Of a DNA stretch of 64,000 bases, positions 1 to 64,000 are shown piece by piece. The notes beneath the pieces were generated by a model. The model was not told where the DNA came from and ran no database searches. It saw nothing but the letters and a program-made list of their open reading frames with translations. This stretch comes from Hyphomicrobiales bacterium (GTDB lineage Bacteria; Pseudomonadota; Alphaproteobacteria; Rhizobiales; Rhizobiaceae). The translations under genes and the position numbers were made by a program. The stretch's first letter is position 1. Every line of letters begins with the position of its first letter. The stretch is from positions 1-64,000 of the forward strand of contig UCMS01000006.1 of assembly GCA_900473805.1 (NCBI GenBank), given 5' to 3'.

Positions 1-45
1 GCCCCATCGAGCCGCCGCCATACCACACCCTGAAAGGATAAGACC

Positions 46-294
46 ATGAAGACCATCATCTCTGCCGCCCTGATCTCGCTTGCCGCCGGTTCGGCCGCTT
101 TCGCTTCCGTCCAGCCGATCCCGGGCTCGATCACCTATGACAACGCCAATGTTCAGCTGGAAAAGGCACCTGCTGGTTCGACCTTCTTCCACACCTTCTC
201 CAACGGTGACGGCCGTGACGTTCGCGAAGTCTACAAGGTCAACGCCGACAAGTCGGTGACCCTCGTCAGCCGTGCCGTTTCGAACGCTTCCTGA
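46..294 (+). CDS. small secreted protein of unknown function
   Basis: An 82-residue product with a clear Sec signal peptide (basic MK start, hydrophobic residues 4-19, likely cleavage after AFA at about residue 20). The mature part is about 60 residues, polar, without cysteines, and I recognise no family in it. An AAAGGA ribosome site sits just upstream of the ATG, and a strong intrinsic terminator follows the stop codon within 25 bases, so the gene ends its own transcript. Its promoter may lie off the left edge. Function unknown; export to the periplasm is inferred from the signal peptide only. Confidence 0.75.
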   Translation: MKTIISAALISLAAGSAAFASVQPIPGSITYDNANVQLEKAPAGSTFFHTFSNGDGRDVREVYKVNADKSVTLVSRAVSNAS

Positions 295-317
295 TTTCTC
301 GATCGCACCGTTGCCAG

Positions 318-345
318 AACCCCGGAGCATGCTCCGGGGTTTTTG
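318..345 (+). terminator. intrinsic terminator of the small secreted protein gene
   Basis: A perfect inverted repeat with a GC-rich stem (AACCCCGGAGC paired with GCTCCGGGGTT) is followed directly by a run of T. It lies 24 bases after the preceding stop codon. Confidence 0.85.
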
Positions 346-427
346 CGTTTTCCGGCCTTGTCCAAACTTGGTCGTTCCCCATCTCCGGGGCCGTGTCTAT
401 TGTCGGGCATCCAAAAAGGAACCCCAG

Positions 428-814
428 ATGCGCGCACGACTGATCCTACTTTCCCTCACCCTCTCTCTCAACGCGACGGCCTCTGCCCTCGCAAAGGAGA
501 ACCGCTGCGGCTGGATCCAGAACCCCACACCGGGCAACTACTGGCTTGATGACGGCGAAGGGTCATGGATGCTGATGGCTCAAGGCTCCGAGCAGGAGCC
601 TCTCGGCATGGAGAACATGCCCGACTTCACAGTCGGTGATTTCGTCCAGACCAATGGCTATTACGGCTATGCCTGCGGCTGCATCCAGGCAGAAACCGAG
701 CGGACCGACGAATTCGGCGACGGTTTTATCGGCCGAATCACCGCGATCTATGGGGTAAAGCAGCTGCCGATCAGCCAGTGCCGCGCGGACAAAGCCCTGC
801 GTGACCCGGAATGA
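428..814 (+). CDS. DUF4087-like secreted protein
   Basis: A 128-residue product. The chosen ATG has AAAAAGGA nine bases upstream and gives a proper signal peptide (residues 1-20, ending ASALA); an upstream in-frame ATG would put the signal peptide in the middle of the protein. The mature N-terminus CGWIQNPTPGNYWL is the pattern I associate with DUF4087 proteins, which are small exported proteins of unknown role. Four cysteines (CGW, ACGC and a late SQC) suggest disulphides in the periplasm. The family assignment is from memory of the motif and not from a search. Confidence 0.7.
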   Translation: MRARLILLSLTLSLNATASALAKENRCGWIQNPTPGNYWLDDGEGSWMLMAQGSEQEPLGMENMPDFTVGDFVQTNGYYGYACGCIQAETERTDEFGDGFIGRITAIYGVKQLPISQCRADKALRDPE

Positions 815-815
815 T

Positions 816-1280
816 CTATCGCGCGTAGTCGACCGGCACGGCAAGACCGTGTTTGAGCATTTCCATCGAGATTGATGCCGAGACATCAAACAGTTCGACC
901 CGTTTGACCAGCCGCCGATAGACCACGTCATAGTGTTCGACGCGGGGCAGCACCATCTTCAGGATATAGTCGTAATGGCCCGTCAAACGGTGTGCCTCGA
1001 CAATCTCGGAGATATCGCTGATCGCGCGGCGAAACGCCTCGATCCAGTCATCGGCGTGATGCGCTGTCTTTACCAGCGCATAAACGGTGGTCGGCACGCC
1101 GCATTTCTCACGGTCGAGCACCACAATGCGCCGTGCAATATAACCCTGTTCTTCCAGCTTCTGGATTCGTCGCGAGCAGGCAGAGGTGGAAAGCGCCACG
1201 CGCTCGGCGAGATCGGCAATGGCCATCGAGGCATCCTGCTGCAGCAACTCCAGGATCTTCCTGTCTCTTTCATCAATCAC
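816..1280 (-). CDS. Lrp/AsnC-family transcriptional regulator
   Basis: About 154 residues, normal for the family. The N-terminus (DERDRKILELLQQDA...IADLAERVALSTSACSRRIQKLEE) is the typical AsnC winged helix-turn-helix; the C-terminal half holds the RAM ligand domain (HRLTGHYDYILKM motif). I chose the GTG at 1280 because AGGGGG lies seven bases upstream and the protein then starts at the family's usual VIDERD; an upstream ATG would add 36 non-homologous residues. It is transcribed away from an Asp/Glu racemase gene across 164 bases that hold repeated AAATT(T) motifs, so control of that gene and of itself is likely. The effector is probably an amino acid, by inference. Confidence 0.9.
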   Translation of the reverse strand: MIDERDRKILELLQQDASMAIADLAERVALSTSACSRRIQKLEEQGYIARRIVVLDREKCGVPTTVYALVKTAHHADDWIEAFRRAISDISEIVEAHRLTGHYDYILKMVLPRVEHYDVVYRRLVKRVELFDVSASISMEMLKHGLAVPVDYAR

Positions 1281-1311
1281 GCCGATTCCCCCTACCAATG
1301 GAACGAACTGC

Positions 1312-1386
1312 GCAAATTTCCTGCGTGAAAATTCCAAATTGCGCTCTCTAAACGGCGTCAAGCTGCGCCAACGCGAGCAAATTTGC
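1312..1386. promoter_or_regulatory. candidate Lrp-type operator: three phased AAATT(T) sites
   Basis: Three similar motifs lie between the divergent regulator and racemase genes: GCAAATTT (1312-1319), CAAATTGC (1335-1342) and the perfect palindrome GCAAATTTGC (1377-1386). Their centres are about 22 and 43 bases apart, roughly two and four helical turns, as expected for cooperative Lrp octamers binding one DNA face. Binding is inferred. Confidence 0.5.
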
Positions 1387-1444
1387 AACCCGTCCTCACC
1401 AGAACGGCGCCATCATGACCGGGTCACAACGAGGGAGATGGCAC

Positions 1445-2158
1445 ATGAAGATGATTGGCTTGATTGGCGGGATGAGCTTTGAGAGTTCCGCAGTCTATTA
1501 TCGCCAGGTCAACGAAGCTGTCCGGAGCCGTTTAGGCGGGCTCGCCTCTGCCGAAGTGATGATGCATTCGGTGAATTTCGAAGAGATCGTCGCCCTCCAG
1601 AAGGCCGAACGTTGGGATCTTGCGGCCAAGCGGCTCGGCGACGTGGCGGTCGGCCTCGAAAAGGCAGGGGCGGCCTGCGTGCTGATCTGCACCAACACCA
1701 TGCACTTGGTCGCCGACGAGGTCGAGGCCCGCCTCGGCGTTCCTCTGATCAACATCATCGACGAAACCGCTCAAGCGCTGAAGGCGTCGGGAGCAAAACG
1801 TCCGCTGCTCCTCGCCACCCGCTACACGATGGAGCACGCCTTCTATGCCGAGCGCATGCGCCGCCACGGCGTCGATATCATGGTGCCCGATGCCGATGGT
1901 CGCACCGCCACCCATGCCATCATTTTCGAGGAGCTTTGCGCTGGTCACGTGCTGGCCAGTTCACGCCAACGCTTGACCGCCATCATCGAAAAGGCGAAGG
2001 CCGATGGCGCTGACAGCGTCATCCTCGGCTGCACCGAGATCTGCCTCATCCTTGATCCCGATGCTCTCCCGCTGCCCGGCTACGACTCGACCACGATCCA
2101 CGCCCAGGCGGCCATTGATTTCGCGCTTGAGGCTGCAAGAGGCATAAAAGCCGCCTGA
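1445..2158 (+). CDS. aspartate/glutamate racemase family protein
   Basis: 237 residues, the usual size of cofactor-independent amino-acid racemases. The glycine loop GLIGGMSFES (residues 5-14) and both catalytic cysteine motifs are present: CTNTMH (Cys82) and GCTEI (Cys196). These two cysteines deprotonate and reprotonate the alpha carbon from opposite faces. The ATG at 1445 follows GAGGGAGATGG and begins the family's normal MIGLIGG start. The exact substrate (Asp, Glu or another) cannot be read from the motifs. The divergent Lrp-type regulator next door suggests control by amino-acid status. Confidence 0.9.
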   Translation: MKMIGLIGGMSFESSAVYYRQVNEAVRSRLGGLASAEVMMHSVNFEEIVALQKAERWDLAAKRLGDVAVGLEKAGAACVLICTNTMHLVADEVEARLGVPLINIIDETAQALKASGAKRPLLLATRYTMEHAFYAERMRRHGVDIMVPDADGRTATHAIIFEELCAGHVLASSRQRLTAIIEKAKADGADSVILGCTEICLILDPDALPLPGYDSTTIHAQAAIDFALEAARGIKAA

Positions 2159-2185
2159 TATGGACGATGCAGCGCGGGCCGGCGC

Positions 2186-2938
2186 TTAGATCGTCTGGCC
2201 ACAGGCCCGGCAGAAACGCCGCACCGTCTCCGCCATGCCGTATTCCAAAGCGTCAGCGGTCAGCCCATGGCCAATGGAGACTTCCGCCAGATGGGCAATC
2301 CGCTGGACGAGCGCCGGCAGATTGGCAACGGTGAGGTCGTGGCCGGCATTCACCTCCAGGCCTTCGGCCTTGGCAGCATCGGCCGTCAGCCCGAGCCGTT
2401 CGATCTCGCGACGCGCCGCGTCCGGATCGTCGAAACACCCGCCATAGGGCCCCGTATAGAGCTCGACCCGGTCGGCACCCGTCGCCTTCGCCAACAGCAT
2501 CCGGTCTGCCCGGCCGTCGCCGTCGACAAAAAGCGAGACCCGCATCCCGCGGCTGCGCAACCGCGCGACAACACGCGTCAGGAACGCCTGATGAAGTTCC
2601 AGATCCCAGCCGTGGTCCGATGTGGCCTGGGAAGGGTCATCGGGAACCAGCGTCACCTGCTCCGGCTCGGTCGCCTCGCAGAGCGCCAGGAAGTCCTCAC
2701 TCGGATATCCCTCGATATTGAACTCAGCGGCCGGGAACTCATCGTCAATCAGCGCACGCAGCACCGGTAGATCGGTAAAACGGATATGCCGCTCGTCAGG
2801 ACGGGGATGCACCGTGAGCCCGCTGGCGCCCGATTGCAATGCAATCCGCCCCAGATGCGCAACGCTCGGCCAAGGTAGATCGCGTCGATTGCGCAGCATG
2901 GCGATGGCGTTGAGGTTCACGGAAAGCTTGGCGGGCAT
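2186..2938 (-). CDS. pdxJ: pyridoxine 5'-phosphate synthase PdxJ
   Basis: 250 residues. PdxJ closes the pyridine ring from 1-deoxy-D-xylulose 5-phosphate and 3-amino-2-oxopropyl phosphate in the DXP-dependent vitamin B6 route. Hallmarks are the N-terminal [12 protein letters not shown], the phosphate and active-site segment [12 protein letters not shown] (His44, His51), FNIEGYPS (Glu76), VTLVPDD and the late VNAGHDLT with the catalytic histidine. It stands alone, with a 257-base gap before the next gene; its ribosome site is weak. No partner gene (pdxA, acpS) is adjacent. Confidence 0.95.
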
Positions 2939-3195
2939 GGCTTTGTTCCAGGGACGGCAATGATGTGGGCGCAGATGTAGGACATCCAGGACCAGAAGGC
3001 CAACCAGAATTGCAGATGGACCGATCGGCGCGGCTGATGGGTGGTTATCCCTGAAAAACCGCCTTACCCCCTAGACTTTAGGGTATTGACCCGCGCACGG
3101 TTTCCATTAGTCAGCTTAATCATTGTGACGGATCGCACAAACCGAACCTCCGCCAAGGCGATGGAGGTGAGGCACCGGCACGGTTTGGAGCAGGA

Positions 3196-4182
3196 ATGAC
3201 GAGCGGATTGAGGATCGACAAAGGAGTGGTCGCGGAAGCCTTGCAAAAGGTTCTCCGAAGCCGAACCTTCGCGCGCTCCGAGCGGCTGCGTTGTTTTCTC
3301 AAATTCGTTGTCGAAATGGAGCAGCTCGGTCTCGCCCATCAGCTGAAGGGCTACACGATCGGCATCGACGTCTTCAGCCGGGACGAGGGCTTTGACCCGG
3401 GCACGGATCCGCTGGTCCGTGTCCAGGCCGGCAAATTGCGCAAGCTCTTGAACCTCTTTTATGCCGAAGAGGGTCGAGACGAACCCTTGCGCATTCGCAT
3501 TCCGCTTGGTGGCTATGTACCGATCTATGAATGGGCGGGCGCACAACGGGCGACCAAGGTCGAGACCATTGGCGCAGACCTTCAGGATCTCGCAACCGTG
3601 GCACGTCGGGTCAGGGTCGACTCGACAGGACTGATGCGGGGACTGCCGCGGCTGTATTTTGCCGCTGTGGCAGGCGCCACCGATGACGGCTCGATCTTTC
3701 TGAATGCAATCCGGCTGTGGGAGCACAGGCTGTGGGCGGTCAGCATTGCCGCAGCCGGCGAAAGACCGCCGTCGACCGATGAAACGGCCGACCCGTTGCA
3801 TTTCGAAATTGCGGCCCGGGTGCGTGACGATGCGACGCTGGCCATAAGCCTGCGCCACATGCGCTCCGGCAGGGAGCTGCTCGGCGAGGAAATCACAATC
3901 TCAGCCTTCGGCGACATCTTGAAGCTCGGCGCCGCCGCCAATGAATTCGCCGGCGCGAACCTGACCATTCCGGGTCGTATCTATCGCTTCTGCCATGAAA
4001 ATGGCCTCTCTTCGAACGCGATGCTGTGCCTCGATGCCACCTATCGCTACAGCCTTGACAGGTCGGATGCCGCCTACATGCGTGCACGCCGCCACCAGCA
4101 GGAATGGCCTGGCCTTGAAAATGCCAGCGATGTGTTGGTCGAAATCCCGCATTTGCTCGCCCTCACCTGCAGCCACGGCTGA
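3196..4182 (+). CDS. CadC-like winged-helix domain protein of unknown role
   Basis: 328 residues. Residues 12-112 match the N-terminal domain often seen in rhizobial proteins annotated as adenylate cyclase or TPR regulators: FARSERLRCFLKFVVE, LKGYTIGIDVFSRDEGFDPGTDPLVRVQAGKLRKLL and a final IPLGGYVPIYE. That region resembles an OmpR/CadC winged-helix DNA-binding fold. No cyclase, TPR or transmembrane domain follows; the C-terminal 210 residues are soluble and I do not recognise them. The upstream gap of 257 bases has an inverted repeat CCCTA-N5-TAGGG at 3069-3083 that could be an operator. A transcriptional role is inferred. Confidence 0.6.
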   Translation: MTSGLRIDKGVVAEALQKVLRSRTFARSERLRCFLKFVVEMEQLGLAHQLKGYTIGIDVFSRDEGFDPGTDPLVRVQAGKLRKLLNLFYAEEGRDEPLRIRIPLGGYVPIYEWAGAQRATKVETIGADLQDLATVARRVRVDSTGLMRGLPRLYFAAVAGATDDGSIFLNAIRLWEHRLWAVSIAAAGERPPSTDETADPLHFEIAARVRDDATLAISLRHMRSGRELLGEEITISAFGDILKLGAAANEFAGANLTIPGRIYRFCHENGLSSNAMLCLDATYRYSLDRSDAAYMRARRHQQEWPGLENASDVLVEIPHLLALTCSHG

Positions 4183-4242
4183 TCCGGCCCACACGTCCTC
4201 GACGGCATCACCGAGCGTTACCGTCCTTCCGACAAAGTTATT

Positions 4243-4271
4243 TTAACATTCGCGAATATATCGTGTAGATT
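4243..4271 (+). promoter_or_regulatory. sigma-70-type promoter with palindrome in the spacer
   Basis: TTAACA (4243-4248) and TAGATT (4266-4271) are separated by 17 bases, matching -35 and -10 elements. The spacer overlaps a perfect palindrome ATTCGCGAAT (4248-4257), and GAATATAT occurs twice 18 bases apart (4254, 4272). It drives the MerR/LuxR hybrid gene, leaving a 5' leader of about 110 bases. An operator between -35 and -10 is typical for MerR proteins, so autoregulation is possible. Confidence 0.5.
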
Positions 4272-4280
4272 GAATATATG

Positions 4281-4310
4281 GCAGCGAATCCGTCGCCGGA
4301 TTCGCGCTGC
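4281..4310 (+). other. stem-loop at the start of the merR-like gene leader
   Basis: GCAGCGAATCCG pairs with CGGATTCGCGCTGC (a two-base bulge) around a TCGC loop. It would form at the very 5' end of the predicted transcript and lacks a T run, so it is more likely an mRNA-stabilising or regulatory structure than a terminator. Confidence 0.4.
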
Positions 4311-4390
4311 GAAAGAAAAGGAGCAGGACTGAAAAAACGGCGGGACACGCTCGCTCAAAGGGCGGACCGCAGATGTGACATGGAGGGGAC

Positions 4391-5077
4391 ATGCCGAACG
4401 GACCACACCATCTGCAACCCATTTCAAAGTTATCCGCCCGCAAGCGGCACGAGATCATTCTTCCGGACATCATGGCCGGCCAAGACATGCCGAAAGACCC
4501 CGTCCCAATTGCCGACATGGCCGAGCGCTTCGGGGTTACGCATCGCACGCTGCATTTCTATGAGGAAAAAGGGCTGATCGAGGCCAGCCGTATTGGCCTG
4601 ATGCGCGTCTATCAGCACGGCGATGTTGCCCGCATGGCTGTGATCAACCTCTGCCGCGAGATCGGCATGCCGATCTCGGTCATACAGGACCTCTTCGAAC
4701 TGCTGGCCTCCGCCAAGTCCAAGGCCGAAGCCAACCTGATTTTCGAAGAAGCTCTCGCGACCCGTCGGCGCGAACTTGCGGCAGGCCTCTCCATCGTGCA
4801 TCGGCAACTGCAGCAGGTGAACGCCCTCCTCGAAAACGAGGATGCGTCAGGCCTGCGCCGGGCGCCAAAACGCGTCGGTCCGGAACTCACGGAGCCAGAG
4901 CGCGGCTGCCTGCAACTGATGGCGGAAGGTTATACCACCATACGGATTGCTCGCACGCTGGAGATGAAGGTATCGGAGGTGGAGGAGATAGAGCAGCAGA
5001 TCGTTACGAAAGTAGGCGCACAAAACCGGTTCCAGGCCGTGGCCAAAGCCGTGCTGCTCGGCATCGTCGTCAGTTGA
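4391..5077 (+). CDS. MerR/LuxR hybrid transcriptional regulator
   Basis: 228 residues with two DNA-binding-type domains. Residues 38-100 are a MerR helix-turn-helix (IADMAERFGVTHRTLHFYEE, then GLMRVYQHGDVARM). Residues 105-150 form a heptad-rich dimerisation helix. Residues 165-225 look like a LuxR/GerE helix-turn-helix (LTEPERGCLQLMAEGYTTIRIARTL ending in NRFQAVAKAVLLGIV). No cysteine cluster for metal sensing is seen in the linker. The ATG follows GGAGGGG at good spacing. Targets are unknown; the promoter palindrome upstream suggests autoregulation. The C-terminal assignment is by pattern and less sure than the MerR part. Confidence 0.8.
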   Translation: MPNGPHHLQPISKLSARKRHEIILPDIMAGQDMPKDPVPIADMAERFGVTHRTLHFYEEKGLIEASRIGLMRVYQHGDVARMAVINLCREIGMPISVIQDLFELLASAKSKAEANLIFEEALATRRRELAAGLSIVHRQLQQVNALLENEDASGLRRAPKRVGPELTEPERGCLQLMAEGYTTIRIARTLEMKVSEVEEIEQQIVTKVGAQNRFQAVAKAVLLGIVVS

Positions 5078-5180
5078 CGCTTCAGCTTATCCTTCGTCAA
5101 AAGTGGAGACTTTGTAAGGGGACCCGCGGTTTTGAATGCCGTAGAAGCGAAAGGTCATCAACGTTTACTGCAGGTCCGTC

Positions 5181-5693
5181 ATGCCCGCCTTTCTCGCACG
5201 CTATGCCACCCCGTTCACCACCGGCCTCTTTCTCGTATCCCTGATTTCGGGCATCGCGCTGTTCTTCCACTACGGGACAGCTGCCTTCCGCGAGATGCAT
5301 GAATGGCTGAGCATGGTGCTGATCCTGCCCTTCGTCCTGCATGTCTGGAAGAACTGGCGGCCGTTTCTCGCCTATTTCAAGCGCCTGCCCATGGCGCTGT
5401 CGCTCGGCGTCTGTCTGGTCGCGGGCCTCGTCTTTGCTTGGCCGGCCATGATGGGCTCGGCAAGCAGCGCAGGCGGCAATCCCACCTTTGCCATGGTCAA
5501 CGTGGTCGCGGCGGGCACGCCGGGTCAGGTTGCCCCACTGCTCGGGAAAACAGAAGCGGAAGTCGTTGACGCATTGAAGCAGGGCGGCTTTACGGCAGCG
5601 GATGGCGCCAAGCCACTGAGCGAAATCGCGACCGCCTCCGGCAAGGATACGATGGAGCTGATGGCGACGCTGACTGCCCTCACCGCAAAGTAA
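5181..5693 (+). CDS. DUF4405-like membrane protein
   Basis: 170 residues. The first 95 hold three membrane segments (about 12-31, 43-57 and 71-90) with histidines at membrane edges (FFHYG, EMHEW, LHVWKNW), the pattern of DUF4405 and cytochrome b561-like helices that can bind haem. The remainder is a soluble tail of about 75 residues with a helical repeat ending in LTALTAK. No dedicated partner is adjacent; it faces the convergent helicase gene, 16 bases away. Haem binding and electron transfer are inferred from the histidine placement only. Confidence 0.65.
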   Translation: MPAFLARYATPFTTGLFLVSLISGIALFFHYGTAAFREMHEWLSMVLILPFVLHVWKNWRPFLAYFKRLPMALSLGVCLVAGLVFAWPAMMGSASSAGGNPTFAMVNVVAAGTPGQVAPLLGKTEAEVVDALKQGGFTAADGAKPLSEIATASGKDTMELMATLTALTAK

Positions 5694-5709
5694 GTTTTCT
5701 CAGGAGCGC

Positions 5710-6840
5710 TCACCGCACGATGGTGAGCGTCTCGGCCGCGCGCGTGACGGCGGTATAGAGCCAGCGCTCCCGCGTATCCCGGAACGCCCAGCTCTCGTCG
5801 AACAGCACGACGTCGTTCCACTGCGAGCCTTGAGCCTTGTGCACGGTCAGCGCATAGCCGTAATCGAACTCGTCGTAACGCTTGCGCGTCGACCACGGCA
5901 CTTCCGTCTCGATGTCCTCGAAGGCCGCCTTCAGAAGCTTGATCTTCGCCGCGCCGCGATCCATGTCGTCGTCTTCAGGCTTGATCAGGAGATTGATGCC
6001 GGGCTTCACCGTCTCGCGCGACGAGGTCATGACCTGCCAAAGCGAGCCGTTGAGCAGGCCCTTCACCTGGTCGTTCCGGAGACACACCAGCTTGTCGCCG
6101 GCCTGCGGATAGTCGACGGTAAAGCCTTTCAGCTCCCTGAGGCGCATGTTGTAGCGCCGCCGCGTCTTGTTGGTGCCGACGAGCACCTGATCGGCTCCCA
6201 GCACAAGATCCTGAGTCACCTCGTTCTTCGAGATCACCCGTGCCGTGGAGCCGTAATCGCCATACATGATCTCCTTGCCCTCGCGGATATGCATGGCAAG
6301 CTGGATGATCGGGTTATCGCGCGCCTGGCGATGGATCTCGGTGAGCAGATAGTCCGGCTCCTGGTCGGTAAAGAAGCCGCCGCCGGAGACGGGAGGAAGC
6401 TGGCCGGGATCGCCGAGCACCAGGATCGGCGTACCGAAGCTCATCAGGTCGCGGCCGAGCGCCTCGTCGACCATCGAGCATTCGTCGATGACGATCAGTG
6501 CGGCCTTGGCGACCGGGCTCTGGCGGTTGATCGAGAACATCGGCGCAATCGACGTCTTGCCGGTCTCCTCGTCCTCCACCGCCTCCTCGCCGCGCGGGCG
6601 GTATATCAGCGAATGAATGGTCTTGGCATTGGAGGCACCACGCGAGCGCAGGACCTGCGCCGCCTTGCCGGTAAAAGCCGCAAACAGCACGTCGCCGTCG
6701 ACATGCTCGGCAAAGTGCTTGGCCAGCGTCGTCTTGCCCGTACCCGCATAGCCGAACAGCCGGAAGACGGGAGATTTCCCCTCCTTCAGCCATTTTGATA
6801 CGGCCTTGAGGGCCTCGTCTTGCTGGGGCGCGAATTGCAT
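5710..6840 (-). CDS. RecD/Dda-like DNA helicase
   Basis: 376 residues, far shorter than RecD or RecD2 and closer to the T4 Dda class of superfamily 1B helicases. Motif I is GYAGTGKTT (residues 30-38), motif II VIDECSMVD, motif III LGDPGQLPPV, and the C-terminal motifs VHKAQGSQW and YTAVTRA are intact, so it should be an active 5'-3' helicase. There are no RecB or RecC genes nearby. The nitrile hydratase accessory gene starts upstream on the same strand with a gap of 73 bases, but a functional link is not evident. A role in recombination or replication repair is inferred from the family. Confidence 0.85.
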   Translation of the reverse strand: MQFAPQQDEALKAVSKWLKEGKSPVFRLFGYAGTGKTTLAKHFAEHVDGDVLFAAFTGKAAQVLRSRGASNAKTIHSLIYRPRGEEAVEDEETGKTSIAPMFSINRQSPVAKAALIVIDECSMVDEALGRDLMSFGTPILVLGDPGQLPPVSGGGFFTDQEPDYLLTEIHRQARDNPIIQLAMHIREGKEIMYGDYGSTARVISKNEVTQDLVLGADQVLVGTNKTRRRYNMRLRELKGFTVDYPQAGDKLVCLRNDQVKGLLNGSLWQVMTSSRETVKPGINLLIKPEDDDMDRGAAKIKLLKAAFEDIETEVPWSTRKRYDEFDYGYALTVHKAQGSQWNDVVLFDESWAFRDTRERWLYTAVTRAAETLTIVR

Positions 6841-6913
6841 GGCCTAGGTCATGCGCGGATTCGTAGGCCCGATGCAAGGCCAAAGCCGGGGAAATCAGAA
6901 CAAATCGTGGACA

Positions 6914-7306
6914 TCAACCTCTGAGCGGGTCGTTTGAAAGCTCGATCGGCGCACCATGCGGCGTCGCCTCCGCCGCCCGCTGCCAGCTTTCGCGCAAGGC
7001 CTCGACGGTGTCGCGATCGGCCAGCCCCTTGCGCTCCAGAAGTCCCGCCAAGGCCGCTACCCAGGCATCGAAATAGTCGGATCCGTCCGCGGCCCGCTCC
7101 GGGCGATGCACTTCGGCAGACAGGCTCTCCGCCCATTCCGCCCAGCTGAACACGCCGCGCGCATGCAGATGCACGGTCATGGCGAAGGCCTGCGCCTGCC
7201 AGGGTTCGGCAAAAACCGGCGCACCTTCGGGCGAGCGCGGCAGGCCCGGCGATGCCGTAAGATCGGTCACCGTGTCACACACGCTCAAGATAGCTCTCCC
7301 AGGCAT
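6914..7306 (-). CDS. nitrile hydratase accessory protein
   Basis: About 120-130 residues with the typical core PEGAPVFAEPWQAQAFAM, then HARGVFSWAEWAESL and the YFDAWVAALAGLLERKG stretch shared with the N-terminal part of the beta subunit. Such accessory proteins (P14K/NhlE type) swap the cobalt-loaded alpha subunit into the apoenzyme and help oxidise its cysteines. The start given overlaps the beta-subunit gene by 32 bases; a GTG at 7282 overlapping by only eight bases (GTGTGTGA) is at least as likely. Translational coupling to the beta gene is probable. Confidence 0.85.
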   Translation of the reverse strand: MPGRAILSVCDTVTDLTASPGLPRSPEGAPVFAEPWQAQAFAMTVHLHARGVFSWAEWAESLSAEVHRPERAADGSDYFDAWVAALAGLLERKGLADRDTVEALRESWQRAAEATPHGAPIELSNDPLRG

Positions 7307-7934
7307 CGATTGAGACGGTCAGCGTCGAATCGGCACCCTCGCCCCAGATCTCGTCTCCCGTGAACACGACCGTGTAGACCCATTGCGGGTTTTCACCTCG
7401 CCCATGGGCGTTATCATCAGGGAAAACAAAACCGCCCTGCACCGCCTCCACGACACCCGTCTTCGCCCGTGCATAGCGGGGCAGCCGTGTATGGCCGGCC
7501 GGATGGAAGTTCCTCGTGCGCACACGGTCACCGACGGCAAACTTGGGTTCGGTCTCGACGGGACGGTCACAAGGCCCGCCACGGGCCAGCACGCCTTCGA
7601 CCATGTCTGCCTTCAATACGCGCTTTGGCACGCGGCCCGGCTCCAGGTGCCGGCCCTTTGCCAGTTCCTCAGGCGTGGCAAAACCATGCCGCTCAAGCAG
7701 CATGTCGATACCGCGGATCCAGACCTCGTAATAGCTCGCCGCCAGATAGCTGGCCGGCGGAATGCTCTCACGCGCATGCCGGCTCTCGTCGATCGACCAG
7801 GCGCCGAAAGCCCCGCAGGAGAGCGTGATACCAAGCGCCCGCTTTTCCCATTCGGCATGAAAGTAAGGTTCGTCCTTTTCCGGCGCGACCGGACCGAAGC
7901 CCATCTGACCGCCGAGATCATGCGGCCCGTTCAT
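7275..7934 (-). CDS. nthB: nitrile hydratase beta subunit
   Basis: 219 residues. It opens with [16 protein letters not shown], the standard beta-subunit start, has a helical N-terminal domain with [17 protein letters not shown], and a C-terminal SH3-like barrel ([23 protein letters not shown] ... [10 protein letters not shown]). Together with the alpha subunit it hydrates nitriles to amides in the cytoplasm. The start codon overlaps the alpha stop codon as ATGA, so the two subunits are translationally coupled. Confidence 0.95.
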
Positions 7935-8587
7935 CGCAAACCCTCCGGAGCAAGCGCCAGACCGGTACCGATCATCGAATCGCGCGTCACGAGATCGGCA
8001 AGCGCCTCTTCGTCCATCTCCTCGGTTCCGGCGGGCCGTAAGGGCACGACGAGATAACGCAGCTCCGCCGTCGAATCCCAGACGCGGATCCGCATCTTAT
8101 CCGGCAGGCTCACCCCGAATTCGGCCAGCACCCCGCGCGGATCGATCGCCGCCCGCGAGCGATAGGCCGGCGCCTTGTACCAGACCGGCGGCAAACCGAG
8201 CACCGACCAAGGGTAACAGGAGCACAGTGTGCAGACGACGAGATTGTGGGTATCGGGCGTGTTGAAAACGGCGCGCATATGCTCGCCCTGCCGCCCGGTA
8301 TATCGGAGGCTCGCGATCGCCGCCGTCGCATCGCGCTTCAGCCAGTCGGCGAACTCGGGATCGACCCAGGCCTTGGCGACGACCCGCGCGCCATTTCTTG
8401 GCCCAACCTTCGTCTCGTAGGTCTCGACGATCGCGTCGATTGCCGCTGGATCGATCAAGCCCTTTTCGGTCAGAAGTGTTTCGAGCGCCTTCACCCGCGC
8501 CTGCATGTCCGAATACTGGTTGTCGTGGTGGTGATCATGACCATGGTGATGGTGATGATCGTCGTGGTCGTGATGATGGCCGGACAT
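7931..8587 (-). CDS. nthA: nitrile hydratase alpha subunit, cobalt type, His-rich N-terminus
   Basis: 218 residues. The metal-binding claw VCTLCSC (Cys119, Cys122, Ser123, Cys124) is intact; threonine in the second place marks the cobalt type, whereas iron enzymes have serine. The segment [13 protein letters not shown] is typical of the family. Unusually, residues 4-22 hold 13 histidines mixed with Asp and Gly, a likely metal-binding or metal-storing extension. A ribosome site AGGAA lies seven bases upstream. No amidase gene is nearby to use the amide product, and no dedicated cobalt transporter is seen. Confidence 0.95.
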
Positions 8588-8596
8588 CGGGCATTC

Positions 8597-9190
8597 CTAT
8601 TTAAGCATTGGCCAGAGGCTGAGCACGAGTAGCATAGCCATGGTGATATTGAACCATTTGAGCCGGACCGGCACCGACAGCCACTCCCTGAGCGCCGAGC
8701 CGAAACCCGCCCAGGTCGAGACACTCGGCACGTTGACGGCAGCAAACACCAGCGCGACGATCGCCACCGTCAAAGCATATTGCTCCGGGTTAGGATAGAC
8801 CGCCATAGCGGTCACGGCCATGACCCAGGCCTTCGGATTGACCCATTGAAAGGCGGCAGCCCCCAGAAACGTCATCGGTCGTGCCTTCGCATCCCCCTCG
8901 CCCATCGACCGAGAGGAGCCGATCTTCCAGGCGATCCACAGGAGATAAAGACCGCCTGCAACCTTGAGCGCGATGAAGGCCGGCGGATAGGCATGCAGCA
9001 CCGCGCCAAGCCCCATGCCGACACCGATCAGAAGGGAGAGGAACCCGGCACCGATGCCGAGCATATGCGGCACCGTCCGCCGGAAGCCGAAATTCACGCC
9101 CGATGCAAACAGCATCATGTTGTTCGGCCCCGGCGTGATCGAGGTGGCGAAGGCAAAGAGGACGAGCGCGAAAAGCGTATCGGCCGACAT
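8597..9190 (-). CDS. LysE/RhtB-family exporter
   Basis: 197 residues with about six membrane segments. The diagnostic N-terminal motif [19 protein letters not shown] (residues 17-35) and the mid-protein [12 protein letters not shown] are both present. Family members export amino acids or related metabolites across the inner membrane. It ends nine bases before the nitrile hydratase alpha start on the same strand, so the two may be cotranscribed; the substrate cannot be told. GGGAGA lies upstream of the ATG. Confidence 0.9.
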
Positions 9191-9345
9191 GGATGTTTCT
9201 CCCGAATTTTTATGTCAGCCTAGCTGTCCTTTGGACCGAAGCCAGTCGCATTCTTGTTATGGTGACACGAAGGCCAGAGCGCTTTGTCCTTGCCTCGCGG
9301 GGCCGCCTCGCTATCCTTCGCGCATCCCGCCCAAGGAGGACCACC

Positions 9346-10191
9346 ATGCATGACACCATCCCCACTGTCACTCTGCCGGGCGGCCGGGAGATCCCGACGC
9401 TCGGCTTCGGCACCTGGATGATGGGCGAAACGAAATCCGAGGCCAAGGCAGAAGTCGATGCCGTCAGGCTGGCGCTCGATCTCGGCATGACCGTGATCGA
9501 CACGGCCGAGATGTATGGCGATGGCGGTGCTGAACGCATTGTCGGCGAAGCGCTGAAGGATCGGCGCGAAGACGCCTTTCTGGTCTCCAAGGTCCTGCCC
9601 TGGAATGCCAGCTACGACGGCACGATCAAGGCCTGCCATGCCAGTCTCGACCGGCTGGGGACCGACCATCTCGATCTCTATCTCCTGCATTGGCGCGGTG
9701 AACACCCCCTCGATGACACAGTCGCGGCCATGGAAGAACTGAAAGCTGCAGGCAGAATTCGCGCCTGGGGCGTCTCGAATTTCGACCTGGATGACATGGA
9801 GGAGCTGTTCTCCGTGGCCGATGGTGAAAACTGCGCCGTCAATCAGGTCCTCTACAATCTCTCCCGCCGCGGCATCGAATTCGATCTCCTGCCCTGGTGC
9901 CAGGAGCACGGAATCCCGATCATGGCCTATTCGCCGATCGAGCAGGGCCGCATCCTCCACCATCCCGAACTCATTCACATCGCCAAGGCCTATCAGGCGA
10001 CCCCGGCACAGGTTGCCCTTGCCTTCCTGCTGGAACGTGATGGCGTGATCCCGATCCCGAAGACCTCCAACATTCGGCGTCTGCATGAGAATCGCGACGC
10101 GGTGGATCTCGAAATCTCCGACGAGGACTGGGCCCGCCTTGACGCAGCCTTCCCGCCACCGGCGCGTAAAATGCCGCTGGAAATGATCTGA
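9346..10191 (+). CDS. aldo/keto reductase
   Basis: 281 residues. The catalytic tetrad is visible: Asp in [11 protein letters not shown], Tyr in the same motif, Lys in [10 protein letters not shown] and His in LYLLHWRG. The NADPH-binding C-terminal part has [15 protein letters not shown]. The ATG follows AAGGAGG and gives the usual N-terminus ([18 protein letters not shown]); an upstream start would add 51 unrelated residues. It reads in the same direction as the SDR-DoxX gene 29 bases downstream. Substrate unknown. Confidence 0.93.
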
Positions 10192-10220
10192 TCTCGACCG
10201 GCACGGCGGAAAGTGAACGC

Positions 10221-11504
10221 ATGACCATCCTCGTCCTTGGCGCGACCGGCTTCATCGGCCAGCAGGTTCTGCTCACGCTCAGCCAAACCGGACACCCGGT
10301 TGTCGGCCTTGGCCGCGACACCAGGCAGGCCAACGCCCGTTTTCCCACAGCAAACTGGATCGCCCGCGACCTCCGTACGCTCCGACAAGCGGCGGACTGG
10401 CAGCCACTGCTCGACGGCGTTACCGCCGTGATCAACTGCGCCGGCGCCCTGCAGGACGGGTTGCGCGACGATCTCGTCGCCGTGCAGAAAGACGCGATGC
10501 TCGCCATGCAACAGGCAGTCGCCACGCGCGCAACACCTCCGCTGATCATCCAGATCTCGGCACCCGACAACCTGGCGAGCGCCGGAGCGGCCTTCATGGC
10601 AACCAAGCTCGAGGCCGACCGCGCGCTCGCGGCCTCGAGCCTCCCGCATGTCATCCTGCGTCCGACGGTCGTGGTCGGACGCAATGCCTATGGCGGCACC
10701 GCCCTTCTCCGCGCCATCGCCTCCTTCCCCGGCATCCTGCCGCTGGTGGACGCCGAAAGCCCCATGAATGCCGTCCACGTGCACGACGTGGCCCAAGCTG
10801 TGCTCGACGCCGTCGAGGGCCGCATCGCGCCTGGGTCCGATCTGGTGCTTGCCGGCGAACCGACCCGCAGTATCGAGGAGATGGCACGCTTTTACCGCAG
10901 GTGGCTCGGCCTTGCCGATGCACCCGTCATCCGCTTGCCCTCAGGTCTGGCTCGACCTCTCTCACTTGTCGCCGATCTCGCCGGGCGCCTCGGCTGGCGC
11001 TCCCCCTTGCGCTCCACTGCGATCCGCATCAGCGGCATCGGCGTGGCACCGGAGAAGGCCCGCCCGACCCTGACCGCGCCCGACCCGACGCTGCGGCTGG
11101 CAACGGAGCCCGCCGCCGTTCAGGACCTCTGGTTCGCCCGTCTCTACCTCCTGAAGCCATTGATGGTCCTGACGCTCTCGCTGTTCTGGATCGTCTCCGG
11201 TCTGGTGCCGCTCCTTGATCCCGTGACCACGTCGCTAAGCTTCGGCGCCAGCATGGCGGCCAGCATGGCGCTGACAGTCACCATCCTCACGTCCCTGCTC
11301 GATATCGCACTCGGCCTGGCAATCCTCATCCAGCCCTGGGCAAAACGGGCCATGCTCGGCATGATGACCGTGTCGCTCGCCTATCTCGCCGGCGGAACGC
11401 TGATCGAACCGACACTCTGGCTCGATCCGCTGGGACCGCTGGTCAAGGTCCTGCCCTCGATCCTGCTGACGCTCGCAACCCTTGCCGTCCTTGAGGAGCG
11501 CTGA
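10221..11504 (+). CDS. SDR-type NAD(P)-binding protein fused to DoxX-like membrane domain
   Basis: 427 residues. Residues 1-220 form an atypical short-chain dehydrogenase (LVLGATGFIGQQVL at the N-terminus, LRPTVVVG mid-domain) like the NmrA/complex I NDUFA9-type group. From about residue 310 there are four membrane helices (LLKPLMVLTLSLFWIVSG ... VLPSILLTLATLAVL) like the DoxX-like domain. The fusion puts a nucleotide-binding domain on the membrane. It overlaps no gene, but the DUF2269 gene starts just one base after its stop codon, so an operon is clear. Function unknown; a role in quinone or membrane redox is speculation. Confidence 0.85.
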   Translation: MTILVLGATGFIGQQVLLTLSQTGHPVVGLGRDTRQANARFPTANWIARDLRTLRQAADWQPLLDGVTAVINCAGALQDGLRDDLVAVQKDAMLAMQQAVATRATPPLIIQISAPDNLASAGAAFMATKLEADRALAASSLPHVILRPTVVVGRNAYGGTALLRAIASFPGILPLVDAESPMNAVHVHDVAQAVLDAVEGRIAPGSDLVLAGEPTRSIEEMARFYRRWLGLADAPVIRLPSGLARPLSLVADLAGRLGWRSPLRSTAIRISGIGVAPEKARPTLTAPDPTLRLATEPAAVQDLWFARLYLLKPLMVLTLSLFWIVSGLVPLLDPVTTSLSFGASMAASMALTVTILTSLLDIALGLAILIQPWAKRAMLGMMTVSLAYLAGGTLIEPTLWLDPLGPLVKVLPSILLTLATLAVLEER

Positions 11505-11505
11505 G

Positions 11506-11985
11506 ATGCTGGAAGAGGTCCTGCGCTTCGTGCATGTGATCGGGGCCACCGTGCTTTTCGGCACGGGCGCGGGCATCGCCTTCTTCATGCTGCTGGCGCA
11601 CAGGACCGGCAATCCGACGCATATTGCCCATGTCGCCGGGTCGGTAGTGATCGCCGATACAATCTTCACCGCGACCGCCGCCATCCTGCAGCCGATCACC
11701 GGCGCATGGCTGGCTTACGAAATCGGCTGGCCGCTGACATCAGGCTGGGTGCTTCTGTCTCTGATCCTCTATGTTGTGGTCGGCCTCTTCTGGCTGCCCG
11801 TCGTCTGGATCCAGATCCGCCTGCGCGATCTCGCCCGGGAGGCAGCCGCCGCCGGCACTCCGCTGCCGCCCCGCTATCACAGGCTTTTCCGCATCTGGTT
11901 TGCCTGCGGCTTTCCTGCCTTCTTCTCGGTCATGGCCATCCTCTGGCTCATGCTGAACAAGCCCGAGATCCCGATCGGCTTCTGA
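11506..11985 (+). CDS. DUF2269 integral membrane protein
   Basis: 159 residues with four predicted membrane helices (about 7-25, 43-60, 75-98 and 130-150) and the conserved start LRFVHVIGATVLFGTGAGIA. His9 and further polar residues sit inside the membrane, as in DUF2269 proteins. The ATG begins one base after the TGA of the SDR-DoxX gene, with GAGGAG as ribosome site inside that gene, so translation is coupled. The two proteins probably act together in the membrane. Confidence 0.85.
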   Translation: MLEEVLRFVHVIGATVLFGTGAGIAFFMLLAHRTGNPTHIAHVAGSVVIADTIFTATAAILQPITGAWLAYEIGWPLTSGWVLLSLILYVVVGLFWLPVVWIQIRLRDLAREAAAAGTPLPPRYHRLFRIWFACGFPAFFSVMAILWLMLNKPEIPIGF

Positions 11986-12078
11986 CCATCGCAAAATCGC
12001 GATCTATCCACAAGCCCTGCATTTCCGGCACTTTACCGCAGCCCCTCAGGAACTTAGGAGATTGCCTAATTTGAAAAT

Positions 12079-12096
12079 TGCGGTGTGAAAACCGCA
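12079..12096. promoter_or_regulatory. inverted repeat, possible ArsR-like operator
   Basis: TGCGGT and ACCGCA are separated by six bases and lie 17 bases before the start codon of the ArsR-like gene. The placement fits an autoregulatory operator. No experimental basis. Confidence 0.35.
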
Positions 12097-12112
12097 GGCG
12101 GAGGGGCATGAC

Positions 12113-12649
12113 ATGACAAAACGCGGCAAGACCGACCTGCATCCGGCAATGGACAAGATCTCGTCCCGCGTCTTTCACGCGCTCGCCTCCGATCCGCGGC
12201 GGATGATGCTGGTGCATCTGTCACAGTCGACCCTGACCGCTGGCGAAATTGCCGCCCGCTTCGACATGGCCAAGCCCTCGATCTCCCAGCATCTCTCGAT
12301 CCTCGAAAATGCCGAACTGATCGAAGGCGAGAAGAAGGGCCAGTACATCCACTACAGCCTGAGACCCGCAGCCCTGCGTCACGCACTGACCGCCATGCTG
12401 GCCACGACCGAAGTCGACGGCGCAATGGTCGAGGCGGCGACACAGGAGCAACCGGTCGCCAAGGCGAAGACGCCCACAAAGAAGAAGGCGGATCCGGCAG
12501 AGGTCGGGGCAGCCTCTGACAAACCGGAAAAAGCTTCGAAGGCCAAGGCCAGTGAGAAGCCGGCCAAGGAAAAGCCCAAAAAAGCGGAAGCCGATCTGCC
12601 GCCGGCGCCGCAGCAGATGGGCCTTCTTGATCTGCTCGGCATGAACTGA
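12113..12649 (+). CDS. ArsR-like winged-helix regulator with basic Ala/Lys tail
   Basis: 178 residues. The first 95 are an ArsR-type winged helix (VFHALASDPRRMMLVHLS, then IAARFDMAKPSISQHLSILENAELI and a wing GEKKGQYIHYSL). No metal-binding cysteines are present, so this is not a classical metal sensor. Residues 110-165 are an Ala/Lys/Glu/Pro-rich, disordered-looking tail like histone H1, followed by a short hydrophobic end LLDLLGMN. The tail could bind DNA non-specifically or hold a partner. It does not belong to the DUF2269 transcription unit with certainty; 127 bases separate them. Confidence 0.8.
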   Translation: MTKRGKTDLHPAMDKISSRVFHALASDPRRMMLVHLSQSTLTAGEIAARFDMAKPSISQHLSILENAELIEGEKKGQYIHYSLRPAALRHALTAMLATTEVDGAMVEAATQEQPVAKAKTPTKKKADPAEVGAASDKPEKASKAKASEKPAKEKPKKAEADLPPAPQQMGLLDLLGMN

Positions 12650-12663
12650 AGACACAAAACAAC

Positions 12664-12690
12664 AAAAAGGGCGACCGAGAGGTCGCCCTT
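12664..12690 (-). terminator. terminator after ilvH, possibly bidirectional
   Basis: AAGGGCGACC and GGTCGCCCTT form a ten-pair stem around GAGA. Read on the minus strand the stem is followed by a T-rich tract (TTTTTGTTTTG), ending the ilvIH transcript; it also lies just after the ArsR-like gene on the plus strand. Confidence 0.8.
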
Positions 12691-12716
12691 GTGCATTTCG
12701 CGAAATCCCGAAATCC

Positions 12717-13289
12717 TTACATGCCCTGCGGGCCGCGGTTCATCGCGGCGATCCCGGTGCGGCAGATTTCGTTGAGGCCGAGCGGCTTCATGATCGAGAC
12801 GAACTGGTCGATCTTCGAGGACTTGCCGGTGATCTCGAAGATGAAATGATCGACGGTCGCATCGACAACCTTGGCGTGGAAGGCATCCGCCAGACGCAGC
12901 GTCTCGGCACGCATCTCGCCGGTCGAGACCACCTTCACCAGCGCCACTTCACGCTCGATCGGCCGCTCCTGGCCAAGCTCGCGCGCCCGCACGGTGAGAT
13001 CCAGTACGCGATGCACGGGCACGATCCGCTCGAGCTGCGCCTTGATCTGTTCGAGCACACCCGGCGTGCCGCGCGTCACGATGGTGATGCGCGACAGATG
13101 CGCCTCGTGCTCCGTCTCGGAAACCGTGAGACTCTCGATGTTATAGCCCCGTCCGGAGAACAGGCCGATGACACGGGCGAGAACGCCCGGCTCGTTGTCA
13201 ACCAGCACCGAGAGCGTATGACTCTCGATGGCCGACGTTTCCTTGGCGATGAAATAGGCCGAACCGGTCGGCTGAAGATGTGCGTTCAT
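12717..13289 (-). CDS. ilvH: acetolactate synthase small (regulatory) subunit
   Basis: 190 residues. Residues 20-95 are an ACT domain (HTLSVLVDNEPGVLARVIGLFSGRG), which binds valine and mediates feedback inhibition; the C-terminal domain follows (ALVKVV ... ADAFHAKVVDATVDHFIFEITG). It has an N-terminal extension of about 20 residues compared with the E. coli protein. The gene follows ilvI after 17 bases, with GGGAGGA as ribosome site. The holoenzyme makes acetolactate and acetohydroxybutyrate for Val, Leu and Ile synthesis. Confidence 0.96.
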   Translation of the reverse strand: MNAHLQPTGSAYFIAKETSAIESHTLSVLVDNEPGVLARVIGLFSGRGYNIESLTVSETEHEAHLSRITIVTRGTPGVLEQIKAQLERIVPVHRVLDLTVRARELGQERPIEREVALVKVVSTGEMRAETLRLADAFHAKVVDATVDHFIFEITGKSSKIDQFVSIMKPLGLNEICRTGIAAMNRGPQGM

Positions 13290-13306
13290 GGTCTTGTTCC
13301 TCCCGG

Positions 13307-15085
13307 TCAGACGAGCTGACGGCCCTTGGCATCGATGGCATTGGCGACTGCTTCATCCGTCGCCTCGTCCGGCAGCAGCATCTCGTTATGCGCCTTGCCC
13401 GACGGGATCATCGGGAAGCAGTTGGCGAGATTGGCCACACGGCAGTCGAAGATCACGGGCTTCTTCACGTCGATCATTTCCTGGATCGCGCCATCGAGAT
13501 CATCGGGCTTTTCGCAGCGAATGCCGACGGCACCATAGGCTTCGGCCAGCTTGACGAAGTCAGGCATGGCTTCCGTGTAGGAGTTCGACAGACGGTTGCC
13601 GTGCAGGAGCTGCTGCCACTGGCGGACCATGCCCATGTACTGGTTGTTCAGGATGAAGATCTTGATCGGCGCTTCATACTGGATGGCGGCCGACATTTCC
13701 TGGATGCACATCTGGATCGAGGCGTCGCCCGCGATGTCAATGACGAGGCTCTCCGGATGCGCGATCTGCACGCCGAGTGCGGCCGGCAACCCATAACCCA
13801 TGGTGCCAAGGCCACCCGAGGTCATCCACCGGTTCGGCTGCTCGAAGCCGTAATACTGAGCGGCCCACATCTGGTGCTGACCGACTTCGGTCGTGATGTA
13901 GGTGTCCCGATCCTTGGTCAGTTCGTAAAGCCGCTGCAGGGCGTATTGCGGCATGATGACATCCTTCGACGGCGTATAGGCGAAGGAGTTGCGGGCGCGC
14001 CACTTGGCGATCGTCGCATTCCATTCAGCCGTCTGCGACGCCTCAGGCTTTTTCGGCAGGGCGCGCCAGGCACGGACCATGTCTTCGAGAACCCGACCAA
14101 CGTCGCCGGTGATCGGCACGTCGACGCGGACATTCTTGTTGATCGACGACGGGTCGATGTCGATGTGGATCTTCTTGGAATTCGGCGAGAAAGCATTCAG
14201 GCGACCGGTGATGCGATCATCGAAGCGCGCGCCGATGCAGACCATGACGTCACAGTCATGCATCGCCATATTGGCTTCGTAAGATCCGTGCATCCCGAGC
14301 ATGCCGAGCCAGTTCTTGCCCGAGGCCGGATAGCAGCCGAGACCCATCAGCGTCGAGGTGATCGGGAAGTCGGTGAGACCAACCAGTTCGCGCAAGAGCT
14401 TGGTAGCCTCCGGACCGGAGTTGATGACGCCACCGCCGGAATAGATGATCGGGCGGCGGGCCGACGCCATCAGCTCGACGGCGGCCTGGATCGCACGGGC
14501 ATCGCCCGTAACCTTCGGCTGGTAGCTCTTCAGCGCCTTGTGGGCATCCGGCGGGGTATAGGTGCCGGTGGCAAACTGGATGTCCTTGGGAATATCGACG
14601 AGAACCGGACCGGGACGGCCCGTCTGGGCAATGCGGAAGGCTTCATGGATGATCGAGGCCAGCTGGTTGACGTCCTTGACCAGCCAGTTGTGCTTGGTGC
14701 AAGGGCGCGTGATGCCGACGGTATCGCATTCCTGGAAGGCGTCCGACCCGATCAACGAGGTCGGAACCTGACCGGAGATGCAGACCAGCGGTACGCTGTC
14801 CATCAGCGCATCCTGCAGCGGCGTCACCGCATTGGTGGCACCGGGGCCGGACGTGACCAGCATGACGCCGACCTTGCCGGTTGACCTTGCGTAACCTTCC
14901 GCTGCGTGACCCGCACCCTGCTCGTGGCGGACCAGGATGTGCTGGATCTCTTCCTGCTGGAAGATCTCGTCATAGATCGGAAGCACGGCCCCACCGGGAT
15001 AGCCGAAGATATGCTCGACACCGTTATCCTTGAGCGCGCGCAGGACGATCTCGGCGCCAGTCATCTGATTGTCTTTACCCGTCAT
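13307..15085 (-). CDS. ilvI: acetolactate synthase large (catalytic) subunit
   Basis: 592 residues, the family's usual size. Thiamine diphosphate enzyme: catalytic Glu55 in [18 protein letters not shown], the FAD-binding middle domain, and the C-terminal TPP motif beginning [12 protein letters not shown] and ending FILNNQ. Uses two pyruvates, or pyruvate plus 2-oxobutyrate. The ATG at 15085 is followed by a second ATG seven codons on, and either could serve. Expression is set by the attenuator upstream, which carries a leader peptide with consecutive Val, Leu and Ile codons. Confidence 0.97.
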
Positions 15086-15140
15086 GCTGTGTTTCCATCT
15101 GCCTTCTTGGTTTTGGGGCTGATAACCCGGTTCAGGGCAT

Positions 15141-15164
15141 AAAAAAAGGCCCCTTTGAGGAGCC
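15141..15164 (-). terminator. ilvI attenuator terminator
   Basis: On the minus strand GGCTCC pairs with GGGGCC around TCAAA and is followed by seven T residues. It lies between the leader peptide stop codon and ilvI, where a Rho-independent attenuator is expected. Confidence 0.85.
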
Positions 15165-15220
15165 TGTCATCTAGCGCATGGGTGGCTATCGCCGGATGGT
15201 TACACCATCCTGCCCATGCG
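15165..15220 (-). promoter_or_regulatory. ilv attenuator alternative pairings
   Basis: GCGCATGGG, inside the last codons of the leader peptide, can pair with CCCATGCGC just before the terminator stem; a smaller hairpin GGATGGT/ACCATCC surrounds the leader stop codon. These are the competing stems expected of a class I amino-acid attenuator. Which stem acts as the antiterminator needs folding analysis. Confidence 0.65.
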
Positions 15221-15256
15221 CCTTCCCACCACGATAAGTGCAACCGAGTTTTTCAT
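15200..15256 (-). CDS. ilvL: ilv leader peptide (attenuation)
   Basis: An 18-residue open frame, MKNSVALIVVGRRMGRMV, directly upstream of the attenuator. Codons 5-10 specify Val-Ala-Leu-Ile-Val-Val, the branched-chain amino acids made by the operon it precedes, so ribosome stalling at these codons when charged tRNA is scarce would favour readthrough. No Shine-Dalgarno is visible; the predicted promoter places the transcript start at or within two bases of the ATG, so the peptide is probably translated from a leaderless mRNA, as known for trpL of Sinorhizobium meliloti. Confidence 0.85.
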   Translation of the reverse strand: MKNSVALIVVGRRMGRMV

Positions 15257-15264
15257 GGGCCGAA

Positions 15265-15293
15265 GTGTTAGCCAGAAAGGCCATCAGCGTCAA
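15265..15293 (-). promoter_or_regulatory. predicted ilvL-ilvI-ilvH promoter
   Basis: TTGACG and TAACAC, 17 bases apart on the minus strand, match -35 and -10 elements. The -10 ends eight bases before the leader ATG, predicting a start of transcription at or next to it. Confidence 0.6.
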
Positions 15294-15424
15294 CGCATCT
15301 TTTGCAAAATTTCGCTCAGGTCGACGACAGTTTGTTGCGCTAGCGCTGCTCGAACATCACCACCGACCTAACGCACTACACGAAATTTTAAGCGCCCCAT
15401 CCTAAACTTGCGTCAGCAGGGAGA

Positions 15425-17518
15425 ATGCGCTTGTCGAAAGATGAATTTCACAAGTCCGGCCAGTCCGGAGATCAAGACCGCCGCGATGGTATGCGGCCCG
15501 GCAACCGGATGCTGGGGCGCGTCGTCGCCTGTAACGGTTCGCGCGCGACGATTGCCGCCGTCGCGGAAGAAGGCGGCACTGACCTGACCGAACTCTGGTC
15601 GGTCGGCCGCCTCATCTCGATCAGTGTCGGCAAAAATCGCGTCGTGGCGCTTGCCTATTCCATGCAGACCGAGGGCAAGGACTGGGGCGAAGGCGCCGAC
15701 AATCAGTTCCTCATCGAAGTCGAACTGCTCGGCGAAGTCTATGTGCAGGAAGACGGCAAGGAGATCTTCTCCACCGGCATTTCGCGCTATCCCTATCTTG
15801 GTGCCATCGCCCACAGGATCAGGGCCGCCGACCTGCTGCGCATCTACGATACGCACCACAGCGATACCGCCGTGATCGGCAAGCTCACCCAGGACGAGAC
15901 GATCGACGCAGCGATCCATATTCCTTCGATGCTGTCGAAACACTTTGCCGTGGTCGGCTCGACGGGTGTGGGCAAATCCACCGCCGTTTCCCTTCTCCTG
16001 CGCAAGGCGATCGAGAGCGACCCGAAGCTGCGCATCCTGATCCTCGACCCGCACAATGAATTCGCCGCCGCCTTTCCCGAGCTGGCCGTCGTGATCGACA
16101 CGGACACGCTTGACCTCCCCTTCTGGCTGATGCGGCTCGACGAGTTCGCCGAGGTGCTGTTCCGTGGGCGCCCTCCGATCCCGGAGGAACTCGACATCCT
16201 GCGCGACCTCATGCCGGAAGCGAAGCGTGCCTTCCGCGGCAATGAAAGCGCCTTGATGCGCCGCATGGCCGACAAGAGTTCGATGACGGCCGACACGCCA
16301 GTCCCCTATCGCATCGCGGACCTGATGGCACTGATCGACGAACGCATCGGCCGCCTCGAAGGACGTGGCGAAAAGCCGTTCCTGCGCTCCCTCAAGATGC
16401 GCATCATGTCGGCGATCAACGATCCGCGCTATCACTTCATGTTCTCCAACAATACGATCAGCGACACGATCATGGAGACGATCGCGCACATCTTCCGCAT
16501 CCCCGGCGACGACCGCCCGATTTCCACGTTCCAGCTTTCGGGGATCCCGTCGGAAGTCGTGAACTCCGTGGCCTCGGTCCTCTGCCGTATGGCCTTTGAA
16601 CTGGCGCTCTGGTCGAACGGTGCGATCCACATGCTGGTGGTCTGCGAAGAAGCCCACCGCTATGTACCGGCCGACCCTAATCTTGGCTTCTTCCCGACAC
16701 GCCAGGCGATCGCCCGCATTGCCAAGGAAGGCCGCAAATACGGCGTCTCGCTCGGCGTCATCACCCAGCGCCCCGGCGAACTCGACCAGACAATCCTGTC
16801 GCAATGCTCGACCCTGTTTGCCATGCGCCTGGCCAACGATCGCGACCAGGAAATCATCCGCTCGGCCATCCCCGACAGTTCGATCTCGACCACCAGCTTC
16901 ATTTCCTCGATCGGCAATGGCGAAGCCATCGCTTTCGGCGAAGCGATCGCGGTGCCGATGCGCATGCGCTTCACCCGCGTGGAAGAACAACGCCTGCCCA
17001 AGGCCAACGGCGTCAACGCGAAGTCGACAGAGGAGACGCCGGACACCGTCGACCTGCGCTCCATCGTCAGCCGCATGCGTGCCATCGCCGGTCCCGACAT
17101 CTCCGCCTTCCAGCAACAGTTCGAAAACAGCTTGGCCCGGGGCGATGTGCCCATGGCACCGGACGGCATCTACGATGACGAGGAAATCGATGACGACGCC
17201 ATGGAGGAGGAGGCACTCAACCGCTTTGCCCCTCCGCCGGTCATGGCCCCAGCGCCGCTGCGCGTTACAGAGCAACCGCCCCTGCGCCAGAGCCTCACAT
17301 CCGCACAGACGCCGACAATCGAGCCGTATCGGCCGGACATGCTACCCCGCTCAGGCGCAGGCGATGTTGTCAGACGGACCGAAGCGGAAAGCGCATTCGA
17401 AAGCGAAGCGACAACAAGTGCCTTTGGCACCTCCTCCCTTCGCCGCGAAGGCGGAGGTTCGTCCCTGCGCGAGAGTATCCTGAAGAAGCCTCTATCGAGC
17501 CTTTACAAGCGCGACTGA
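15425..17518 (+). CDS. HerA-like ATPase
   Basis: 697 residues. An N-terminal HAS barrel (about 28-130) is followed by a FtsK/HerA-type P-loop ATPase: Walker A GSTGVGKST (178-186), Walker B LVVCEEAHRY, then the sensor region GVITQRPGELDQTILSQC. HerA proteins form hexameric rings and normally pump DNA to the nuclease NurA; no nurA is seen near here. The last 180 residues are low-complexity and partly acidic (DDEEIDDDAMEEEAL), then Ser/Arg-rich. Its 3' end overlaps miaA tail to tail by 16 bases. A role in DNA end processing is from the family. Confidence 0.88.
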   Translation: MRLSKDEFHKSGQSGDQDRRDGMRPGNRMLGRVVACNGSRATIAAVAEEGGTDLTELWSVGRLISISVGKNRVVALAYSMQTEGKDWGEGADNQFLIEVELLGEVYVQEDGKEIFSTGISRYPYLGAIAHRIRAADLLRIYDTHHSDTAVIGKLTQDETIDAAIHIPSMLSKHFAVVGSTGVGKSTAVSLLLRKAIESDPKLRILILDPHNEFAAAFPELAVVIDTDTLDLPFWLMRLDEFAEVLFRGRPPIPEELDILRDLMPEAKRAFRGNESALMRRMADKSSMTADTPVPYRIADLMALIDERIGRLEGRGEKPFLRSLKMRIMSAINDPRYHFMFSNNTISDTIMETIAHIFRIPGDDRPISTFQLSGIPSEVVNSVASVLCRMAFELALWSNGAIHMLVVCEEAHRYVPADPNLGFFPTRQAIARIAKEGRKYGVSLGVITQRPGELDQTILSQCSTLFAMRLANDRDQEIIRSAIPDSSISTTSFISSIGNGEAIAFGEAIAVPMRMRFTRVEEQRLPKANGVNAKSTEETPDTVDLRSIVSRMRAIAGPDISAFQQQFENSLARGDVPMAPDGIYDDEEIDDDAMEEEALNRFAPPPVMAPAPLRVTEQPPLRQSLTSAQTPTIEPYRPDMLPRSGAGDVVRRTEAESAFESEATTSAFGTSSLRREGGGSSLRESILKKPLSSLYKRD

Positions 17519-18438
17519 CCGGCTCCGACGGATCGATAGCTTGTTGGGTCGATCCGCTCCCAGCTTTCGTCCATCTGGTTACGGAACCAGGTCATCTGGC
17601 GTTTGGCATATTGCCGCGTGGCCGCCGATGCGGCCTCGATTGCCTCCTGACGGCTGAGCTCGCCCGACAGCATCGACGCGATCTGCGACACGCCGATCGC
17701 CTTCATGACCGGCGATTGCTGAGGGAGATCCAGATTGAGGAGCGCCCGCACTTCGTCCACGGCCCCCTGCTCCATCATCTGTGAAAAACGACGGTCGATC
17801 CGGGCATGCAGGAGTTTGCGCTCCGGCAGGACCACGACTTTCAACGCCCGTTCAGGATGGATCAGGACCGGCCCGGACTGGCGCTGGTAGAATGCAATCG
17901 AGCGTCCCGTCGTGGTGACAACTTCCAACGCCCGCACGATCCGCTGCCCGTCCTTCGGGTTCAGACCTTTAGCCACGGCAGGATCGCGGGATGCCAATTC
18001 TCCATGCAAGACATCGGCCCCCTCCGCCAGCAGACGGGCCCGCAATTGCGCACGCACCTCCTCGGGGATCTCGGGCATCTGGGAGAGGCCACCGGTCAGG
18101 GCCTTGAAATAGAGCCCCGTGCCGCCAACAACGACGGGCATCTTGCCCTGCTGTTTCAGGGCTTCCAGCAGCGCGGTCATTTCACGCAACCAGTCACCGG
18201 TCGAATAGGCCCTTCCCGCTGGCACATGGCCGTAGAGCCGATGTGCAATGCCGTCCATTTCCTCGTCATCGGGACGCGCGGTGACGACTCTCAACGTGTC
18301 ATAAACCTGCATGCTGTCGGCGTTGATGACGACGCCGCCATGCAGCCGGGCGAAGTCGAGCGCCAGTGCGGACTTGCCGCTGGCGGTCGGCCCGGTTATC
18401 AGGATGGCCTCTGTGTTCTTTCCAGGATCTTGCATCAT
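17503..18438 (-). CDS. miaA: tRNA dimethylallyltransferase MiaA
   Basis: 311 residues. It adds a dimethylallyl group to N6 of A37 in tRNAs reading UNN codons. Motifs: P-loop GPTASGKSALA, then NADSMQVY, GGTGLYFKAL and the C-terminal tRNA-binding RQYAKRQMTWFRNQ. I take the ATG at 18438 (MMQDPGKNTEA), which leaves the P-loop near residue 15 as in relatives; a longer upstream frame has no family similarity. This start codon shares the palindrome CATG with the start of serB on the other strand, so the genes overlap by two bases head to head. Confidence 0.95.
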   Translation of the reverse strand: MMQDPGKNTEAILITGPTASGKSALALDFARLHGGVVINADSMQVYDTLRVVTARPDDEEMDGIAHRLYGHVPAGRAYSTGDWLREMTALLEALKQQGKMPVVVGGTGLYFKALTGGLSQMPEIPEEVRAQLRARLLAEGADVLHGELASRDPAVAKGLNPKDGQRIVRALEVVTTTGRSIAFYQRQSGPVLIHPERALKVVVLPERKLLHARIDRRFSQMMEQGAVDEVRALLNLDLPQQSPVMKAIGVSQIASMLSGELSRQEAIEAASAATRQYAKRQMTWFRNQMDESWERIDPTSYRSVGAGQSRL

Positions 18439-19327
18439 GGCCTTGGTTGCCACGCTTGTCGCCAATCCGTCAAATCCCATTCTTACCCCCGACGCTGCCG
18501 AAAGAGCCGCAGAGGCAGTCCGGTCGTCCCGGCTGTACTGGCTCGCAGACGGCATTGCCTGCGACATCCCGCTGACCGACGGCTCGGATCCGTTCGATGC
18601 CGAGACACGGCTTCGCGAAGCGGTCGCCGGCCTGCCAGTCGACGTCGCGGTTCAGGTGGCCGAGACGCGGCGCAAACGCTTCCTGATCGCGGACATGGAT
18701 TCAACCATGATCGGTCAGGAATGCATCGACGAACTGGCAGCCGAGGTGGGCCTGAAAGACAAGGTGTCGGCGATCACGGCACGTGCCATGAATGGCGAGA
18801 TCGCTTTCGAACCGGCACTGCGGGAACGCGTCGCGTTGCTCAAGGGGCTGCCGATCTCGGTCGTCGAAGAGGTCATTGCGAAGCGTATAACGTTGACGGC
18901 AGGCGGCCTCGAAATGATCGCCACGATGAAGGCAAGAGGTGGCTACACGGCCCTCGTCTCGGGTGGCTTCACTGTCTTCACATCCCGCATCGCGTCCGTT
19001 CTCGGCTTCGATGAGAACCGCGCCAATATTCTGATCGAAAAAGACGGCATACTCACCGGCGAGGTTGCCGAACCGATCCTCGGACGGCAAGCCAAGGTCG
19101 ATTCGCTGCTCGACATTGCAAAGACGCTGGGGGTGACACCGGACGATGCCATCGCCGTGGGTGATGGCGCCAACGACCTCGGCATGCTTGGCATCGCCGG
19201 CTCGGGGGTCGCGCTCCATGCAAAACCGGCCGTGGCAGCAGAGGCCAAGATCCGCATCGACCATTCCGACCTCACCGCCCTCCTCTATCTTCAGGGCTAC
19301 AGAAAGTCCGATTTCCAGCAAGGATGA
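18437..19327 (+). CDS. serB: phosphoserine phosphatase SerB
   Basis: 296 residues. HAD-superfamily phosphatase for the last step of serine synthesis. The nucleophile motif is DMDSTMIGQECIDE, followed by LVSGGFTVFTSRI (motif II) and GDGANDLGML (motif IV). The N-terminal 75 residues (ALVATLVANPSNPIL) form the ACT-like regulatory domain found in bacterial SerB. The ATG chosen starts exactly at the family's MALVATL; AGGA lies about ten bases upstream within the miaA coding strand. Confidence 0.96.
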   Translation: MALVATLVANPSNPILTPDAAERAAEAVRSSRLYWLADGIACDIPLTDGSDPFDAETRLREAVAGLPVDVAVQVAETRRKRFLIADMDSTMIGQECIDELAAEVGLKDKVSAITARAMNGEIAFEPALRERVALLKGLPISVVEEVIAKRITLTAGGLEMIATMKARGGYTALVSGGFTVFTSRIASVLGFDENRANILIEKDGILTGEVAEPILGRQAKVDSLLDIAKTLGVTPDDAIAVGDGANDLGMLGIAGSGVALHAKPAVAAEAKIRIDHSDLTALLYLQGYRKSDFQQG

Positions 19328-19331
19328 AGCA

Positions 19332-19877
19332 ATGCCGTTCCTCCTGCAGACCGAGCGCCTGACCCTGCGCAACTGGCGGGAGGAAGACCGCAATCTATTT
19401 CGCGAAATCAATCGTGACGAAAAGGTCATGCAGTTCTTCCCGATGCGCCGCAGCCACGCCGAATGCGATGAACTGATGGGCCGGCTGCAGGCGATGATCA
19501 GCACCACCGGGTATGGCTTCTTTGCACTTGCCGACCGGCAGACCGACGAACCCATGGGTTTTTGCGGAATATCGAAAGTCGACCTGCCCGGCATATTGCC
19601 TGAAGGCGCAACCGAGATCGGTTGGCGTCTCGCGACGCGCTTCTGGGGCAATGGTTACGTCACGGAGGCGGCCCGGGCACTTCTGGACTTCGGGTTCAAG
19701 CAACGCGGACTGCATGAGATCTACGCTTTCGCGGTTCACGACAATCGCCGCTCCATCGCCGTGATGGAGAGGCTGGGGATGACAAGGCTGGACGGACGCG
19801 ACTTTGACCACCCGTCAGTTCCGGACAGTCATCCTCAACTGAAGAAGCATGTTCTCTTTTGCGCATCGGCAAACTGA
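19332..19877 (+). CDS. GNAT N-acetyltransferase, RimJ/RimL type
   Basis: 181 residues. The N-terminal LLQTERLTLRNWREED and the acetyl-CoA site region GWRLATRFWGNGYVTEAARALL match the RimJ/RimL branch of GNAT enzymes, followed by AVHDNRRSIAVMERLGM. It starts five bases after serB stops, with GGATGAAG as ribosome site, so it lies in the serB transcript. The acceptor (a protein N-terminus or a small amine) is unknown. Confidence 0.85.
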   Translation: MPFLLQTERLTLRNWREEDRNLFREINRDEKVMQFFPMRRSHAECDELMGRLQAMISTTGYGFFALADRQTDEPMGFCGISKVDLPGILPEGATEIGWRLATRFWGNGYVTEAARALLDFGFKQRGLHEIYAFAVHDNRRSIAVMERLGMTRLDGRDFDHPSVPDSHPQLKKHVLFCASAN

Positions 19878-19957
19878 GCGGCGAATTCGGCGCAAATGCA
19901 GACAAGGCTAATTCAGCAATTTACGTGCGCTTAAAGCGTTGTGCCTATAGTTGAGGC

Positions 19958-22342
19958 ATGACGGATATTGTGACGGCGCATACGCCCGCCCAGGGGGCTT
20001 CGTGGATTGACAGCTTCTGGCGTCTGGGCGAAAGCGACCAGACGGCGGAGGAAGCGCCGCTCATCCGGGCTATCCGCCTCTCCATCGTTGGCAAGAATAC
20101 ACCCTGGATGATGGCTGCGAACGTCGGCAACGCATCGCTCGCAGCGCTTGCCTTGTGGGGAAGTCCGGCTGCCGTGGCCGTCAACCTCATCTGCGGCGCC
20201 CTCATTGCTATCGCGGTCTACACAATCCTCCGATGGTTGCACGGTCGCGGGCGGCCTGCCCGTGAGCGGGCGAGCGTGCGCGGCACGCGAAGGGCCGTGT
20301 TGCACGCGACGATGTTGAGCAGCCTCTGGGCTTCGCTTGCCGTCTTCGCCTATCCCGAGGCGACGGAGACCCAACGCATGGTGCTGATCGCTCTGAGTGT
20401 CGGCATGGCGGGCGGCGGCGGTTTTGCACTCGCCACCGTGCCACCGGCCTCGATCGCTTTCTGTGGCGTGATGGGCCTTGGGGCCGCCATTGCGCTGGGT
20501 AACGAGGCGTCGATGGTCGGGGTTTATCTTTTCGCCCTCTACGTCATCTTTGCATCGATCATTGTCCGCGCCTCCCTGGCCGTCTGTTCCAGCCTTACCG
20601 AAAAAGTGCGCGCCAAGATGGCTGCCGATGAGCAGCGCGACGTGATCAACCTGCTTCTCAACGACTTTGAGGAGAATACGGCAGACTGGCTCTGGGGTGC
20701 AGACGAGGAGCTGCGGCTGGCACGCGCGTCCAGCCGTTTCTGTGAGCAACTGGCGACGCCGGATAGTTTGGTCGTGGGCAAATTCATGGTGGACGCGATC
20801 CCCTTCGCGAGCCACTGCATGACCGACATCGAACAAATCGGAGACCGCGACAGCTTCCGTAGAAAGCTCGAATCGCGCCAGTCCTTCCGCGACGTGGATA
20901 TCTGTGTCGAACAGGCCGGCGAACTCGGCATCTGGTCTTTGACGGCAAAGGCGATCCACGACGACAGCGGTCGCTTCATCGGTTACCGCGGCGTCGGGCG
21001 CGATGTCACCGCCAACCGGCAGACCCGATTGCGCATCGAGCACATGGCTCGGCATGACCCGCTGACAGACGTCGGCAACCGAATTCTGCTGAACGAGGAT
21101 CTGGCTCGCGCGGTGTCGAGGCTGGAGCGCTTCGGCGAAGGCTTCTCACTCCTCCTCCTCGACCTCGACCGGTTCAAACAGGTGAACGACAATCACGGCC
21201 ATGCCGGTGGCGACGAACTGTTGCGCGAGGTCGCCGGTTTGCTGCAGCAGCTGTGCGGGGAACACGACACGCTCGCCAGGCTCGGGGGCGATGAATTCGT
21301 CATCCTCCATATGTCCGGCGAGGACCCCAAGAGCGCCGGCCACCTAGCCGCCCGCATCATAAAGCGGCTGGGCCAACCTTTCCATCTCAGATCCGGAACG
21401 GCCCATGTCGGCGTCAGCATCGGCCTTGCCTGCGCGCCCGTCGACGGCACGGATCCGGACCAGTTGATGCGCAACGCGGATCTGGCTCTGTATCGTGCCA
21501 AGGCCGATGGCCGCAATCGCTTCCGCTATTTCGACCAGTCGCTGGATGCCACCGCCCGGCGCCGCAATCTGATCGAACAGGAGCTGGCCCTGGCGATCAG
21601 CCTCGGCACGCTAGACCTGTCCTTCCAGCCGCTGATCGACGCCCAGAGCGGCACCGTGGTCTGCGCCGAGGCGCTGCTGCGTTGGAACCATACGAGGCTC
21701 GGGCCGATCAGCCCCGCGGAATTCATACCGATCGCCGAGGAAACCGGCCTGATCACCAGCATCGGCGCCTGGGTGCTGAGGGAATCCTGCCGCGTGTCCA
21801 AGGACTGGCCGGACCACATCCGGGTTGCCGTCAACCTGTCCTCGCGCCAATTCTTGAGCCCCGGCCTTGTGCCGATGGTCGAAAACGCCCTCAAGGCCAA
21901 TGACATGCGCCCGGGCCGGTTGGAACTGGAAGTCACCGAAAGCCTTCTGATGAACTCGACGCCGGGCGTCGAGCATACGCTGAACACGCTGGGAAAGATG
22001 GGCGTCCGCATCGCGCTCGACGATTTCGGCACGGGTTTTTCGTCGCTCAGCTACCTGCGCCGCTTCCGCTTCGACAAGCTCAAGATCGACCAGTCCTTCA
22101 TCTCCGACATGGAAACCAACAATGATGGCCGTGCGATCGTCGAAGCGGTTATCCGTCTCGCCCGGGACTTGCGCATGAGCGTGGCCGCCGAGGGCGTCGA
22201 GACGGAGAGCCAGCTGGCTCTGCTGCGTCAGCTCGGCTGTGGCGAAATCCAGGGCTATCTGATCGCAAGGCCGATGCCGGCCCAGGCCTTCGCCGCCTTC
22301 CTCTCCGCCAACGATGCGGCTGTCGAGCGCCGCTACGCCTGA
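19958..22342 (+). CDS. membrane-bound diguanylate cyclase/phosphodiesterase (GGDEF-EAL)
   Basis: 794 residues. Residues 50-210 hold about six membrane helices of a MASE-like sensor, 225-350 a PAS-like domain (ends with [14 protein letters not shown]), 365-530 GGDEF, and 535-785 EAL. The GGDEF signature (443-447) is intact; the I-site place is GEHD and not RxxD, so product inhibition may be lost. The EAL motif (571-573) and [10 protein letters not shown] with KIDQSFI are intact, so both synthesis and breakdown of cyclic di-GMP are possible. Convergent with degP, two bases apart. Confidence 0.93.
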
Positions 22343-22344
22343 CG

Positions 22345-23913
22345 CTATTCCAGCGGAACGGCGATCAGCCGCAGATTGCCTTCCTTGTCCGCAATCATAA
22401 GATATCCGCTGCGGCGCCCCTCGCCTTTGATCTTCGTGAGCTTCTCGGCCACCTGCTGCGGCGTGCGCATGAACTCCTGCGCCACCTCGACGATGACATC
22501 ACCGGGCTTGAGCCCCTTGCTCTCGGCCTTTGATCCCGGCAGCACGCGAGTAATCAGGACCCCTTCCACACCTTCGGCGATCCCGTAGGAGCTGCGCTGC
22601 GCATCGTCCAGCGACGCGAGCTCGACCCCGATCAGGCCTTCGGTCACAGGCGCGGCCGGCTGTGTTTCGCCGGGAACCGACGGCTCGCCCTCACCGGCAT
22701 CCGGCGCCTGCTGGGCCTGATCGTCGGCGCCTGGATCTTCACCCTCGCTTTCCGGCTCCACGGTCTGGTCCGGCGACGCCTGGTCTCCGCTCTCCGTGTC
22801 ATCATCCTCCAGCAGGCCGAGCGTGACCTTCACGGTCTGCTCCTTACCATCGCGCAGGATGACCACGTCGAGCGGTTCTCCAATCGGGCTTTCTGCGACC
22901 ATGCGCGTCAAGTCACGTGTCTCGGCAACCGGGCGGCCATTGAAGCTGACAATGATGTCACCGACCATGATCGGCCCTTTGGCGACCGGACCGTCCTCGA
23001 CGATACCGCTGATGAGCGCGCCCCGAGCACGGCCGATCTTCAAACTTTCAGCCACTTCGTCCGACACCGGCTGGATGCGCACGCCAAGCCAGCCACGACG
23101 CGTCTCGCCGAACTCGATGAGCTGGTTCACGATGTTCTCTGCGAGCTCGGTCGGCACAGAGAAACCAATCCCGATGGAGCCGCCACTTGGCGATATGATC
23201 GCGGTATTGATGCCGATCACTTCACCGTCCATGTTGAACAGCGGACCACCGGAATTGCCCTTGTTGATGGCCGCATCCGTCTGGATGAAATTGTCATACG
23301 GGCCAGCATTGATGTTGCGGCCGCTGGCCGACACGATGCCGAGCGTGACCGACCCGCCAAGGCCGAAAGGATTGCCGATCGCCATCACCCAGTCGCCGAT
23401 CCGCAGCTTGCGGGAATCACCGAATTTCACCGCAGTGAGCGGCTGTGGCGGCTCGACCTTGAGCACCGAGAGGTCTGTCTTGGTATCGGTTCCGATCAGC
23501 TTGGCCTTGAGCTTCGAACCGTCGGAGAAGATCACCTCGATATCATCGGCATTCTCGATGACATGGTTGTTCGTGACAATGAAGCCCTTGGGGTCGATCA
23601 CGAAGCCGGAACCCAGTGAATTGACCTTGCTGTTGCTGTCGCCCTGCTCGCCATTCTTGTAGAAATCGTCGAACAGCTCCTGGAAGGGCGAGCCCTCCGG
23701 AACCTGCGGAACGGGTCCCTCGCCCTCTTCCTTGACGCTCTGCGAGGTGGAGATGTTGACAACCGCGCCGAGCAGGCCGGCCGCGAGATCCGCGACCGAA
23801 TCCGGCCCACGCGCTTCGACCGGCGACGGGCCGCCGACACCACCCATCACCAGGGCACTGCCGACCAGAATCGCCGGCAGGATCTTTCGAGACGGGCGGG
23901 CGGGGTGTGTCAT
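22345..23913 (-). CDS. degP: DegP/Do-family periplasmic serine protease
   Basis: 522 residues from the ATG at 23913, which gives a basic start and signal sequence (11-35, ending PVEARG). Catalytic triad His117 (NNHVIEN), Asp147 (KTDLSVLK) and Ser221 (NKGNSGGPLF). PDZ1 is about 255-345, followed by an acidic Pro/Gln-rich linker (about 360-410) and PDZ2 (420-515). The long linker between the PDZ domains is typical of rhizobial Do proteases. It lies downstream of hflC on the same strand but behind a terminator, so it has its own promoter. Confidence 0.95.
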   Translation of the reverse strand: MTHPARPSRKILPAILVGSALVMGGVGGPSPVEARGPDSVADLAAGLLGAVVNISTSQSVKEEGEGPVPQVPEGSPFQELFDDFYKNGEQGDSNSKVNSLGSGFVIDPKGFIVTNNHVIENADDIEVIFSDGSKLKAKLIGTDTKTDLSVLKVEPPQPLTAVKFGDSRKLRIGDWVMAIGNPFGLGGSVTLGIVSASGRNINAGPYDNFIQTDAAINKGNSGGPLFNMDGEVIGINTAIISPSGGSIGIGFSVPTELAENIVNQLIEFGETRRGWLGVRIQPVSDEVAESLKIGRARGALISGIVEDGPVAKGPIMVGDIIVSFNGRPVAETRDLTRMVAESPIGEPLDVVILRDGKEQTVKVTLGLLEDDDTESGDQASPDQTVEPESEGEDPGADDQAQQAPDAGEGEPSVPGETQPAAPVTEGLIGVELASLDDAQRSSYGIAEGVEGVLITRVLPGSKAESKGLKPGDVIVEVAQEFMRTPQQVAEKLTKIKGEGRRSGYLMIADKEGNLRLIAVPLE

Positions 23914-24093
23914 CGGCTTCCTCGCTGGGAGTGTCAGGGCGACGTTGAACATAGGGCGGAACGGGCAAACGGAAAATCACATTTCCCGGAACCGGCATAT
24001 CCGCAACATGCGACCAGATCTTGTCGAAGAGACAGCTACCACACGATTCCCGGTCCGAGAGCAACATGAGACGCGGCTGTGGCAGAAACCATG

Positions 24094-24132
24094 GGCAAAA
24101 ACGACAAAGGGCCGGCCTCTCGGCCGACCCTT
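24094..24132 (-). terminator. terminator after hflC
   Basis: On the minus strand GGGTCGGCC pairs with GGCCGGCCC around GAGA, followed by TTTGTCGTTTTT. It separates the hflKC unit from degP. The remaining bases up to degP (23914-24093) hold no recognised feature apart from the expected degP promoter. Confidence 0.8.
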
Positions 24133-24169
24133 CAAATTAATACCTGGCAAGGATGCCGGCTCTCGACGA

Positions 24170-25126
24170 TCAGTTGCCGGCCGGAACGGCAGGCGCCGCC
24201 GGCGGGGTGGCTGCCGGAGCCTGAGCACCCGTGCCCTGTTGGTTCTGTCGGTCCACACCGCTATTGAAGAAGCGGAAGAAGTCCGAATCGGGAGACAACA
24301 CCATGGTCGTGCCCTGATTGCTCATCGAGGCGACATAGGCACGCATCGAGCGATAGAACTCGAAGAATTCCGGATCACGCTGGAAGGCTTCGGCGAAGAT
24401 GCGGTTGCGTTCCGCATCGCCCTCACCGCGCAGGATTTCCGAATCGCGCTGAGCTTCCGCCTGCAACTCGACGACCTGGCGGTCGGCAATCGCCCGGCGG
24501 CGCTGGCTTTCTTCATTACCTCGGGCGCGGATCAGTTCCGCTTCCGCAAGGCGTTCGGCTTTCATGCGCTGGAAGGTCTGCTGGGAGACTTCCTGCGTCA
24601 GGTCGGTCCGGCGAATGCGCACGTCGGTCACCTGCAGGCCGAGGCTCGCTGCCGCCGTCTGCAGGTCATTGCGCACATCCGACATCATCGAACCGCGTTC
24701 TTCAGACAGAGCCGCATCGAAGTTGCGCAGACCGTAAACGCGGCGAAGCGCGGCATCGAGACGGGTGCGCAGACGCGCTTCGGCCGCTTCCCGGTCGCCG
24801 GACACCGTTTCGCGGAACCGCCGCGCATCGTTGATCCGGTAAACGGCGAAAGCGTCGACCTCGTAGAAGGCACCGCCGCGAACCTGGACGCGGATGTTGT
24901 CGAGGTCAAAGCGCAGCGCGCGGTCCTCGACATACTGGACGCGGTCGGCATCCATGAAGGCGAAGGGCAGCTTCAGATAAAGGCCAGGCTCGGTCTTCAC
25001 ATCCTGGATCTGACCGAAACGCAGGACGATGGCCTGTTCGCGTTCGTTGACCACGAAGATCGACGAATAGGCGAAGAACAGGACGACGGCGATGGCCGCG
25101 ACGAAATAGGGCAGACGATTGGCCAT
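24170..25126 (-). CDS. hflC: HflC, regulator of FtsH protease
   Basis: 318 residues. A single N-terminal membrane anchor (5-24), then the SPFH/band-7 domain (SIFVVNEREQAIVLRFGQIQ, TDVRIRRTDL) and a coiled-coil stretch with AERLAEAELIRARGNEESQRRRAIADR. With HflK it forms the large periplasm-facing ring around FtsH. The tail after residue 290 is Ala/Pro-rich. It follows hflK after one base. Confidence 0.95.
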   Translation of the reverse strand: MANRLPYFVAAIAVVLFFAYSSIFVVNEREQAIVLRFGQIQDVKTEPGLYLKLPFAFMDADRVQYVEDRALRFDLDNIRVQVRGGAFYEVDAFAVYRINDARRFRETVSGDREAAEARLRTRLDAALRRVYGLRNFDAALSEERGSMMSDVRNDLQTAAASLGLQVTDVRIRRTDLTQEVSQQTFQRMKAERLAEAELIRARGNEESQRRRAIADRQVVELQAEAQRDSEILRGEGDAERNRIFAEAFQRDPEFFEFYRSMRAYVASMSNQGTTMVLSPDSDFFRFFNSGVDRQNQQGTGAQAPAATPPAAPAVPAGN

Positions 25127-25127
25127 G

Positions 25128-26252
25128 TCAGTTGCCTCCCGTTGCCGACTGGCCGCCAGACTGGTTGCCCGGCTGGCGCGTGATTTCGTTGAGCGGCAGA
25201 TACGGCACCACGCCCTGCTTCTCGTCGATGATCACCTTGTTCGAATTGCGCAGGACATTCTCCATGGTTTCCAGGTAGATACGCTGACGGGTGACGTCTG
25301 GCGCCTTGGCATATTCGTCATAGATCGAGATGAAGCGCTGCGCTTCACCTTCCGCTTCCTTGACGACCTGATCCTTATAGGCGGCCGCCTCTTCGCGGAT
25401 CTGGGCCGACTGACCGCGGGCTTGACCAAGACGCTGGTTGGCGTACTGGTTGGCTTCCTCGACGAAACGATCCTCGTCCTGCTGGGCACGCTGCACTTCT
25501 TCAAAAGCCTCGGCCACTTCACGCGGAGGCGCGGCGTCTTCGATCGGCACGGCATTGATGGCAATACCCGCGCCATAATTGTCCATCGTGCCCTGGATGA
25601 TGTCGCGCACCTGCGTGGAGATGTCCTCACGGTTATCGCGGAAGACGTCCTGCGCGGGGCGACGACCGACCACTTCACGCATGGCGCTTTCGGCAACCTG
25701 CTGCAGGGTCTGCGACGGGTCTTCAAGATTGAAGAGATAGGCCTGCGGGTCCGAGACGGTGAACAGGACCGAGAACTGGACACTCACGATGTTCTGGTCG
25801 CCCGACAGCATAAGGCCGGCGCCCGGATTGTTGGAGGTCGCGCGGCTGCCGACATTCTGCTGCTGTTCGGTGACCTTGACGATCTCGACCTGTTCGATAG
25901 GCCAGAGATGGAAGTGGAGGCCCGGCATGGACACTTCTTCCTTCGGCTTGCCGAAACGAAGCTCCACGCCGCGCTCATCCGGCTGCACCGTGTAGATCGC
26001 CTGGATCGCCCAGAAGGCGATCAGCACGAGGCCGACTATCACGAAGGCGCCGCCATTGAAGCCGCCGGGCACGACGTTTTTCAGACGATCCTGACCGCGA
26101 CGGATGAGATCCTCGAGATCCGGGGGCTGATTGCCGCCACCGCCGCCGCCACGCGGCCGGTTCGGCCCCTGCCCCCAGGGGCCCTGATTGTTACCGCCGC
26201 CGCCGCCGCCCCAAGGACCGCCGCCGCCGCCGTTCTGATTGCTCCAGGGCAT
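25128..26252 (-). CDS. hflK: HflK, regulator of FtsH protease
   Basis: 374 residues. The first 45 are very glycine-rich, with Gly runs between Pro, Trp and Asn, as in HflK of other alphaproteobacteria; the membrane helix is 69-87, followed by the SPFH domain (YTVQPDERGVELRFG) and a coiled coil (EANQYANQRLGQARGQSAQIREEAAAYKD). First gene of the hflKC operon; AAAGAGGT is the ribosome site. Confidence 0.95.
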   Translation of the reverse strand: MPWSNQNGGGGGPWGGGGGGNNQGPWGQGPNRPRGGGGGGNQPPDLEDLIRRGQDRLKNVVPGGFNGGAFVIVGLVLIAFWAIQAIYTVQPDERGVELRFGKPKEEVSMPGLHFHLWPIEQVEIVKVTEQQQNVGSRATSNNPGAGLMLSGDQNIVSVQFSVLFTVSDPQAYLFNLEDPSQTLQQVAESAMREVVGRRPAQDVFRDNREDISTQVRDIIQGTMDNYGAGIAINAVPIEDAAPPREVAEAFEEVQRAQQDEDRFVEEANQYANQRLGQARGQSAQIREEAAAYKDQVVKEAEGEAQRFISIYDEYAKAPDVTRQRIYLETMENVLRNSNKVIIDEKQGVVPYLPLNEITRQPGNQSGGQSATGGN

Positions 26253-26404
26253 TCATACCTCTTTGCTGTAAATCGCTCCCAAGTCCTTGCGGTCGCGACG
26301 GTTGAGAGCCGCATCACGAAAGGTTCCACAGGGTTATAGGTATCGCAGCCCGGCCTTTCAACGCGAAGCGGCCAACTTCTTCATGAGACAGGGCAAATTT
26401 TCCG

Positions 26405-26929
26405 TTATCGGCCGGTCCTGCGACGGTATATCGCGTAGCGCGTCGGGTAATTGTCCTTTTCCCCCGCCGGAACGGCGGTTTCCTCGACCAGCTCGAAGAG
26501 ATCCGGCTCGATTGCAGGGAAATATGTATCGCCTTCGAGATCCGTCTCGACATGGGTCACGTGCAGCTCGTCGGCGTCAGCGATTGTCTGGCGATAGATC
26601 TCGCCGCCGCCGACGACGCATAGGGCGTCGGCGCCCGTCTCACGGGCCAGCACCCGCGCCTGCTCCAGCCCTTCTTTCACCGACGTCGCTGTCTCGACAC
26701 CGGGCATCTCGATCACGGCATTGCGGCTGACGATCACATGCGGTCGTCCCGGCAGGGGCTTCGAGCCGACCGACTCAAAAGTCTTGCGCCCCATCACCAG
26801 CGGCTTGCCCATGCTCAGCGCCTTGAAGCGTTTCAGATCGGTCGACAGCCGCCAGGGCATGTCGCCGTCCCGTCCGATGACACCATTGCGCGACACGGCC
26901 ACGATGATCAGCGTCTTGATGTCGCTCAT
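26405..26929 (-). CDS. folA: dihydrofolate reductase
   Basis: 174 residues. Reduces dihydrofolate, the by-product of ThyA, with NADPH. Motifs: VAVSRNGVIGRDGDMPWRLSTDLKRFK (with the active-site Asp), VMGRKTFES, RPHVIVSRN and LCVVGGGEIYRQ. It lies 21 bases downstream of thyA in the same direction, the classic pair that couples dTMP synthesis to folate recycling. Confidence 0.96.
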   Translation of the reverse strand: MSDIKTLIIVAVSRNGVIGRDGDMPWRLSTDLKRFKALSMGKPLVMGRKTFESVGSKPLPGRPHVIVSRNAVIEMPGVETATSVKEGLEQARVLARETGADALCVVGGGEIYRQTIADADELHVTHVETDLEGDTYFPAIEPDLFELVEETAVPAGEKDNYPTRYAIYRRRTGR

Positions 26930-26949
26930 TTTGCTGCCTCACCCTTCGC

Positions 26950-27744
26950 CTAGACGGCAATCGGCGCCTTGATGCTGGCATCGGCCTCATAGCCGATAAG
27001 GGTGAAATCTTCATAGGTGAAGGAGAAGATATCCCGGATGTCGGGATTAAGCTTCATCACCGGCAGCGCCTTCGGCGTCCGTGATAGCTGCAGCTTCGCC
27101 TGGTCGAAATGGTTCGCGTAAAGATGGGCATCGCCGAACGTGTGGATGAACTCACCCGGCTCGAGCCCCGTCACCTGCGCCACCATCAACGTCAGCAGCG
27201 CATAGGATGCAATGTTGAAGGGCACGCCAAGGAAGATGTCGGCCGAGCGCTGGTAAAGCTGGCAGGACAGACGTCCGTCCGCGACATAGAACTGGAACAG
27301 GCAGTGGCACGGCGGCAGCGCCATGTCCTCAACAAGCGCGGGGTTCCAGGCCGAAACGATATGACGGCGGGAATTCGGATTGGTCTTGATGCCCTCAATG
27401 AGGCGCGCGATCTGATCGATGTGCCCGCCGTCATAATCGGGCCAAGACCGCCACTGGGCACCATAGACGGGGCCGAGATTGCCGTCCTGATCGGCCCACT
27501 CATCCCAGATCGTCACCCCGTTTTCGCGCAGATAGCCGATATTGGTATCGCCCTTGAGGAACCAGAGAAGCTCGTGAATGATCGAGCGCAGATGCAGTTT
27601 TTTGGTCGTCACGACCGGGAAGCCGTCGGCGAGATCGAAGCGCATCTGGTATCCGAAGACGGAGCGCGTGCCGGTGCCGGTGCGGTCACCGCGATCGCTG
27701 CCGGTCTCCAGCACATGGCGAAGGAGGTCGTGATACTGGTGCAT
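26950..27744 (-). CDS. thyA: thymidylate synthase ThyA
   Basis: 264 residues from the ATG at 27744, equal to the E. coli enzyme; a start six codons upstream is less likely. The nucleophile is Cys146 in [23 protein letters not shown] and [19 protein letters not shown] are conserved. It methylates dUMP with methylenetetrahydrofolate. First gene of the thyA-folA pair. Confidence 0.97.
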
Positions 27745-27949
27745 GGGTCCCTGGCGAGTCATGGAGAATGCGGCATTCTAACCCCAACGCCACCGCGAAC
27801 CAAGCCGGCTTCCACGTTTTCCCCGTCCCAGCCACTGCCATGCGCCCCACCCGATCGAAAATGCCTGCAGAGTTTGGACTAGCCGAATCCATCTCACCTC
27901 TCCGATGAAGACGTCGGGCCAAAACCCGTGAAGATGAGGGAACGAACCG

Positions 27950-28681
27950 ATGAAGATGCCCGCCATTGTCGCAAAGCTGTTCGCATGCATCCTGCTGCTC
28001 GTCGCAACTGGACGAGCAGAGGCGCAAGCTCCCCAGGATTTTGTCGGCAACTGGACCGTGGAGGGCGGACCACTTGGCGCCTGCAGCATCAATCTCTCCG
28101 GACAGGCGATGGGCGGCCAGCTGAAGGCGACGACCTATACCTGCGTCGGCCCCATGTCCTTCGCCTGGGCCTGGGCACCGAATGGCAACGGGCTCACCAT
28201 TCTCGGCACGAACAACTTCCTGATCGCCACCCTCCGTCCGAACCGGGGCGTCCTGGTCGGGCAGCTGAACGACGGCAGTCTGGTGACGCTGAAACCGGCA
28301 AGCGGCCAGCGGATCGGCGCACCGCGTGTCGTCCAGGCACCGGCAGCGGCACCCGGGAAACGGGAGAACTGCCGCCGCCGCTACGACAACGACCGCTGCG
28401 CCGAGGCGACCGATCTCGTCCCGCCCTTCACCGGCAATGGCCCGGTGCGCGTGCAGGCGCTCAACCAGTTGAATATCCGCAGCAAGGAAGACATGAAGAG
28501 CCCGGTCATCGGCAAATTCGAAGTCGGCCAGTGCTTCCTCGTTGAATCCTGCCGCCAGACCCCGCAATGGGGTCTGCGCTGCCGCGTCCCGGTCGGCGAC
28601 AGCGGCCAGAAGGGCTACGTGATCAAGTATTTCAGCGACAAGACAGGCGACTACATCGTGTTCCGCAACCAGTGCCGCTGA
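27950..28681 (+). CDS. secreted protein with Inh-like and SH3-like domains
   Basis: 243 residues. A signal peptide (1-25, ending AEAQA) precedes a domain with the pattern VGNWTVEGG ... ACSINLSGQ ... CVGPMSF that resembles the AprI/Inh fold of metalloprotease inhibitors, with a likely disulphide. A linker rich in Ala and Pro leads to a C-terminal bacterial SH3 domain (VQALNQLNIRSKEDMKSPVIGKF ... GYVIKYF). The combination suggests a periplasmic or outer-face protein that binds a protease or the cell wall. Both assignments are by pattern. AGGGAACGAACCG lies upstream of the ATG. Confidence 0.7.
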   Translation: MKMPAIVAKLFACILLLVATGRAEAQAPQDFVGNWTVEGGPLGACSINLSGQAMGGQLKATTYTCVGPMSFAWAWAPNGNGLTILGTNNFLIATLRPNRGVLVGQLNDGSLVTLKPASGQRIGAPRVVQAPAAAPGKRENCRRRYDNDRCAEATDLVPPFTGNGPVRVQALNQLNIRSKEDMKSPVIGKFEVGQCFLVESCRQTPQWGLRCRVPVGDSGQKGYVIKYFSDKTGDYIVFRNQCR

Positions 28682-28740
28682 GGGTCCGGCAGAACCGGTC
28701 GCGCGATAGTTCGCACACCCTCTTTCCAACGGAGATGGAA

Positions 28741-29112
28741 ACACCTATATCAGCCTTGCCGGGGCTTGCTCCGGCTATGGCAATAAACGGTCGGTGTAAT
28801 AAACCTATTGGACCCGGGGGCGGTACCCGGCGCCTCCACCAAAAACCGGTCGGATCTGATGAGTGTTCAGACCGGCTTTTGATGGGGGCGAAATAGGATC
28901 GACAAGGGCGTAAAGATCGAACTTTTGCTCGGCATGATACCGCCGTTATCGGGTCACAAGTGTAGTTGCAAACGACAACAACGCTAAGGGTTATGCTCTC
29001 GCTGCCTAATGGCGGTGCGGGAAATCCGAACTAAGTCCTTGGGGTTAGCCCCTCAAGGCGGGGTCCGAAGGCACCTGGCAACAGAAGCCTTCACCTAACC
29101 TTCTCCCACCCT
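28741..29112 (+). ncRNA. ssrA: two-piece (circularly permuted) tmRNA
   Basis: The alphaproteobacterial permuted form. The acceptor piece comes first and ends with CGCCTCC-A-CCA (28831-28841), including an encoded CCA and a T-arm-like hairpin before it. A short loop with a hairpin (about 28842-28883) is removed. The coding piece starts at 28884 with GGGGGCGAAATAGGATCGAC; its GGGGGCG pairs with CGCCTCC and gives a G-U third pair, the alanine identity element. The tag frame at 28968-29009 encodes ANDNNAKGYALAA then TAA. Pseudoknot-like stems follow. The outer limits are approximate. Works in trans-translation with SmpB. Confidence 0.95.
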
Positions 29113-29273
29113 GTTTTCCGCCGTGCTCACACAAGGCTACCTTACGCGCCTACCCGTGCGCAGGAAAATGATGTATCCTTAGGCGAACCGCGTTCGCGCG
29201 ACGGGGCTTTTCGACACCGCTGCGCCGTGGCATATAGCCGTCGAAACGGCATGAGAAGGAAAGACAGGATCTG

Positions 29274-29777
29274 ATGGGGCACGACCACATTCGCTACGAC
29301 ATTCTGGCCCAGGACGCGCTGAGAAGTGTCATCCGCAAGGTTTTGACCGAAGTCGCCGCCACCGGACGTCTCCCGGGCGACCATCATTTCTTCATCACCT
29401 TCCTGACCGGGGCTCCGGGTGTGCGAATCTCGCAGCATCTGAAGGCCAAGTATGCCGAACAGATGACAATCGTCATCCAGCACCAGTTCTGGGAACTGAA
29501 GGTCACCGACAGCCAGTTCGAAATCGGCCTGTCCTTCTCCGACACCCCGGAAAAGCTGGTCATCCCCTTCAACGCCATCCGCGGCTTCTATGACCCCTCG
29601 GTCAATTTCGAGCTGGAATTCGACGTGCCGCTGGCGGACGAGGACGAAAACGACGCCGAGATCACCGCTTATCCGCTGGACGTGCCCGCAAAGGCGGAAG
29701 AGGCCGAAACTGCGGCGACCGAGGAAAAGAAGGAAGGCTCTGTGGTCTCCCTCGATGCCTTCCGCAAGAAGCAATAA
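29274..29777 (+). CDS. sspB: ClpXP adaptor SspB (alpha type)
   Basis: 167 residues. SspB-alpha proteins tether ssrA-tagged proteins to ClpXP. Here residues 1-120 form the substrate-binding domain (IRYDILAQDALRSVIRKVL, HFFITFLT, IVIQHQFWELKV), followed by an acidic, disordered linker and the terminal ClpX-binding motif VVSLDAFRKKQ. The gene lies about 160 bases downstream of ssrA, so the tag and its adaptor are encoded side by side. GGAAAGACAGGAT precedes the ATG. Confidence 0.95.
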   Translation: MGHDHIRYDILAQDALRSVIRKVLTEVAATGRLPGDHHFFITFLTGAPGVRISQHLKAKYAEQMTIVIQHQFWELKVTDSQFEIGLSFSDTPEKLVIPFNAIRGFYDPSVNFELEFDVPLADEDENDAEITAYPLDVPAKAEEAETAATEEKKEGSVVSLDAFRKKQ

Positions 29778-29789
29778 AGTCATGCCGAC

Positions 29790-29814
29790 AGCCAGCCCCA
29801 TGGGGCCGGCTTTT
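29790..29814 (+). terminator. terminator-like hairpin after sspB
   Basis: AGCCAGCCCC pairs with GGGGCCGGCT with one mismatch and is followed by TTTT. Confidence 0.55.
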
Positions 29815-29834
29815 CCACATTCGGGACAAAAGAC

Positions 29835-30032
29835 ATGGCTGCAGACATCGTCAATCTCCGCCAGTTCCGCAAGACCAAGGCGCGCGCCGAACGCGAGGCC
29901 ACAGCCGACCAGAACCGTCTGACTCACGGTCGAACGAAAGCTGAGAAGACGCTGACCCGTAAGCTGAACGCCCAAGCCTCCAAGCGGCTTGACCAGGGTC
30001 ATATCGAGACGCCGGACGACAACCAGGACTAA
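29835..30032 (+). CDS. DUF4169 family small protein
   Basis: 65 residues, highly basic and charged. The start ADIVNLRQFRKTKARAE and the later RLTHGRTKAEK are the DUF4169 signature, a family found in alphaproteobacteria without known function. It has a short acidic end (ETPDDNQD). It lies 57 bases after sspB in the same direction. Confidence 0.8.
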   Translation: MAADIVNLRQFRKTKARAEREATADQNRLTHGRTKAEKTLTRKLNAQASKRLDQGHIETPDDNQD

Positions 30033-30091
30033 CGCGCCTCGCCCGCCCGTTGAGGCACGAACCGTCTTAAAGCCGCGAGTCACTCAACGCC

Positions 30092-30340
30092 ATGATCCGC
30101 AAACGCTCCATCACCCTGCGTGGCCACCGCACGAGCTTTTCGGTCGAGGACGAGTTTCTAGCGGAATTGCAGGAGATGGCGACGGCTCGCGGCATCAGCT
30201 TCGCGGCCCTCATCGCCGAAGTCGACGAGAACCGCGCGACCAGTGCCAATCTGTCTTCCGCTCTGCGTCTTTACGTTCTGGCATATCTCAGGAAGGCGGC
30301 GGCGCCGGACGCATCCGACGCCTCGCGCTCCCCCGGATAG
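30092..30340 (+). CDS. ribbon-helix-helix domain protein
   Basis: 82 residues. The pattern KRSITLRGHRTSFSVEDEFLAELQEMATARGISFAALIAEVD matches the RHH_4 type ribbon-helix-helix, with the beta strand at RTSFSVE and two helices. Such small proteins bind DNA as dimers. No toxin gene is next to it. It follows the DUF4169 gene by 59 bases, and this pair is common in rhizobia. Convergent with the AsmA gene. Confidence 0.8.
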   Translation: MIRKRSITLRGHRTSFSVEDEFLAELQEMATARGISFAALIAEVDENRATSANLSSALRLYVLAYLRKAAAPDASDASRSPG

Positions 30341-30347
30341 AGCAATT

Positions 30348-33300
30348 TCACTGAACGCCGGGCAACCCTTCGAACGTCATGCCTGGCAGAGGCTGGCGCA
30401 CCACGCGCTCGCGCTGCGGGACGGGCAGGGCCGGCGCATCGGGAACACTGTCGGTGGTCGGGCCAGTCGGCTGATCCGTAGCTCCGTCAGACGGCACCGT
30501 TGGCGCAGCCTGTTGCTGCTGCTCCTGCAGCAACCGCTCCGCCTCGGCACGCTTCCGCGCGTCTTCTTGGGCCTGTGCCCGCTGTTGGGCATTCGCCCGG
30601 GCAAGGGCCGCTTCGCGCCTCAGCCTCTGTTTTTCGAGCACGCTCGACTGCAAAGCCTCGACCCGGCGCCGCTCCGTTTCGAAGGCCCGTAGAGACAGGA
30701 AATTGGTGATCTCGGTCACGTCCAGCCCGCGCTCCGGAGACAGGACGTCACCCGTCAGCATGAGCCGAAGATTAGGGGAAGCCCCCTCCATGGCGAAATC
30801 GCCGGCCCGAAGCGCAATGTCGACGTCCCCCTCCACTGTGCCGCTGTCGAAGTCGAGCCGGGCGCTGCCGTTGAGGGATGCGACTTCGGTTTGCACAACC
30901 GCATTCTGGACGCGAAGCGTCCGATCCGAGAGCGCAAAGGGAAGCGCGACCCCTTCGACGGTCGTCGTGCCACCGGACACCAGCGCACTGGTGATGGACC
31001 GGACCTTCTCCTGGTCCAGATCGGTCCCGAGCCCATCCGCCTCGGCAACAAGGCGAGGCAGAATGGTGAGGTCCAGGTCGCTGATCGCAAGCCGTGACAG
31101 CGTGACCTGACCGGAGCCGCTTGCACCGCCGATGAGTTCAGCCGCAGTCGCGCCGCTGCCCTCACCGACGAAAGTCAGGTCATAGGTTCCGGCCACGCCC
31201 TCCGACGGATCGAGGCCCCGCCTCAGGCGCAGCGCATTCAGGCTTCGTCTGAGATCGGCACCCTTCACGTCGAGCCGCGACTGCAGGAAGCCGTTTCCAT
31301 CACTATTGGCGAGCGACAGGCGGCCGGTCATGCTGCCGCCGAACCAGGCGCCCGAGATCTCGTCCAACGTCAGCTCTCCGGCTCTGGCCGTCAGCTTGGT
31401 GGAAACATCCGTCATTGCCTCGCCGATCCCCGGCCAGACCTGCTTTGCCGTCACGGCAAGATCGAGATCGGCTGTCAGGCTGCTCTTTGCGAACGGCGAC
31501 GCCGCAAGCGCGCCGGAGCTCGGATCACGGACGGGGCCGAGCAGGCTCTCGGCAAGCCAGTCCATATCGAGACTGTCGAGGGCAAGGGTGCCCGTCGCGG
31601 TCGGCACGGCACCCCGAAGGTCGAGCATCCCCTGCCCCGAGACCGCTTGTCCGGCGATCGTCGACCGCAGATCGTCGATCGTCACCTGTCCGGCCGCAAG
31701 CCCAAGCTTGGCGTTCATCGTTGTGGGAACGCCAGCTTGCAGGCCGGGTAGAGCAGCCCCGAGCGCCATCAGATAGGGACCGACATCCTCGCTTTCAGCC
31801 GAGACGTCCCAGTCTCCGTCGAGCACATACGGACCGTCCATGCCCGTCAACCGGCCGGTCGCAGCCAGCTTCGATCGCGCACCGTCGAAGCGGATATCCG
31901 CCTCTGCCTCCTTGGCATTTCGTCCGTCCAGCACGAGGCTGAGACGGCCGCCTTCCCCAACCGGCCAGGGCAGCGGCTGGAGACCCGCCTGCCCCATCAG
32001 GATCTGCGCCTCGTCGTTCTCGACGCTGAGGTCCACCTTGCCTCCGTCACCGCCCGCCAGTGCAGAAAGGGTCGGCGCGGTCACCGAAAAGTTCGTGCGG
32101 CTGCCGTTGGAGCTGCCACCTCCGCTGACACGCACCGCCCCGCCCCCTTCAAGAGCAATATCTGCAGCAATGTCGGTATCTGCATACCAATCGGCACTCT
32201 CAGCCAATCGCTTCAGGACAGGTCGTCCTGGAAAGCGCTCGTCGAGCAGCGAAAGGAAGGCAGAGGGATCTTTCGACCGCAGGGCTACACGGCCCTCCCC
32301 GTCAATAACGCCGGCAGAGAGGGCCAATGCCCCACTCATGTCGAAGGACGCGCCTGCGACATTTCCGAGCTTCATGCGCTCGACCGAGAGCCGGTCTCCC
32401 TCAAAGCTGACGATGCCGTCGACATCGCCGATATCGATGCCGAAGGCCGTCAGTCGTCCAAGCTTCAGCCGCGCGGCGATCCTTTCAGCCAAGAGATTGC
32501 GTTCGGCATCCTCGCCGACGACCAGTGCCGCGATGGCGCGGGCTGCGTCGAGATCGAGCCCCGCCCCGGAAAGGTCGACGGACAGGCTCGGCGCAGCACC
32601 CGCGCCCGATTCGCGCTCGAGGCGGCCCTTCAACGGCTTGTCGCCCACGGCAAGCTCCAGCTTCTCGAAGCGCTGCAGCTCGCTGGTCAGATTGACCGTG
32701 GCGGAAAAGCCCGCAGATCGCAGCTGCCGGATCGCGGGATCGACTTTGCCGGAAATCCAGGTGGCAAGACCGGACGGCTGGGTCGACGCGACCAGCAGAT
32801 GACCGTCGAAGGAGGGTGTACCGGCAAGATTCAATCGACCGTCCGCCTCGACTTGCGTGCGGCCCGGCAGCACAGCCACAGCACGGTCGACCGTCCAGCC
32901 GGTGCCTGCGGGCCGGACGTCGAGCTGGATATCGCGAAAGACGGTGTCGCCCGCGAGGATCGCCGGAAGCTTCAGTGTTGCCCGCCCGGGGACTTTCGGA
33001 ATCGGGATCCGGGCAGCCGTCTCAAGGAGTAGCGTCAAGCGCTGCTGCAGCGAAACGGTCCCATTGCGGGCCGTCTTTGCCGCCCGGCTACCATCAGCAG
33101 CAAGCCGGTTCACATCGACCTGCTGCCCCTCTGCGGTCAGCAGGAATTCGGGCTTTGCCCCAGTGTCGAGCTTCGCCTCCCCCGTGATCACATAGGGATC
33201 TGCGGCATCGCCGAGCTCAAGCCGATAGGAGGGGACGACAACGCTCTCATTGGTCAGTTCGAAGGCACCGCGCGCCCGGGGGCCAGATGGGGCCGTAGCC

Positions 33301-34058
33301 GTATCGGCTGCAGGTGGCGCAGCCTCTTTCCAGGCGGAGAGAAATTGCCCCTTATAGATCGGCCGGCCCTGTTCCAGTGCCAGTTCGCCTTCCAGCGACA
33401 GATCGAAGGGTTGCACATCGGGTTCGATCCTGATCCGGATCGGCAGGCTTCCGTTGACGGTCTCGGAACTGGTGAGCGCAAACCCGCCGATCTGACCGTC
33501 CAGGGATGCACGGCCGGAAACGGACCAGGGACCAGCCAAGGTGCGGGCGGAAATATCCGCGTCGAGGTCGGACAGAACACGGTTGCGGCCGGATTGTTCG
33601 TCGATGAACTCGATGAGGCCATCGGAGACGGAGACCTTCTCCAGGATCACGGTCCGGGCCGGAATGCTCGGACGGCTGCCCCGCAGCCAGTCCAGCGTAC
33701 CGTCGGCAAGAAGCCGGACGCGGGCGCGCGGCTGTTCAATCCGCATGTCGAAGATCCGCGCCTCACCCGACAGGAACGGCGCCAGTTCCGCATCGAGTGA
33801 AAAACGCGCCACCTGGACCAGCGGCGATCCGTCGACATCGGCACCGACCGTGACGTCTTCCATGGTCACCGAGGGAAACGGCAGGATACGGGCGCTGACT
33901 GCCCCGTGCACCACGACCTTCTTGCCCAAAAGCTGGCTTGCCCGGCTCTCGAAATCCTGTCGAAAATTGGTCCAGTCGACGAAAAGCGGCGCCAACAGCG
34001 CGGCAAACAGCGCCACCACAAGAAGGCCGCCGAGCGTTACCAGAATGCGTCCGAGCAC
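30348..34058 (-). CDS. giant AsmA-family protein
   Basis: About 1236 residues. An N-terminal membrane helix (RILVTLGGLLVVALFAALLAP) and FVDWTNFRQDFESRAS open an AsmA domain; the C-terminus (about 1000-1130) has the AsmA_2-like LRRSLNALRLRRGLDPSEG ... GSGQVTLSRLAISDLDL. Such proteins are thought to carry phospholipids between the two membranes. I take the GTG at 34058 because AAGGGAG lies eight bases upstream and relatives begin at this point; a TTG 13 codons further up has no ribosome site. The last 100 residues are Gln/Ala/Arg-rich and coiled-coil-like, then Pro/Thr-rich. Confidence 0.9.
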   Translation of the reverse strand: MLGRILVTLGGLLVVALFAALLAPLFVDWTNFRQDFESRASQLLGKKVVVHGAVSARILPFPSVTMEDVTVGADVDGSPLVQVARFSLDAELAPFLSGEARIFDMRIEQPRARVRLLADGTLDWLRGSRPSIPARTVILEKVSVSDGLIEFIDEQSGRNRVLSDLDADISARTLAGPWSVSGRASLDGQIGGFALTSSETVNGSLPIRIRIEPDVQPFDLSLEGELALEQGRPIYKGQFLSAWKEAAPPAADTATAPSGPRARGAFELTNESVVVPSYRLELGDAADPYVITGEAKLDTGAKPEFLLTAEGQQVDVNRLAADGSRAAKTARNGTVSLQQRLTLLLETAARIPIPKVPGRATLKLPAILAGDTVFRDIQLDVRPAGTGWTVDRAVAVLPGRTQVEADGRLNLAGTPSFDGHLLVASTQPSGLATWISGKVDPAIRQLRSAGFSATVNLTSELQRFEKLELAVGDKPLKGRLERESGAGAAPSLSVDLSGAGLDLDAARAIAALVVGEDAERNLLAERIAARLKLGRLTAFGIDIGDVDGIVSFEGDRLSVERMKLGNVAGASFDMSGALALSAGVIDGEGRVALRSKDPSAFLSLLDERFPGRPVLKRLAESADWYADTDIAADIALEGGGAVRVSGGGSSNGSRTNFSVTAPTLSALAGGDGGKVDLSVENDEAQILMGQAGLQPLPWPVGEGGRLSLVLDGRNAKEAEADIRFDGARSKLAATGRLTGMDGPYVLDGDWDVSAESEDVGPYLMALGAALPGLQAGVPTTMNAKLGLAAGQVTIDDLRSTIAGQAVSGQGMLDLRGAVPTATGTLALDSLDMDWLAESLLGPVRDPSSGALAASPFAKSSLTADLDLAVTAKQVWPGIGEAMTDVSTKLTARAGELTLDEISGAWFGGSMTGRLSLANSDGNGFLQSRLDVKGADLRRSLNALRLRRGLDPSEGVAGTYDLTFVGEGSGATAAELIGGASGSGQVTLSRLAISDLDLTILPRLVAEADGLGTDLDQEKVRSITSALVSGGTTTVEGVALPFALSDRTLRVQNAVVQTEVASLNGSARLDFDSGTVEGDVDIALRAGDFAMEGASPNLRLMLTGDVLSPERGLDVTEITNFLSLRAFETERRRVEALQSSVLEKQRLRREAALARANAQQRAQAQEDARKRAEAERLLQEQQQQAAPTVPSDGATDQPTGPTTDSVPDAPALPVPQRERVVRQPLPGMTFEGLPGVQ

Positions 34059-34130
34059 CAATGCCACTCCCTTGATTTCGGCCGCAGGGTAACTCAATTC
34101 CCCGTGGTAGCAAGCCGTAAGGTCTTGTAG

Positions 34131-35540
34131 TCAGACGCGAAAAATCTTGCCTGGATTGAAGATATCCAAGGGATCGAGGCTCGCCTTGATGGCCCGCATG
34201 ACCGGCAGAGCCGAGGCGAGTTCCTGCCTGAGATAGCTGATCTTGCCCTGCCCGATCCCATGTTCGCCGGTGCAGGTCCCCTCCATGGAAAGTGCCCGTC
34301 CATTCAGTCGCTCGAGAAAGGCTTCCGCCTCACCGACACTCTTCGGATCCTTGTCATCGAACAGCAGCAGCACATGGAAATTGCCGTCTCCCGCATGGCC
34401 GACGATCGGGGCGAGAAATCCGTGCGCCTTGATGTCGGCCTGGGTCTCGGCCACACACTCGGCAAGACGCGAGATCGGAACGCAGACATCGGTCGAAAGC
34501 GCCGCCAGTTCCGGCGCCAGCGCCCGGCTTGCCCAATAGGCGTTGTGGCGCGCCTTCCAGAGCTGCGCCCGCTCGTCGGCATTGGCGGTGAACCGGAAAC
34601 CATCCGCACCGAATTCGGCTGCGATCTCCGCAAACTGTTCAGATTGCAGCGCAACCGTCTCCTCCGTTCCGTGAAACTCGACGAAGAGCGTCGGCCGCTC
34701 CGGATAGGAAAGCTTCGAATAGGCATTGCAGGCGCGGATCTGCATTTCGTCGAGCAACTCGATCCGGGCGACGGGGATCCCCATCTGGATCGTTGTGATG
34801 ACAGCGTTGCACGCGTCTTCCAAAGTCGGGAAGGCGCAGACGCCACCTCCGATCTTGGCGGGAATGCCCTGGAGCCTCAGCGTGATCGAGGTGATCAGGC
34901 CGAGCGTTCCCTCGGACCCCACGAAGAGGCGTGTGAGATCGTAACCGGCCGAGGATTTGCGCGCCCGATGCGCCGTGCGGATTTCTTCACCATTGGCGGT
35001 GACAACGGTGAGCGCCAGCACATTGTCCTTCATGGTCCCGTAGCGCACGGCATTCGTGCCCGAGGCGCGGGTCGCGGTCATCCCGCCGAGCGAGGCATTG
35101 GCGCCTGGGTCGATGGGGAAGAAGAGGCCCGTGTCGCGCAGATAGGTGTTGAGATCCTCGCGAGTCACGCCGGGCTCGACCGTGCAGTCGAGATCTTCAG
35201 CATTCACTTCAAGGACTCGATTCATCCGGCTGAAATCGACCGAAATACCGCCCGAAGGTGCGTTGACCTGCCCCTCCAGTGAAGACCCCGTTCCAAACGC
35301 GACAATTGGGACGCGGTGAGCGGCACAGATTCTAACCACCTCCTGCACATCGACGGACGTTTCGACGAACACCACGCCATCGGGCAGTTGCGACGGCAAA
35401 TAGGTCGTCGTGTGGCTGTGCTGCTCGCGGAAGGACTGACCGGTCTGTAAACGATCGCCGAAGCGCTGCTTCAGGATTGGCAAGGCCGCTGCGATCCCCG
35501 CCTCGTTTCGGTGTCCGTCAATCACATCCTTGCGGGCCAT
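34131..35540 (-). CDS. FAD-linked D-lactate/glycolate-type oxidoreductase
   Basis: 469 residues. The FAD domain (FAD_binding_4) has VEVRICAAHRVPI-like sequence, GTGSSLEGQVNAPSGG and DPGANASLGGM; the C-terminal domain has VGHAGDGNFHVLL and EGTCTGEHGIGQGK, the metal and substrate-binding signature of D-lactate dehydrogenase (cytochrome) and GlcD. It is a single-chain enzyme without a GlcE/GlcF partner nearby, so D-lactate dehydrogenase is the better guess. AsmA follows on the same strand after 72 bases. Confidence 0.88.
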   Translation of the reverse strand: MARKDVIDGHRNEAGIAAALPILKQRFGDRLQTGQSFREQHSHTTTYLPSQLPDGVVFVETSVDVQEVVRICAAHRVPIVAFGTGSSLEGQVNAPSGGISVDFSRMNRVLEVNAEDLDCTVEPGVTREDLNTYLRDTGLFFPIDPGANASLGGMTATRASGTNAVRYGTMKDNVLALTVVTANGEEIRTAHRARKSSAGYDLTRLFVGSEGTLGLITSITLRLQGIPAKIGGGVCAFPTLEDACNAVITTIQMGIPVARIELLDEMQIRACNAYSKLSYPERPTLFVEFHGTEETVALQSEQFAEIAAEFGADGFRFTANADERAQLWKARHNAYWASRALAPELAALSTDVCVPISRLAECVAETQADIKAHGFLAPIVGHAGDGNFHVLLLFDDKDPKSVGEAEAFLERLNGRALSMEGTCTGEHGIGQGKISYLRQELASALPVMRAIKASLDPLDIFNPGKIFRV

Positions 35541-35660
35541 TCATCGCCTCCCCAATTGGCATTCGCGCCGCAGTTTCTTCTGTGGCGTCCCTGCTATGGG
35601 ATAGGCGCATTTCTTTGTCCAGCGACAGAAACGACGCGGCACAGCAAGGGCGCGTCTCTG

Positions 35661-38600
35661 TCATTCAGCGGCAATGCGCGGTGGTTCGCCCGCATCGTTC
35701 GCGCCCTTCAGGCTTGCATCGTCGAGCTCGCGTTTCAGCCGCGCCTCTTCATGAGCATGCGGCTTGGAGAACCGCGCCAGCAGCAGATAGGCCACGGGCG
35801 TGATGTAAAGCGTCACGAGAGTGGCAAACCCCAGCCCACCTACGATGACCCAACCGAGCGCGATGCGGGCCTCGGCGCCGGCGCCTTGCGCCAGAACAAG
35901 CGGAAAACCTCCGAGAACAGTCGCGATCATCGTCATCATCACCGGTCTCAGGCGGATCGCGCACGCATTCTCGATCGCCTCGCGCACGCTCTGCCCGCGG
36001 TCTCGCAGCTGGTTGGCGAACTCGACGATCAGAATGCCGTTCTTCGCCATGACCCCGACCAGCAGCACGAGGCCGATCTGGCTGTAGACGTTGAGCGTCG
36101 ATCCGGTGATGACCAGTGCAAAGACGGCACAGGCAAGGCCCAGCGGAACCGTCGCCATGATGATCAGCCCTGAGATGACGCTTTCGAACTGTGCCGCCAG
36201 CACCAGGAAGATGATCGCGATGGCAAAGCCGAAGGTCAGTGCCATTCCATAGGAATTTTCCTGCAGGGTGGCAGCCTCCGCCAGAGGCACAAGGCGGGAA
36301 CCCGGAGGCAGCAGCGGCTCTGCGATGGCCTTGACGGCCTCGACCGCATCCCCGAGAGCGACGCCATCGTTCAGGCCGGCCGAAAAGGAAACGGAGGCCA
36401 GTTGCTGCTCGCGATTGAGCTGCGGTGCCACCGCCCGCTCCTCCAGTGTGGCGATCGTCGACATGGGCACGACGCGGCCGTCCGAGGTCGTCAGGAAGAT
36501 GTTTTCGAGATCCGTCGGGTCGTTGATCGGCTGCGTGCTGGAGACGAGCCGCACCGGGATCGAATTGCCGTCGATGAAGACATCCGTCACAGACCGTCCT
36601 TCAAGCAGCGCCTGAAGCGACGTCCCGATCGCGTTGATGTCGACACCGAGGTCGGAGGCCCGCTCGCGATCGATGGTCACGGAGATCTGTGCCTGGGTCG
36701 GCTCGTTGTCGAGACGCGGCGTCTGCAGGAGTGGCGAGCTGCCCAACTGATCGACGATCTTGATCGCCGCCTCGGTCAGCTTCTCATGGCTGCTGCCCAC
36801 AAGCGCCATCTGCAGGCCGCTGCCGGCACCACGGATCCTGAGGCTGTTTGATTGGAACACGTTGCCGCGCAAAGCCGGTACCTTCGCCGCCGCCGCATTC
36901 ACATCCTGAACAATCTGGTCCTGCGTACGCGTGCGCTCGTCCCACGGTGCAAGCGTCAGCACCATGAAGGCACTGTTGGACGATCCCTGGCCCGAGATTG
37001 AGAACACGTTGCGGATTTCTCCACTGTCGACGAGGGGCTTCAAATTCTCCTCGACCCGCTGGACCTGGTCGCGCGTGTAGGCAAGGCTCGAACCCTGCGG
37101 TGTGGACAGGCGCATCATCACCATAGACCGGTCTTCGCGCGGCGTCAGTTCGCTGCGGATCGTGGTGAAGGTGGCATAGGCGGCGGCGGAGAACAGCACG
37201 GCGACCACAACCACGATAAGCGGGTTGCGCAGGCAGGCGCCGAGGCTGCGCCGGTAGACGGACGAGAAGCGCGCTCCGAAGCGGCCGAGAATGCCGTGGT
37301 CGCCGTGTTTCGCCTCCCGCAGCATGCGCGAGGCCATCATCGGGCAGAGCGTCAGCGCCGTCACCGAAGACAAGAGAACCGCAAATGCCAACACGAAACC
37401 GAATTCGCGGAAGAGACCACCAAGCTGGCCTGGCAGGAACGAGAGCGGTACGAAAACGGCGGCAAGCGTCGCGGTTGTCGCGAGCACGGCGAAAAACACC
37501 TCCTGAGTCCCGAGCACGGCAGCAGCCCGCGGCCCCATGCCCTCAGACCGGCGCCGGACGATGTTCTCGAGCACGACGATCGCATCGTCGACCACAAGTC
37601 CGGTGGCCAGAACAATCGCCAGAAGTGTGAGGATATTGATCGAGAAACCGACCATGTAGATGGCAGCAAGCGTGCCGATCAGCGCCACCGGCATGGTGAG
37701 CGCAGGGATGAGCGTCGCCCGCCAGTCCCTCAGGAACAGGAACAGAACCACGAGAACGATCACCGCCGAGAGAGACAGTGCGAGTTCAACTTCGTGCAGG
37801 GCGCCCTGAATAAAGACCGCATCGTCGCTGCTCACCACGATTTTGGTCCCCTCGGGCAGGACATCCTGAAGGTCATCGACGGCCTGATGCACCCCGCTCG
37901 ATATGCTGAGCGTGTTCGACTGCGCCTGACGAATGACGCCGAGACCGACACCGGCAACGCCATTGGAACGCAAGGCCGTGGAGCCATCGTCCGGCCCCAA
38001 TGTCACCGTGGCGACATCGCGCAACCGCACCTGGTTGCCGATCAGCACGTTCTCGAAATCCGCGACCGAGGTCAAGCTGGCGGTCGCCCGCACGACGATG
38101 TCCTGGGTCTGGGATTCCAACGATCCGGCGGGCACATCGAGTGAAGCCCCCTGCAGCGCCGTCGAGAGATCGGCGACTGAGAGACCGCGGCTGGCGAGAG
38201 CCGCCTGGTTCACGTCGATCCGGAACACCTTTTCCTGGTCGCCGTAAATCTCGACATCGGCCACACCATCAACGGCGGCCAGGCGGTCGGAAATCTCATT
38301 CTCGACCAACAGTGTCAGATCTTCCATCGACAGTGTCGTGGAGGTGACCCCGAGCCGCATGATCGGCTGCGAGTCCGAATCGGCCTTGACGATGCGCGGC
38401 TCGTCGACATCGTCCGGCAACTGGTTGCGGACGCGGCCGAGCGCATCGCGCACGTCATTGGCCGCAACCGCGAGATCGACATTGTCTGAGAATTCCAGGG
38501 TAGTGCGGCTGGACCCGAACTGCGACCGGGACGACATCGACTTCAACCCGCTGACCCGCGCGACCGCACCTTCGATGATGCGGGTCACCTCCTGGTCCAT

Positions 38601-38810
38601 GGTCTGCGCCGAAGCCCCGTCATAGTTCGTGCTGACGGTGATGACCGGCTGATCGACATCCGGCAATTCGCGAACCTCGATGCCGGCCAGGGCGGCGAGA
38701 CCCGCGACGACGAGAAGCGTATTGAGAACGGCTGCAAGAACAGGGCGACGGACGAAGAGAGCCGTGAAGCTGCGGCCGGACTGTTCCTGAGGTGTTTCGG
38801 AAGCACTCAT
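35661..38810 (-). CDS. RND efflux transporter permease (HAE-1-like)
   Basis: 1049 residues with the classic 12-helix and two large periplasmic loop layout. The proton-relay motif GLVVDDAIVVLENI in helix 4 is intact, as are the second-half features ILIVEFANQLRDRG and GVMAKNG. The substrate is not deducible. Its ATG overlaps the stop codon of the adaptor gene (ATGA), so the two are translated together. No outer-membrane TolC or regulator gene is adjacent, which means those functions are supplied elsewhere. Confidence 0.95.
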   Translation of the reverse strand: MSASETPQEQSGRSFTALFVRRPVLAAVLNTLLVVAGLAALAGIEVRELPDVDQPVITVSTNYDGASAQTMDQEVTRIIEGAVARVSGLKSMSSRSQFGSSRTTLEFSDNVDLAVAANDVRDALGRVRNQLPDDVDEPRIVKADSDSQPIMRLGVTSTTLSMEDLTLLVENEISDRLAAVDGVADVEIYGDQEKVFRIDVNQAALASRGLSVADLSTALQGASLDVPAGSLESQTQDIVVRATASLTSVADFENVLIGNQVRLRDVATVTLGPDDGSTALRSNGVAGVGLGVIRQAQSNTLSISSGVHQAVDDLQDVLPEGTKIVVSSDDAVFIQGALHEVELALSLSAVIVLVVLFLFLRDWRATLIPALTMPVALIGTLAAIYMVGFSINILTLLAIVLATGLVVDDAIVVLENIVRRRSEGMGPRAAAVLGTQEVFFAVLATTATLAAVFVPLSFLPGQLGGLFREFGFVLAFAVLLSSVTALTLCPMMASRMLREAKHGDHGILGRFGARFSSVYRRSLGACLRNPLIVVVVAVLFSAAAYATFTTIRSELTPREDRSMVMMRLSTPQGSSLAYTRDQVQRVEENLKPLVDSGEIRNVFSISGQGSSNSAFMVLTLAPWDERTRTQDQIVQDVNAAAAKVPALRGNVFQSNSLRIRGAGSGLQMALVGSSHEKLTEAAIKIVDQLGSSPLLQTPRLDNEPTQAQISVTIDRERASDLGVDINAIGTSLQALLEGRSVTDVFIDGNSIPVRLVSSTQPINDPTDLENIFLTTSDGRVVPMSTIATLEERAVAPQLNREQQLASVSFSAGLNDGVALGDAVEAVKAIAEPLLPPGSRLVPLAEAATLQENSYGMALTFGFAIAIIFLVLAAQFESVISGLIIMATVPLGLACAVFALVITGSTLNVYSQIGLVLLVGVMAKNGILIVEFANQLRDRGQSVREAIENACAIRLRPVMMTMIATVLGGFPLVLAQGAGAEARIALGWVIVGGLGFATLVTLYITPVAYLLLARFSKPHAHEEARLKRELDDASLKGANDAGEPPRIAAE

Positions 38811-40033
38811 CGGACAGCCACCTCCGGTGCCTTCTCGTCGGTCCCGGCATTGGCCACCTCGACGGCACCGCCTTCACGCACGCGTTGCAGACCTTCGATG
38901 GCCACGACGTCGCCCTCCTTCAAGGCGGCATCGATCAGCACCTGATCGGAATTGCGCTGGATGATCCGCACACGGGTCTTCACGGATTTGTTGTCGACGA
39001 TCTGCCACACGAAGGAGCCCTGCCCGTCCCATTGGACCGCAAGCGGGTTGACCGCAGGATACCGGTCGCCTGGAAAGGTCATGGAAACCGCGAAAGACAT
39101 TCCGGCACGCAGCACGTCGTCGGGATTGTCGATCCGCGCCCGGACCCGGATGGTCCGGCTCGCTTGATCGACCCGGCTGTCGACGGCATCGACCGTACCG
39201 GTAAACCGCTGGCCGGGGCGGGCGACAGATGTGGCCTCGACCGCCATGCCGGGCTTTACCGCCGTGACAAACCGCTCGGGCGCCCAGAAGTCGACGAGCA
39301 ACTGCGAGCGGTTGTCGAGCGAGACGACCGCGCTCGAACTGGTGACATTGTCGCCGACGCTGACGCCGATGATGCCGATCACGCCATCGATCGGCGCGGT
39401 GATTTCCCGGCGCTTCAGGTTCAGTTCCGCCGTGGTTAGCTGAAGTTCGGCCTGCTCACGGGCGATCTGCGCATCCAGAACCTCCAGGCGGGAAAAACTC
39501 TTCAGATTTCCATAGGAATCGGCCTTCTCGGTCGCACTGCGAAGCGCAACCTTCGCCTGATCGCGCAGGATCACCTGCTCGTCGCTGTCGAGGCGGGCAA
39601 TCAAATCACCCTTCTTGACGGTCTGGCCGGAGGTCACCAGGATTGCCGCGATCGTACCGGAAGCCTGCGGCATCACGGTAACCGCATCCACTGCCTCCCC
39701 GTCGCCGATTGCGTTCAGCCGGTCGTTGACAACAGCCATCGCCACCGGCTGCGTGGCGACCAGAATGTTCTGGTTGCCGCGCCCGCCACCTCGCCGCTCG
39801 CCCTGCCCCTGCCCCTGGCCGGCACCTTGGCGCTCCGCCTGGGCCTGCCGCCCCGGGGCTTGGCCTTCACCCGCCTGACCATCGGAATTGCCGGCGGAAA
39901 TCATCGCGACCAGACGTTCCGGCACCCCCATCTGCACAAGACTCTGCCCGGCACCGGGTGAGACATAGACCCAGGCGCAAAGTCCGACAAACAACAGCGC
40001 AACACTGATGGTGAGTTGCTTCCAAAGCGGCAT
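38807..40033 (-). CDS. RND periplasmic adaptor (membrane fusion protein)
   Basis: 408 residues. N-terminal membrane anchor (8-24), then an unusual Gly/Gln/Arg-rich spacer (about 48-88, repeats of GQ and ER), then the lipoyl/hairpin core (VMPQASGTIAAILVTSGQTVKKGDLIARLD ... KRREITAPIDGVIG) and the beta-barrel and membrane-proximal domains. It couples the inner-membrane pump to an outer-membrane channel. First gene of the two-gene operon. Confidence 0.93.
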   Translation of the reverse strand: MPLWKQLTISVALLFVGLCAWVYVSPGAGQSLVQMGVPERLVAMISAGNSDGQAGEGQAPGRQAQAERQGAGQGQGQGERRGGGRGNQNILVATQPVAMAVVNDRLNAIGDGEAVDAVTVMPQASGTIAAILVTSGQTVKKGDLIARLDSDEQVILRDQAKVALRSATEKADSYGNLKSFSRLEVLDAQIAREQAELQLTTAELNLKRREITAPIDGVIGIIGVSVGDNVTSSSAVVSLDNRSQLLVDFWAPERFVTAVKPGMAVEATSVARPGQRFTGTVDAVDSRVDQASRTIRVRARIDNPDDVLRAGMSFAVSMTFPGDRYPAVNPLAVQWDGQGSFVWQIVDNKSVKTRVRIIQRNSDQVLIDAALKEGDVVAIEGLQRVREGGAVEVANAGTDEKAPEVAVR

Positions 40034-40310
40034 GCAAGGCTCCAGATAAAAAACTTAAAAATGACCAGGGCGGAGTATGGGGCTCAGATTGTGTCTGGCA
40101 ATGCCTCCGAAGCAAGCTTACTGATTTGTAATCTCGCGGAAATTCACGCGGGCGTGATCACCTCGCCGACAGAGCATCGCGCCATCGGCTTGGCTTGTCC
40201 CGCACATTCGCACCCGAGGCCGGCGAAAACCGGTGACGAACCGGCTATGCCGGAATAAAACCAGAACGGCATCACTGGCCTTTCGAGACCGAATCACTAC
40301 ATTGAGCCGC

Positions 40311-42779
40311 ATGAGTAACGGTTTCGACGATATCCCCTTCTTCGACGAGGAACCAGCGCCGCGCAAGCCGGCTGCCGCACCGGCCCCGCCGGCGTCAGGC
40401 GGACTGGGCATTGCCGCCCGCGCTATGGCGGCCCGTAGCCAGGCGAACACCCCGGATTACCTGAGCGGCCTCAACCCCGAACAACGCGAAGCGGTGGAAA
40501 CCGTCGATGGCCCCGTGCTGGTCCTTGCCGGTGCCGGCACCGGTAAAACGCGCGTGTTGACCACCCGCATCGCCCACATCCTCGCCACCAACCGCGCCTA
40601 TCCCAGCCAGATCCTCGCCGTGACCTTCACCAACAAGGCCGCCCGCGAGATGAAAGAGCGTATCGGCCATCTCGTCGGCGGTGCCGTCGAAGGCATGCCC
40701 TGGCTTGGCACCTTCCACTCGATCGGCGTGAAGCTGTTGCGCCGCCACGCCGAACTCGTGGGCCTCTCCTCCGACTTCACCATCCTCGACACCGACGACG
40801 TGGTCCGGCTGATCAAGCAGATCATCCAGGCAGAAGGCCTCGACGACAAGCGCTGGCCGGCCAAGCAGTTCGCCCAGATGATCGATGGCTGGAAGAACAA
40901 GGGCCTTGATCCGAGCCAGATACCGGAAGGCGACGCCCGCGCCTTCGCCAATGGCAAGGGTCGCGAACTCTATGTCGCCTACCAGAACCGCCTGAAGACA
41001 CTGAATGCCTGCGATTTCGGCGACTTGCTCTTGCATCCGATCCGCATGTTCAAGGCCAATCCGGACGTGTTGAAGGAGTATCACCAGCGCTTCAAATATG
41101 TGCTGGTCGACGAGTACCAGGACACCAACACCGCGCAGTATATGTGGCTGCGGCTGCTCGCCCAGCGCCCGCAGGGCGTGCCGCAGAATGTCTGCTGCGT
41201 CGGCGACGACGACCAGTCGATCTATGGCTGGCGCGGCGCGGAGGTTGACAACATCCTTCGCTTCGAGAAGGATTTCCCGGGCGCCAAGGTTATCAAGCTC
41301 GAGCGCAACTACCGTTCCACCGAACATATCCTCGGCGCAGCCGGCCATCTGATTGCCCACAACGAGGGGCGCCTCGGCAAGACGCTGTTCACCGACCGCG
41401 TCGATCCGAACGACGGCAAGGTCGTCGTCCACGCCGCCTGGGATTCCGAAGAGGAAGCCCGCGCCGTCGGCGAGGAGATCGAACAGCTCCAGCGCCAGCA
41501 GCATCCGCTGAACAACATGGCGATCCTGGTCCGCGCCTCCTTCCAGATGCGCGAATTCGAAGACCGTTTCGTCACGCTCGGCCTGAACTACCGCGTCATC
41601 GGCGGCCCGCGCTTCTACGAGCGCTTGGAAATCCGCGACGCCATGGCCTATTTCCGGCTGATCTGCCAGCCGGCCGACGACCTCGCCTTCGAGCGCATCG
41701 TCAACACGCCGAAGCGCGGTCTCGGCGACACCACGATCCGCGCCCTGCACGACTACGCCCGCGCCCGCGACATTCCGATGCTCGCGGCAGCTTCTGATAT
41801 TATCGAGACCGACGAGCTGAAGCCCAAGGCGCGCAAGGCGCTGTTCGACGTGGTCGTGAGCTTCCGCCGCTGGAGCGAGCTTCTGGAGAACACGCCGCAT
41901 ACGGAGCTCGCCGAACAGGTCCTGGAGGAGTCGGGTTATACCGACATGTGGAAGAACGACAAATCGGCAGAAGCCCCGGGTCGTCTCGACAACTTGAAGG
42001 AACTCATCCGCTCGATGGAAGCCTTCGAAAGCATGCGCGGCTTCCTTGAGCATGTGTCACTGGTCATGGACGCCGAGACGAACGAAAACCTCGATGCCGT
42101 TTCGATCATGACGCTGCACTCGGCCAAGGGTCTGGAATTCGAGACCGTCTTCCTCCCCGGCTGGGAAGAAGGCCTCTTCCCGCATCAGCGCGCACTCGAC
42201 GAAGGCGGCCGCTCGGGCCTCGAAGAAGAACGCCGCCTCGCCTATGTCGGCATCACCCGCGCCAAGCGCCGCTGCCACATCTGGTTCGTCTCCAACCGCC
42301 GCATTCATGGCCTCTGGCAGTCGACCATGCCGTCGCGCTTCCTCGACGAACTGCCGACGGCGCATGTCGAAGTCGCCGAAGCCGAGACCTCTTACGGCGG
42401 CTACGGCCGCAATCCCTACGGCCAATCCCGCTTCGACAAGCAGGAACCCTTCCAGAACAGTTATTCCACGCCCGGCTGGAAGCGCGCGCAGGCGAACAAG
42501 ACCGACGCGACCCGCGACAACTGGGGCACGCGCTCCGGTCATGCTGTCGAGCGGATCGGTTATGGCGAGAGCGGTCCCAGGGCCAAGACGATCGACGGTG
42601 AACTGGTCGCAAAGTCGACCACGACAGAACCGTCTCGCTTTACGGTCGGCGATCGTGTCTTCCACATGAAGTTCGGCAACGGCAATATCGCCTCGATCGA
42701 GGGCAACAAATTGACGATCGACTTCGACCGCGCCGGGCAAAAGCGGGTGCTGGACGGCTTCGTCGAAAAGGCCGGCTGA
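40311..42779 (+). CDS. uvrD: UvrD/PcrA-type ATP-dependent DNA helicase
   Basis: 822 residues. A Pro/Ala-rich start of 45 residues precedes the superfamily 1A core: motif I LAGAGTGKT (residues 72-80), TFTNKAAREMKERI, DEYQDTN, GDDDQSIYGWRGA and MTLHSAKGLEFE, then VGITRAKRR. The C-terminal end has the Tudor-like FTVGDRVFHMKFGNGNIASIEG found in PcrA/UvrD, which touches RNA polymerase. Acts in nucleotide excision and mismatch repair. The ATG at 40311 begins the family-like N-terminus; 26 upstream codons are unrelated. UvrD and PcrA cannot be separated by motif. Confidence 0.93.
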   Translation: MSNGFDDIPFFDEEPAPRKPAAAPAPPASGGLGIAARAMAARSQANTPDYLSGLNPEQREAVETVDGPVLVLAGAGTGKTRVLTTRIAHILATNRAYPSQILAVTFTNKAAREMKERIGHLVGGAVEGMPWLGTFHSIGVKLLRRHAELVGLSSDFTILDTDDVVRLIKQIIQAEGLDDKRWPAKQFAQMIDGWKNKGLDPSQIPEGDARAFANGKGRELYVAYQNRLKTLNACDFGDLLLHPIRMFKANPDVLKEYHQRFKYVLVDEYQDTNTAQYMWLRLLAQRPQGVPQNVCCVGDDDQSIYGWRGAEVDNILRFEKDFPGAKVIKLERNYRSTEHILGAAGHLIAHNEGRLGKTLFTDRVDPNDGKVVVHAAWDSEEEARAVGEEIEQLQRQQHPLNNMAILVRASFQMREFEDRFVTLGLNYRVIGGPRFYERLEIRDAMAYFRLICQPADDLAFERIVNTPKRGLGDTTIRALHDYARARDIPMLAAASDIIETDELKPKARKALFDVVVSFRRWSELLENTPHTELAEQVLEESGYTDMWKNDKSAEAPGRLDNLKELIRSMEAFESMRGFLEHVSLVMDAETNENLDAVSIMTLHSAKGLEFETVFLPGWEEGLFPHQRALDEGGRSGLEEERRLAYVGITRAKRRCHIWFVSNRRIHGLWQSTMPSRFLDELPTAHVEVAEAETSYGGYGRNPYGQSRFDKQEPFQNSYSTPGWKRAQANKTDATRDNWGTRSGHAVERIGYGESGPRAKTIDGELVAKSTTTEPSRFTVGDRVFHMKFGNGNIASIEGNKLTIDFDRAGQKRVLDGFVEKAG

Positions 42780-42800
42780 TCGGAGCCGGCTAGCGTCGGC

Positions 42801-43400
42801 TCAGGCGGCGGGGTGCACTTCTTCCGCAGCAAAAGCGAGCTGCCAGTGGCGCCGGCAGAGCGAGGTATAGGTCTCGTTGCCGCCGATCAGCACCTGGGCG
42901 CCGTCCCGTTGCGCCTTGCCGTCGTCTCCCATGCGCACGACCATGGTCGCCTTGCGCCCGCAATGACAGATCGAGCGGGCCTCCGTCAGTTCGTCCGCGA
43001 TAGCGAGCAAGGCCTTGGAGCCAGGAAACAGTTCGCCACGGAAATCCGTGCGCAAACCGTAGGCCATGACCGGGATGTCGAGAACATCGACAATCTGCGC
43101 CAGCTGCCAGACCTGCTCGGTCGTCATGAACTGCGCCTCGTCGACGAAGACGCAGGATAGCGGCGACGAAGCATGGTCAGCCTTGATTGCGGAAAACAGA
43201 TCGTCCTTGGCCCCGAAGGCTTCAGCTTCGGCCCGAAGGCCGATCCGCGAACCGATGAACCCCTTGCCCACGCGGTTGTCGAGCGCACTGATCAGCGTCG
43301 CAACCCGCATGCCGCGTTCGCGGTAATTATAGGCCGCCTGCAGCAAGAGCGTCGATTTGCCGGCATTCATGGTGGCGTAAATGAAATGAAGTTTGGCCAA
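42801..43400 (-). CDS. tdk: thymidine kinase
   Basis: 199 residues from a TTG start (giving AKLHFIYATMNAGKST, the family N-terminus); the upstream frame adds 34 unrelated residues. Motifs: P-loop ATMNAGKS, CVFVDEAQFMT, the flexible YGLRTDFRGELFPGS and the zinc site CHCGRKA with a later CRRHW. It phosphorylates salvaged thymidine to dTMP and so complements thyA-folA. Convergent with uvrD; an inverted repeat GAGCCG/CGGCTC (42783-42802) spans the junction but has no T run. Confidence 0.92.
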   Translation of the reverse strand: MAKLHFIYATMNAGKSTLLLQAAYNYRERGMRVATLISALDNRVGKGFIGSRIGLRAEAEAFGAKDDLFSAIKADHASSPLSCVFVDEAQFMTTEQVWQLAQIVDVLDIPVMAYGLRTDFRGELFPGSKALLAIADELTEARSICHCGRKATMVVRMGDDGKAQRDGAQVLIGGNETYTSLCRRHWQLAFAAEEVHPAA

Positions 43401-43520
43401 GGCTCTGCCGCTCTGATTTCGTGTGTTGTCCCGGGCAGTCTTACCGAACGGGGACGACAGACGACAAGCGGGAAGCGACATTGCCAACAGGAAGTATGGC
43501 AAGGCGCGCGAGTGAAAAGA

Positions 43521-43802
43521 TCAGCCTTGCGCCGCTTCCTCGCGGTGCAGCCACATCAGCTCCACCTGAACGGCGGCCTGAAAATCCATGATTTCGGCCC
43601 GCATCTCGTCTTCCGGGCAGCCCAGAGCGAGCAGCTCATTACCCAGACCGCGGCAGGTGGCCTTCCAGAATTCGGTGGCGGCGTAGCCATTGAGGCGGTC
43701 GAGTTCGACAGCCGATCGGCGGACCAGGTCCCGGCGGCTCGCAAGCGGAAAGAAGGCGATGGTCGGGGCGGTGGTCTGGCCGGTCATGGCTTGGCTACTC
43801 AT
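43521..43802 (-). CDS. DUF6074-like small protein
   Basis: 93 residues. The core FFPLASRRDLVRRSAVELDRLNGYAATEFWKATCRGLGNELLALG followed by EMRAEIMDFQAAVQVELMW matches my memory of DUF6074 proteins, which are restricted to Rhizobiales and have no known role. The ATG at 43802 has GTGAGG at proper distance; an ATG three codons upstream sits directly on that site. Confidence 0.6.
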   Translation of the reverse strand: MSSQAMTGQTTAPTIAFFPLASRRDLVRRSAVELDRLNGYAATEFWKATCRGLGNELLALGCPEDEMRAEIMDFQAAVQVELMWLHREEAAQG

Positions 43803-43892
43803 GCGAAACATCCTCACGTTACGAGATGTGTTTAGAATCACATGGTTAATGTTCCGTTTCGCAGACATCGCGATTGTCGAAGGTGGCCCAAA

Positions 43893-43923
43893 TGAAAACA
43901 CTCCCCGCCTTGCGGCAGGGAGT
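43893..43923 (-). terminator. terminator after gcd
   Basis: CACTCCC and GGGAGTG pair around a GCC/GGC inner stem; on the minus strand the stem is followed by TTTTC. It lies 31 bases after the gcd stop codon. Confidence 0.7.
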
Positions 43924-43953
43924 GCGGAAGCGTTCAGACGATGCGACTGGCTG

Positions 43954-46308
43954 TCAGTCCGGCAGCGTATAGGCGATGACATAGTCACCCGGCTTGGTGC
44001 CGACGGAGCCATGGCCGCCGGCCACCATCACGACATACTGCTTGCCGTTGTCGAGCGCATAGGTCATCGGCGTTGCCTGGCCACCGGCCGGGAGGCGAGC
44101 CTCCCACAGCTGTTCGCCGGTCGTCAGGTTGTAGGCGCGGAGGTAATCATCGACGGCTGCACCGAGAAAGACGATGCCGCCCTTCGTGATCATGGGACCG
44201 CCGATACCAGGCACGCCGACCTTGAACGGCAGCGGCAGCGGCGTCATGTCGTAGACGGTGCCGTTGCGGTGCTGGTAGGCGATCTGGCCCGTGCGCAGGT
44301 CGACACCGGCGACGGTACCCCATGGCGGCGCCTGGCAGGGAATACCGAGCGGTGACAGGAACGGCCCCATAACCACGCCGTAAGGCGCACCTTCGTTACG
44401 GTTCAGACCCTGCTCTGAGCCCTTCTCCCCTTCGCCCTTCGGCGGGATATCTGCCCGCGGCACGAGCTTGGAGGTAAAGGCGAGATAGGTCGGCATGCCG
44501 AACATCACCTGCCGCTCCGGATCAACCGCGACCGAACCCCAGTTGAACGTTCCGAAATTGCCGGGATAGACGAGCGTCCCGTTCAGCGACGGCGGGGTGT
44601 ACTGTCCCTCATAGTTCAGCTTGTGGAAGGCGATACGGCACATCATCTGGTCGATGATGGACAGACCCCACATGTTCTTTTCCTGCAGCGTCGGGGGACG
44701 GAAAGTCAGGTCCGAGATCGGCTGGGTCGGGGACGTGAAGTCTTCCGGAATGGCGCCGCCCGGCGCCGGGATCTCGCGAACCGGGATGATCGGCTCGCCG
44801 GTCCGGCGGTCTAGAACATAGATGTCGCCCTGCTTGGTCGGCCCGACGAGAGCCGGCACAACGGCACCGTCCGAATTGTTGATGTCGATCAGCACCGGCT
44901 GGGCAGGAACGTCCATGTCCCAGAGATCGTGATGCACGGTCTGGCGGACCCAGCGATCCTGCCCGGTGTTCACATCGAGCGCAACGATTGAAGACGAGTA
45001 TTTCTCGACGCTTTCGCTGCGGCCCATGCCGAGCTGGTCGGGCACCTGGTTGCCGAGCGGGATATACACAAGGCCGAGTTGCTCATCGACGGAGAAGACC
45101 GACCAGCTGTTCGGCGAATTTGTCGTGTAGCTCTGGCCTTCGCCGATCGGTGCGGTCTCGGTCGGGTTGCCGCTGTCCCAGTTCCACACCAGCGCCCCGG
45201 TATTGACGTCGAACGCGCGGATGACGCCCGACTGCGACTGCGTCGAATAGTTGTCGTTGACGGCACCACCGATGATGATCTTGCCGGCGGCGATCACGGG
45301 TGGCGAGGTGGAATAGTAATAGCCGGCCGGGTTGTACCGCATGCCCTGGCCGAGCTGCAGCGTGCCGCCGTCGGCGAAGTTCTGGCAAATGGCGCCGGTT
45401 TGGGCATCGAGCGCGATCAGGCGCGCGTCCGAGGTCGGAAGGTAGACACGGGTGGCGCAGGCCGTACCGGCGGTCGCGGCGGGATCCGCGTAATAGGTCA
45501 CACCACGGCACGTCTGGTGCTGGCGATCGGTGTTGAGACCGGCATTGGCATCGAACTTCCACTTTTCCTTGCCGGTCGCCGCATCCACCGCGATCGCCCA
45601 GTTGTGCGGCGTGCAGAGGTAGAGCGTGTCGTCCACCTTGAGCGGGGTCACCTGATAGGTCGTCTCGGTCACGTCTTCGGGAAGCTTTACGTCACCGGTC
45701 TGGTAGGTCCAGGCGACCTTCAGGTCCTTGACGTTGTCGGTGTTGATCTGGGTGAGCGGCGAGTAGCGCTGGCCGTACGGGGTCCGGCCATACTGATGCC
45801 AGTCGCCGTCGGGGACGTCTCCACCCAGCGACGGCGCCGCCGCAACCTGCTCCGTCGGCAGGCTGCCGGAGCGGTCATAGGGATCGGTGAAGAGGGAAAT
45901 GGCCGCCGTGATCACGGCGATCAGAACGGGCACGGCCAGCGGCAGGAGCGATGCGGGGACCCGCCCGCGGCGATGCTCCGGGCCGAGCCTGCGCCGGACA
46001 CCCGGCAGCATCAGCCAGAGGCCAAGCACGACGACGAGGCCACCACGGGGACCGAGCTGCCACCAGTCGAGCCCAACCTCCCAGAGCGCCCAGACGAGAC
46101 TGCCGAGGATGAAGAGCCCATAGAGCCACAGCGCTTCCGCGCGCCTAAGAAACAAAAGCACGGCGGTCGCCAGAAAGACGATCCCGGCGATCAGGTAATA
46201 CAGGCTGCCACCCAGGTCGGCGAGCTGTGCTCCGCCGACCCCGAGCACGAGCCCCACAAGGGCGAATATGCCGATGGTGATGGTCAATAACATGCCAAGT
46301 CCATTCAT
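43954..46308 (-). CDS. gcd: membrane-bound PQQ-dependent glucose/quinate/shikimate dehydrogenase
   Basis: 784 residues. The first 150 contain five membrane helices that hold the quinone; the rest is an eight-bladed PQQ propeller in the periplasm (GDWHQYGRTPYGQRYSPLTQI, VTPLKVDDTLYLCTPHNWAIAVDAATG, and GGQATPMTY near the end). The enzyme oxidises glucose to gluconolactone and feeds ubiquinone. The ATG at 46308 gives MNGLGMLLTITIG. No pqq biosynthesis genes are seen here. An EcfG-type promoter lies 70-90 bases upstream. Glucose, quinate or shikimate cannot be separated by sequence alone. Confidence 0.93.
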   Translation of the reverse strand: MNGLGMLLTITIGIFALVGLVLGVGGAQLADLGGSLYYLIAGIVFLATAVLLFLRRAEALWLYGLFILGSLVWALWEVGLDWWQLGPRGGLVVVLGLWLMLPGVRRRLGPEHRRGRVPASLLPLAVPVLIAVITAAISLFTDPYDRSGSLPTEQVAAAPSLGGDVPDGDWHQYGRTPYGQRYSPLTQINTDNVKDLKVAWTYQTGDVKLPEDVTETTYQVTPLKVDDTLYLCTPHNWAIAVDAATGKEKWKFDANAGLNTDRQHQTCRGVTYYADPAATAGTACATRVYLPTSDARLIALDAQTGAICQNFADGGTLQLGQGMRYNPAGYYYSTSPPVIAAGKIIIGGAVNDNYSTQSQSGVIRAFDVNTGALVWNWDSGNPTETAPIGEGQSYTTNSPNSWSVFSVDEQLGLVYIPLGNQVPDQLGMGRSESVEKYSSSIVALDVNTGQDRWVRQTVHHDLWDMDVPAQPVLIDINNSDGAVVPALVGPTKQGDIYVLDRRTGEPIIPVREIPAPGGAIPEDFTSPTQPISDLTFRPPTLQEKNMWGLSIIDQMMCRIAFHKLNYEGQYTPPSLNGTLVYPGNFGTFNWGSVAVDPERQVMFGMPTYLAFTSKLVPRADIPPKGEGEKGSEQGLNRNEGAPYGVVMGPFLSPLGIPCQAPPWGTVAGVDLRTGQIAYQHRNGTVYDMTPLPLPFKVGVPGIGGPMITKGGIVFLGAAVDDYLRAYNLTTGEQLWEARLPAGGQATPMTYALDNGKQYVVMVAGGHGSVGTKPGDYVIAYTLPD

Positions 46309-46376
46309 GTCTGGAAATGTACGAGATGGCCCCACGCGTCGAATGGCGCGGGATAAGGGACCTGCGACATCAGTCG

Positions 46377-46401
46377 AACGGGAGAAACGGAGGATTGTTC
46401 C
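46377..46401 (-). promoter_or_regulatory. EcfG-type general stress promoter of gcd
   Basis: On the minus strand GGAAC (46401-46397) and CGTT (46380-46377) are separated by 16 bases, an exact fit to the -35/-10 consensus of the alphaproteobacterial EcfG (RpoE2) sigma factor. The predicted start leaves a 5' leader of about 60 bases before gcd. Confidence 0.75.
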
Positions 46402-46517
46402 ATCCCGAATGGAACAATGTTTTCGGGCCCACTCGCCGGCAAAAATTCACCAACTTTCTCTTGATCCCGCACTCGCCCATTGCCATCTTGCGCCGCACAA
46501 ACACGGGAGCGCGTTCC

Positions 46518-47144
46518 ATGACAAAGGCCTTGCTGCTGATCGATATCCAGAACGGCTTCTGCCCGGGCGGCAATCTGCCGGTCGCCGACGGCGACGCGGT
46601 GGTGCCGGTCGCCAATCGGCTCATGCGATCAGGACGATACGATCTCGTGGTCGCCTCGCAGGACTGGCACCCGGCCAATCACGGCAGCTTCGCCTCCCAG
46701 CATCCCGGCAAGAAACCCTTCGACATGGGCGAACTCTCCGGCCAGCCTCAGATGATGTGGCCCGATCACTGCGTCCAAAACACGCCGGACGCGGAATTCC
46801 ATCCGGATCTCGACCAGAGCCGCATCGATTTCGTCCAACGCAAGGGCGAAAACCCTGCCGTGGACAGCTACTCGGCCTTCCGCGACAACGACAGGTCGGC
46901 ACTGACCGGCCTGTCGGATTATCTGAGGTCGAAGAATGTCACGGAGCTCGACCTGATGGGCCTCGCGACGGATTATTGCGTGCGCTTCTCGGCCCTCGAT
47001 GCCGTGGACATGCTGCCGGGTGTCACGGTGCGGCTCATTGCCGATGGCTGTCGGGGGATCGACCCGGCTGGGGTCAAACAGGCACTCGATGTAATGGCCG
47101 ATGCCGGCGTCGAGATCGTCGACAGCAGCCGAATCGGAATCTGA
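46518..47144 (+). CDS. pncA: nicotinamidase PncA
   Basis: 208 residues. It deamidates nicotinamide to nicotinate for NAD salvage. Catalytic Asp9 ([13 protein letters not shown]), the metal site [11 protein letters not shown], a Lys in FVQRKGENP and the nucleophilic cysteine in [12 protein letters not shown] are all present. GGGAGCG lies upstream of the ATG. It precedes panC on the same strand by 91 bases and may be cotranscribed with it. Confidence 0.95.
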
Positions 47145-47235
47145 AGACAGGACTGCAAATGATTCGTGCGATTGCCTTTTTTGGCGGCACGCGTTAGAGG
47201 CGGACCCAAGAGCAAGACAGGGAGGACGCCCGGTC

Positions 47236-48108
47236 ATGGACATCATCACCACGATCGCCGCTTTGCGGGAAAAGCTCGCAGCCCGTCGCAGAAGCGGCCA
47301 GTCGATCGGCTTCGTGCCGACCATGGGTTATCTCCATCAGGGCCATCTCAGCCTCGTTTCCCGGTCGAAAGCCGAAAACGCCGTGACGGTCGTCTCGATC
47401 TTCGTCAACCCGCTGCAGTTCGGAAAGAACGAGGACCTGGAAAAGTATCCGCGCGACCTCGACCGCGACGCAGCCCTTCTGCGCGAGGCAGGCGTGGACT
47501 TCCTCTTCGCCCCACCCGTCTCCGAAATGTATCCGGAGCCCATCCAGACCGTGGTCGACCTTCCGAAGCTCGGCTCCGAGCTGGAAGGGGAAGCCCGCCC
47601 CGGCCATTTCGCAGGTGTCGCGACGGTGGTGACAAAACTCTTCAACATCGTCCAGCCGGATGCGGCCTATTTCGGCGAGAAGGACTACCAGCAGGTCACG
47701 ATCATCCAGAAGATGGTCGAGGATCTCGCCCAGCCCGTCCGCATCGTCCCTGTATCGACCGTGCGCGAGGCCGATGGCCTCGCCTGTTCGTCGCGCAATG
47801 TCTATCTCTCGCCCGCCGAACGCGCCGCAGCCGTCATCGTGCCGAAGACGCTCGCCGAGGCCGAGCGGCTGCTGCTGACCGGCATCCGCGACGTCGCGGC
47901 GCTGGAAGCCAAGCTCCTGGATTTCCTGCGCACCGAGCCTCTCGCCGAACCGGAGGTCGTGGCCATTCGCGACCCTCAGACCCTGGAGCGCATCGAGACG
48001 GTGAATGGCAGGGCGCTGGTCCTGCTCTACGTCCGTTTCGGCAAGACGAAGCTTCTCGACAACCGCATCATCGGCCAAGCGGCCGCCACCGGCATGGAGG
48101 CCGCCTGA
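47236..48108 (+). CDS. panC: pantothenate synthetase PanC
   Basis: 290 residues. Joins pantoate and beta-alanine with ATP. The nucleotidyl-transferase signature [12 protein letters not shown] (HxGH), [20 protein letters not shown] and CSSRNVYLS are all intact. The ATG has GGGAGGA upstream. panB begins two bases after the stop codon, so both last steps of pantothenate synthesis form one operon. Confidence 0.97.
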
Positions 48109-48109
48109 C

Positions 48110-48937
48110 ATGAGCACACCACCCCGCCAGAAGCGTTTCACCCCTGCCGATATCGGCGCTCTCAAGGGCGTGCGGCCAATCGTTTCGCTGACCGCCTATA
48201 CCACTCCTGTTGCCCGCATCATGGACAACCATTGCGACCTGCTTTTGGTCGGCGACAGTCTCGGCATGGTGCTCTACGGCCTCGACACCACCGTCGGCGT
48301 CACCATGGAGATGATGATTGCCCACGGCCAGGCTGTCATGCGCGGCACAAAGCGCGCCTGCGTCATCGTCGACCTGCCCTTCGGCTCCTACCAGGAAAGC
48401 AAGGAACAGGCCTTCCGGAACGCAGTAAGGCTGATGAAGGAAACCGGCTGCGACGGCGTCAAGCTCGAAGGCGGCGCGGAAATGGCGGAAACCGTCGAAT
48501 TTCTCGTCTCGCGCGGCGTGCCGGTCTTCGGCCATATCGGCCTCATGCCGCAACAGGTGAACACCTCAGGCGGCTATCGCTCCAAGGGTCACAGCGAAGC
48601 CGAACAGGAAAAGATCCGCCGTGACGCCAAAGCGATCGACGAGGCGGGTGCCTTCGCCATGGTGATCGAGGGAACGGTCGAGCCCCTCGCCCGCGAAATC
48701 ACCACGTCGGTCAAATCCGCCACCATCGGCATCGGCGCCTCGCCGGCCTGCGACGGCCAGATCCTTGTCTCCGACGACATGCTCGGCCTGTTCAACGAGT
48801 TCAAGCCGCGTTTCGTCAAGCATTTCGCCGAACTCGCCAATGTCATCGACAAGGCGGTTTCGGACTATGCGGAAGAGGTGAAGGCCCGAACCTTCCCCGG
48901 CCCCGAGCACACCTTCCAGGTTCGACCGAAGAAGTAA
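48110..48937 (+). CDS. panB: ketopantoate hydroxymethyltransferase PanB
   Basis: 275 residues. Transfers a hydroxymethyl group from methylenetetrahydrofolate to 2-oxoisovalerate, an intermediate of valine synthesis. Motifs: [28 protein letters not shown] (metal ligand Asp), [24 protein letters not shown] and [12 protein letters not shown]. It is translated straight after panC. Convergent with the DUF2164 gene without any gap. Confidence 0.97.
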
Positions 48938-49186
48938 TCAGCGCTCCGGCAGTCGCTCCATCTCGTAAATCGCTTCATTGATCTGGTCCACCTGTCGGGC
49001 AACGAGCGCCTGCGCATCCCGCAGGCCCTTGTTGTAGTAGTGCGGGCCGATCAGCGTCGCGATGAACTCGACAAGCGCTTCGACCTCGAAACGACCGAGT
49101 TCGACATCAACCTCGTCGGACAGGTGGCGCTGAACTCTGAGAAGCAGCCGCTCCATGTCCTCTCGGCTGACCAGACCCTTTTCCAT
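48938..49186 (-). CDS. DUF2164 family protein
   Basis: 82 residues. A long helical, charged protein; RVQRHLSDEVDVELGRFEVEALVEFIATLIGPHYYNKGL is the DUF2164 core. Function unknown. The ATG at 49186 follows GGAGGGAAGG, better than an upstream start that would add 60 unrelated residues. Divergent from azlC. Confidence 0.85.
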   Translation of the reverse strand: MEKGLVSREDMERLLLRVQRHLSDEVDVELGRFEVEALVEFIATLIGPHYYNKGLRDAQALVARQVDQINEAIYEMERLPER

Positions 49187-49353
49187 CTTCCTTCCCTCCA
49201 AGTGAGCAGAGCGAGTGCGACTTTTCGACAAGACGCCGTTGGGCGCCAGATGGCAATGCCATTCATCAATGGCGGTCGTTGTTCCATCAGCGGAATTGGT
49301 TTGTCCATTGCCGTGACAGGCTTTAGCCAGCAAATGAACGCGAGAATTCGAGA

Positions 49354-50058
49354 ATGTCCCGATCACCCTATGCAGAAGGCGCGCTGAAGGCGCTGCCGGT
49401 CATCGTATCCGCAGGTCCCTTTGCCATCCTGTTCGGCGCGGTGGCGGTGGCAAACGGCCAGTCGGTCGCCGAGGCTGCCCTGATGAGCGCGACGGTCTAT
49501 GCCGGTGCCAGCCAGCTCGTCGGCATCGAACTCTTCGGCCAGCAGGTCCCGCTCTGGATCGTTGTCCTGTCGATCCTTGCAGTCAATTTTCGCCACATCC
49601 TCTATTCGGCGGCGCTAACCCCGCTGATCGACCATTTCACCCTGCCCCAGAAGCTTCTCAGCTTCTTCCTGCTCACCGATCCGCAATTTGCCGAGACCCT
49701 TGCCCGCGGTGAATCCGGCGACCCGGTCAGCTTCCGCTGGTATCTCGGCTTCGGCGCCGTGATCTATTTTCCCTGGGTCGTGATGTCGGCGATCGGCGGC
49801 CTGCTCGGCAAGATCATCGGCGACCCGGCCGACTGGGGCATCGATGTTCTGCTGCCGATCTATTTCATGGGACTGGTGCTGGGCTTCCGCCGGCGCAGCA
49901 ATTTTCTGCCGATCGTGGTGGTGAGCGGTGCCGTCTCCGTCATCGCCCAGCATCTCGTCGGCGCACCCTGGCACATCAGCATCGGTGCCATTGCCGGCGT
50001 GGCTCTCGCAGCCATCCTGCCGCCGAAGACGGATACCGCGACTGCGGAGCAGGCATGA
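49354..50058 (+). CDS. azlC: branched-chain amino acid exporter subunit AzlC
   Basis: 234 residues with about seven to eight membrane helices. Typical AzlC features: GPFAILFGAVAVANG near the N-terminus, ATVYAGASQLVGIELF, and the conserved NFRHILYSAALTP. With AzlD it forms the AzlCD/YgaZH exporter for branched-chain amino acids and analogues. Its stop codon overlaps the azlD start as ATGA. Confidence 0.93.
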   Translation: MSRSPYAEGALKALPVIVSAGPFAILFGAVAVANGQSVAEAALMSATVYAGASQLVGIELFGQQVPLWIVVLSILAVNFRHILYSAALTPLIDHFTLPQKLLSFFLLTDPQFAETLARGESGDPVSFRWYLGFGAVIYFPWVVMSAIGGLLGKIIGDPADWGIDVLLPIYFMGLVLGFRRRSNFLPIVVVSGAVSVIAQHLVGAPWHISIGAIAGVALAAILPPKTDTATAEQA

Positions 50059-50369
50059 TGAGCACGCTTTTCAACCCCTACATGGTGCTGCTGATCTTCG
50101 CTGCGGCACTGGCCACATACCTCACGCGGATTGGCGGTTATGTCCTGGTCAAGCGCCTGAAGACCATGCCACCGCGCCTGGAGGCCGCCCTGAATGCCGT
50201 GCCGGCGGCGGTGCTGACGACGCTGGTCGCGCCTGCCTTCTTCGCCGGCAGCATGGACATCAAGGTCGCCATGGCAGTCTCCCTACTGGTCGGCCTGCGC
50301 TTTTCGGCCATCCCGATGCTGGTCGCGGGATGGGTGGTGCTCATGCTGTTGCGCCAGTTCCTCGTCTGA
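50055..50369 (+). CDS. azlD: branched-chain amino acid exporter subunit AzlD
   Basis: 104 residues with four membrane helices (TYLTRIGGYVL early, VPAAVLTTLVAPAF in the middle). AzlD is the small partner of AzlC. Translationally coupled to azlC by a four-base overlap. It ends three bases before the convergent aminopeptidase gene. Confidence 0.93.
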   Translation: MMSTLFNPYMVLLIFAAALATYLTRIGGYVLVKRLKTMPPRLEAALNAVPAAVLTTLVAPAFFAGSMDIKVAMAVSLLVGLRFSAIPMLVAGWVVLMLLRQFLV

Positions 50370-50372
50370 GCC

Positions 50373-52208
50373 TCAGCGCCCGAACGGCGCCGTCGCCTTT
50401 TCCAACCATGCACGCTGTGCCGGGTCGGAAATCAGCGGCATCAACTCGTCACGCGTCTTCTGGTGATAGTCGTCGAGCCAGCGCAGTTCCTCGCGGGTCA
50501 GAAGGTCCTCGACGATCAGCCTGCGGTCGATCGGAACGAAGGTCAGCGTCTCGAACCCGAGCATCGGCTGGTCCCCACCGTCAATCGCTTCCGCCTCGCG
50601 GACATAGATCAGGTTCTCAATGCGGATGCCGAAGCTGCCGGGTCGATAATAACCCGGCTCGTTCGACAGGATCATGCCGGGCAGAAGTTCCTGGGTCGAC
50701 ACCCGCGAAATCCGCTGCGGCCCTTCGTGCACCGAGAGATAGGAACCGACGCCATGGCCCGTGCCATGGGCGAAATCGGCACCGGCCTTCCACAGCGCGA
50801 TGCGCGCCAGCGGATCGAGGTCGCAGCCACGCGTCCCCTTCGGAAAACGCGCCGTACTGATCGCGATCATGCCCTTCAGAGCCAGCGTGAAAAAACGTCG
50901 CTGTTCGTCAGGCACGGTGCCGACAGCGAGCGTGCGGGTGATGTCGGTCGTGCCGTTGACATATTGCGCGCCCGAATCGATCAGGAACATCTCGCCGGAC
51001 CGGATCGTGCGATCGCTCTCCGTCGTCACCCGGTAATGCATGATGGCGGCATGTTCGCCGGCACCGGAAATCGTCTCGAAGGAAATGTCCTTGAGCGGGT
51101 TCTGCATGCGCTCGCCGACACGCGCGCGCGACGCCTCGAGTGCCTGCGCGGCGGCAATCTCTGTCAGGCTGCCGGCCGGCTGTTCGTCAAACCAGTGCAG
51201 GAAGTCGACCATGGCGACGCCATCCTGCAGATGGGCGGCAGCCGAGCCATTCAACTCGACCATGTTCTTCACCGCGCGGCCGAGCTTGGCCGGATCGTTG
51301 CCCTCGACCACGTCGCCTCCGAAATGACGGATCAGATGGCCGAGCACATGCGGTGCGAGGTCCGGATCAAGCAGAATGCGCGCACCATGGGCGCACAGCC
51401 GCTCCAGCCTCTCCGCCAGCAGTGTCGGATCGACCTGCTCGCAAAGATCGCGCAGATAGGTTTCCACCTCAAGATTCGTCTTGCGCGGGTCAAGAAAGAG
51501 TTCCGCGCTGCCATCTGCCTTGATGAAAGCACGCGACAGGGGATGCGGGGTATGGGGCACGTCATCGCCGCGAATATTGAAGATCCACGCGACAGAAGAG
51601 GGATCGGTGATGAAGGCAGCCGCCAACCCGCGTTCGGTCAAATCGGCGGCGATCTTCGCGATCTTGTCCTTGGCTGAAACGCCGGCCTGATTCTCCGCCT
51701 GGATCGCGACCTTGCCGAGCGGCTCGGCGGGGCGATCGCTCCACAGCCGATCGACCGGGTTGAACGGCAGCAGCACCAGGGCACCGCCAATCTCGGCGAG
51801 AGCCTGTTCCAGCTTGCGCACCTCTGCACCGGTGTGCATCCACGGATCGATGCCGAGGCGGAAGCCCTTGGCGGCGTGTTTTGCGATCCACTTGTGCGGT
51901 GGTTCGCCAACCAGGTCACCCGGCGTAAACACGTCAGGATCCACCTGCTGGGCGAGTTGCGTCACATAGCGGCCGTCAACGAAGACCACGGCCTTGTTCA
52001 CAGTCACCAGCAACTGTCCGGCCGAACCGGTAAATCCGGTCGCCCAGGCGAGCCGCTCGGCAGACGGCGGCACATATTCGCCGAGATATTCGTCCGAACG
52101 CGGCACCAAAAGCCCGTCGATCTTGTTGTCGGCGAACAGTCCGCGCAGGGCCTCGATCCGGGCCTTGCCGTGCTGCGGAGTGGATTTGACGTCGAAGGAC
52201 TGGAACAT
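50373..52208 (-). CDS. aminopeptidase P family protein (Xaa-Pro)
   Basis: 611 residues, the long three-domain form. Two creatinase-like N-terminal domains (KIDGLLVPRSDEYLGEYVPPSAERLAW) are followed by the pita-bread catalytic domain with metal ligands in IDSGAQYVNGTTDITRT, HGTGHGVGSYLSVHEGP and LSNEPGYY. It removes N-terminal residues before proline in the cytoplasm. No operon partner is seen. Confidence 0.93.
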   Translation of the reverse strand: MFQSFDVKSTPQHGKARIEALRGLFADNKIDGLLVPRSDEYLGEYVPPSAERLAWATGFTGSAGQLLVTVNKAVVFVDGRYVTQLAQQVDPDVFTPGDLVGEPPHKWIAKHAAKGFRLGIDPWMHTGAEVRKLEQALAEIGGALVLLPFNPVDRLWSDRPAEPLGKVAIQAENQAGVSAKDKIAKIAADLTERGLAAAFITDPSSVAWIFNIRGDDVPHTPHPLSRAFIKADGSAELFLDPRKTNLEVETYLRDLCEQVDPTLLAERLERLCAHGARILLDPDLAPHVLGHLIRHFGGDVVEGNDPAKLGRAVKNMVELNGSAAAHLQDGVAMVDFLHWFDEQPAGSLTEIAAAQALEASRARVGERMQNPLKDISFETISGAGEHAAIMHYRVTTESDRTIRSGEMFLIDSGAQYVNGTTDITRTLAVGTVPDEQRRFFTLALKGMIAISTARFPKGTRGCDLDPLARIALWKAGADFAHGTGHGVGSYLSVHEGPQRISRVSTQELLPGMILSNEPGYYRPGSFGIRIENLIYVREAEAIDGGDQPMLGFETLTFVPIDRRLIVEDLLTREELRWLDDYHQKTRDELMPLISDPAQRAWLEKATAPFGR

Positions 52209-52482
52209 GACATGCCTGCGTTGATGGGAAGGGATTCTCTCCGGCCTTATAGCAAGGCTGCCCCAAGCTGCCCATCCACGTCAGGTGAACGGCTACAGAC
52301 GGAAATTGCGGCATCTGCCACCACCATCCATCCGTCATGCCTAAATTTAAGGCCGCTCTCATGTTGCTATGCAGCAATTGCACGGCTCCCGTGCCGCAGA
52401 CCCCCTGCCTCATCCCGCTGGTAGCAACTATATGTTGGTCATGACGACGCGGTGATCGCGTCGAACCGAAAGGAACAGAGAA

Positions 52483-52656
52483 ATGGCCAAGTCCTTCCTG
52501 CGCACCGCCCTCGACAACCTCGTGGAAGCCCGCCAGCGCCGGGCCGATCTCTACGCCACGGGCGCTCTGCTCACCCTTGATGACGCATCGCTGAAGGCCA
52601 TGGGCCTGACTCGCGAAGAACTGCGCCGTCGCCCGTCGCAGCGCGCGATCATCTGA
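52483..52656 (+). CDS. DUF1127-like small protein
   Basis: 57 residues, MAKSFLRTALDNLVEARQRR at the start and LKAMGLTREELRRR near the end. This resembles DUF1127 proteins (basic helix, then a conserved dLGltReel-like end); small Arg-rich proteins of this family act in RNA turnover and phosphate or stress adaptation in rhizobia. AAAGGAAC lies nine bases before the ATG, and a strong terminator follows, so it is its own unit. The 273-base gap before it holds no other gene; an AT-rich quasi-palindrome GCCTAAATTTAAGGC is near 52340. Confidence 0.75.
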   Translation: MAKSFLRTALDNLVEARQRRADLYATGALLTLDDASLKAMGLTREELRRRPSQRAII

Positions 52657-52728
52657 TACCAGAGAAACGCATCCGCTTGAGCGCTCCTCCCACGCTCGCG
52701 AACCAAGGCGCGGCACGATGCCGATGCC

Positions 52729-52763
52729 AAAAAGGCGGCTCCACCTGGTGCCGCCTTTTTTTT
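52729..52763 (+). terminator. terminator after the DUF1127-like gene
   Basis: AAAGGCGGC pairs with GCCGCCTTT around a ten-base loop, followed by eight T residues. Confidence 0.88.
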
Positions 52764-52800
52764 GTGACTGCTGAATGAGATCAAGTGCTGACTCTAGGAG

Positions 52801-53685
52801 TCAGCCCTTGCCTTGCGTGAAATGGATCGTCACCCAGCCGTTGCGCCAGATCGTGCGCACATGCGACAGCCCCTCGCCACTATAGGCGGCAATCACCTTC
52901 CAGCGCTGGCTCGCCAGGATCCCCGAAAGAATGACCGATCCGTTCGGCGCCAGATGCGTCACCAGTTGCGGCGCCATCTTGATCAGTGGCCGCGCCAGGA
53001 TGTTTGCAATGATGAGATCGAATGGCCCATAGTGCCTGAAGGCTGTCGAATGGAAACCGGGCGCCGTGCGGAAATCGATGGCATCGACCACCTGATTGCG
53101 CCGCGCATTGTCGCGCGCCACGCGCACAGCGATCGGATCGATGTCGGTGGCGAGCACAGGGATCGGCAGGAGCTTGCGCACGGCGATCGCCAGCACACCG
53201 CTGCCGGTGCCGAGATCGAGCGCATTGCGCACCTTGCGCGATCGAACCACCTTTTCGATAACCTCAAGGCAGCCGGCCGTCGTTCCGTGGTGGCCCGTGC
53301 CGAACGCCTGTCCGGCATCGATCTCGATAGCGATGTCGTGCGGCTGCACCTTGTCGCGGTCATGGGAGCCATGGACCAGGAAGCGCCCTGCCCTCACCGG
53401 CGTCAGACCTTCGAGCGATTTGGCGATCCAGTCGATGTCAGGAATAATCTCGCGCGCGATCAGGAGGTCAGGAAACGCGTCTGCGATCGCTGTTTCGAAA
53501 CGCGCCCGCACGGAGTCCTCGTCGTCCGCCATCAGGTAGACAGAGGCTTCCCATATGTCCGCTTTTTCGTCGACCTCGGTGGTCGCGATCGCGAAGTCCT
53601 CCTCGCCGAACTCAAAGCCCAAAAGGTCCAGGACGCGATTGGCATTCACTTCGGTCGTGCTGACATACAGGCGGATTTCGCTCAC
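52801..53685 (-). CDS. prmA: ribosomal protein L11 methyltransferase PrmA
   Basis: 294 residues. The SAM-binding motif DLGTGSGVLAIAVRKL follows the substrate-binding N-terminal domain; DAGQAFGTGHHGTTAGCLE and FDLIIANILARPL (the active-site NILA) are characteristic. It trimethylates lysines and the N-terminus of L11. In the same direction as the SCO1 gene, 86 bases downstream of it. Confidence 0.95.
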   Translation of the reverse strand: MSEIRLYVSTTEVNANRVLDLLGFEFGEEDFAIATTEVDEKADIWEASVYLMADDEDSVRARFETAIADAFPDLLIAREIIPDIDWIAKSLEGLTPVRAGRFLVHGSHDRDKVQPHDIAIEIDAGQAFGTGHHGTTAGCLEVIEKVVRSRKVRNALDLGTGSGVLAIAVRKLLPIPVLATDIDPIAVRVARDNARRNQVVDAIDFRTAPGFHSTAFRHYGPFDLIIANILARPLIKMAPQLVTHLAPNGSVILSGILASQRWKVIAAYSGEGLSHVRTIWRNGWVTIHFTQGKG

Positions 53686-53712
53686 GGCTCAACTTTCTCG
53701 GACGTCTCAAGG

Positions 53713-53772
53713 TCAGGCCTTGCGGTACAACGCAATGGCCGCCAAGGCAACCGGCGCAAGCGGGAAGCGCAT
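53713..53772 (-). CDS. possible 19-residue microprotein coupled to the SCO gene
   Basis: The SCO stop codon overlaps an ATG as TGATG. That ATG opens a frame of 19 hydrophobic and basic residues, MRFPLAPVALAAIALYRKA, that ends well before prmA. Stop-start overlap is a strong coupling signal, but the frame is very short and may be chance. Confidence 0.25.
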   Translation of the reverse strand: MRFPLAPVALAAIALYRKA

Positions 53773-54371
53773 CAGCCCTTCATCAGATTTTCGAGCTTCT
53801 TCACGGCCGTGTCCGGGTTTTCGCCATAGGCGATGGTGCCCTTGAAACGACCCTCTGCGTCGAGCAGGAAAACCGAAGCCGTGTGATCCATCGTGTAATC
53901 GCCATCCGGCTTGCTTTCGTCCAGCGGCACCTTCTTGGCATAGACGCGAAAGCCCTTGATGACCTCTGCGATCTTCGCGGGATCGCCGGCGATGCCGGTG
54001 ACACGGTCGGTGACATTGGAAATGTACTGACCAAGGATCTCAGGAGTGTCGCGCTCCGGGTCGACGGTAACGAAGTAAGCCTGCAGGCCCTTGGCATCCG
54101 GGTCAACCTTCTTCAACCAGCCATCAAGCTCGAACAGTGTGGTCGGGCAGACTTCCGGGCAATGGGTGAAGCCGAAGAACAGGGCAGTCGGCTTGCCGCG
54201 AAACGCCTGTTCGCTGATCGGCTGGCCCTTTTGATCGACAAGCTGAAACGGCACCCCGAATGGCGCTTCCGCAATTTTATCGCCGGATTGCGTGACCGCA
54301 AAGGTCAGCCAGCCAAGCGCCCCGGCCATGACGACGACAGCGGCCCACAAGACGATCCGGACGGTTTTCAT
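53772..54371 (-). CDS. SCO1/SenC-family copper chaperone
   Basis: 199 residues from the ATG at 54371. A membrane anchor (5-22) is followed by a thioredoxin-like domain: FFGFTHCPEVCPTTLFEL (CxxxC copper site), VDPERDTPEILGQY and the histidine ligand in TMDHTASVFLL. SCO proteins deliver copper to the CuA centre of cytochrome oxidase in the periplasm. No oxidase genes are within the window, though a small membrane protein and a DUF2189 gene lie upstream. Confidence 0.93.
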   Translation of the reverse strand: MKTVRIVLWAAVVVMAGALGWLTFAVTQSGDKIAEAPFGVPFQLVDQKGQPISEQAFRGKPTALFFGFTHCPEVCPTTLFELDGWLKKVDPDAKGLQAYFVTVDPERDTPEILGQYISNVTDRVTGIAGDPAKIAEVIKGFRVYAKKVPLDESKPDGDYTMDHTASVFLLDAEGRFKGTIAYGENPDTAVKKLENLMKG

Positions 54372-54489
54372 GCACAATATCCTTGGCGACAAACAACATT
54401 CACGAGCCGGATAGTCCTAAGAACGGGCAAAAGCAATTCAACTCGAAGCGATGGCGGCATCAGCGCCGATTTGTCACGGTCCGAACCGC

Positions 54490-54645
54490 TCAAAAGCAGT
54501 AGGCGAGACCGGAATCGATCGCCGACAGGAAGATTTCGCCACCGAAACGCATCCAGCCGAAGAATACGAACGTCGATCCCAAAAGACCGGCAAGCCCAAG
54601 GGCGGCCAGAGCGAGATATCGGGTTTTGCGCTGCAAAGCGATCAT
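54490..54645 (-). CDS. small membrane protein upstream of the SCO gene
   Basis: 51 residues, MIALQRKTRYLALAALGLAG at the start, one membrane helix (11-31, including STFVFFGW), then MRFGGEIFLSAIDSGLAYCF. It is too short to be called by most gene finders. It reads toward the SCO1 gene, 118 bases away. The arrangement (basic start, one helix, aromatic and cysteine end) resembles small membrane proteins found near SCO1/cytochrome oxidase genes. No good ribosome site is seen. Confidence 0.6.
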   Translation of the reverse strand: MIALQRKTRYLALAALGLAGLLGSTFVFFGWMRFGGEIFLSAIDSGLAYCF

Positions 54646-54779
54646 GACGGCATGTTACCGCATCGTGGAAGCAAAGGCACGTCGTTTCACGACGCAACGA
54701 GGACACTTGACGGATATCAAGGAATGGAATCGACTTTTGCTGACAGATTGTCGCATCACCAGCGTCTTGGGAGGGACAT

Positions 54780-55571
54780 ATGGAACAGCAAGCGATCAAG
54801 AACGGGTCCGTGCCGAAATTCCGGATCAACCGGCTGACCTTGGAGGATGTCGCGGCCGCTTTTGCAGATGGTATCCGGGATTTTCGGACATACCCGCTCT
54901 ACGGCCTGTTCTTCGGCGCGATTTACGCGCTCGGCGGTATCTTCATCGCGGTCATGCTGGCCTATTATCACTTGCCTTGGATGATCATCCCCGTGGCGAT
55001 TGGTTTTCCACTCGTCGGCCCCTTCGTCGCCGTCGGGCTTTACGAGATCAGCCGGCGCCACATGGCTGGCGAACCCGTGGGCTGGAAGGCCATCCTGACC
55101 GAGGTCTTCCGTCAGCGAGAGCGACAACTGTCCTGGATGGCTTTTGTCGTCCTCTTCATATTCTGGATCTGGATCTATCAGGTCCGCCTGCTGATGGCTC
55201 TCATGCTTGGCTTCCGCATTCCTGCAACGCTTAACGCTTTTGCCGATCTGGTTTTCACGACACCCCAGGGCCTGACGTTCCTGGCCGTCGGCACGATCGT
55301 CGGTGCTGTTCTCGCCACCATCCTTTTTACGGCCACGGTGATTTCGATGCCGCTGCTGCTCGATCACGATCCGGATTTCGTGACGGCGATGCTGACCAGT
55401 CTGAGGACAGTGACGGAAAATCCGGTCCCCATGCTGGCCTTCGGTTTCTTCGTCGCGCTTGCCGCATTCCTGGCGCTGGTCCCCTTCTTTGCCGGCCTTC
55501 TGATCGTGCTGCCCGTTGCTGGTCATGCGACCTGGCACCTATACAGGCGTGCAATTTCCGCATCGGCGTGA
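54780..55571 (+). CDS. DUF2189 integral membrane protein
   Basis: 263 residues with about six membrane helices. The start NGSVPKFRINRLTLEDVAAAFADGIRDF and the mid-protein GPFVAVGLYEISRRHMAGE are the DUF2189 signature, a family often near cytochrome c oxidase genes in alphaproteobacteria. GGGAGGG precedes the ATG. It is divergent from the SCO and small-protein genes. Confidence 0.9.
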   Translation: MEQQAIKNGSVPKFRINRLTLEDVAAAFADGIRDFRTYPLYGLFFGAIYALGGIFIAVMLAYYHLPWMIIPVAIGFPLVGPFVAVGLYEISRRHMAGEPVGWKAILTEVFRQRERQLSWMAFVVLFIFWIWIYQVRLLMALMLGFRIPATLNAFADLVFTTPQGLTFLAVGTIVGAVLATILFTATVISMPLLLDHDPDFVTAMLTSLRTVTENPVPMLAFGFFVALAAFLALVPFFAGLLIVLPVAGHATWHLYRRAISASA

Positions 55572-55608
55572 CGAGAAGCGCAGCATCGCCCTACAACGTT
55601 CAATTAAA

Positions 55609-55624
55609 TTAGCTTAAGTTTAAC
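55609..55624 (+). promoter_or_regulatory. possible CtrA-like site upstream of the MCP gene
   Basis: In an AT-rich patch, TTAG and TTAAC are separated by seven bases, one mismatch from the CtrA full site TTAA-N7-TTAAC. It lies 137 bases before the MCP start. CtrA often controls chemotaxis genes in this class; the match is imperfect. Confidence 0.3.
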
Positions 55625-55760
55625 TATGCCGTGCGATTCTGCCCCAGCGTTGTGGCGGGATCCGCCACGCGGACATGACCGTCCTCAGGGCTCACTCCTG
55701 ATCTTCGCATGACACGACAACGGCGACACGACTGCTGGACCGCGTCTGAGGAGACACAGC

Positions 55761-57722
55761 TTGTTCAACTACATTACGGGGAAGAATCTGTCCGTCAGGC
55801 AACGTCTGATGACCTTGGGCGCAGCCGCCGTGGTCGGCATCGGCTCGATGTTGGCCGTCGGATGGTACCAGAACGCGCAGCTTAACCTCGCCCTGGAACG
55901 TGCCATCGAGGTCAAGGCAGAAGTCGAGAAGGTCAACGAGATGCGGTTGGCCAATGCCAACCTCGTGCTGGCGGCCATGGACACGATCATTGATCGCGGC
56001 GAAGGCAGTATCCAGCCGGAGCGGGTGGACATCATCAACGCGGCAGGCGCAATCCTCACCGAAGGCAGTTCCACCCTCAAGGCAATCGCCTCCGAAGCGG
56101 GCGCTGCGGGCGAGACCGGCACTTATGACCAGGATCTGCAGACCGTCCTTCAGGCGGTCAAGGTCGATCTGAAGCGAATGGTCGAAACCGGCGCCCCGGA
56201 AGGCGACTATGCCGCGATCGACGATGCCATCGACGGTGCGGGCGAGCGACTCGGCACGGCACTGAACAACATCTCCGCGCTCGGCGGAAACATCGTTGAA
56301 GAACGGGTCGCCGAAGCGACGCTCCGCAGCGCAGAGGCCCTTTACGTCCAGCTGATTCTGGGCGCCATCGCCTTCCTGACGGTGCTCGGCCTGCAATTCG
56401 TGCATGGAAACTCGATCGCCAACGGCATTCGCGCGGTGGCGCGCAGCATGCAGCAGATCGTGGACGGGGATTATCAGTCGCGCATAGAGGCGACTGATCG
56501 CGGCGACGAAATTGGCCGCATGGCGAAATCGGCCGACGTCTTCCGCCTCGCAGCCATCGAAAAGCAGGATCTCGAAGAGCGCACCCGCAGCCAGCGTCTT
56601 CAGGATGAGAACGAACGGGAGCGCCGGATGGCGGCTGCCGAATCCGATACCCGCGCCCTCAAGCAGGCGGTTGATGCTTTGGGCGGCGGCCTCAGAAAAC
56701 TCTCGGAAGGCGATCTTTGCGTCGCCATCGACGCCGCCTTTCCCGTGGATCTGGAGAGCCTGCGCCACGACTTCAACCAGGTTGCGACAAATCTGAAGAA
56801 GGTGATGACGGAAATCTCGAGCAACAGCAGCTCCATTCATGCAAACAGCCAGCAGATGCGCAGTGCCGCCGACGATCTCGCCCGTCGCACCGAGCAGCAA
56901 GCCGCATCGCTCGAAGAGACGTCAGCGGCCCTTTCCGAAATCACGCAGACGGTCAAAACCTCGACGGAACGGGCAGAAGAAGCCAGCCACATGGTCGACA
57001 ACGCGAAGGATTATGCCGAGAAGTCTGGCGGCGTGGTCAACGACGCCATGGCAGCGATGAACCGGATCGAGGATGCGACCGGCGAAATCGGCAAGATCAT
57101 CAACGTCATCGACGAGATCGCCTTCCAGACAAACCTGCTCGCCCTCAATGCAGGCGTCGAAGCCGCCCGTGCCGGGGATGCCGGCAAAGGCTTCGCCGTC
57201 GTTGCCCAAGAGGTGCGCGCCCTTGCCGGCCGCGCTGCCGAAGCGGCCCGCGACATCAAGACTCTGGTCGGTCGCTCGAGCGACGAAGTGCGCAGCGGCG
57301 TCGAACTCGTCATCGCCACGGGCGAGGCGCTGCACCGCATCGGTGAAGATGTTTTACGAATTAACGAGCACGTTAAGGCAATCGTTACCAGCGCTCGTGA
57401 ACAATCAGTCGGACTGAGCGAGATCAACTCGGCCGTCGGACAGATGGACCAGGTCACGCAACAGAATGCGGCGATGGTAGAGCAGACCAACGCGGCATCC
57501 CATACTCTGGCCAGCGACGCCGAGAATCTCTCGCGACTGGTCGGGCAGTTCAAGATGAGCCTGACTGCGACTGCTCATGCACATGTTTCGGAGCCGGCCG
57601 CCGCCACTCCCGCAACACCCTCTCCCGCGCGTGCCCTCATCAACAAGGTCGCCGGGACATTCAACCGATCGGTCTCGGCATCCGCAGGTGCCGCTGCAAA
57701 AGAACACTGGGAAGAGTTCTAA
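55761..57722 (+). CDS. methyl-accepting chemotaxis protein
   Basis: 653 residues from a TTG start with GAGGAG upstream. Membrane helices at about 17-35 and 197-213 frame a 160-residue helical periplasmic sensor; HAMP follows (about 212-265), then the signalling coiled coil with tip sequence [21 protein letters not shown] and [20 protein letters not shown]. The last residues HWEEF match the xWxxF pentapeptide that tethers CheR and CheB. cheW follows after one base. The ligand is unknown. Confidence 0.95.
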
Positions 57723-57723
57723 G

Positions 57724-58188
57724 ATGAGCAATGCTATCAAACAGTCGGGTGCGTATCTCGAAATCGTGTCCTTTCATCTCGGCGATCAGGAATTCTGTAT
57801 CGACATCATGGCGATCCGCGAAATCCGCGGTTGGGCACCGGTGACGCCGATGCCGCACACGCCGCCCTATGTCCTGGGTCTGATCAACCTGCGCGGCGCC
57901 GTCATTCCGGTCATCGACATGGCCTGCCGTCTCGGCATGAAGATGACGGAACCCTCCGAACGCGCCGCCATCATCGTCACCGACATCGCCGGCAAGCTGG
58001 TCGGGCTTCTGGTCGAACAGGTATCCGACATGATGACCATCCGCTCTGAAGACCTGCAGCCGGCACCGGAAATCATCCCGGAAGCCCAGCGCGCCTTCTG
58101 CCGCGGCATCGTTGCTCTCGAAAAGTCGATGGTCTGCTTCCTCAACCTCGACACGGTGATCGCTGACGAACTCGCTCAGGCTGCCTGA
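57724..58188 (+). CDS. cheW: chemotaxis adaptor CheW
   Basis: 154 residues. Motifs include FHLGDQEFCIDIMAIREI at the start, YVLGLINLRGAVIPVIDMACRLG and VCFLNLDTVI near the end. It bridges MCPs and the kinase CheA. It lies one base after the MCP stop codon and is clearly its partner, an MCP-cheW pair away from a main chemotaxis cluster. A weak stem-loop (ACCCCG/CGGGGT, 58214-58232) follows. Confidence 0.95.
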   Translation: MSNAIKQSGAYLEIVSFHLGDQEFCIDIMAIREIRGWAPVTPMPHTPPYVLGLINLRGAVIPVIDMACRLGMKMTEPSERAAIIVTDIAGKLVGLLVEQVSDMMTIRSEDLQPAPEIIPEAQRAFCRGIVALEKSMVCFLNLDTVIADELAQAA

Positions 58189-58336
58189 GCCCAAGCTCTT
58201 CCCGGAGTCTGGACCCCGAATTTTACGGGGTTCAGGCCTGCACCGATACGACGCGATTGGCCTCGCCGCCAATGGCGCTTTCGGCGTTTTCAGCGTTCAA
58301 CTATATGTTATTTTCCAAAACTGTTTCTTTTGTAGT

Positions 58337-58361
58337 GGAACCGGTTGCGGCATTGGGCGTT
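58337..58361 (+). promoter_or_regulatory. EcfG-type general stress promoter
   Basis: GGAAC (58337-58341) and CGTT (58358-58361) are 16 bases apart, an exact match to the EcfG/RpoE2 consensus. The downstream gene starts 57 bases later. Confidence 0.85.
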
Positions 58362-58417
58362 TCTCCATGGCTTCCGACGAAGCGGAAGTTTCTGCAAGGA
58401 AACCAAGGAGAAATACA

Positions 58418-58780
58418 ATGAATTCTGCTGTAAAGCTCGCGCTCGCCGGTGCAATGTCTATGGCGTCCTTCTCGGGCGTCGCACTGGCCCAGACCGCTGA
58501 CCCCATGGTCGACTCGACGACCACGACCAATTCCACGACCGGCATGACCGAAGGCGTCAACATCGTCCGCCTCGACAGCCTCGACAATGACCAGAACCGC
58601 CAGGAACATACGCGCCTGGAAAAGATGGTCACCGACCAGGCAGCCATGTCGAAGGCCCAGTCTGACGTAAGCGCCGATCCGGCGGTTGCTGCAGCCCTGC
58701 AGGCGCAGAGCATCAATGCAACCAATGTTATTGCGGTTGAGACCGCAGCGAATGGCGGCAAGATCGTCTACGTCCGTTAA
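58418..58780 (+). CDS. secreted stress-responsive protein of unknown function
   Basis: 120 residues from the ATG at 58418, preceded by AAGGAGAAATACA, an excellent ribosome site. A signal peptide (1-24, ending VALAQ) and a mature region rich in Thr, Asp, Asn and Ala, with DSTTTTNSTTGMTEGVNI near its start and NATNVIAVETAANGG near its end. No cysteines, no recognised domain. It stands alone between an EcfG promoter and a terminator, so expression should rise in the general stress response. Confidence 0.8.
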   Translation: MNSAVKLALAGAMSMASFSGVALAQTADPMVDSTTTTNSTTGMTEGVNIVRLDSLDNDQNRQEHTRLEKMVTDQAAMSKAQSDVSADPAVAAALQAQSINATNVIAVETAANGGKIVYVR

Positions 58781-58798
58781 TCGACAGGACGCACAAAA

Positions 58799-58835
58799 AA
58801 GCCCCGCGTGCTTCTGCCGCGGGGCTTATTTTTTA
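58799..58835 (+). terminator. intrinsic terminator
   Basis: AGCCCCGCG and CGCGGGGCT pair around a nine-base loop and are followed by TATTTTTT. Ends the stress-regulated gene and lies just before the convergent creA gene. Confidence 0.88.
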
Positions 58836-58859
58836 GAACCATCGGTTCGCGCCGAGATG

Positions 58860-59348
58860 TTATTGCGGCTTGCCCTGCGTCCAGGTGACATTCTGATTGA
58901 ACAGTGGCACCGTCGAAATCGCCATCTTGGCCGATCCCTCGACCACCTGGCGGGAATGCGCCAGATAGATCAGCGTGTCATTCTCCTTGTCGTAAATCCG
59001 GTTCACGACGAGGGACTTCCAGATGATCGACAGCCCCTCGCGAAACACCTCCTCGCCCTCTTCCGACAGATCGATCTTGCCGATTTCGATCGGCCCCGTC
59101 TGACGGCAGGCAATGGAATTGTTGGAGGGGTCTTCGAACCAGTTTCCTTTGCTCAGGCGATCGATGATGGAGCGGTCGAAATAGGTCACATGGCAGGTGA
59201 CGCCCTTCACCTCCGGATCCGTCACTGCTTCAACCACGATGTCATTGCCAACCCAGTCGACACCGACTTTGCCCACGACCTCGGCAAGAGCGGGAGCGGC
59301 AATACCGGCGGTGAGAGTTGCAATGATGAACAGTCGACGCGGGGACAT
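58860..59348 (-). CDS. creA: CreA family protein
   Basis: 162 residues. Signal peptide (1-22, ending PALA), then the CreA signature VGKVGVDWVGNDIVVEAVTDPEVKGVTCHVTYFDR and DPSNNSIACRQTGPI. Two cysteines likely form a disulphide in the periplasm. CreA is conserved in proteobacteria with unknown function. It has no crePBCD partners here. Confidence 0.9.
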   Translation of the reverse strand: MSPRRLFIIATLTAGIAAPALAEVVGKVGVDWVGNDIVVEAVTDPEVKGVTCHVTYFDRSIIDRLSKGNWFEDPSNNSIACRQTGPIEIGKIDLSEEGEEVFREGLSIIWKSLVVNRIYDKENDTLIYLAHSRQVVEGSAKMAISTVPLFNQNVTWTQGKPQ

Positions 59349-59393
59349 GGCCTCACTCCTTTGTGATCGATACCATCTAGATAAGATGTCGCA

Positions 59394-60038
59394 TCAGCCT
59401 TGCAAGGCGGCAGTCTTGCGCTTTGGCTTACGGGCAAACGAACACGCATCATAACCGCCGCGATGCAGACGGCCCGGATTGAGGGCAAGGCGCTCGGCAA
59501 GGTCGAGAAGCCCGCTCGCCCCCGCCTCCCCCGCCATGGCGAGACAAGCCTCGGCACAGATGCGTGCGTCTTCGGCAGCATTGTGATGCTGGAAGGAAAA
59601 TCCCAGATGTGCCGCAAGCACGTTCAGCCGATGCGAGCCGAGATCAGGCCAGTGCCGTTGCGCGAGCTTGACGCTGCAGAGATAGGAGAACTCTGGATAA
59701 GGAAGCCCATAGAAATCGAGGCTTGCCCGAATGACGGAGAAATCGAAGGCGGCGTTGTGCGCCACCATGATCGCTCCCTCGAAATCGCCGAGGAATTCCG
59801 CCATCACCTCCGGAAACTCGGGAGCATAGGCCACGTCTTCGGCGCGAATACCGTGGATTGCCGTGTTGAACGGCGAAAACCGGTTGCCCGGCGGTCGGAT
59901 CAAACGCTCCTCGACCCGCACCACGACGCCATTCTCGATGAAGGCCAACCCGACGGAACAGGCGCTCGCCCGTGCCTCGGTCGCGGTTTCGAAGTCGATG
60001 GCGATCGCTCGCTCTCTGAAAGCCGATGGACTGGACAT
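59394..60038 (-). CDS. DnaQ-like 3'-5' exonuclease
   Basis: 214 residues. ExoI AIDFETATEARASACSVG, ExoII VAHNAAFDFSVI and ExoIII HHNAAEDARICAEACL (DEDDh type) are all intact. The C-terminus is a basic stretch (ARKPKRKTAALQG). The fold is that of the polymerase III epsilon subunit or of RNase T-like enzymes, but it is a stand-alone protein. The substrate (DNA or RNA) is not settled by the motifs. Confidence 0.9.
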   Translation of the reverse strand: MSSPSAFRERAIAIDFETATEARASACSVGLAFIENGVVVRVEERLIRPPGNRFSPFNTAIHGIRAEDVAYAPEFPEVMAEFLGDFEGAIMVAHNAAFDFSVIRASLDFYGLPYPEFSYLCSVKLAQRHWPDLGSHRLNVLAAHLGFSFQHHNAAEDARICAEACLAMAGEAGASGLLDLAERLALNPGRLHRGGYDACSFARKPKRKTAALQG

Positions 60039-60296
60039 AGGCTCGGCATAAACCGGCCGATGGATTCGGGCAACAGCGCTTTATGCCCCGCTTGACATTC
60101 ACAAGCGGCGCAAGCAGCCTTTGCCCATGATGTTTGCCGCTTCGACCACCGTCGTGACCATGTGCACCTTCGTCCTTCTCAAGGGCGCGGGGTGTGTCTC
60201 TACGGTCTGATCCGCCGCAAGTCATCCTCCTGCAACCCTGCGAGACAGCCGGGTTGCAGCAACCGGCTCTCTCCTTCGAACGAAAATGAGAGTCCC

Positions 60297-60836
60297 ATGC
60301 ATGAAGCCATCCAGCCTCCCGCCATCTCCCCGTCAGCCTCCTGGCCGCAGGGTCTTGTAATACGCCCGGCCACACCGGCAGACGCCCAGCAAGTCGCCGA
60401 TTTCCACAATCTCCCGGGCTACAGAGCGGGTACCCTTCGTCTACCCTACCAGTCGGCGGAGGAAGTTCGACGTTTTCTGGAACAGCCGCGCGGCGAAAAC
60501 ATCAATCTGGTCGCAGTGATCGATGGTCTGATCGTCGGGGACATTGGCCTTATCCGTGCCGGGGGACGCCGGGCCCATGCCGCCATGATCGGCATGGGCG
60601 TCCACGACGCCTATCATCGCCGAGGAATCGGCCGCGCCTTGCTCGGTGAGGTCATCGCCATCGCCGACGAATGGCTCGACCTCCACCGCCTGGAACTGAC
60701 CGTCTTCTGTGACAACCACGCAGCGATCGGACTCTATCAGTCCTTCGGCTTCGAAACGGAGGGAACACACCGCGCCTTCGCCTACCGCGCCGGCACCTAT
60801 GTCGACGCTTTCGCCATGGCCCGCCTGCGCATGTGA
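60297..60836 (+). CDS. GNAT N-acetyltransferase
   Basis: 179 residues. The acetyl-CoA-binding motif VHDAYHRRGIGRALLGEVIAIAD and the following LELTVFCDNHAAIGLYQSFGFETEG are typical. The first 20 residues are a Pro/Ser-rich addition. The substrate is unknown. The 258 bases upstream hold a 27-codon frame near 60127 but no convincing gene. Confidence 0.88.
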   Translation: MHEAIQPPAISPSASWPQGLVIRPATPADAQQVADFHNLPGYRAGTLRLPYQSAEEVRRFLEQPRGENINLVAVIDGLIVGDIGLIRAGGRRAHAAMIGMGVHDAYHRRGIGRALLGEVIAIADEWLDLHRLELTVFCDNHAAIGLYQSFGFETEGTHRAFAYRAGTYVDAFAMARLRM

Positions 60837-60864
60837 GGAGGCAATCGATTGCATAGGGAGGACC

Positions 60865-60889
60865 GGCCCTTCACCATACCGGGCCTTTT
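60865..60889 (+). terminator. weak terminator after the GNAT gene
   Basis: GGCCC and GGGCC pair around an 11-base loop and are followed by TTTT. Confidence 0.45.
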
Positions 60890-61006
60890 AATGCCCTCCC
60901 CCTGTACTTTCGGAAGCGATGCGGGTAGGAACGGCGCCAACATACCCGCACTCGGCGGGCGCGGCGCCTGTGCCCGCACCATCCATCACTTTCGAAAGAC
61001 AAACCT

Positions 61007-63094
61007 ATGACCGATTTCGACGCCATCGTCCCGGCGATTGCCGAGGCCTTGCGCAAACGTGGCTATGAGACGCTGACCCCCGTCCAGGAAGCCATGATAG
61101 ACCCGGACCTCGAAGGCCGCGATGCGCTCGTGTCAGCCCAGACCGGCTCGGGCAAGACGGTGGCTTTCGGTCTCGCCATGGCCCCGACGCTCCTGCCCGA
61201 TGCCGGCCGTTTCGACCGTGCAGGAGCCCCCTTGGCGCTCGCCATCGCGCCGACCCGGGAACTCGCCATGCAGGTGAAGCGCGAGCTGGAATGGCTGTAT
61301 GCCGAAACCGGCGCTGTCATCGCCTCCTGCGTTGGCGGGATGGACGTTCGCAACGAGCGCCGCGCCCTCGAACGCGGTGCCCATATCATCGTCGGCACGC
61401 CCGGCCGCCTTCGTGACCACATCACCCGCCGCGCGCTCGACCTGTCAGAACTGAAGGTCGTGGTGCTCGACGAGGCCGACGAAATGCTCGATCTCGGCTT
61501 CCGCGAAGATCTCGAATTCATCCTCGAGGAGTCCCCCGAAGACCGCCGGACGCTGATGTTCTCGGCAACGGTTCCGCGCTCGATCGCCGATCTCGCCAAG
61601 AGCTATCAGCGCGACGCTCGCCGCATCGAGACGGTCTCCGAAAAGAAGCAGCACGTCGACATCGAATACCGCGCGCTGATGGTTGCCAATCCGGACCGCG
61701 AAAACGCCATCATCAACGTGCTGCGCTTCTACGAAGCCCGCAACGCCATCGTCTTCTGCTCGACCCGCGCGGCCGTGAACCATCTGACATCGCGCCTGCA
61801 CAATCGCGGCTTTTCGGTCGTGGCCCTCTCCGGCGAGCTGTCGCAAAACGAGCGGACCCATGCGTTGCAGGCCATGCGTGATGGCCGCGCCCGCGTGTGC
61901 ATTGCAACCGATGTCGCGGCACGTGGTATCGACCTGCCCGGCCTCGAGTTGGTCATCCACGCGGATCTGCCGACCAATTCCGAAACTCTGCTGCATCGCT
62001 CGGGCCGTACCGGCCGCGCCGGCAACAAGGGCGTTTCGGCCCTGATCGTCCCGAACAGTGCCCGCCGCAAGGCAGAGCGCCTGCTCGGCGGCGCCAATGT
62101 CCGCCCCACCTGGGCACTTCCGCCCTCTGCCGATGAAGTCATGGCCCGCGACGACGAACGCCTGATGGCGGATCCCTCGCTGACCCAGCCGGTTGGTGAA
62201 GACGAGAGCGCGATGGTCGCCACCCTGCTTTCGACCCACGGGGCGGAACAGGTCGCCGCCGCCTTCCTGCGCCTGCAGCGCGGCAACCGTTCGGCCCCGG
62301 AAGACCTCATCCCGGTCAATCCGGAAGCCGTGCGCAAGCAGCGCGAACCCGATTATGCCAATCCGTCCAGCGCCGCCACCAAGCCGCGCGCCGAATTTGG
62401 TCCGAGCGTCTGGTTCTCGCTCTCCGTCGGCCGCCGTCAAAATGCCGAGCCCCGATGGCTGATCCCGATGCTCTGCCGCAACGGCAACATCACCAAGAAC
62501 GAGATCGGTGCAATCAAGATGCAGCCGGAGGAGACCTTCGTGGAGATCTCCGAAAGCGGCCTCGAGACCTTCATCGCCGCCCTCGGCCCGAACCAGGCTC
62601 TGGAGCGCGGCATCACCGTGCAGCGTCTGCCTGGCATGCCGAATTTCAACGCCGCCCCGAAGGAACGCCCCGCTCGCCCGCCGCGCGAAGACGGCGAACG
62701 CCAGCCCTATGCCGACAAGAAGTCTTTCGGCGAGAAGAAGGCCTATGGGGACAAGAAGCCTTACGGGGAGAAGAAATCCTTCGGCGACAAGAAGCCCTAT
62801 GGTGACAAGCCTTCCTATGGCGAGAAGAAGCCCTATGCCCGCAAGGACGAGGCCCGGGCACCGCGCGATGCCATGGCCGTGGCCGACGCCGAGGTCTGGG
62901 GCGATGCGCCGGCAAAGCCTGCGTTTAAGAAACCCAAGGGCGCTTCGAACGCCTGGGATAAGTCGGCCAAGCCGGACTGGGCCGGAAAGCCCAAGGGTGA
63001 CAAGCCCGCTTACGCTGGCAAGCCCAAGGGCAAGTTCGACGACCGGGGCACTGCGGGCGGGCCGAAGAAGAAGTCCTTCAAGCCGAAGGGCTGA
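61007..63094 (+). CDS. DEAD-box RNA helicase with DbpA-type RNA-binding domain and repeat tail
   Basis: 695 residues. Helicase core: Q motif TPVQEAM, AQTGSGKT, LDEADEMLDLGF, FSATVPR and HRSGRTGRAG. Residues 465-545 match the DbpA/CsdA RNA-recognition domain (VWFSLSVGRRQNAEPRWLIPMLC, ITKNEIGAI). Residues about 568-612 are seven near-copies of a six-residue unit of the form KK-(S/A/P)-(F/Y)-G-(E/D), followed by another Lys/Pro/Gly-rich tail. Likely acts in ribosome assembly or RNA turnover, perhaps in cold stress. The tail is probably disordered and RNA-binding. Confidence 0.93.
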   Translation: MTDFDAIVPAIAEALRKRGYETLTPVQEAMIDPDLEGRDALVSAQTGSGKTVAFGLAMAPTLLPDAGRFDRAGAPLALAIAPTRELAMQVKRELEWLYAETGAVIASCVGGMDVRNERRALERGAHIIVGTPGRLRDHITRRALDLSELKVVVLDEADEMLDLGFREDLEFILEESPEDRRTLMFSATVPRSIADLAKSYQRDARRIETVSEKKQHVDIEYRALMVANPDRENAIINVLRFYEARNAIVFCSTRAAVNHLTSRLHNRGFSVVALSGELSQNERTHALQAMRDGRARVCIATDVAARGIDLPGLELVIHADLPTNSETLLHRSGRTGRAGNKGVSALIVPNSARRKAERLLGGANVRPTWALPPSADEVMARDDERLMADPSLTQPVGEDESAMVATLLSTHGAEQVAAAFLRLQRGNRSAPEDLIPVNPEAVRKQREPDYANPSSAATKPRAEFGPSVWFSLSVGRRQNAEPRWLIPMLCRNGNITKNEIGAIKMQPEETFVEISESGLETFIAALGPNQALERGITVQRLPGMPNFNAAPKERPARPPREDGERQPYADKKSFGEKKAYGDKKPYGEKKSFGDKKPYGDKPSYGEKKPYARKDEARAPRDAMAVADAEVWGDAPAKPAFKKPKGASNAWDKSAKPDWAGKPKGDKPAYAGKPKGKFDDRGTAGGPKKKSFKPKG

Positions 63095-63256
63095 CCGGCG
63101 AGCGAACTCTCCGAGGCCGGCCGCCATCGGCCGGCGCCTGGCCGGTCCTTTCACTTATTGGGGACCGGATGAGGCAGGCGGGCACACTTTGGCCTGCCTC
63201 GTGTGGAACAACACCTTTCCCTCCCGCATTGTCGGCGGGCATGGGAAGGTGGAACA

Positions 63257-64000
63257 ATGGCCTCGACAGATGATCGGCAGTCGACAAGCACGGATGTAGA
63301 CGCATTCGTGCGAGGGATCGCGCGTGGCTTCGCCGGGGCGCTTCTGTTCTCCATTCCCATGCTGATGACCATGGAGATGTGGTTCCTCGGCTTCTACATG
63401 TCGCGTGAACGGCTGCTTCTGCTCCTTCTTCTCAACCTTCCGCTCCTGCTGGTGCTCTCCCACCGTATCGGCTTCGAGCATACGGTCACTTGGACGCAGT
63501 CCGCTCGCGACGCGATCGTCGCCTACGGCATGGGCATTCTGGCCAGCGCCGCGATCCTGGTTCTGCTCGGCGTCATCACCATCGACATGCCCGCCGACCA
63601 GTGGATCGGCATGGTGGCAATCCAGGCCGTGCCGGCGAGTATCGGTGCCATGCTCGGCCGCAGTCAGCTCAGCATGGCGGATGACGATGAGGATGACGAG
63701 AGCGAGGACGAGCGCGAAGAGAAGCCCGGAACCAGCTACGCCATCGAACTCTTCATGATGGCGGTCGGTGCGCTCTTCCTCTCGCTGAACCTCGCCCCGA
63801 CAGAAGAAATGATCCTGGTCGCCTACAAGATGACGCCATGGCACGCTTTGGCGCTGGCGCTCGTTTCCATCCTTTTGATGCACGGCTTCGTCTATGCGCT
63901 GGCTTTTCGCGGAGGACATGCGCTGCAGAAGGGCCAGTCACGCTGGCATGCCTTCATCCGCTTCACCCTTCCCGGATACATCGTCGCGCTCCTGGTCAGC
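63257..64000 (+). CDS. TIGR02587-like integral membrane protein, cut by the window edge
   Basis: 248 codons are visible and the frame is still open at the right edge. At least six membrane helices are seen (FAGALLFSIPMLMTMEMWFLGF, LLLLLLLNLPLLLVLSH, then YGMGILASAAILVLLGVI and others), with an acidic loop (ADDDEDDESEDEREEK) between helices. This matches my memory of the TIGR02587 membrane family of rhizobia, function unknown. GGAAGGTGGAAC precedes the ATG. A GGAAC-N17-CATT sequence at 63205-63230 is a near match to an EcfG promoter. Confidence 0.65.
   Translation, partial: MASTDDRQSTSTDVDAFVRGIARGFAGALLFSIPMLMTMEMWFLGFYMSRERLLLLLLLNLPLLLVLSHRIGFEHTVTWTQSARDAIVAYGMGILASAAILVLLGVITIDMPADQWIGMVAIQAVPASIGAMLGRSQLSMADDDEDDESEDEREEKPGTSYAIELFMMAVGALFLSLNLAPTEEMILVAYKMTPWHALALALVSILLMHGFVYALAFRGGHALQKGQSRWHAFIRFTLPGYIVALLVS

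Follow-up and report, generated by a model that had tools for sequence, protein, structure and literature searches.

What does a short reading frame with branched-chain amino acid (BCAA) codons do in front of ilvI on the minus strand of the DNA analysed here, a stretch of 64,000 nucleotides from a Hyphomicrobiales bacterium (the window)? The leader ORF (MKNSVALIVVGRRMGRMV) comprises 18 codons, from an ATG at 15256-15254 to a TAA ending at 15200, and its codons 5-10 read Val-Ala-Leu-Ile-Val-Val in the window sequence. Among these, the codons 7-10 (Leu-Ile-Val-Val, 15238-15227) are taken as the control codons. Downstream on the same strand lie an intrinsic terminator at 15165-15141, identified by folding and covariation (arms 15165-15158 and 15154-15147, T-run 15147-15141), the gene ilvI for the large subunit of acetolactate synthase (15085-13307; NCBIfam NF006581, 1223.4 bits, cut-off 974) and the gene ilvH for the small subunit (13289-12717; NF008864, 222.2 bits, cut-off 119). 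The arrangement described in an earlier note on this DNA, a frame with BCAA codons followed by a terminator and then ilvI on one strand, is thus present in full. The locus shows two features of a trp/ilv-type attenuator, a putative leader frame with codons for amino acids of the pathway and a predicted terminator between the leader and the biosynthesis gene. A consensus scan found one terminator at the locus and an average of 1.1 in shuffled sequences, so that the scan by itself is not evidence; the support beyond chance comes from a match to an Rfam family and from conservation in relatives. The divergent gene adjoining the attenuator (15425-17518, plus strand) encodes a 697-aa protein with the nucleotide-binding loop GSTGVGKST. 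Farther away, the window carries an alphaproteobacterial permuted tmRNA gene at 28719-29095 on the plus strand (RF01849, 306.2 bits; RF04321 at 28779-29009).

Search against Rfam revealed that the minus-strand segment 15254-15131 matches RF02502 (Atu_C8) with 116.8 bits, compared to a gathering score of 50, and an E-value of 3.8e-25. The match is full-length, with its ends at the third base of the ATG and a little beyond the T-run. The element therefore agrees with RF02502 in sequence, structure and extent, but differs in what is said of it: the Rfam description is only "Rhizobiales sRNA Atu_C8", whereas a conserved BCAA leader frame before ilvI is found here. When the region 15050-15450 was compared with the other Rfam families, including T-box and riboswitches, just one unrelated sRNA match below the cut-off appeared (E 0.68). 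RF02502 occurs once in the genome of the window and, at E <= 0.001, in 217 of 397 genomes of the order, with 72 exceeding the cut-off. From the matches listed, most but not all were assembled into a set of 147 leaders after removal of six duplicates (L045-L050); as they were chosen as RF02502 matches, some likeness among them is built in. According to tblastn, the gene downstream is ilvI for 136 of the 147 leaders and a Bcr/CflA-like MFS transporter for 10, and the remaining leader (L061) runs off its contig; this count is used in place of the 119 of 147 obtained for ilvI by motif alone. Three genomes of family f11 (L042, L043 and L044) harbor paired RF02502 copies ~2.7 kb apart, each before an ilvI, in tandem acetolactate synthase genes.

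Alignment of 61 representative leaders (alignment A2) displayed the pattern of a coding frame. At the codons matching Leu-Ile-Val-Val of the window, T occupies the second position in 59, 61, 61 and 59 of the 61 sequences, respectively, and the first and third positions vary, which yields NTN codons and hydrophobic residues. The leader frames had been chosen by three consecutive hydrophobic codons in 80 of the 147 loci and by two in the others. A finder that asks for a frame of 13-24 codons, three consecutive hydrophobic codons and a T-run accepted 80 of 80 relatives and 8 of 800 dinucleotide shuffles, indicating that the hydrophobic-codon pattern is not produced by the selection rule; upon additional demand for a GCGC pair, the numbers are 71 of 80 and 1 of 800. 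Moreover, the control codons are codons that are rare in ilvI. In the ilvI sequences downstream, GTA accounts for 2% of 2793 Val codons and CTT for 7% of 2366 Leu codons, whereas among the control codons their shares are 65% of 269 Val codons and 46% of 209 Leu codons, respectively. The window leader itself contains no GTA (its Val codons are GTT, GTG and GTG), and its Leu codon is CTT. In the relatives, the C-terminal half of the peptide varies along with the RNA stems.

Folding and covariation revealed two hairpins between the control codons and the terminator. Hairpin P1 (15222-15173, minus strand) has its 5' arm at 15222-15213, inside the leader ORF, and its 3' arm at 15182-15173, and joins the segment directly after the control codons to the segment directly before the terminator. 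Nested within P1, hairpin P2 (15210-15194, minus strand) has arms at 15210-15204 and 15200-15194 around the leader stop codon, the middle base of which sits in a hairpin loop in 114 of 147 leaders. Comparison of matched with mismatched duplex energies over the 61 representatives gave covariation z-scores of -15.7 for P1, -18.4 for P2 and -12.0 for the terminator; all three also covary in a set of 28 representatives. In A2, eight of the ten P1 pairs are changed on both sides in some of the 61 relatives, and a pair at the inner end is broken in up to 12 sequences. P2 is missing from the RNAalifold consensus of A2, in which it is misaligned, and was for that reason omitted from the model R1 built from the same 61 representatives. 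Searched over 289 genomes of the class, R1 found matches at E <= 0.001 in five. Four of these belong to the order, among them the genome of the window, and the fifth (G642) does not. The leader frame with its period-3 control codons, the covarying hairpins and the terminator are kept across the order.

The spacing of these elements is also regular. In 110 of 134 placeable loci, the distance from the first base of the last hydrophobic control codon to the GCGC of P1 is 8 nt, and the gap between the end of P1 and the terminator is 0-10 nt, with a mode of 7. With these two distances, a ribosome on the control codons would stand at the foot of P1, and an advancing ribosome would melt P1. The last leader codons had been proposed to pair with the segment before the terminator in competition with other stems; the pairing is recovered, in the form of P1, but competition with the terminator is not borne out, as both coexist in the minimum free energy (MFE) fold of the window sequence. 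A conserved ATTGCC-like stretch often lies directly 3' of the T-run in the 147 leaders inspected by eye. These conserved bases are not read as a continuation of the terminator hairpin, since the polymerase would transcribe them only past the release point.

The upstream region bears on how translation of the leader begins. A predicted sigma-70-type promoter at 15293-15265 on the minus strand consists of TTGACG (15293-15288), a spacer of 17 nt and TAACAC (15270-15265), ending 8 nt before the ATG. The -10 box is weak, and a consensus promoter scan listed nothing at this site because it accepts only second hexamers that end in T, whereas TAACAC ends in C. The geometry reported previously holds nonetheless: the predicted start of transcription is at or adjoining the ATG, with no evident ribosome site. 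Among the 147 leaders, 54 have TTGAC at -35 to -39 of the leader start, for which the chance is ~0.012 per 8 positions. Pairing energies with an assumed anti-SD string reach -4 kcal/mol or lower in 3 of the 54 leaders with TTGAC but in 73 of the 93 without it. This split suggests two start modes within RF02502, one with an ATG-adjacent promoter and no ribosome site and the other with a ribosome site and no promoter at that distance, although related leaders in these counts are not independent events. The window leader is of the promoter type, as are the leaders of its family and of several others; 20 of the 147 leaders have neither feature. Both modes coexist in the genome G369, likely a Devosia, as its pump leader peptide is identical to that of the Devosia locus L167: its ilvI leader (L039) is of the ribosome-site type, whereas its pump leader (L019) has a promoter at -36 and, by eye, no ribosome site.

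The window leader probably starts leaderless, with transcription predicted to begin at the ATG. The other way to read the same region is that transcription begins further upstream and the ATG is reached via a 5' UTR, as might be expected from the 93 relatives without a promoter at that distance, 73 of which have a ribosome site. For the window this is unlikely, since the close ilvI leaders (L001-L007, L009 and L010) keep TTGACG 37 nt before the ATG with anti-SD energies between 0 and -1.5 kcal/mol, and the alignment of the Rfam RF02502 model begins at the third base of the ATG.

A classical attenuator would require an antiterminator that shares bases with the terminator, and mutually exclusive stems of this kind had indeed been claimed. 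No sign of them was found by folding, covariation or an energy test, of which the covariation test cannot register pairs between invariant bases. Folding of 19 leaders in three ribosome states showed that the terminator hairpin is kept in 18 when the last control codon is masked by the ribosome; in the other one (L036), a longer hairpin with the same 3' arm replaces it. Among 67 stall-state transcripts folded without the 3' arm of the terminator, no classical antiterminator appeared, with the wrong arm taken in at least three (L021, L025 and L036). A duplex covariation test over the 61 representatives compared 45 segment pairs with uncorrected p-values, leaving pairs with z above -1 unlisted, and no upstream segment reached p < 0.05 as a partner of one of the terminator arms, the best value being p 0.11 for D:G; the same holds for sets of 72 and 118 representatives. 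Other pairs in the 61 representatives gave p 0.0045 (B:sp, read as P1 extending into the spacer), p 0.0445 (G:H, the 3' arm of the terminator with the stretch after the T-run) and p 0.07 (five:E). The pair ctrl:E, weak in a set of 28 representatives (p 0.057), did not recur in the 61.

Known trp leaders served as a control, comprising 22 leaders above the Rfam cut-off in 398 genomes of the phylum, of which 15 passed the finder. In the energy test, with the last control codon masked by the ribosome and the 3' arm of the terminator left out, upstream pairing of the terminator 5' arm gains a mean of 1.75 kcal/mol in the 147 stalled RF02502 leaders, compared to 4.34 kcal/mol with a shuffled middle. 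By contrast, the gain in the 15 trp leaders is 7.29 kcal/mol compared to 3.27 kcal/mol after shuffling, and a gain of at least 4 kcal/mol is reached by 12 of these 15 but by only 11 of the 147 RF02502 leaders. In RF02502, however, P1 and P2 occupy the real middle, which by itself lowers the gain. How probably the 5' arm is paired does not tell the two groups apart either, the mean being 0.47 in RF02502 and 0.57 in trp leaders and exceeding 0.8 in 7 of 147 and 1 of 15, respectively.

We propose that RF02502 at ilvIH is a transcription attenuator, in which a ribosome on the likely leaderless AUG controls read-through into ilvIH; judged from the sequence, this is a probable assignment. With enough BCAA, the ribosome would enter the 5' arm of P1 and reach the stop codon in P2, melting both hairpins, after which the terminator would end transcription and leave an RNA of ~120 nt, which agrees in length with the Atu_C8 model. 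Upon BCAA shortage, the ribosome would linger at the control codons, allowing P1 and P2 to fold and the polymerase to continue into ilvIH. In the starved state, P1 and P2 would lie against the terminator at the RNA exit of the polymerase. No terminator-excluding pairing was found, so that the step from P1 to read-through is conjectural. The likeliest design, held with somewhat more doubt than confidence, is that P1 may be the antitermination structure and hinder the terminator by adjacency, without common bases. Assuming a footprint of 12 nt, the GCGC of P1 would already be covered once the ribosome sits on the final control codon, which counts against this role of P1 for that one codon. The missing GTA and the weak -10 box of the window leader also speak against the attenuator assignment.

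The main competing reading keeps the attenuator but gives it a classical switch, in which a true antiterminator pairs the 5' arm of the terminator upstream and was overlooked because it consists of invariant bases or a tertiary contact. The rest of the architecture fits such a device, and invariant pairs are invisible to covariation: the arm bases of the trp leaders hardly vary, so that the trp terminator arm alone gives p 0.24 and 0.29, and only a longer segment gives p 0.0035 and 0.010 (13 and 14 sequences). In addition, for 18 leaders from the family of the window, the terminator arm against the middle gives p 0.0505, and the similar pairing probabilities of the arm in RF02502 and trp leaders are compatible with a classical switch. 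However, the energy gain of upstream pairing falls below that of shuffled sequences in RF02502 and exceeds it in trp leaders, and the 61 representatives yielded no significant upstream partner for either arm; a classical switch is thus possible but rather doubtful. The two designs would differ when the leader is not translated, where hindrance of the terminator by P1 would lead to high read-through, the opposite of what the classical design predicts. A more distant proposal sees Atu_C8 chiefly as an sRNA or peptide acting in trans, with a minor cis effect on ilvIH. Rfam does file RF02502 as an sRNA, and the trp attenuator of S. meliloti is described in PMC7298713 as giving both a trans-acting sRNA and a trans-acting peptide. 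Yet RF02502 remains before ilvI in the great majority of relatives (136 of 147), and the C-terminal half of its peptide changes with the RNA stems, which makes a mainly trans-acting product very unlikely.

Beyond ilvI, the same element precedes a transporter gene. The ten leaders with a transporter of 397-426 aa downstream come from ten genomes, half of them in the family of the window, likely Rhizobiaceae, and half in family f6. Two of the transporters scored 181.4 and 210.8 bits against the Bcr/CflA efflux model TIGR00710, below and above its cut-off of 200.9, respectively. The control residues of the pump leaders are mostly Val, as in VLVVV and MVVV. A second RF02502 copy in one genome (L032, G023:C1049) has a leader that resembles those of the pump copies, but the gene behind it is an ilvI paralogue, with 72% identity to the IlvI of the window. 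Among the best 80 of 480 transporter relatives in named genomes, eight carry the element according to R1, and the same eight were recovered by RF02502 among the 11 loci given to that search; they belong to Rhizobium sp. R634, R. lusitanum, R. sullae, Mesorhizobium sp. WSM4311, two Rhizobiales and two Devosia. The one match of R1 outside the order (L272) likewise precedes this transporter, which shares 70% identity over 369 residues with its counterpart in the f6 genome G357.

A further group of leaders, from outside Rhizobiaceae and Devosia, stands before pumps of the same clade. A uniform scan found a leader with a hydrophobic run and a terminator upstream of the transporter at L170, L171, L172 and L175, to which L169 was added by eye; the scan matches at L173 and L232 were discounted, as their T-run lies inside the gene. 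L169-L172 and L175, from Pelagibius, Kiloniellaceae, a Hyphomicrobiales MAG and Minwuia, have Val-rich leaders and a strong terminator, and none matched R1 significantly (best E 0.16). An overlap of P1 with the terminator was first thought to exist in this group, and was dropped when folding gave a mixed picture. In a quick tree of 79 transporters, from which rows shorter than 300 aa were dropped and L172 is absent, the 13 attenuated transporters need 4 label changes compared to a mean of 12.2 after shuffling, with 0 of 500 shuffles as low. Near-copies inflate such clustering, and the unlabelled L173, L183 and L186 fall among the attenuated transporters.

The genes around the pump copies differ among the four loci inspected by eye, which fits a two-part cassette of attenuator and pump moving by itself. 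Before pump genes, the RF02502 copies would likely act as a ready-made sensor, as far as their sequence tells. A bolder reading, which we regard as possible but speculative, is that RF02502 is a portable BCAA attenuator without a base-sharing antiterminator, in which P1 blocks the terminator by adjacency, and that it moved from ilvI to a Bcr/CflA-type pump. A leaderless leader rich in Val codons would there make the pump inducible by ribosome slowing at those codons, and attenuator and pump would have spread as a cassette.

Attenuation of ilvIH or ilvBN by BCAA is already known. That of Caulobacter ilvBN is on record in PMC4117421, which cites Tarleton 1994, and an "ilvIH cis regulatory" element of S. 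meliloti is listed in PMC2573895, which cites Vitreschak 2004. As far as these citing papers describe them, the alphaproteobacterial ilvIH/ilvBN attenuators share with RF02502 a leader with BCAA codons and a terminator before the acetolactate synthase genes. The trpL leader of S. meliloti (rnTrpL, peTrpL), according to PMC7298713 and PMC10117765, has a leaderless leader frame and gives a short attenuated RNA. The present element, also from a rhizobium, would resemble it in both respects by prediction; trpL differs by its Trp codons, a described antiterminator and a demonstrated action in trans. In the paper on the small proteome of S. meliloti, no word of the main text starts with "ilv".

Outside the phylum, a likeness is found in C. 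glutamicum ilvBNC, for which PMC11857589 describes CUU/GUA control codons, shortly followed by an antiterminator hairpin that adjoins the terminator; by analogy, this supports the proposed role of P1. The control codons, the hairpin soon after them and the adjoining terminator recur in RF02502, but three bases are common to both hairpins in C. glutamicum, whereas P1 stops 0-10 nt short of the terminator. The M. tuberculosis ilvB1NC leader, according to PMC13236596, contains a short frame that is translated and has LVVI as control codons, and it gives rise to an abundant ~120-nt transcript ending before ilvB1; it differs from RF02502 in that the gene is preceded by a long leader and the antiterminator proposed there excludes the terminator, again in another phylum. 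The leaderless short polycysteine ORFs of mycobacteria, known to us by title, are likewise leaderless attenuator frames, with cysteine as the amino acid.

Against this background, the identity of RF02502, its two start modes, the undetected overlap with the terminator and the putative transfer onto a pump gene are new. Among the open-access papers listed in searches, where absence is a weak sign, none was seen to describe RF02502 as such an attenuator or to report the two start modes or the copies before pump genes. The "sRNA" RF02502 thereby gains a likely function and a reading frame. As a single RNA family, it allows leaderless and ribosome-site-led versions of the same attenuator to be compared, even within the one genome G369, and it raises the question of whether a terminator-adjacent hairpin without common bases can carry the signal of the ribosome. 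It also offers an example of an amino-acid sensor reused before a drug-pump-like gene; if the cassette reading is true, the pump would be inducible by valine-starving antimetabolites or ribosome-stalling drugs.
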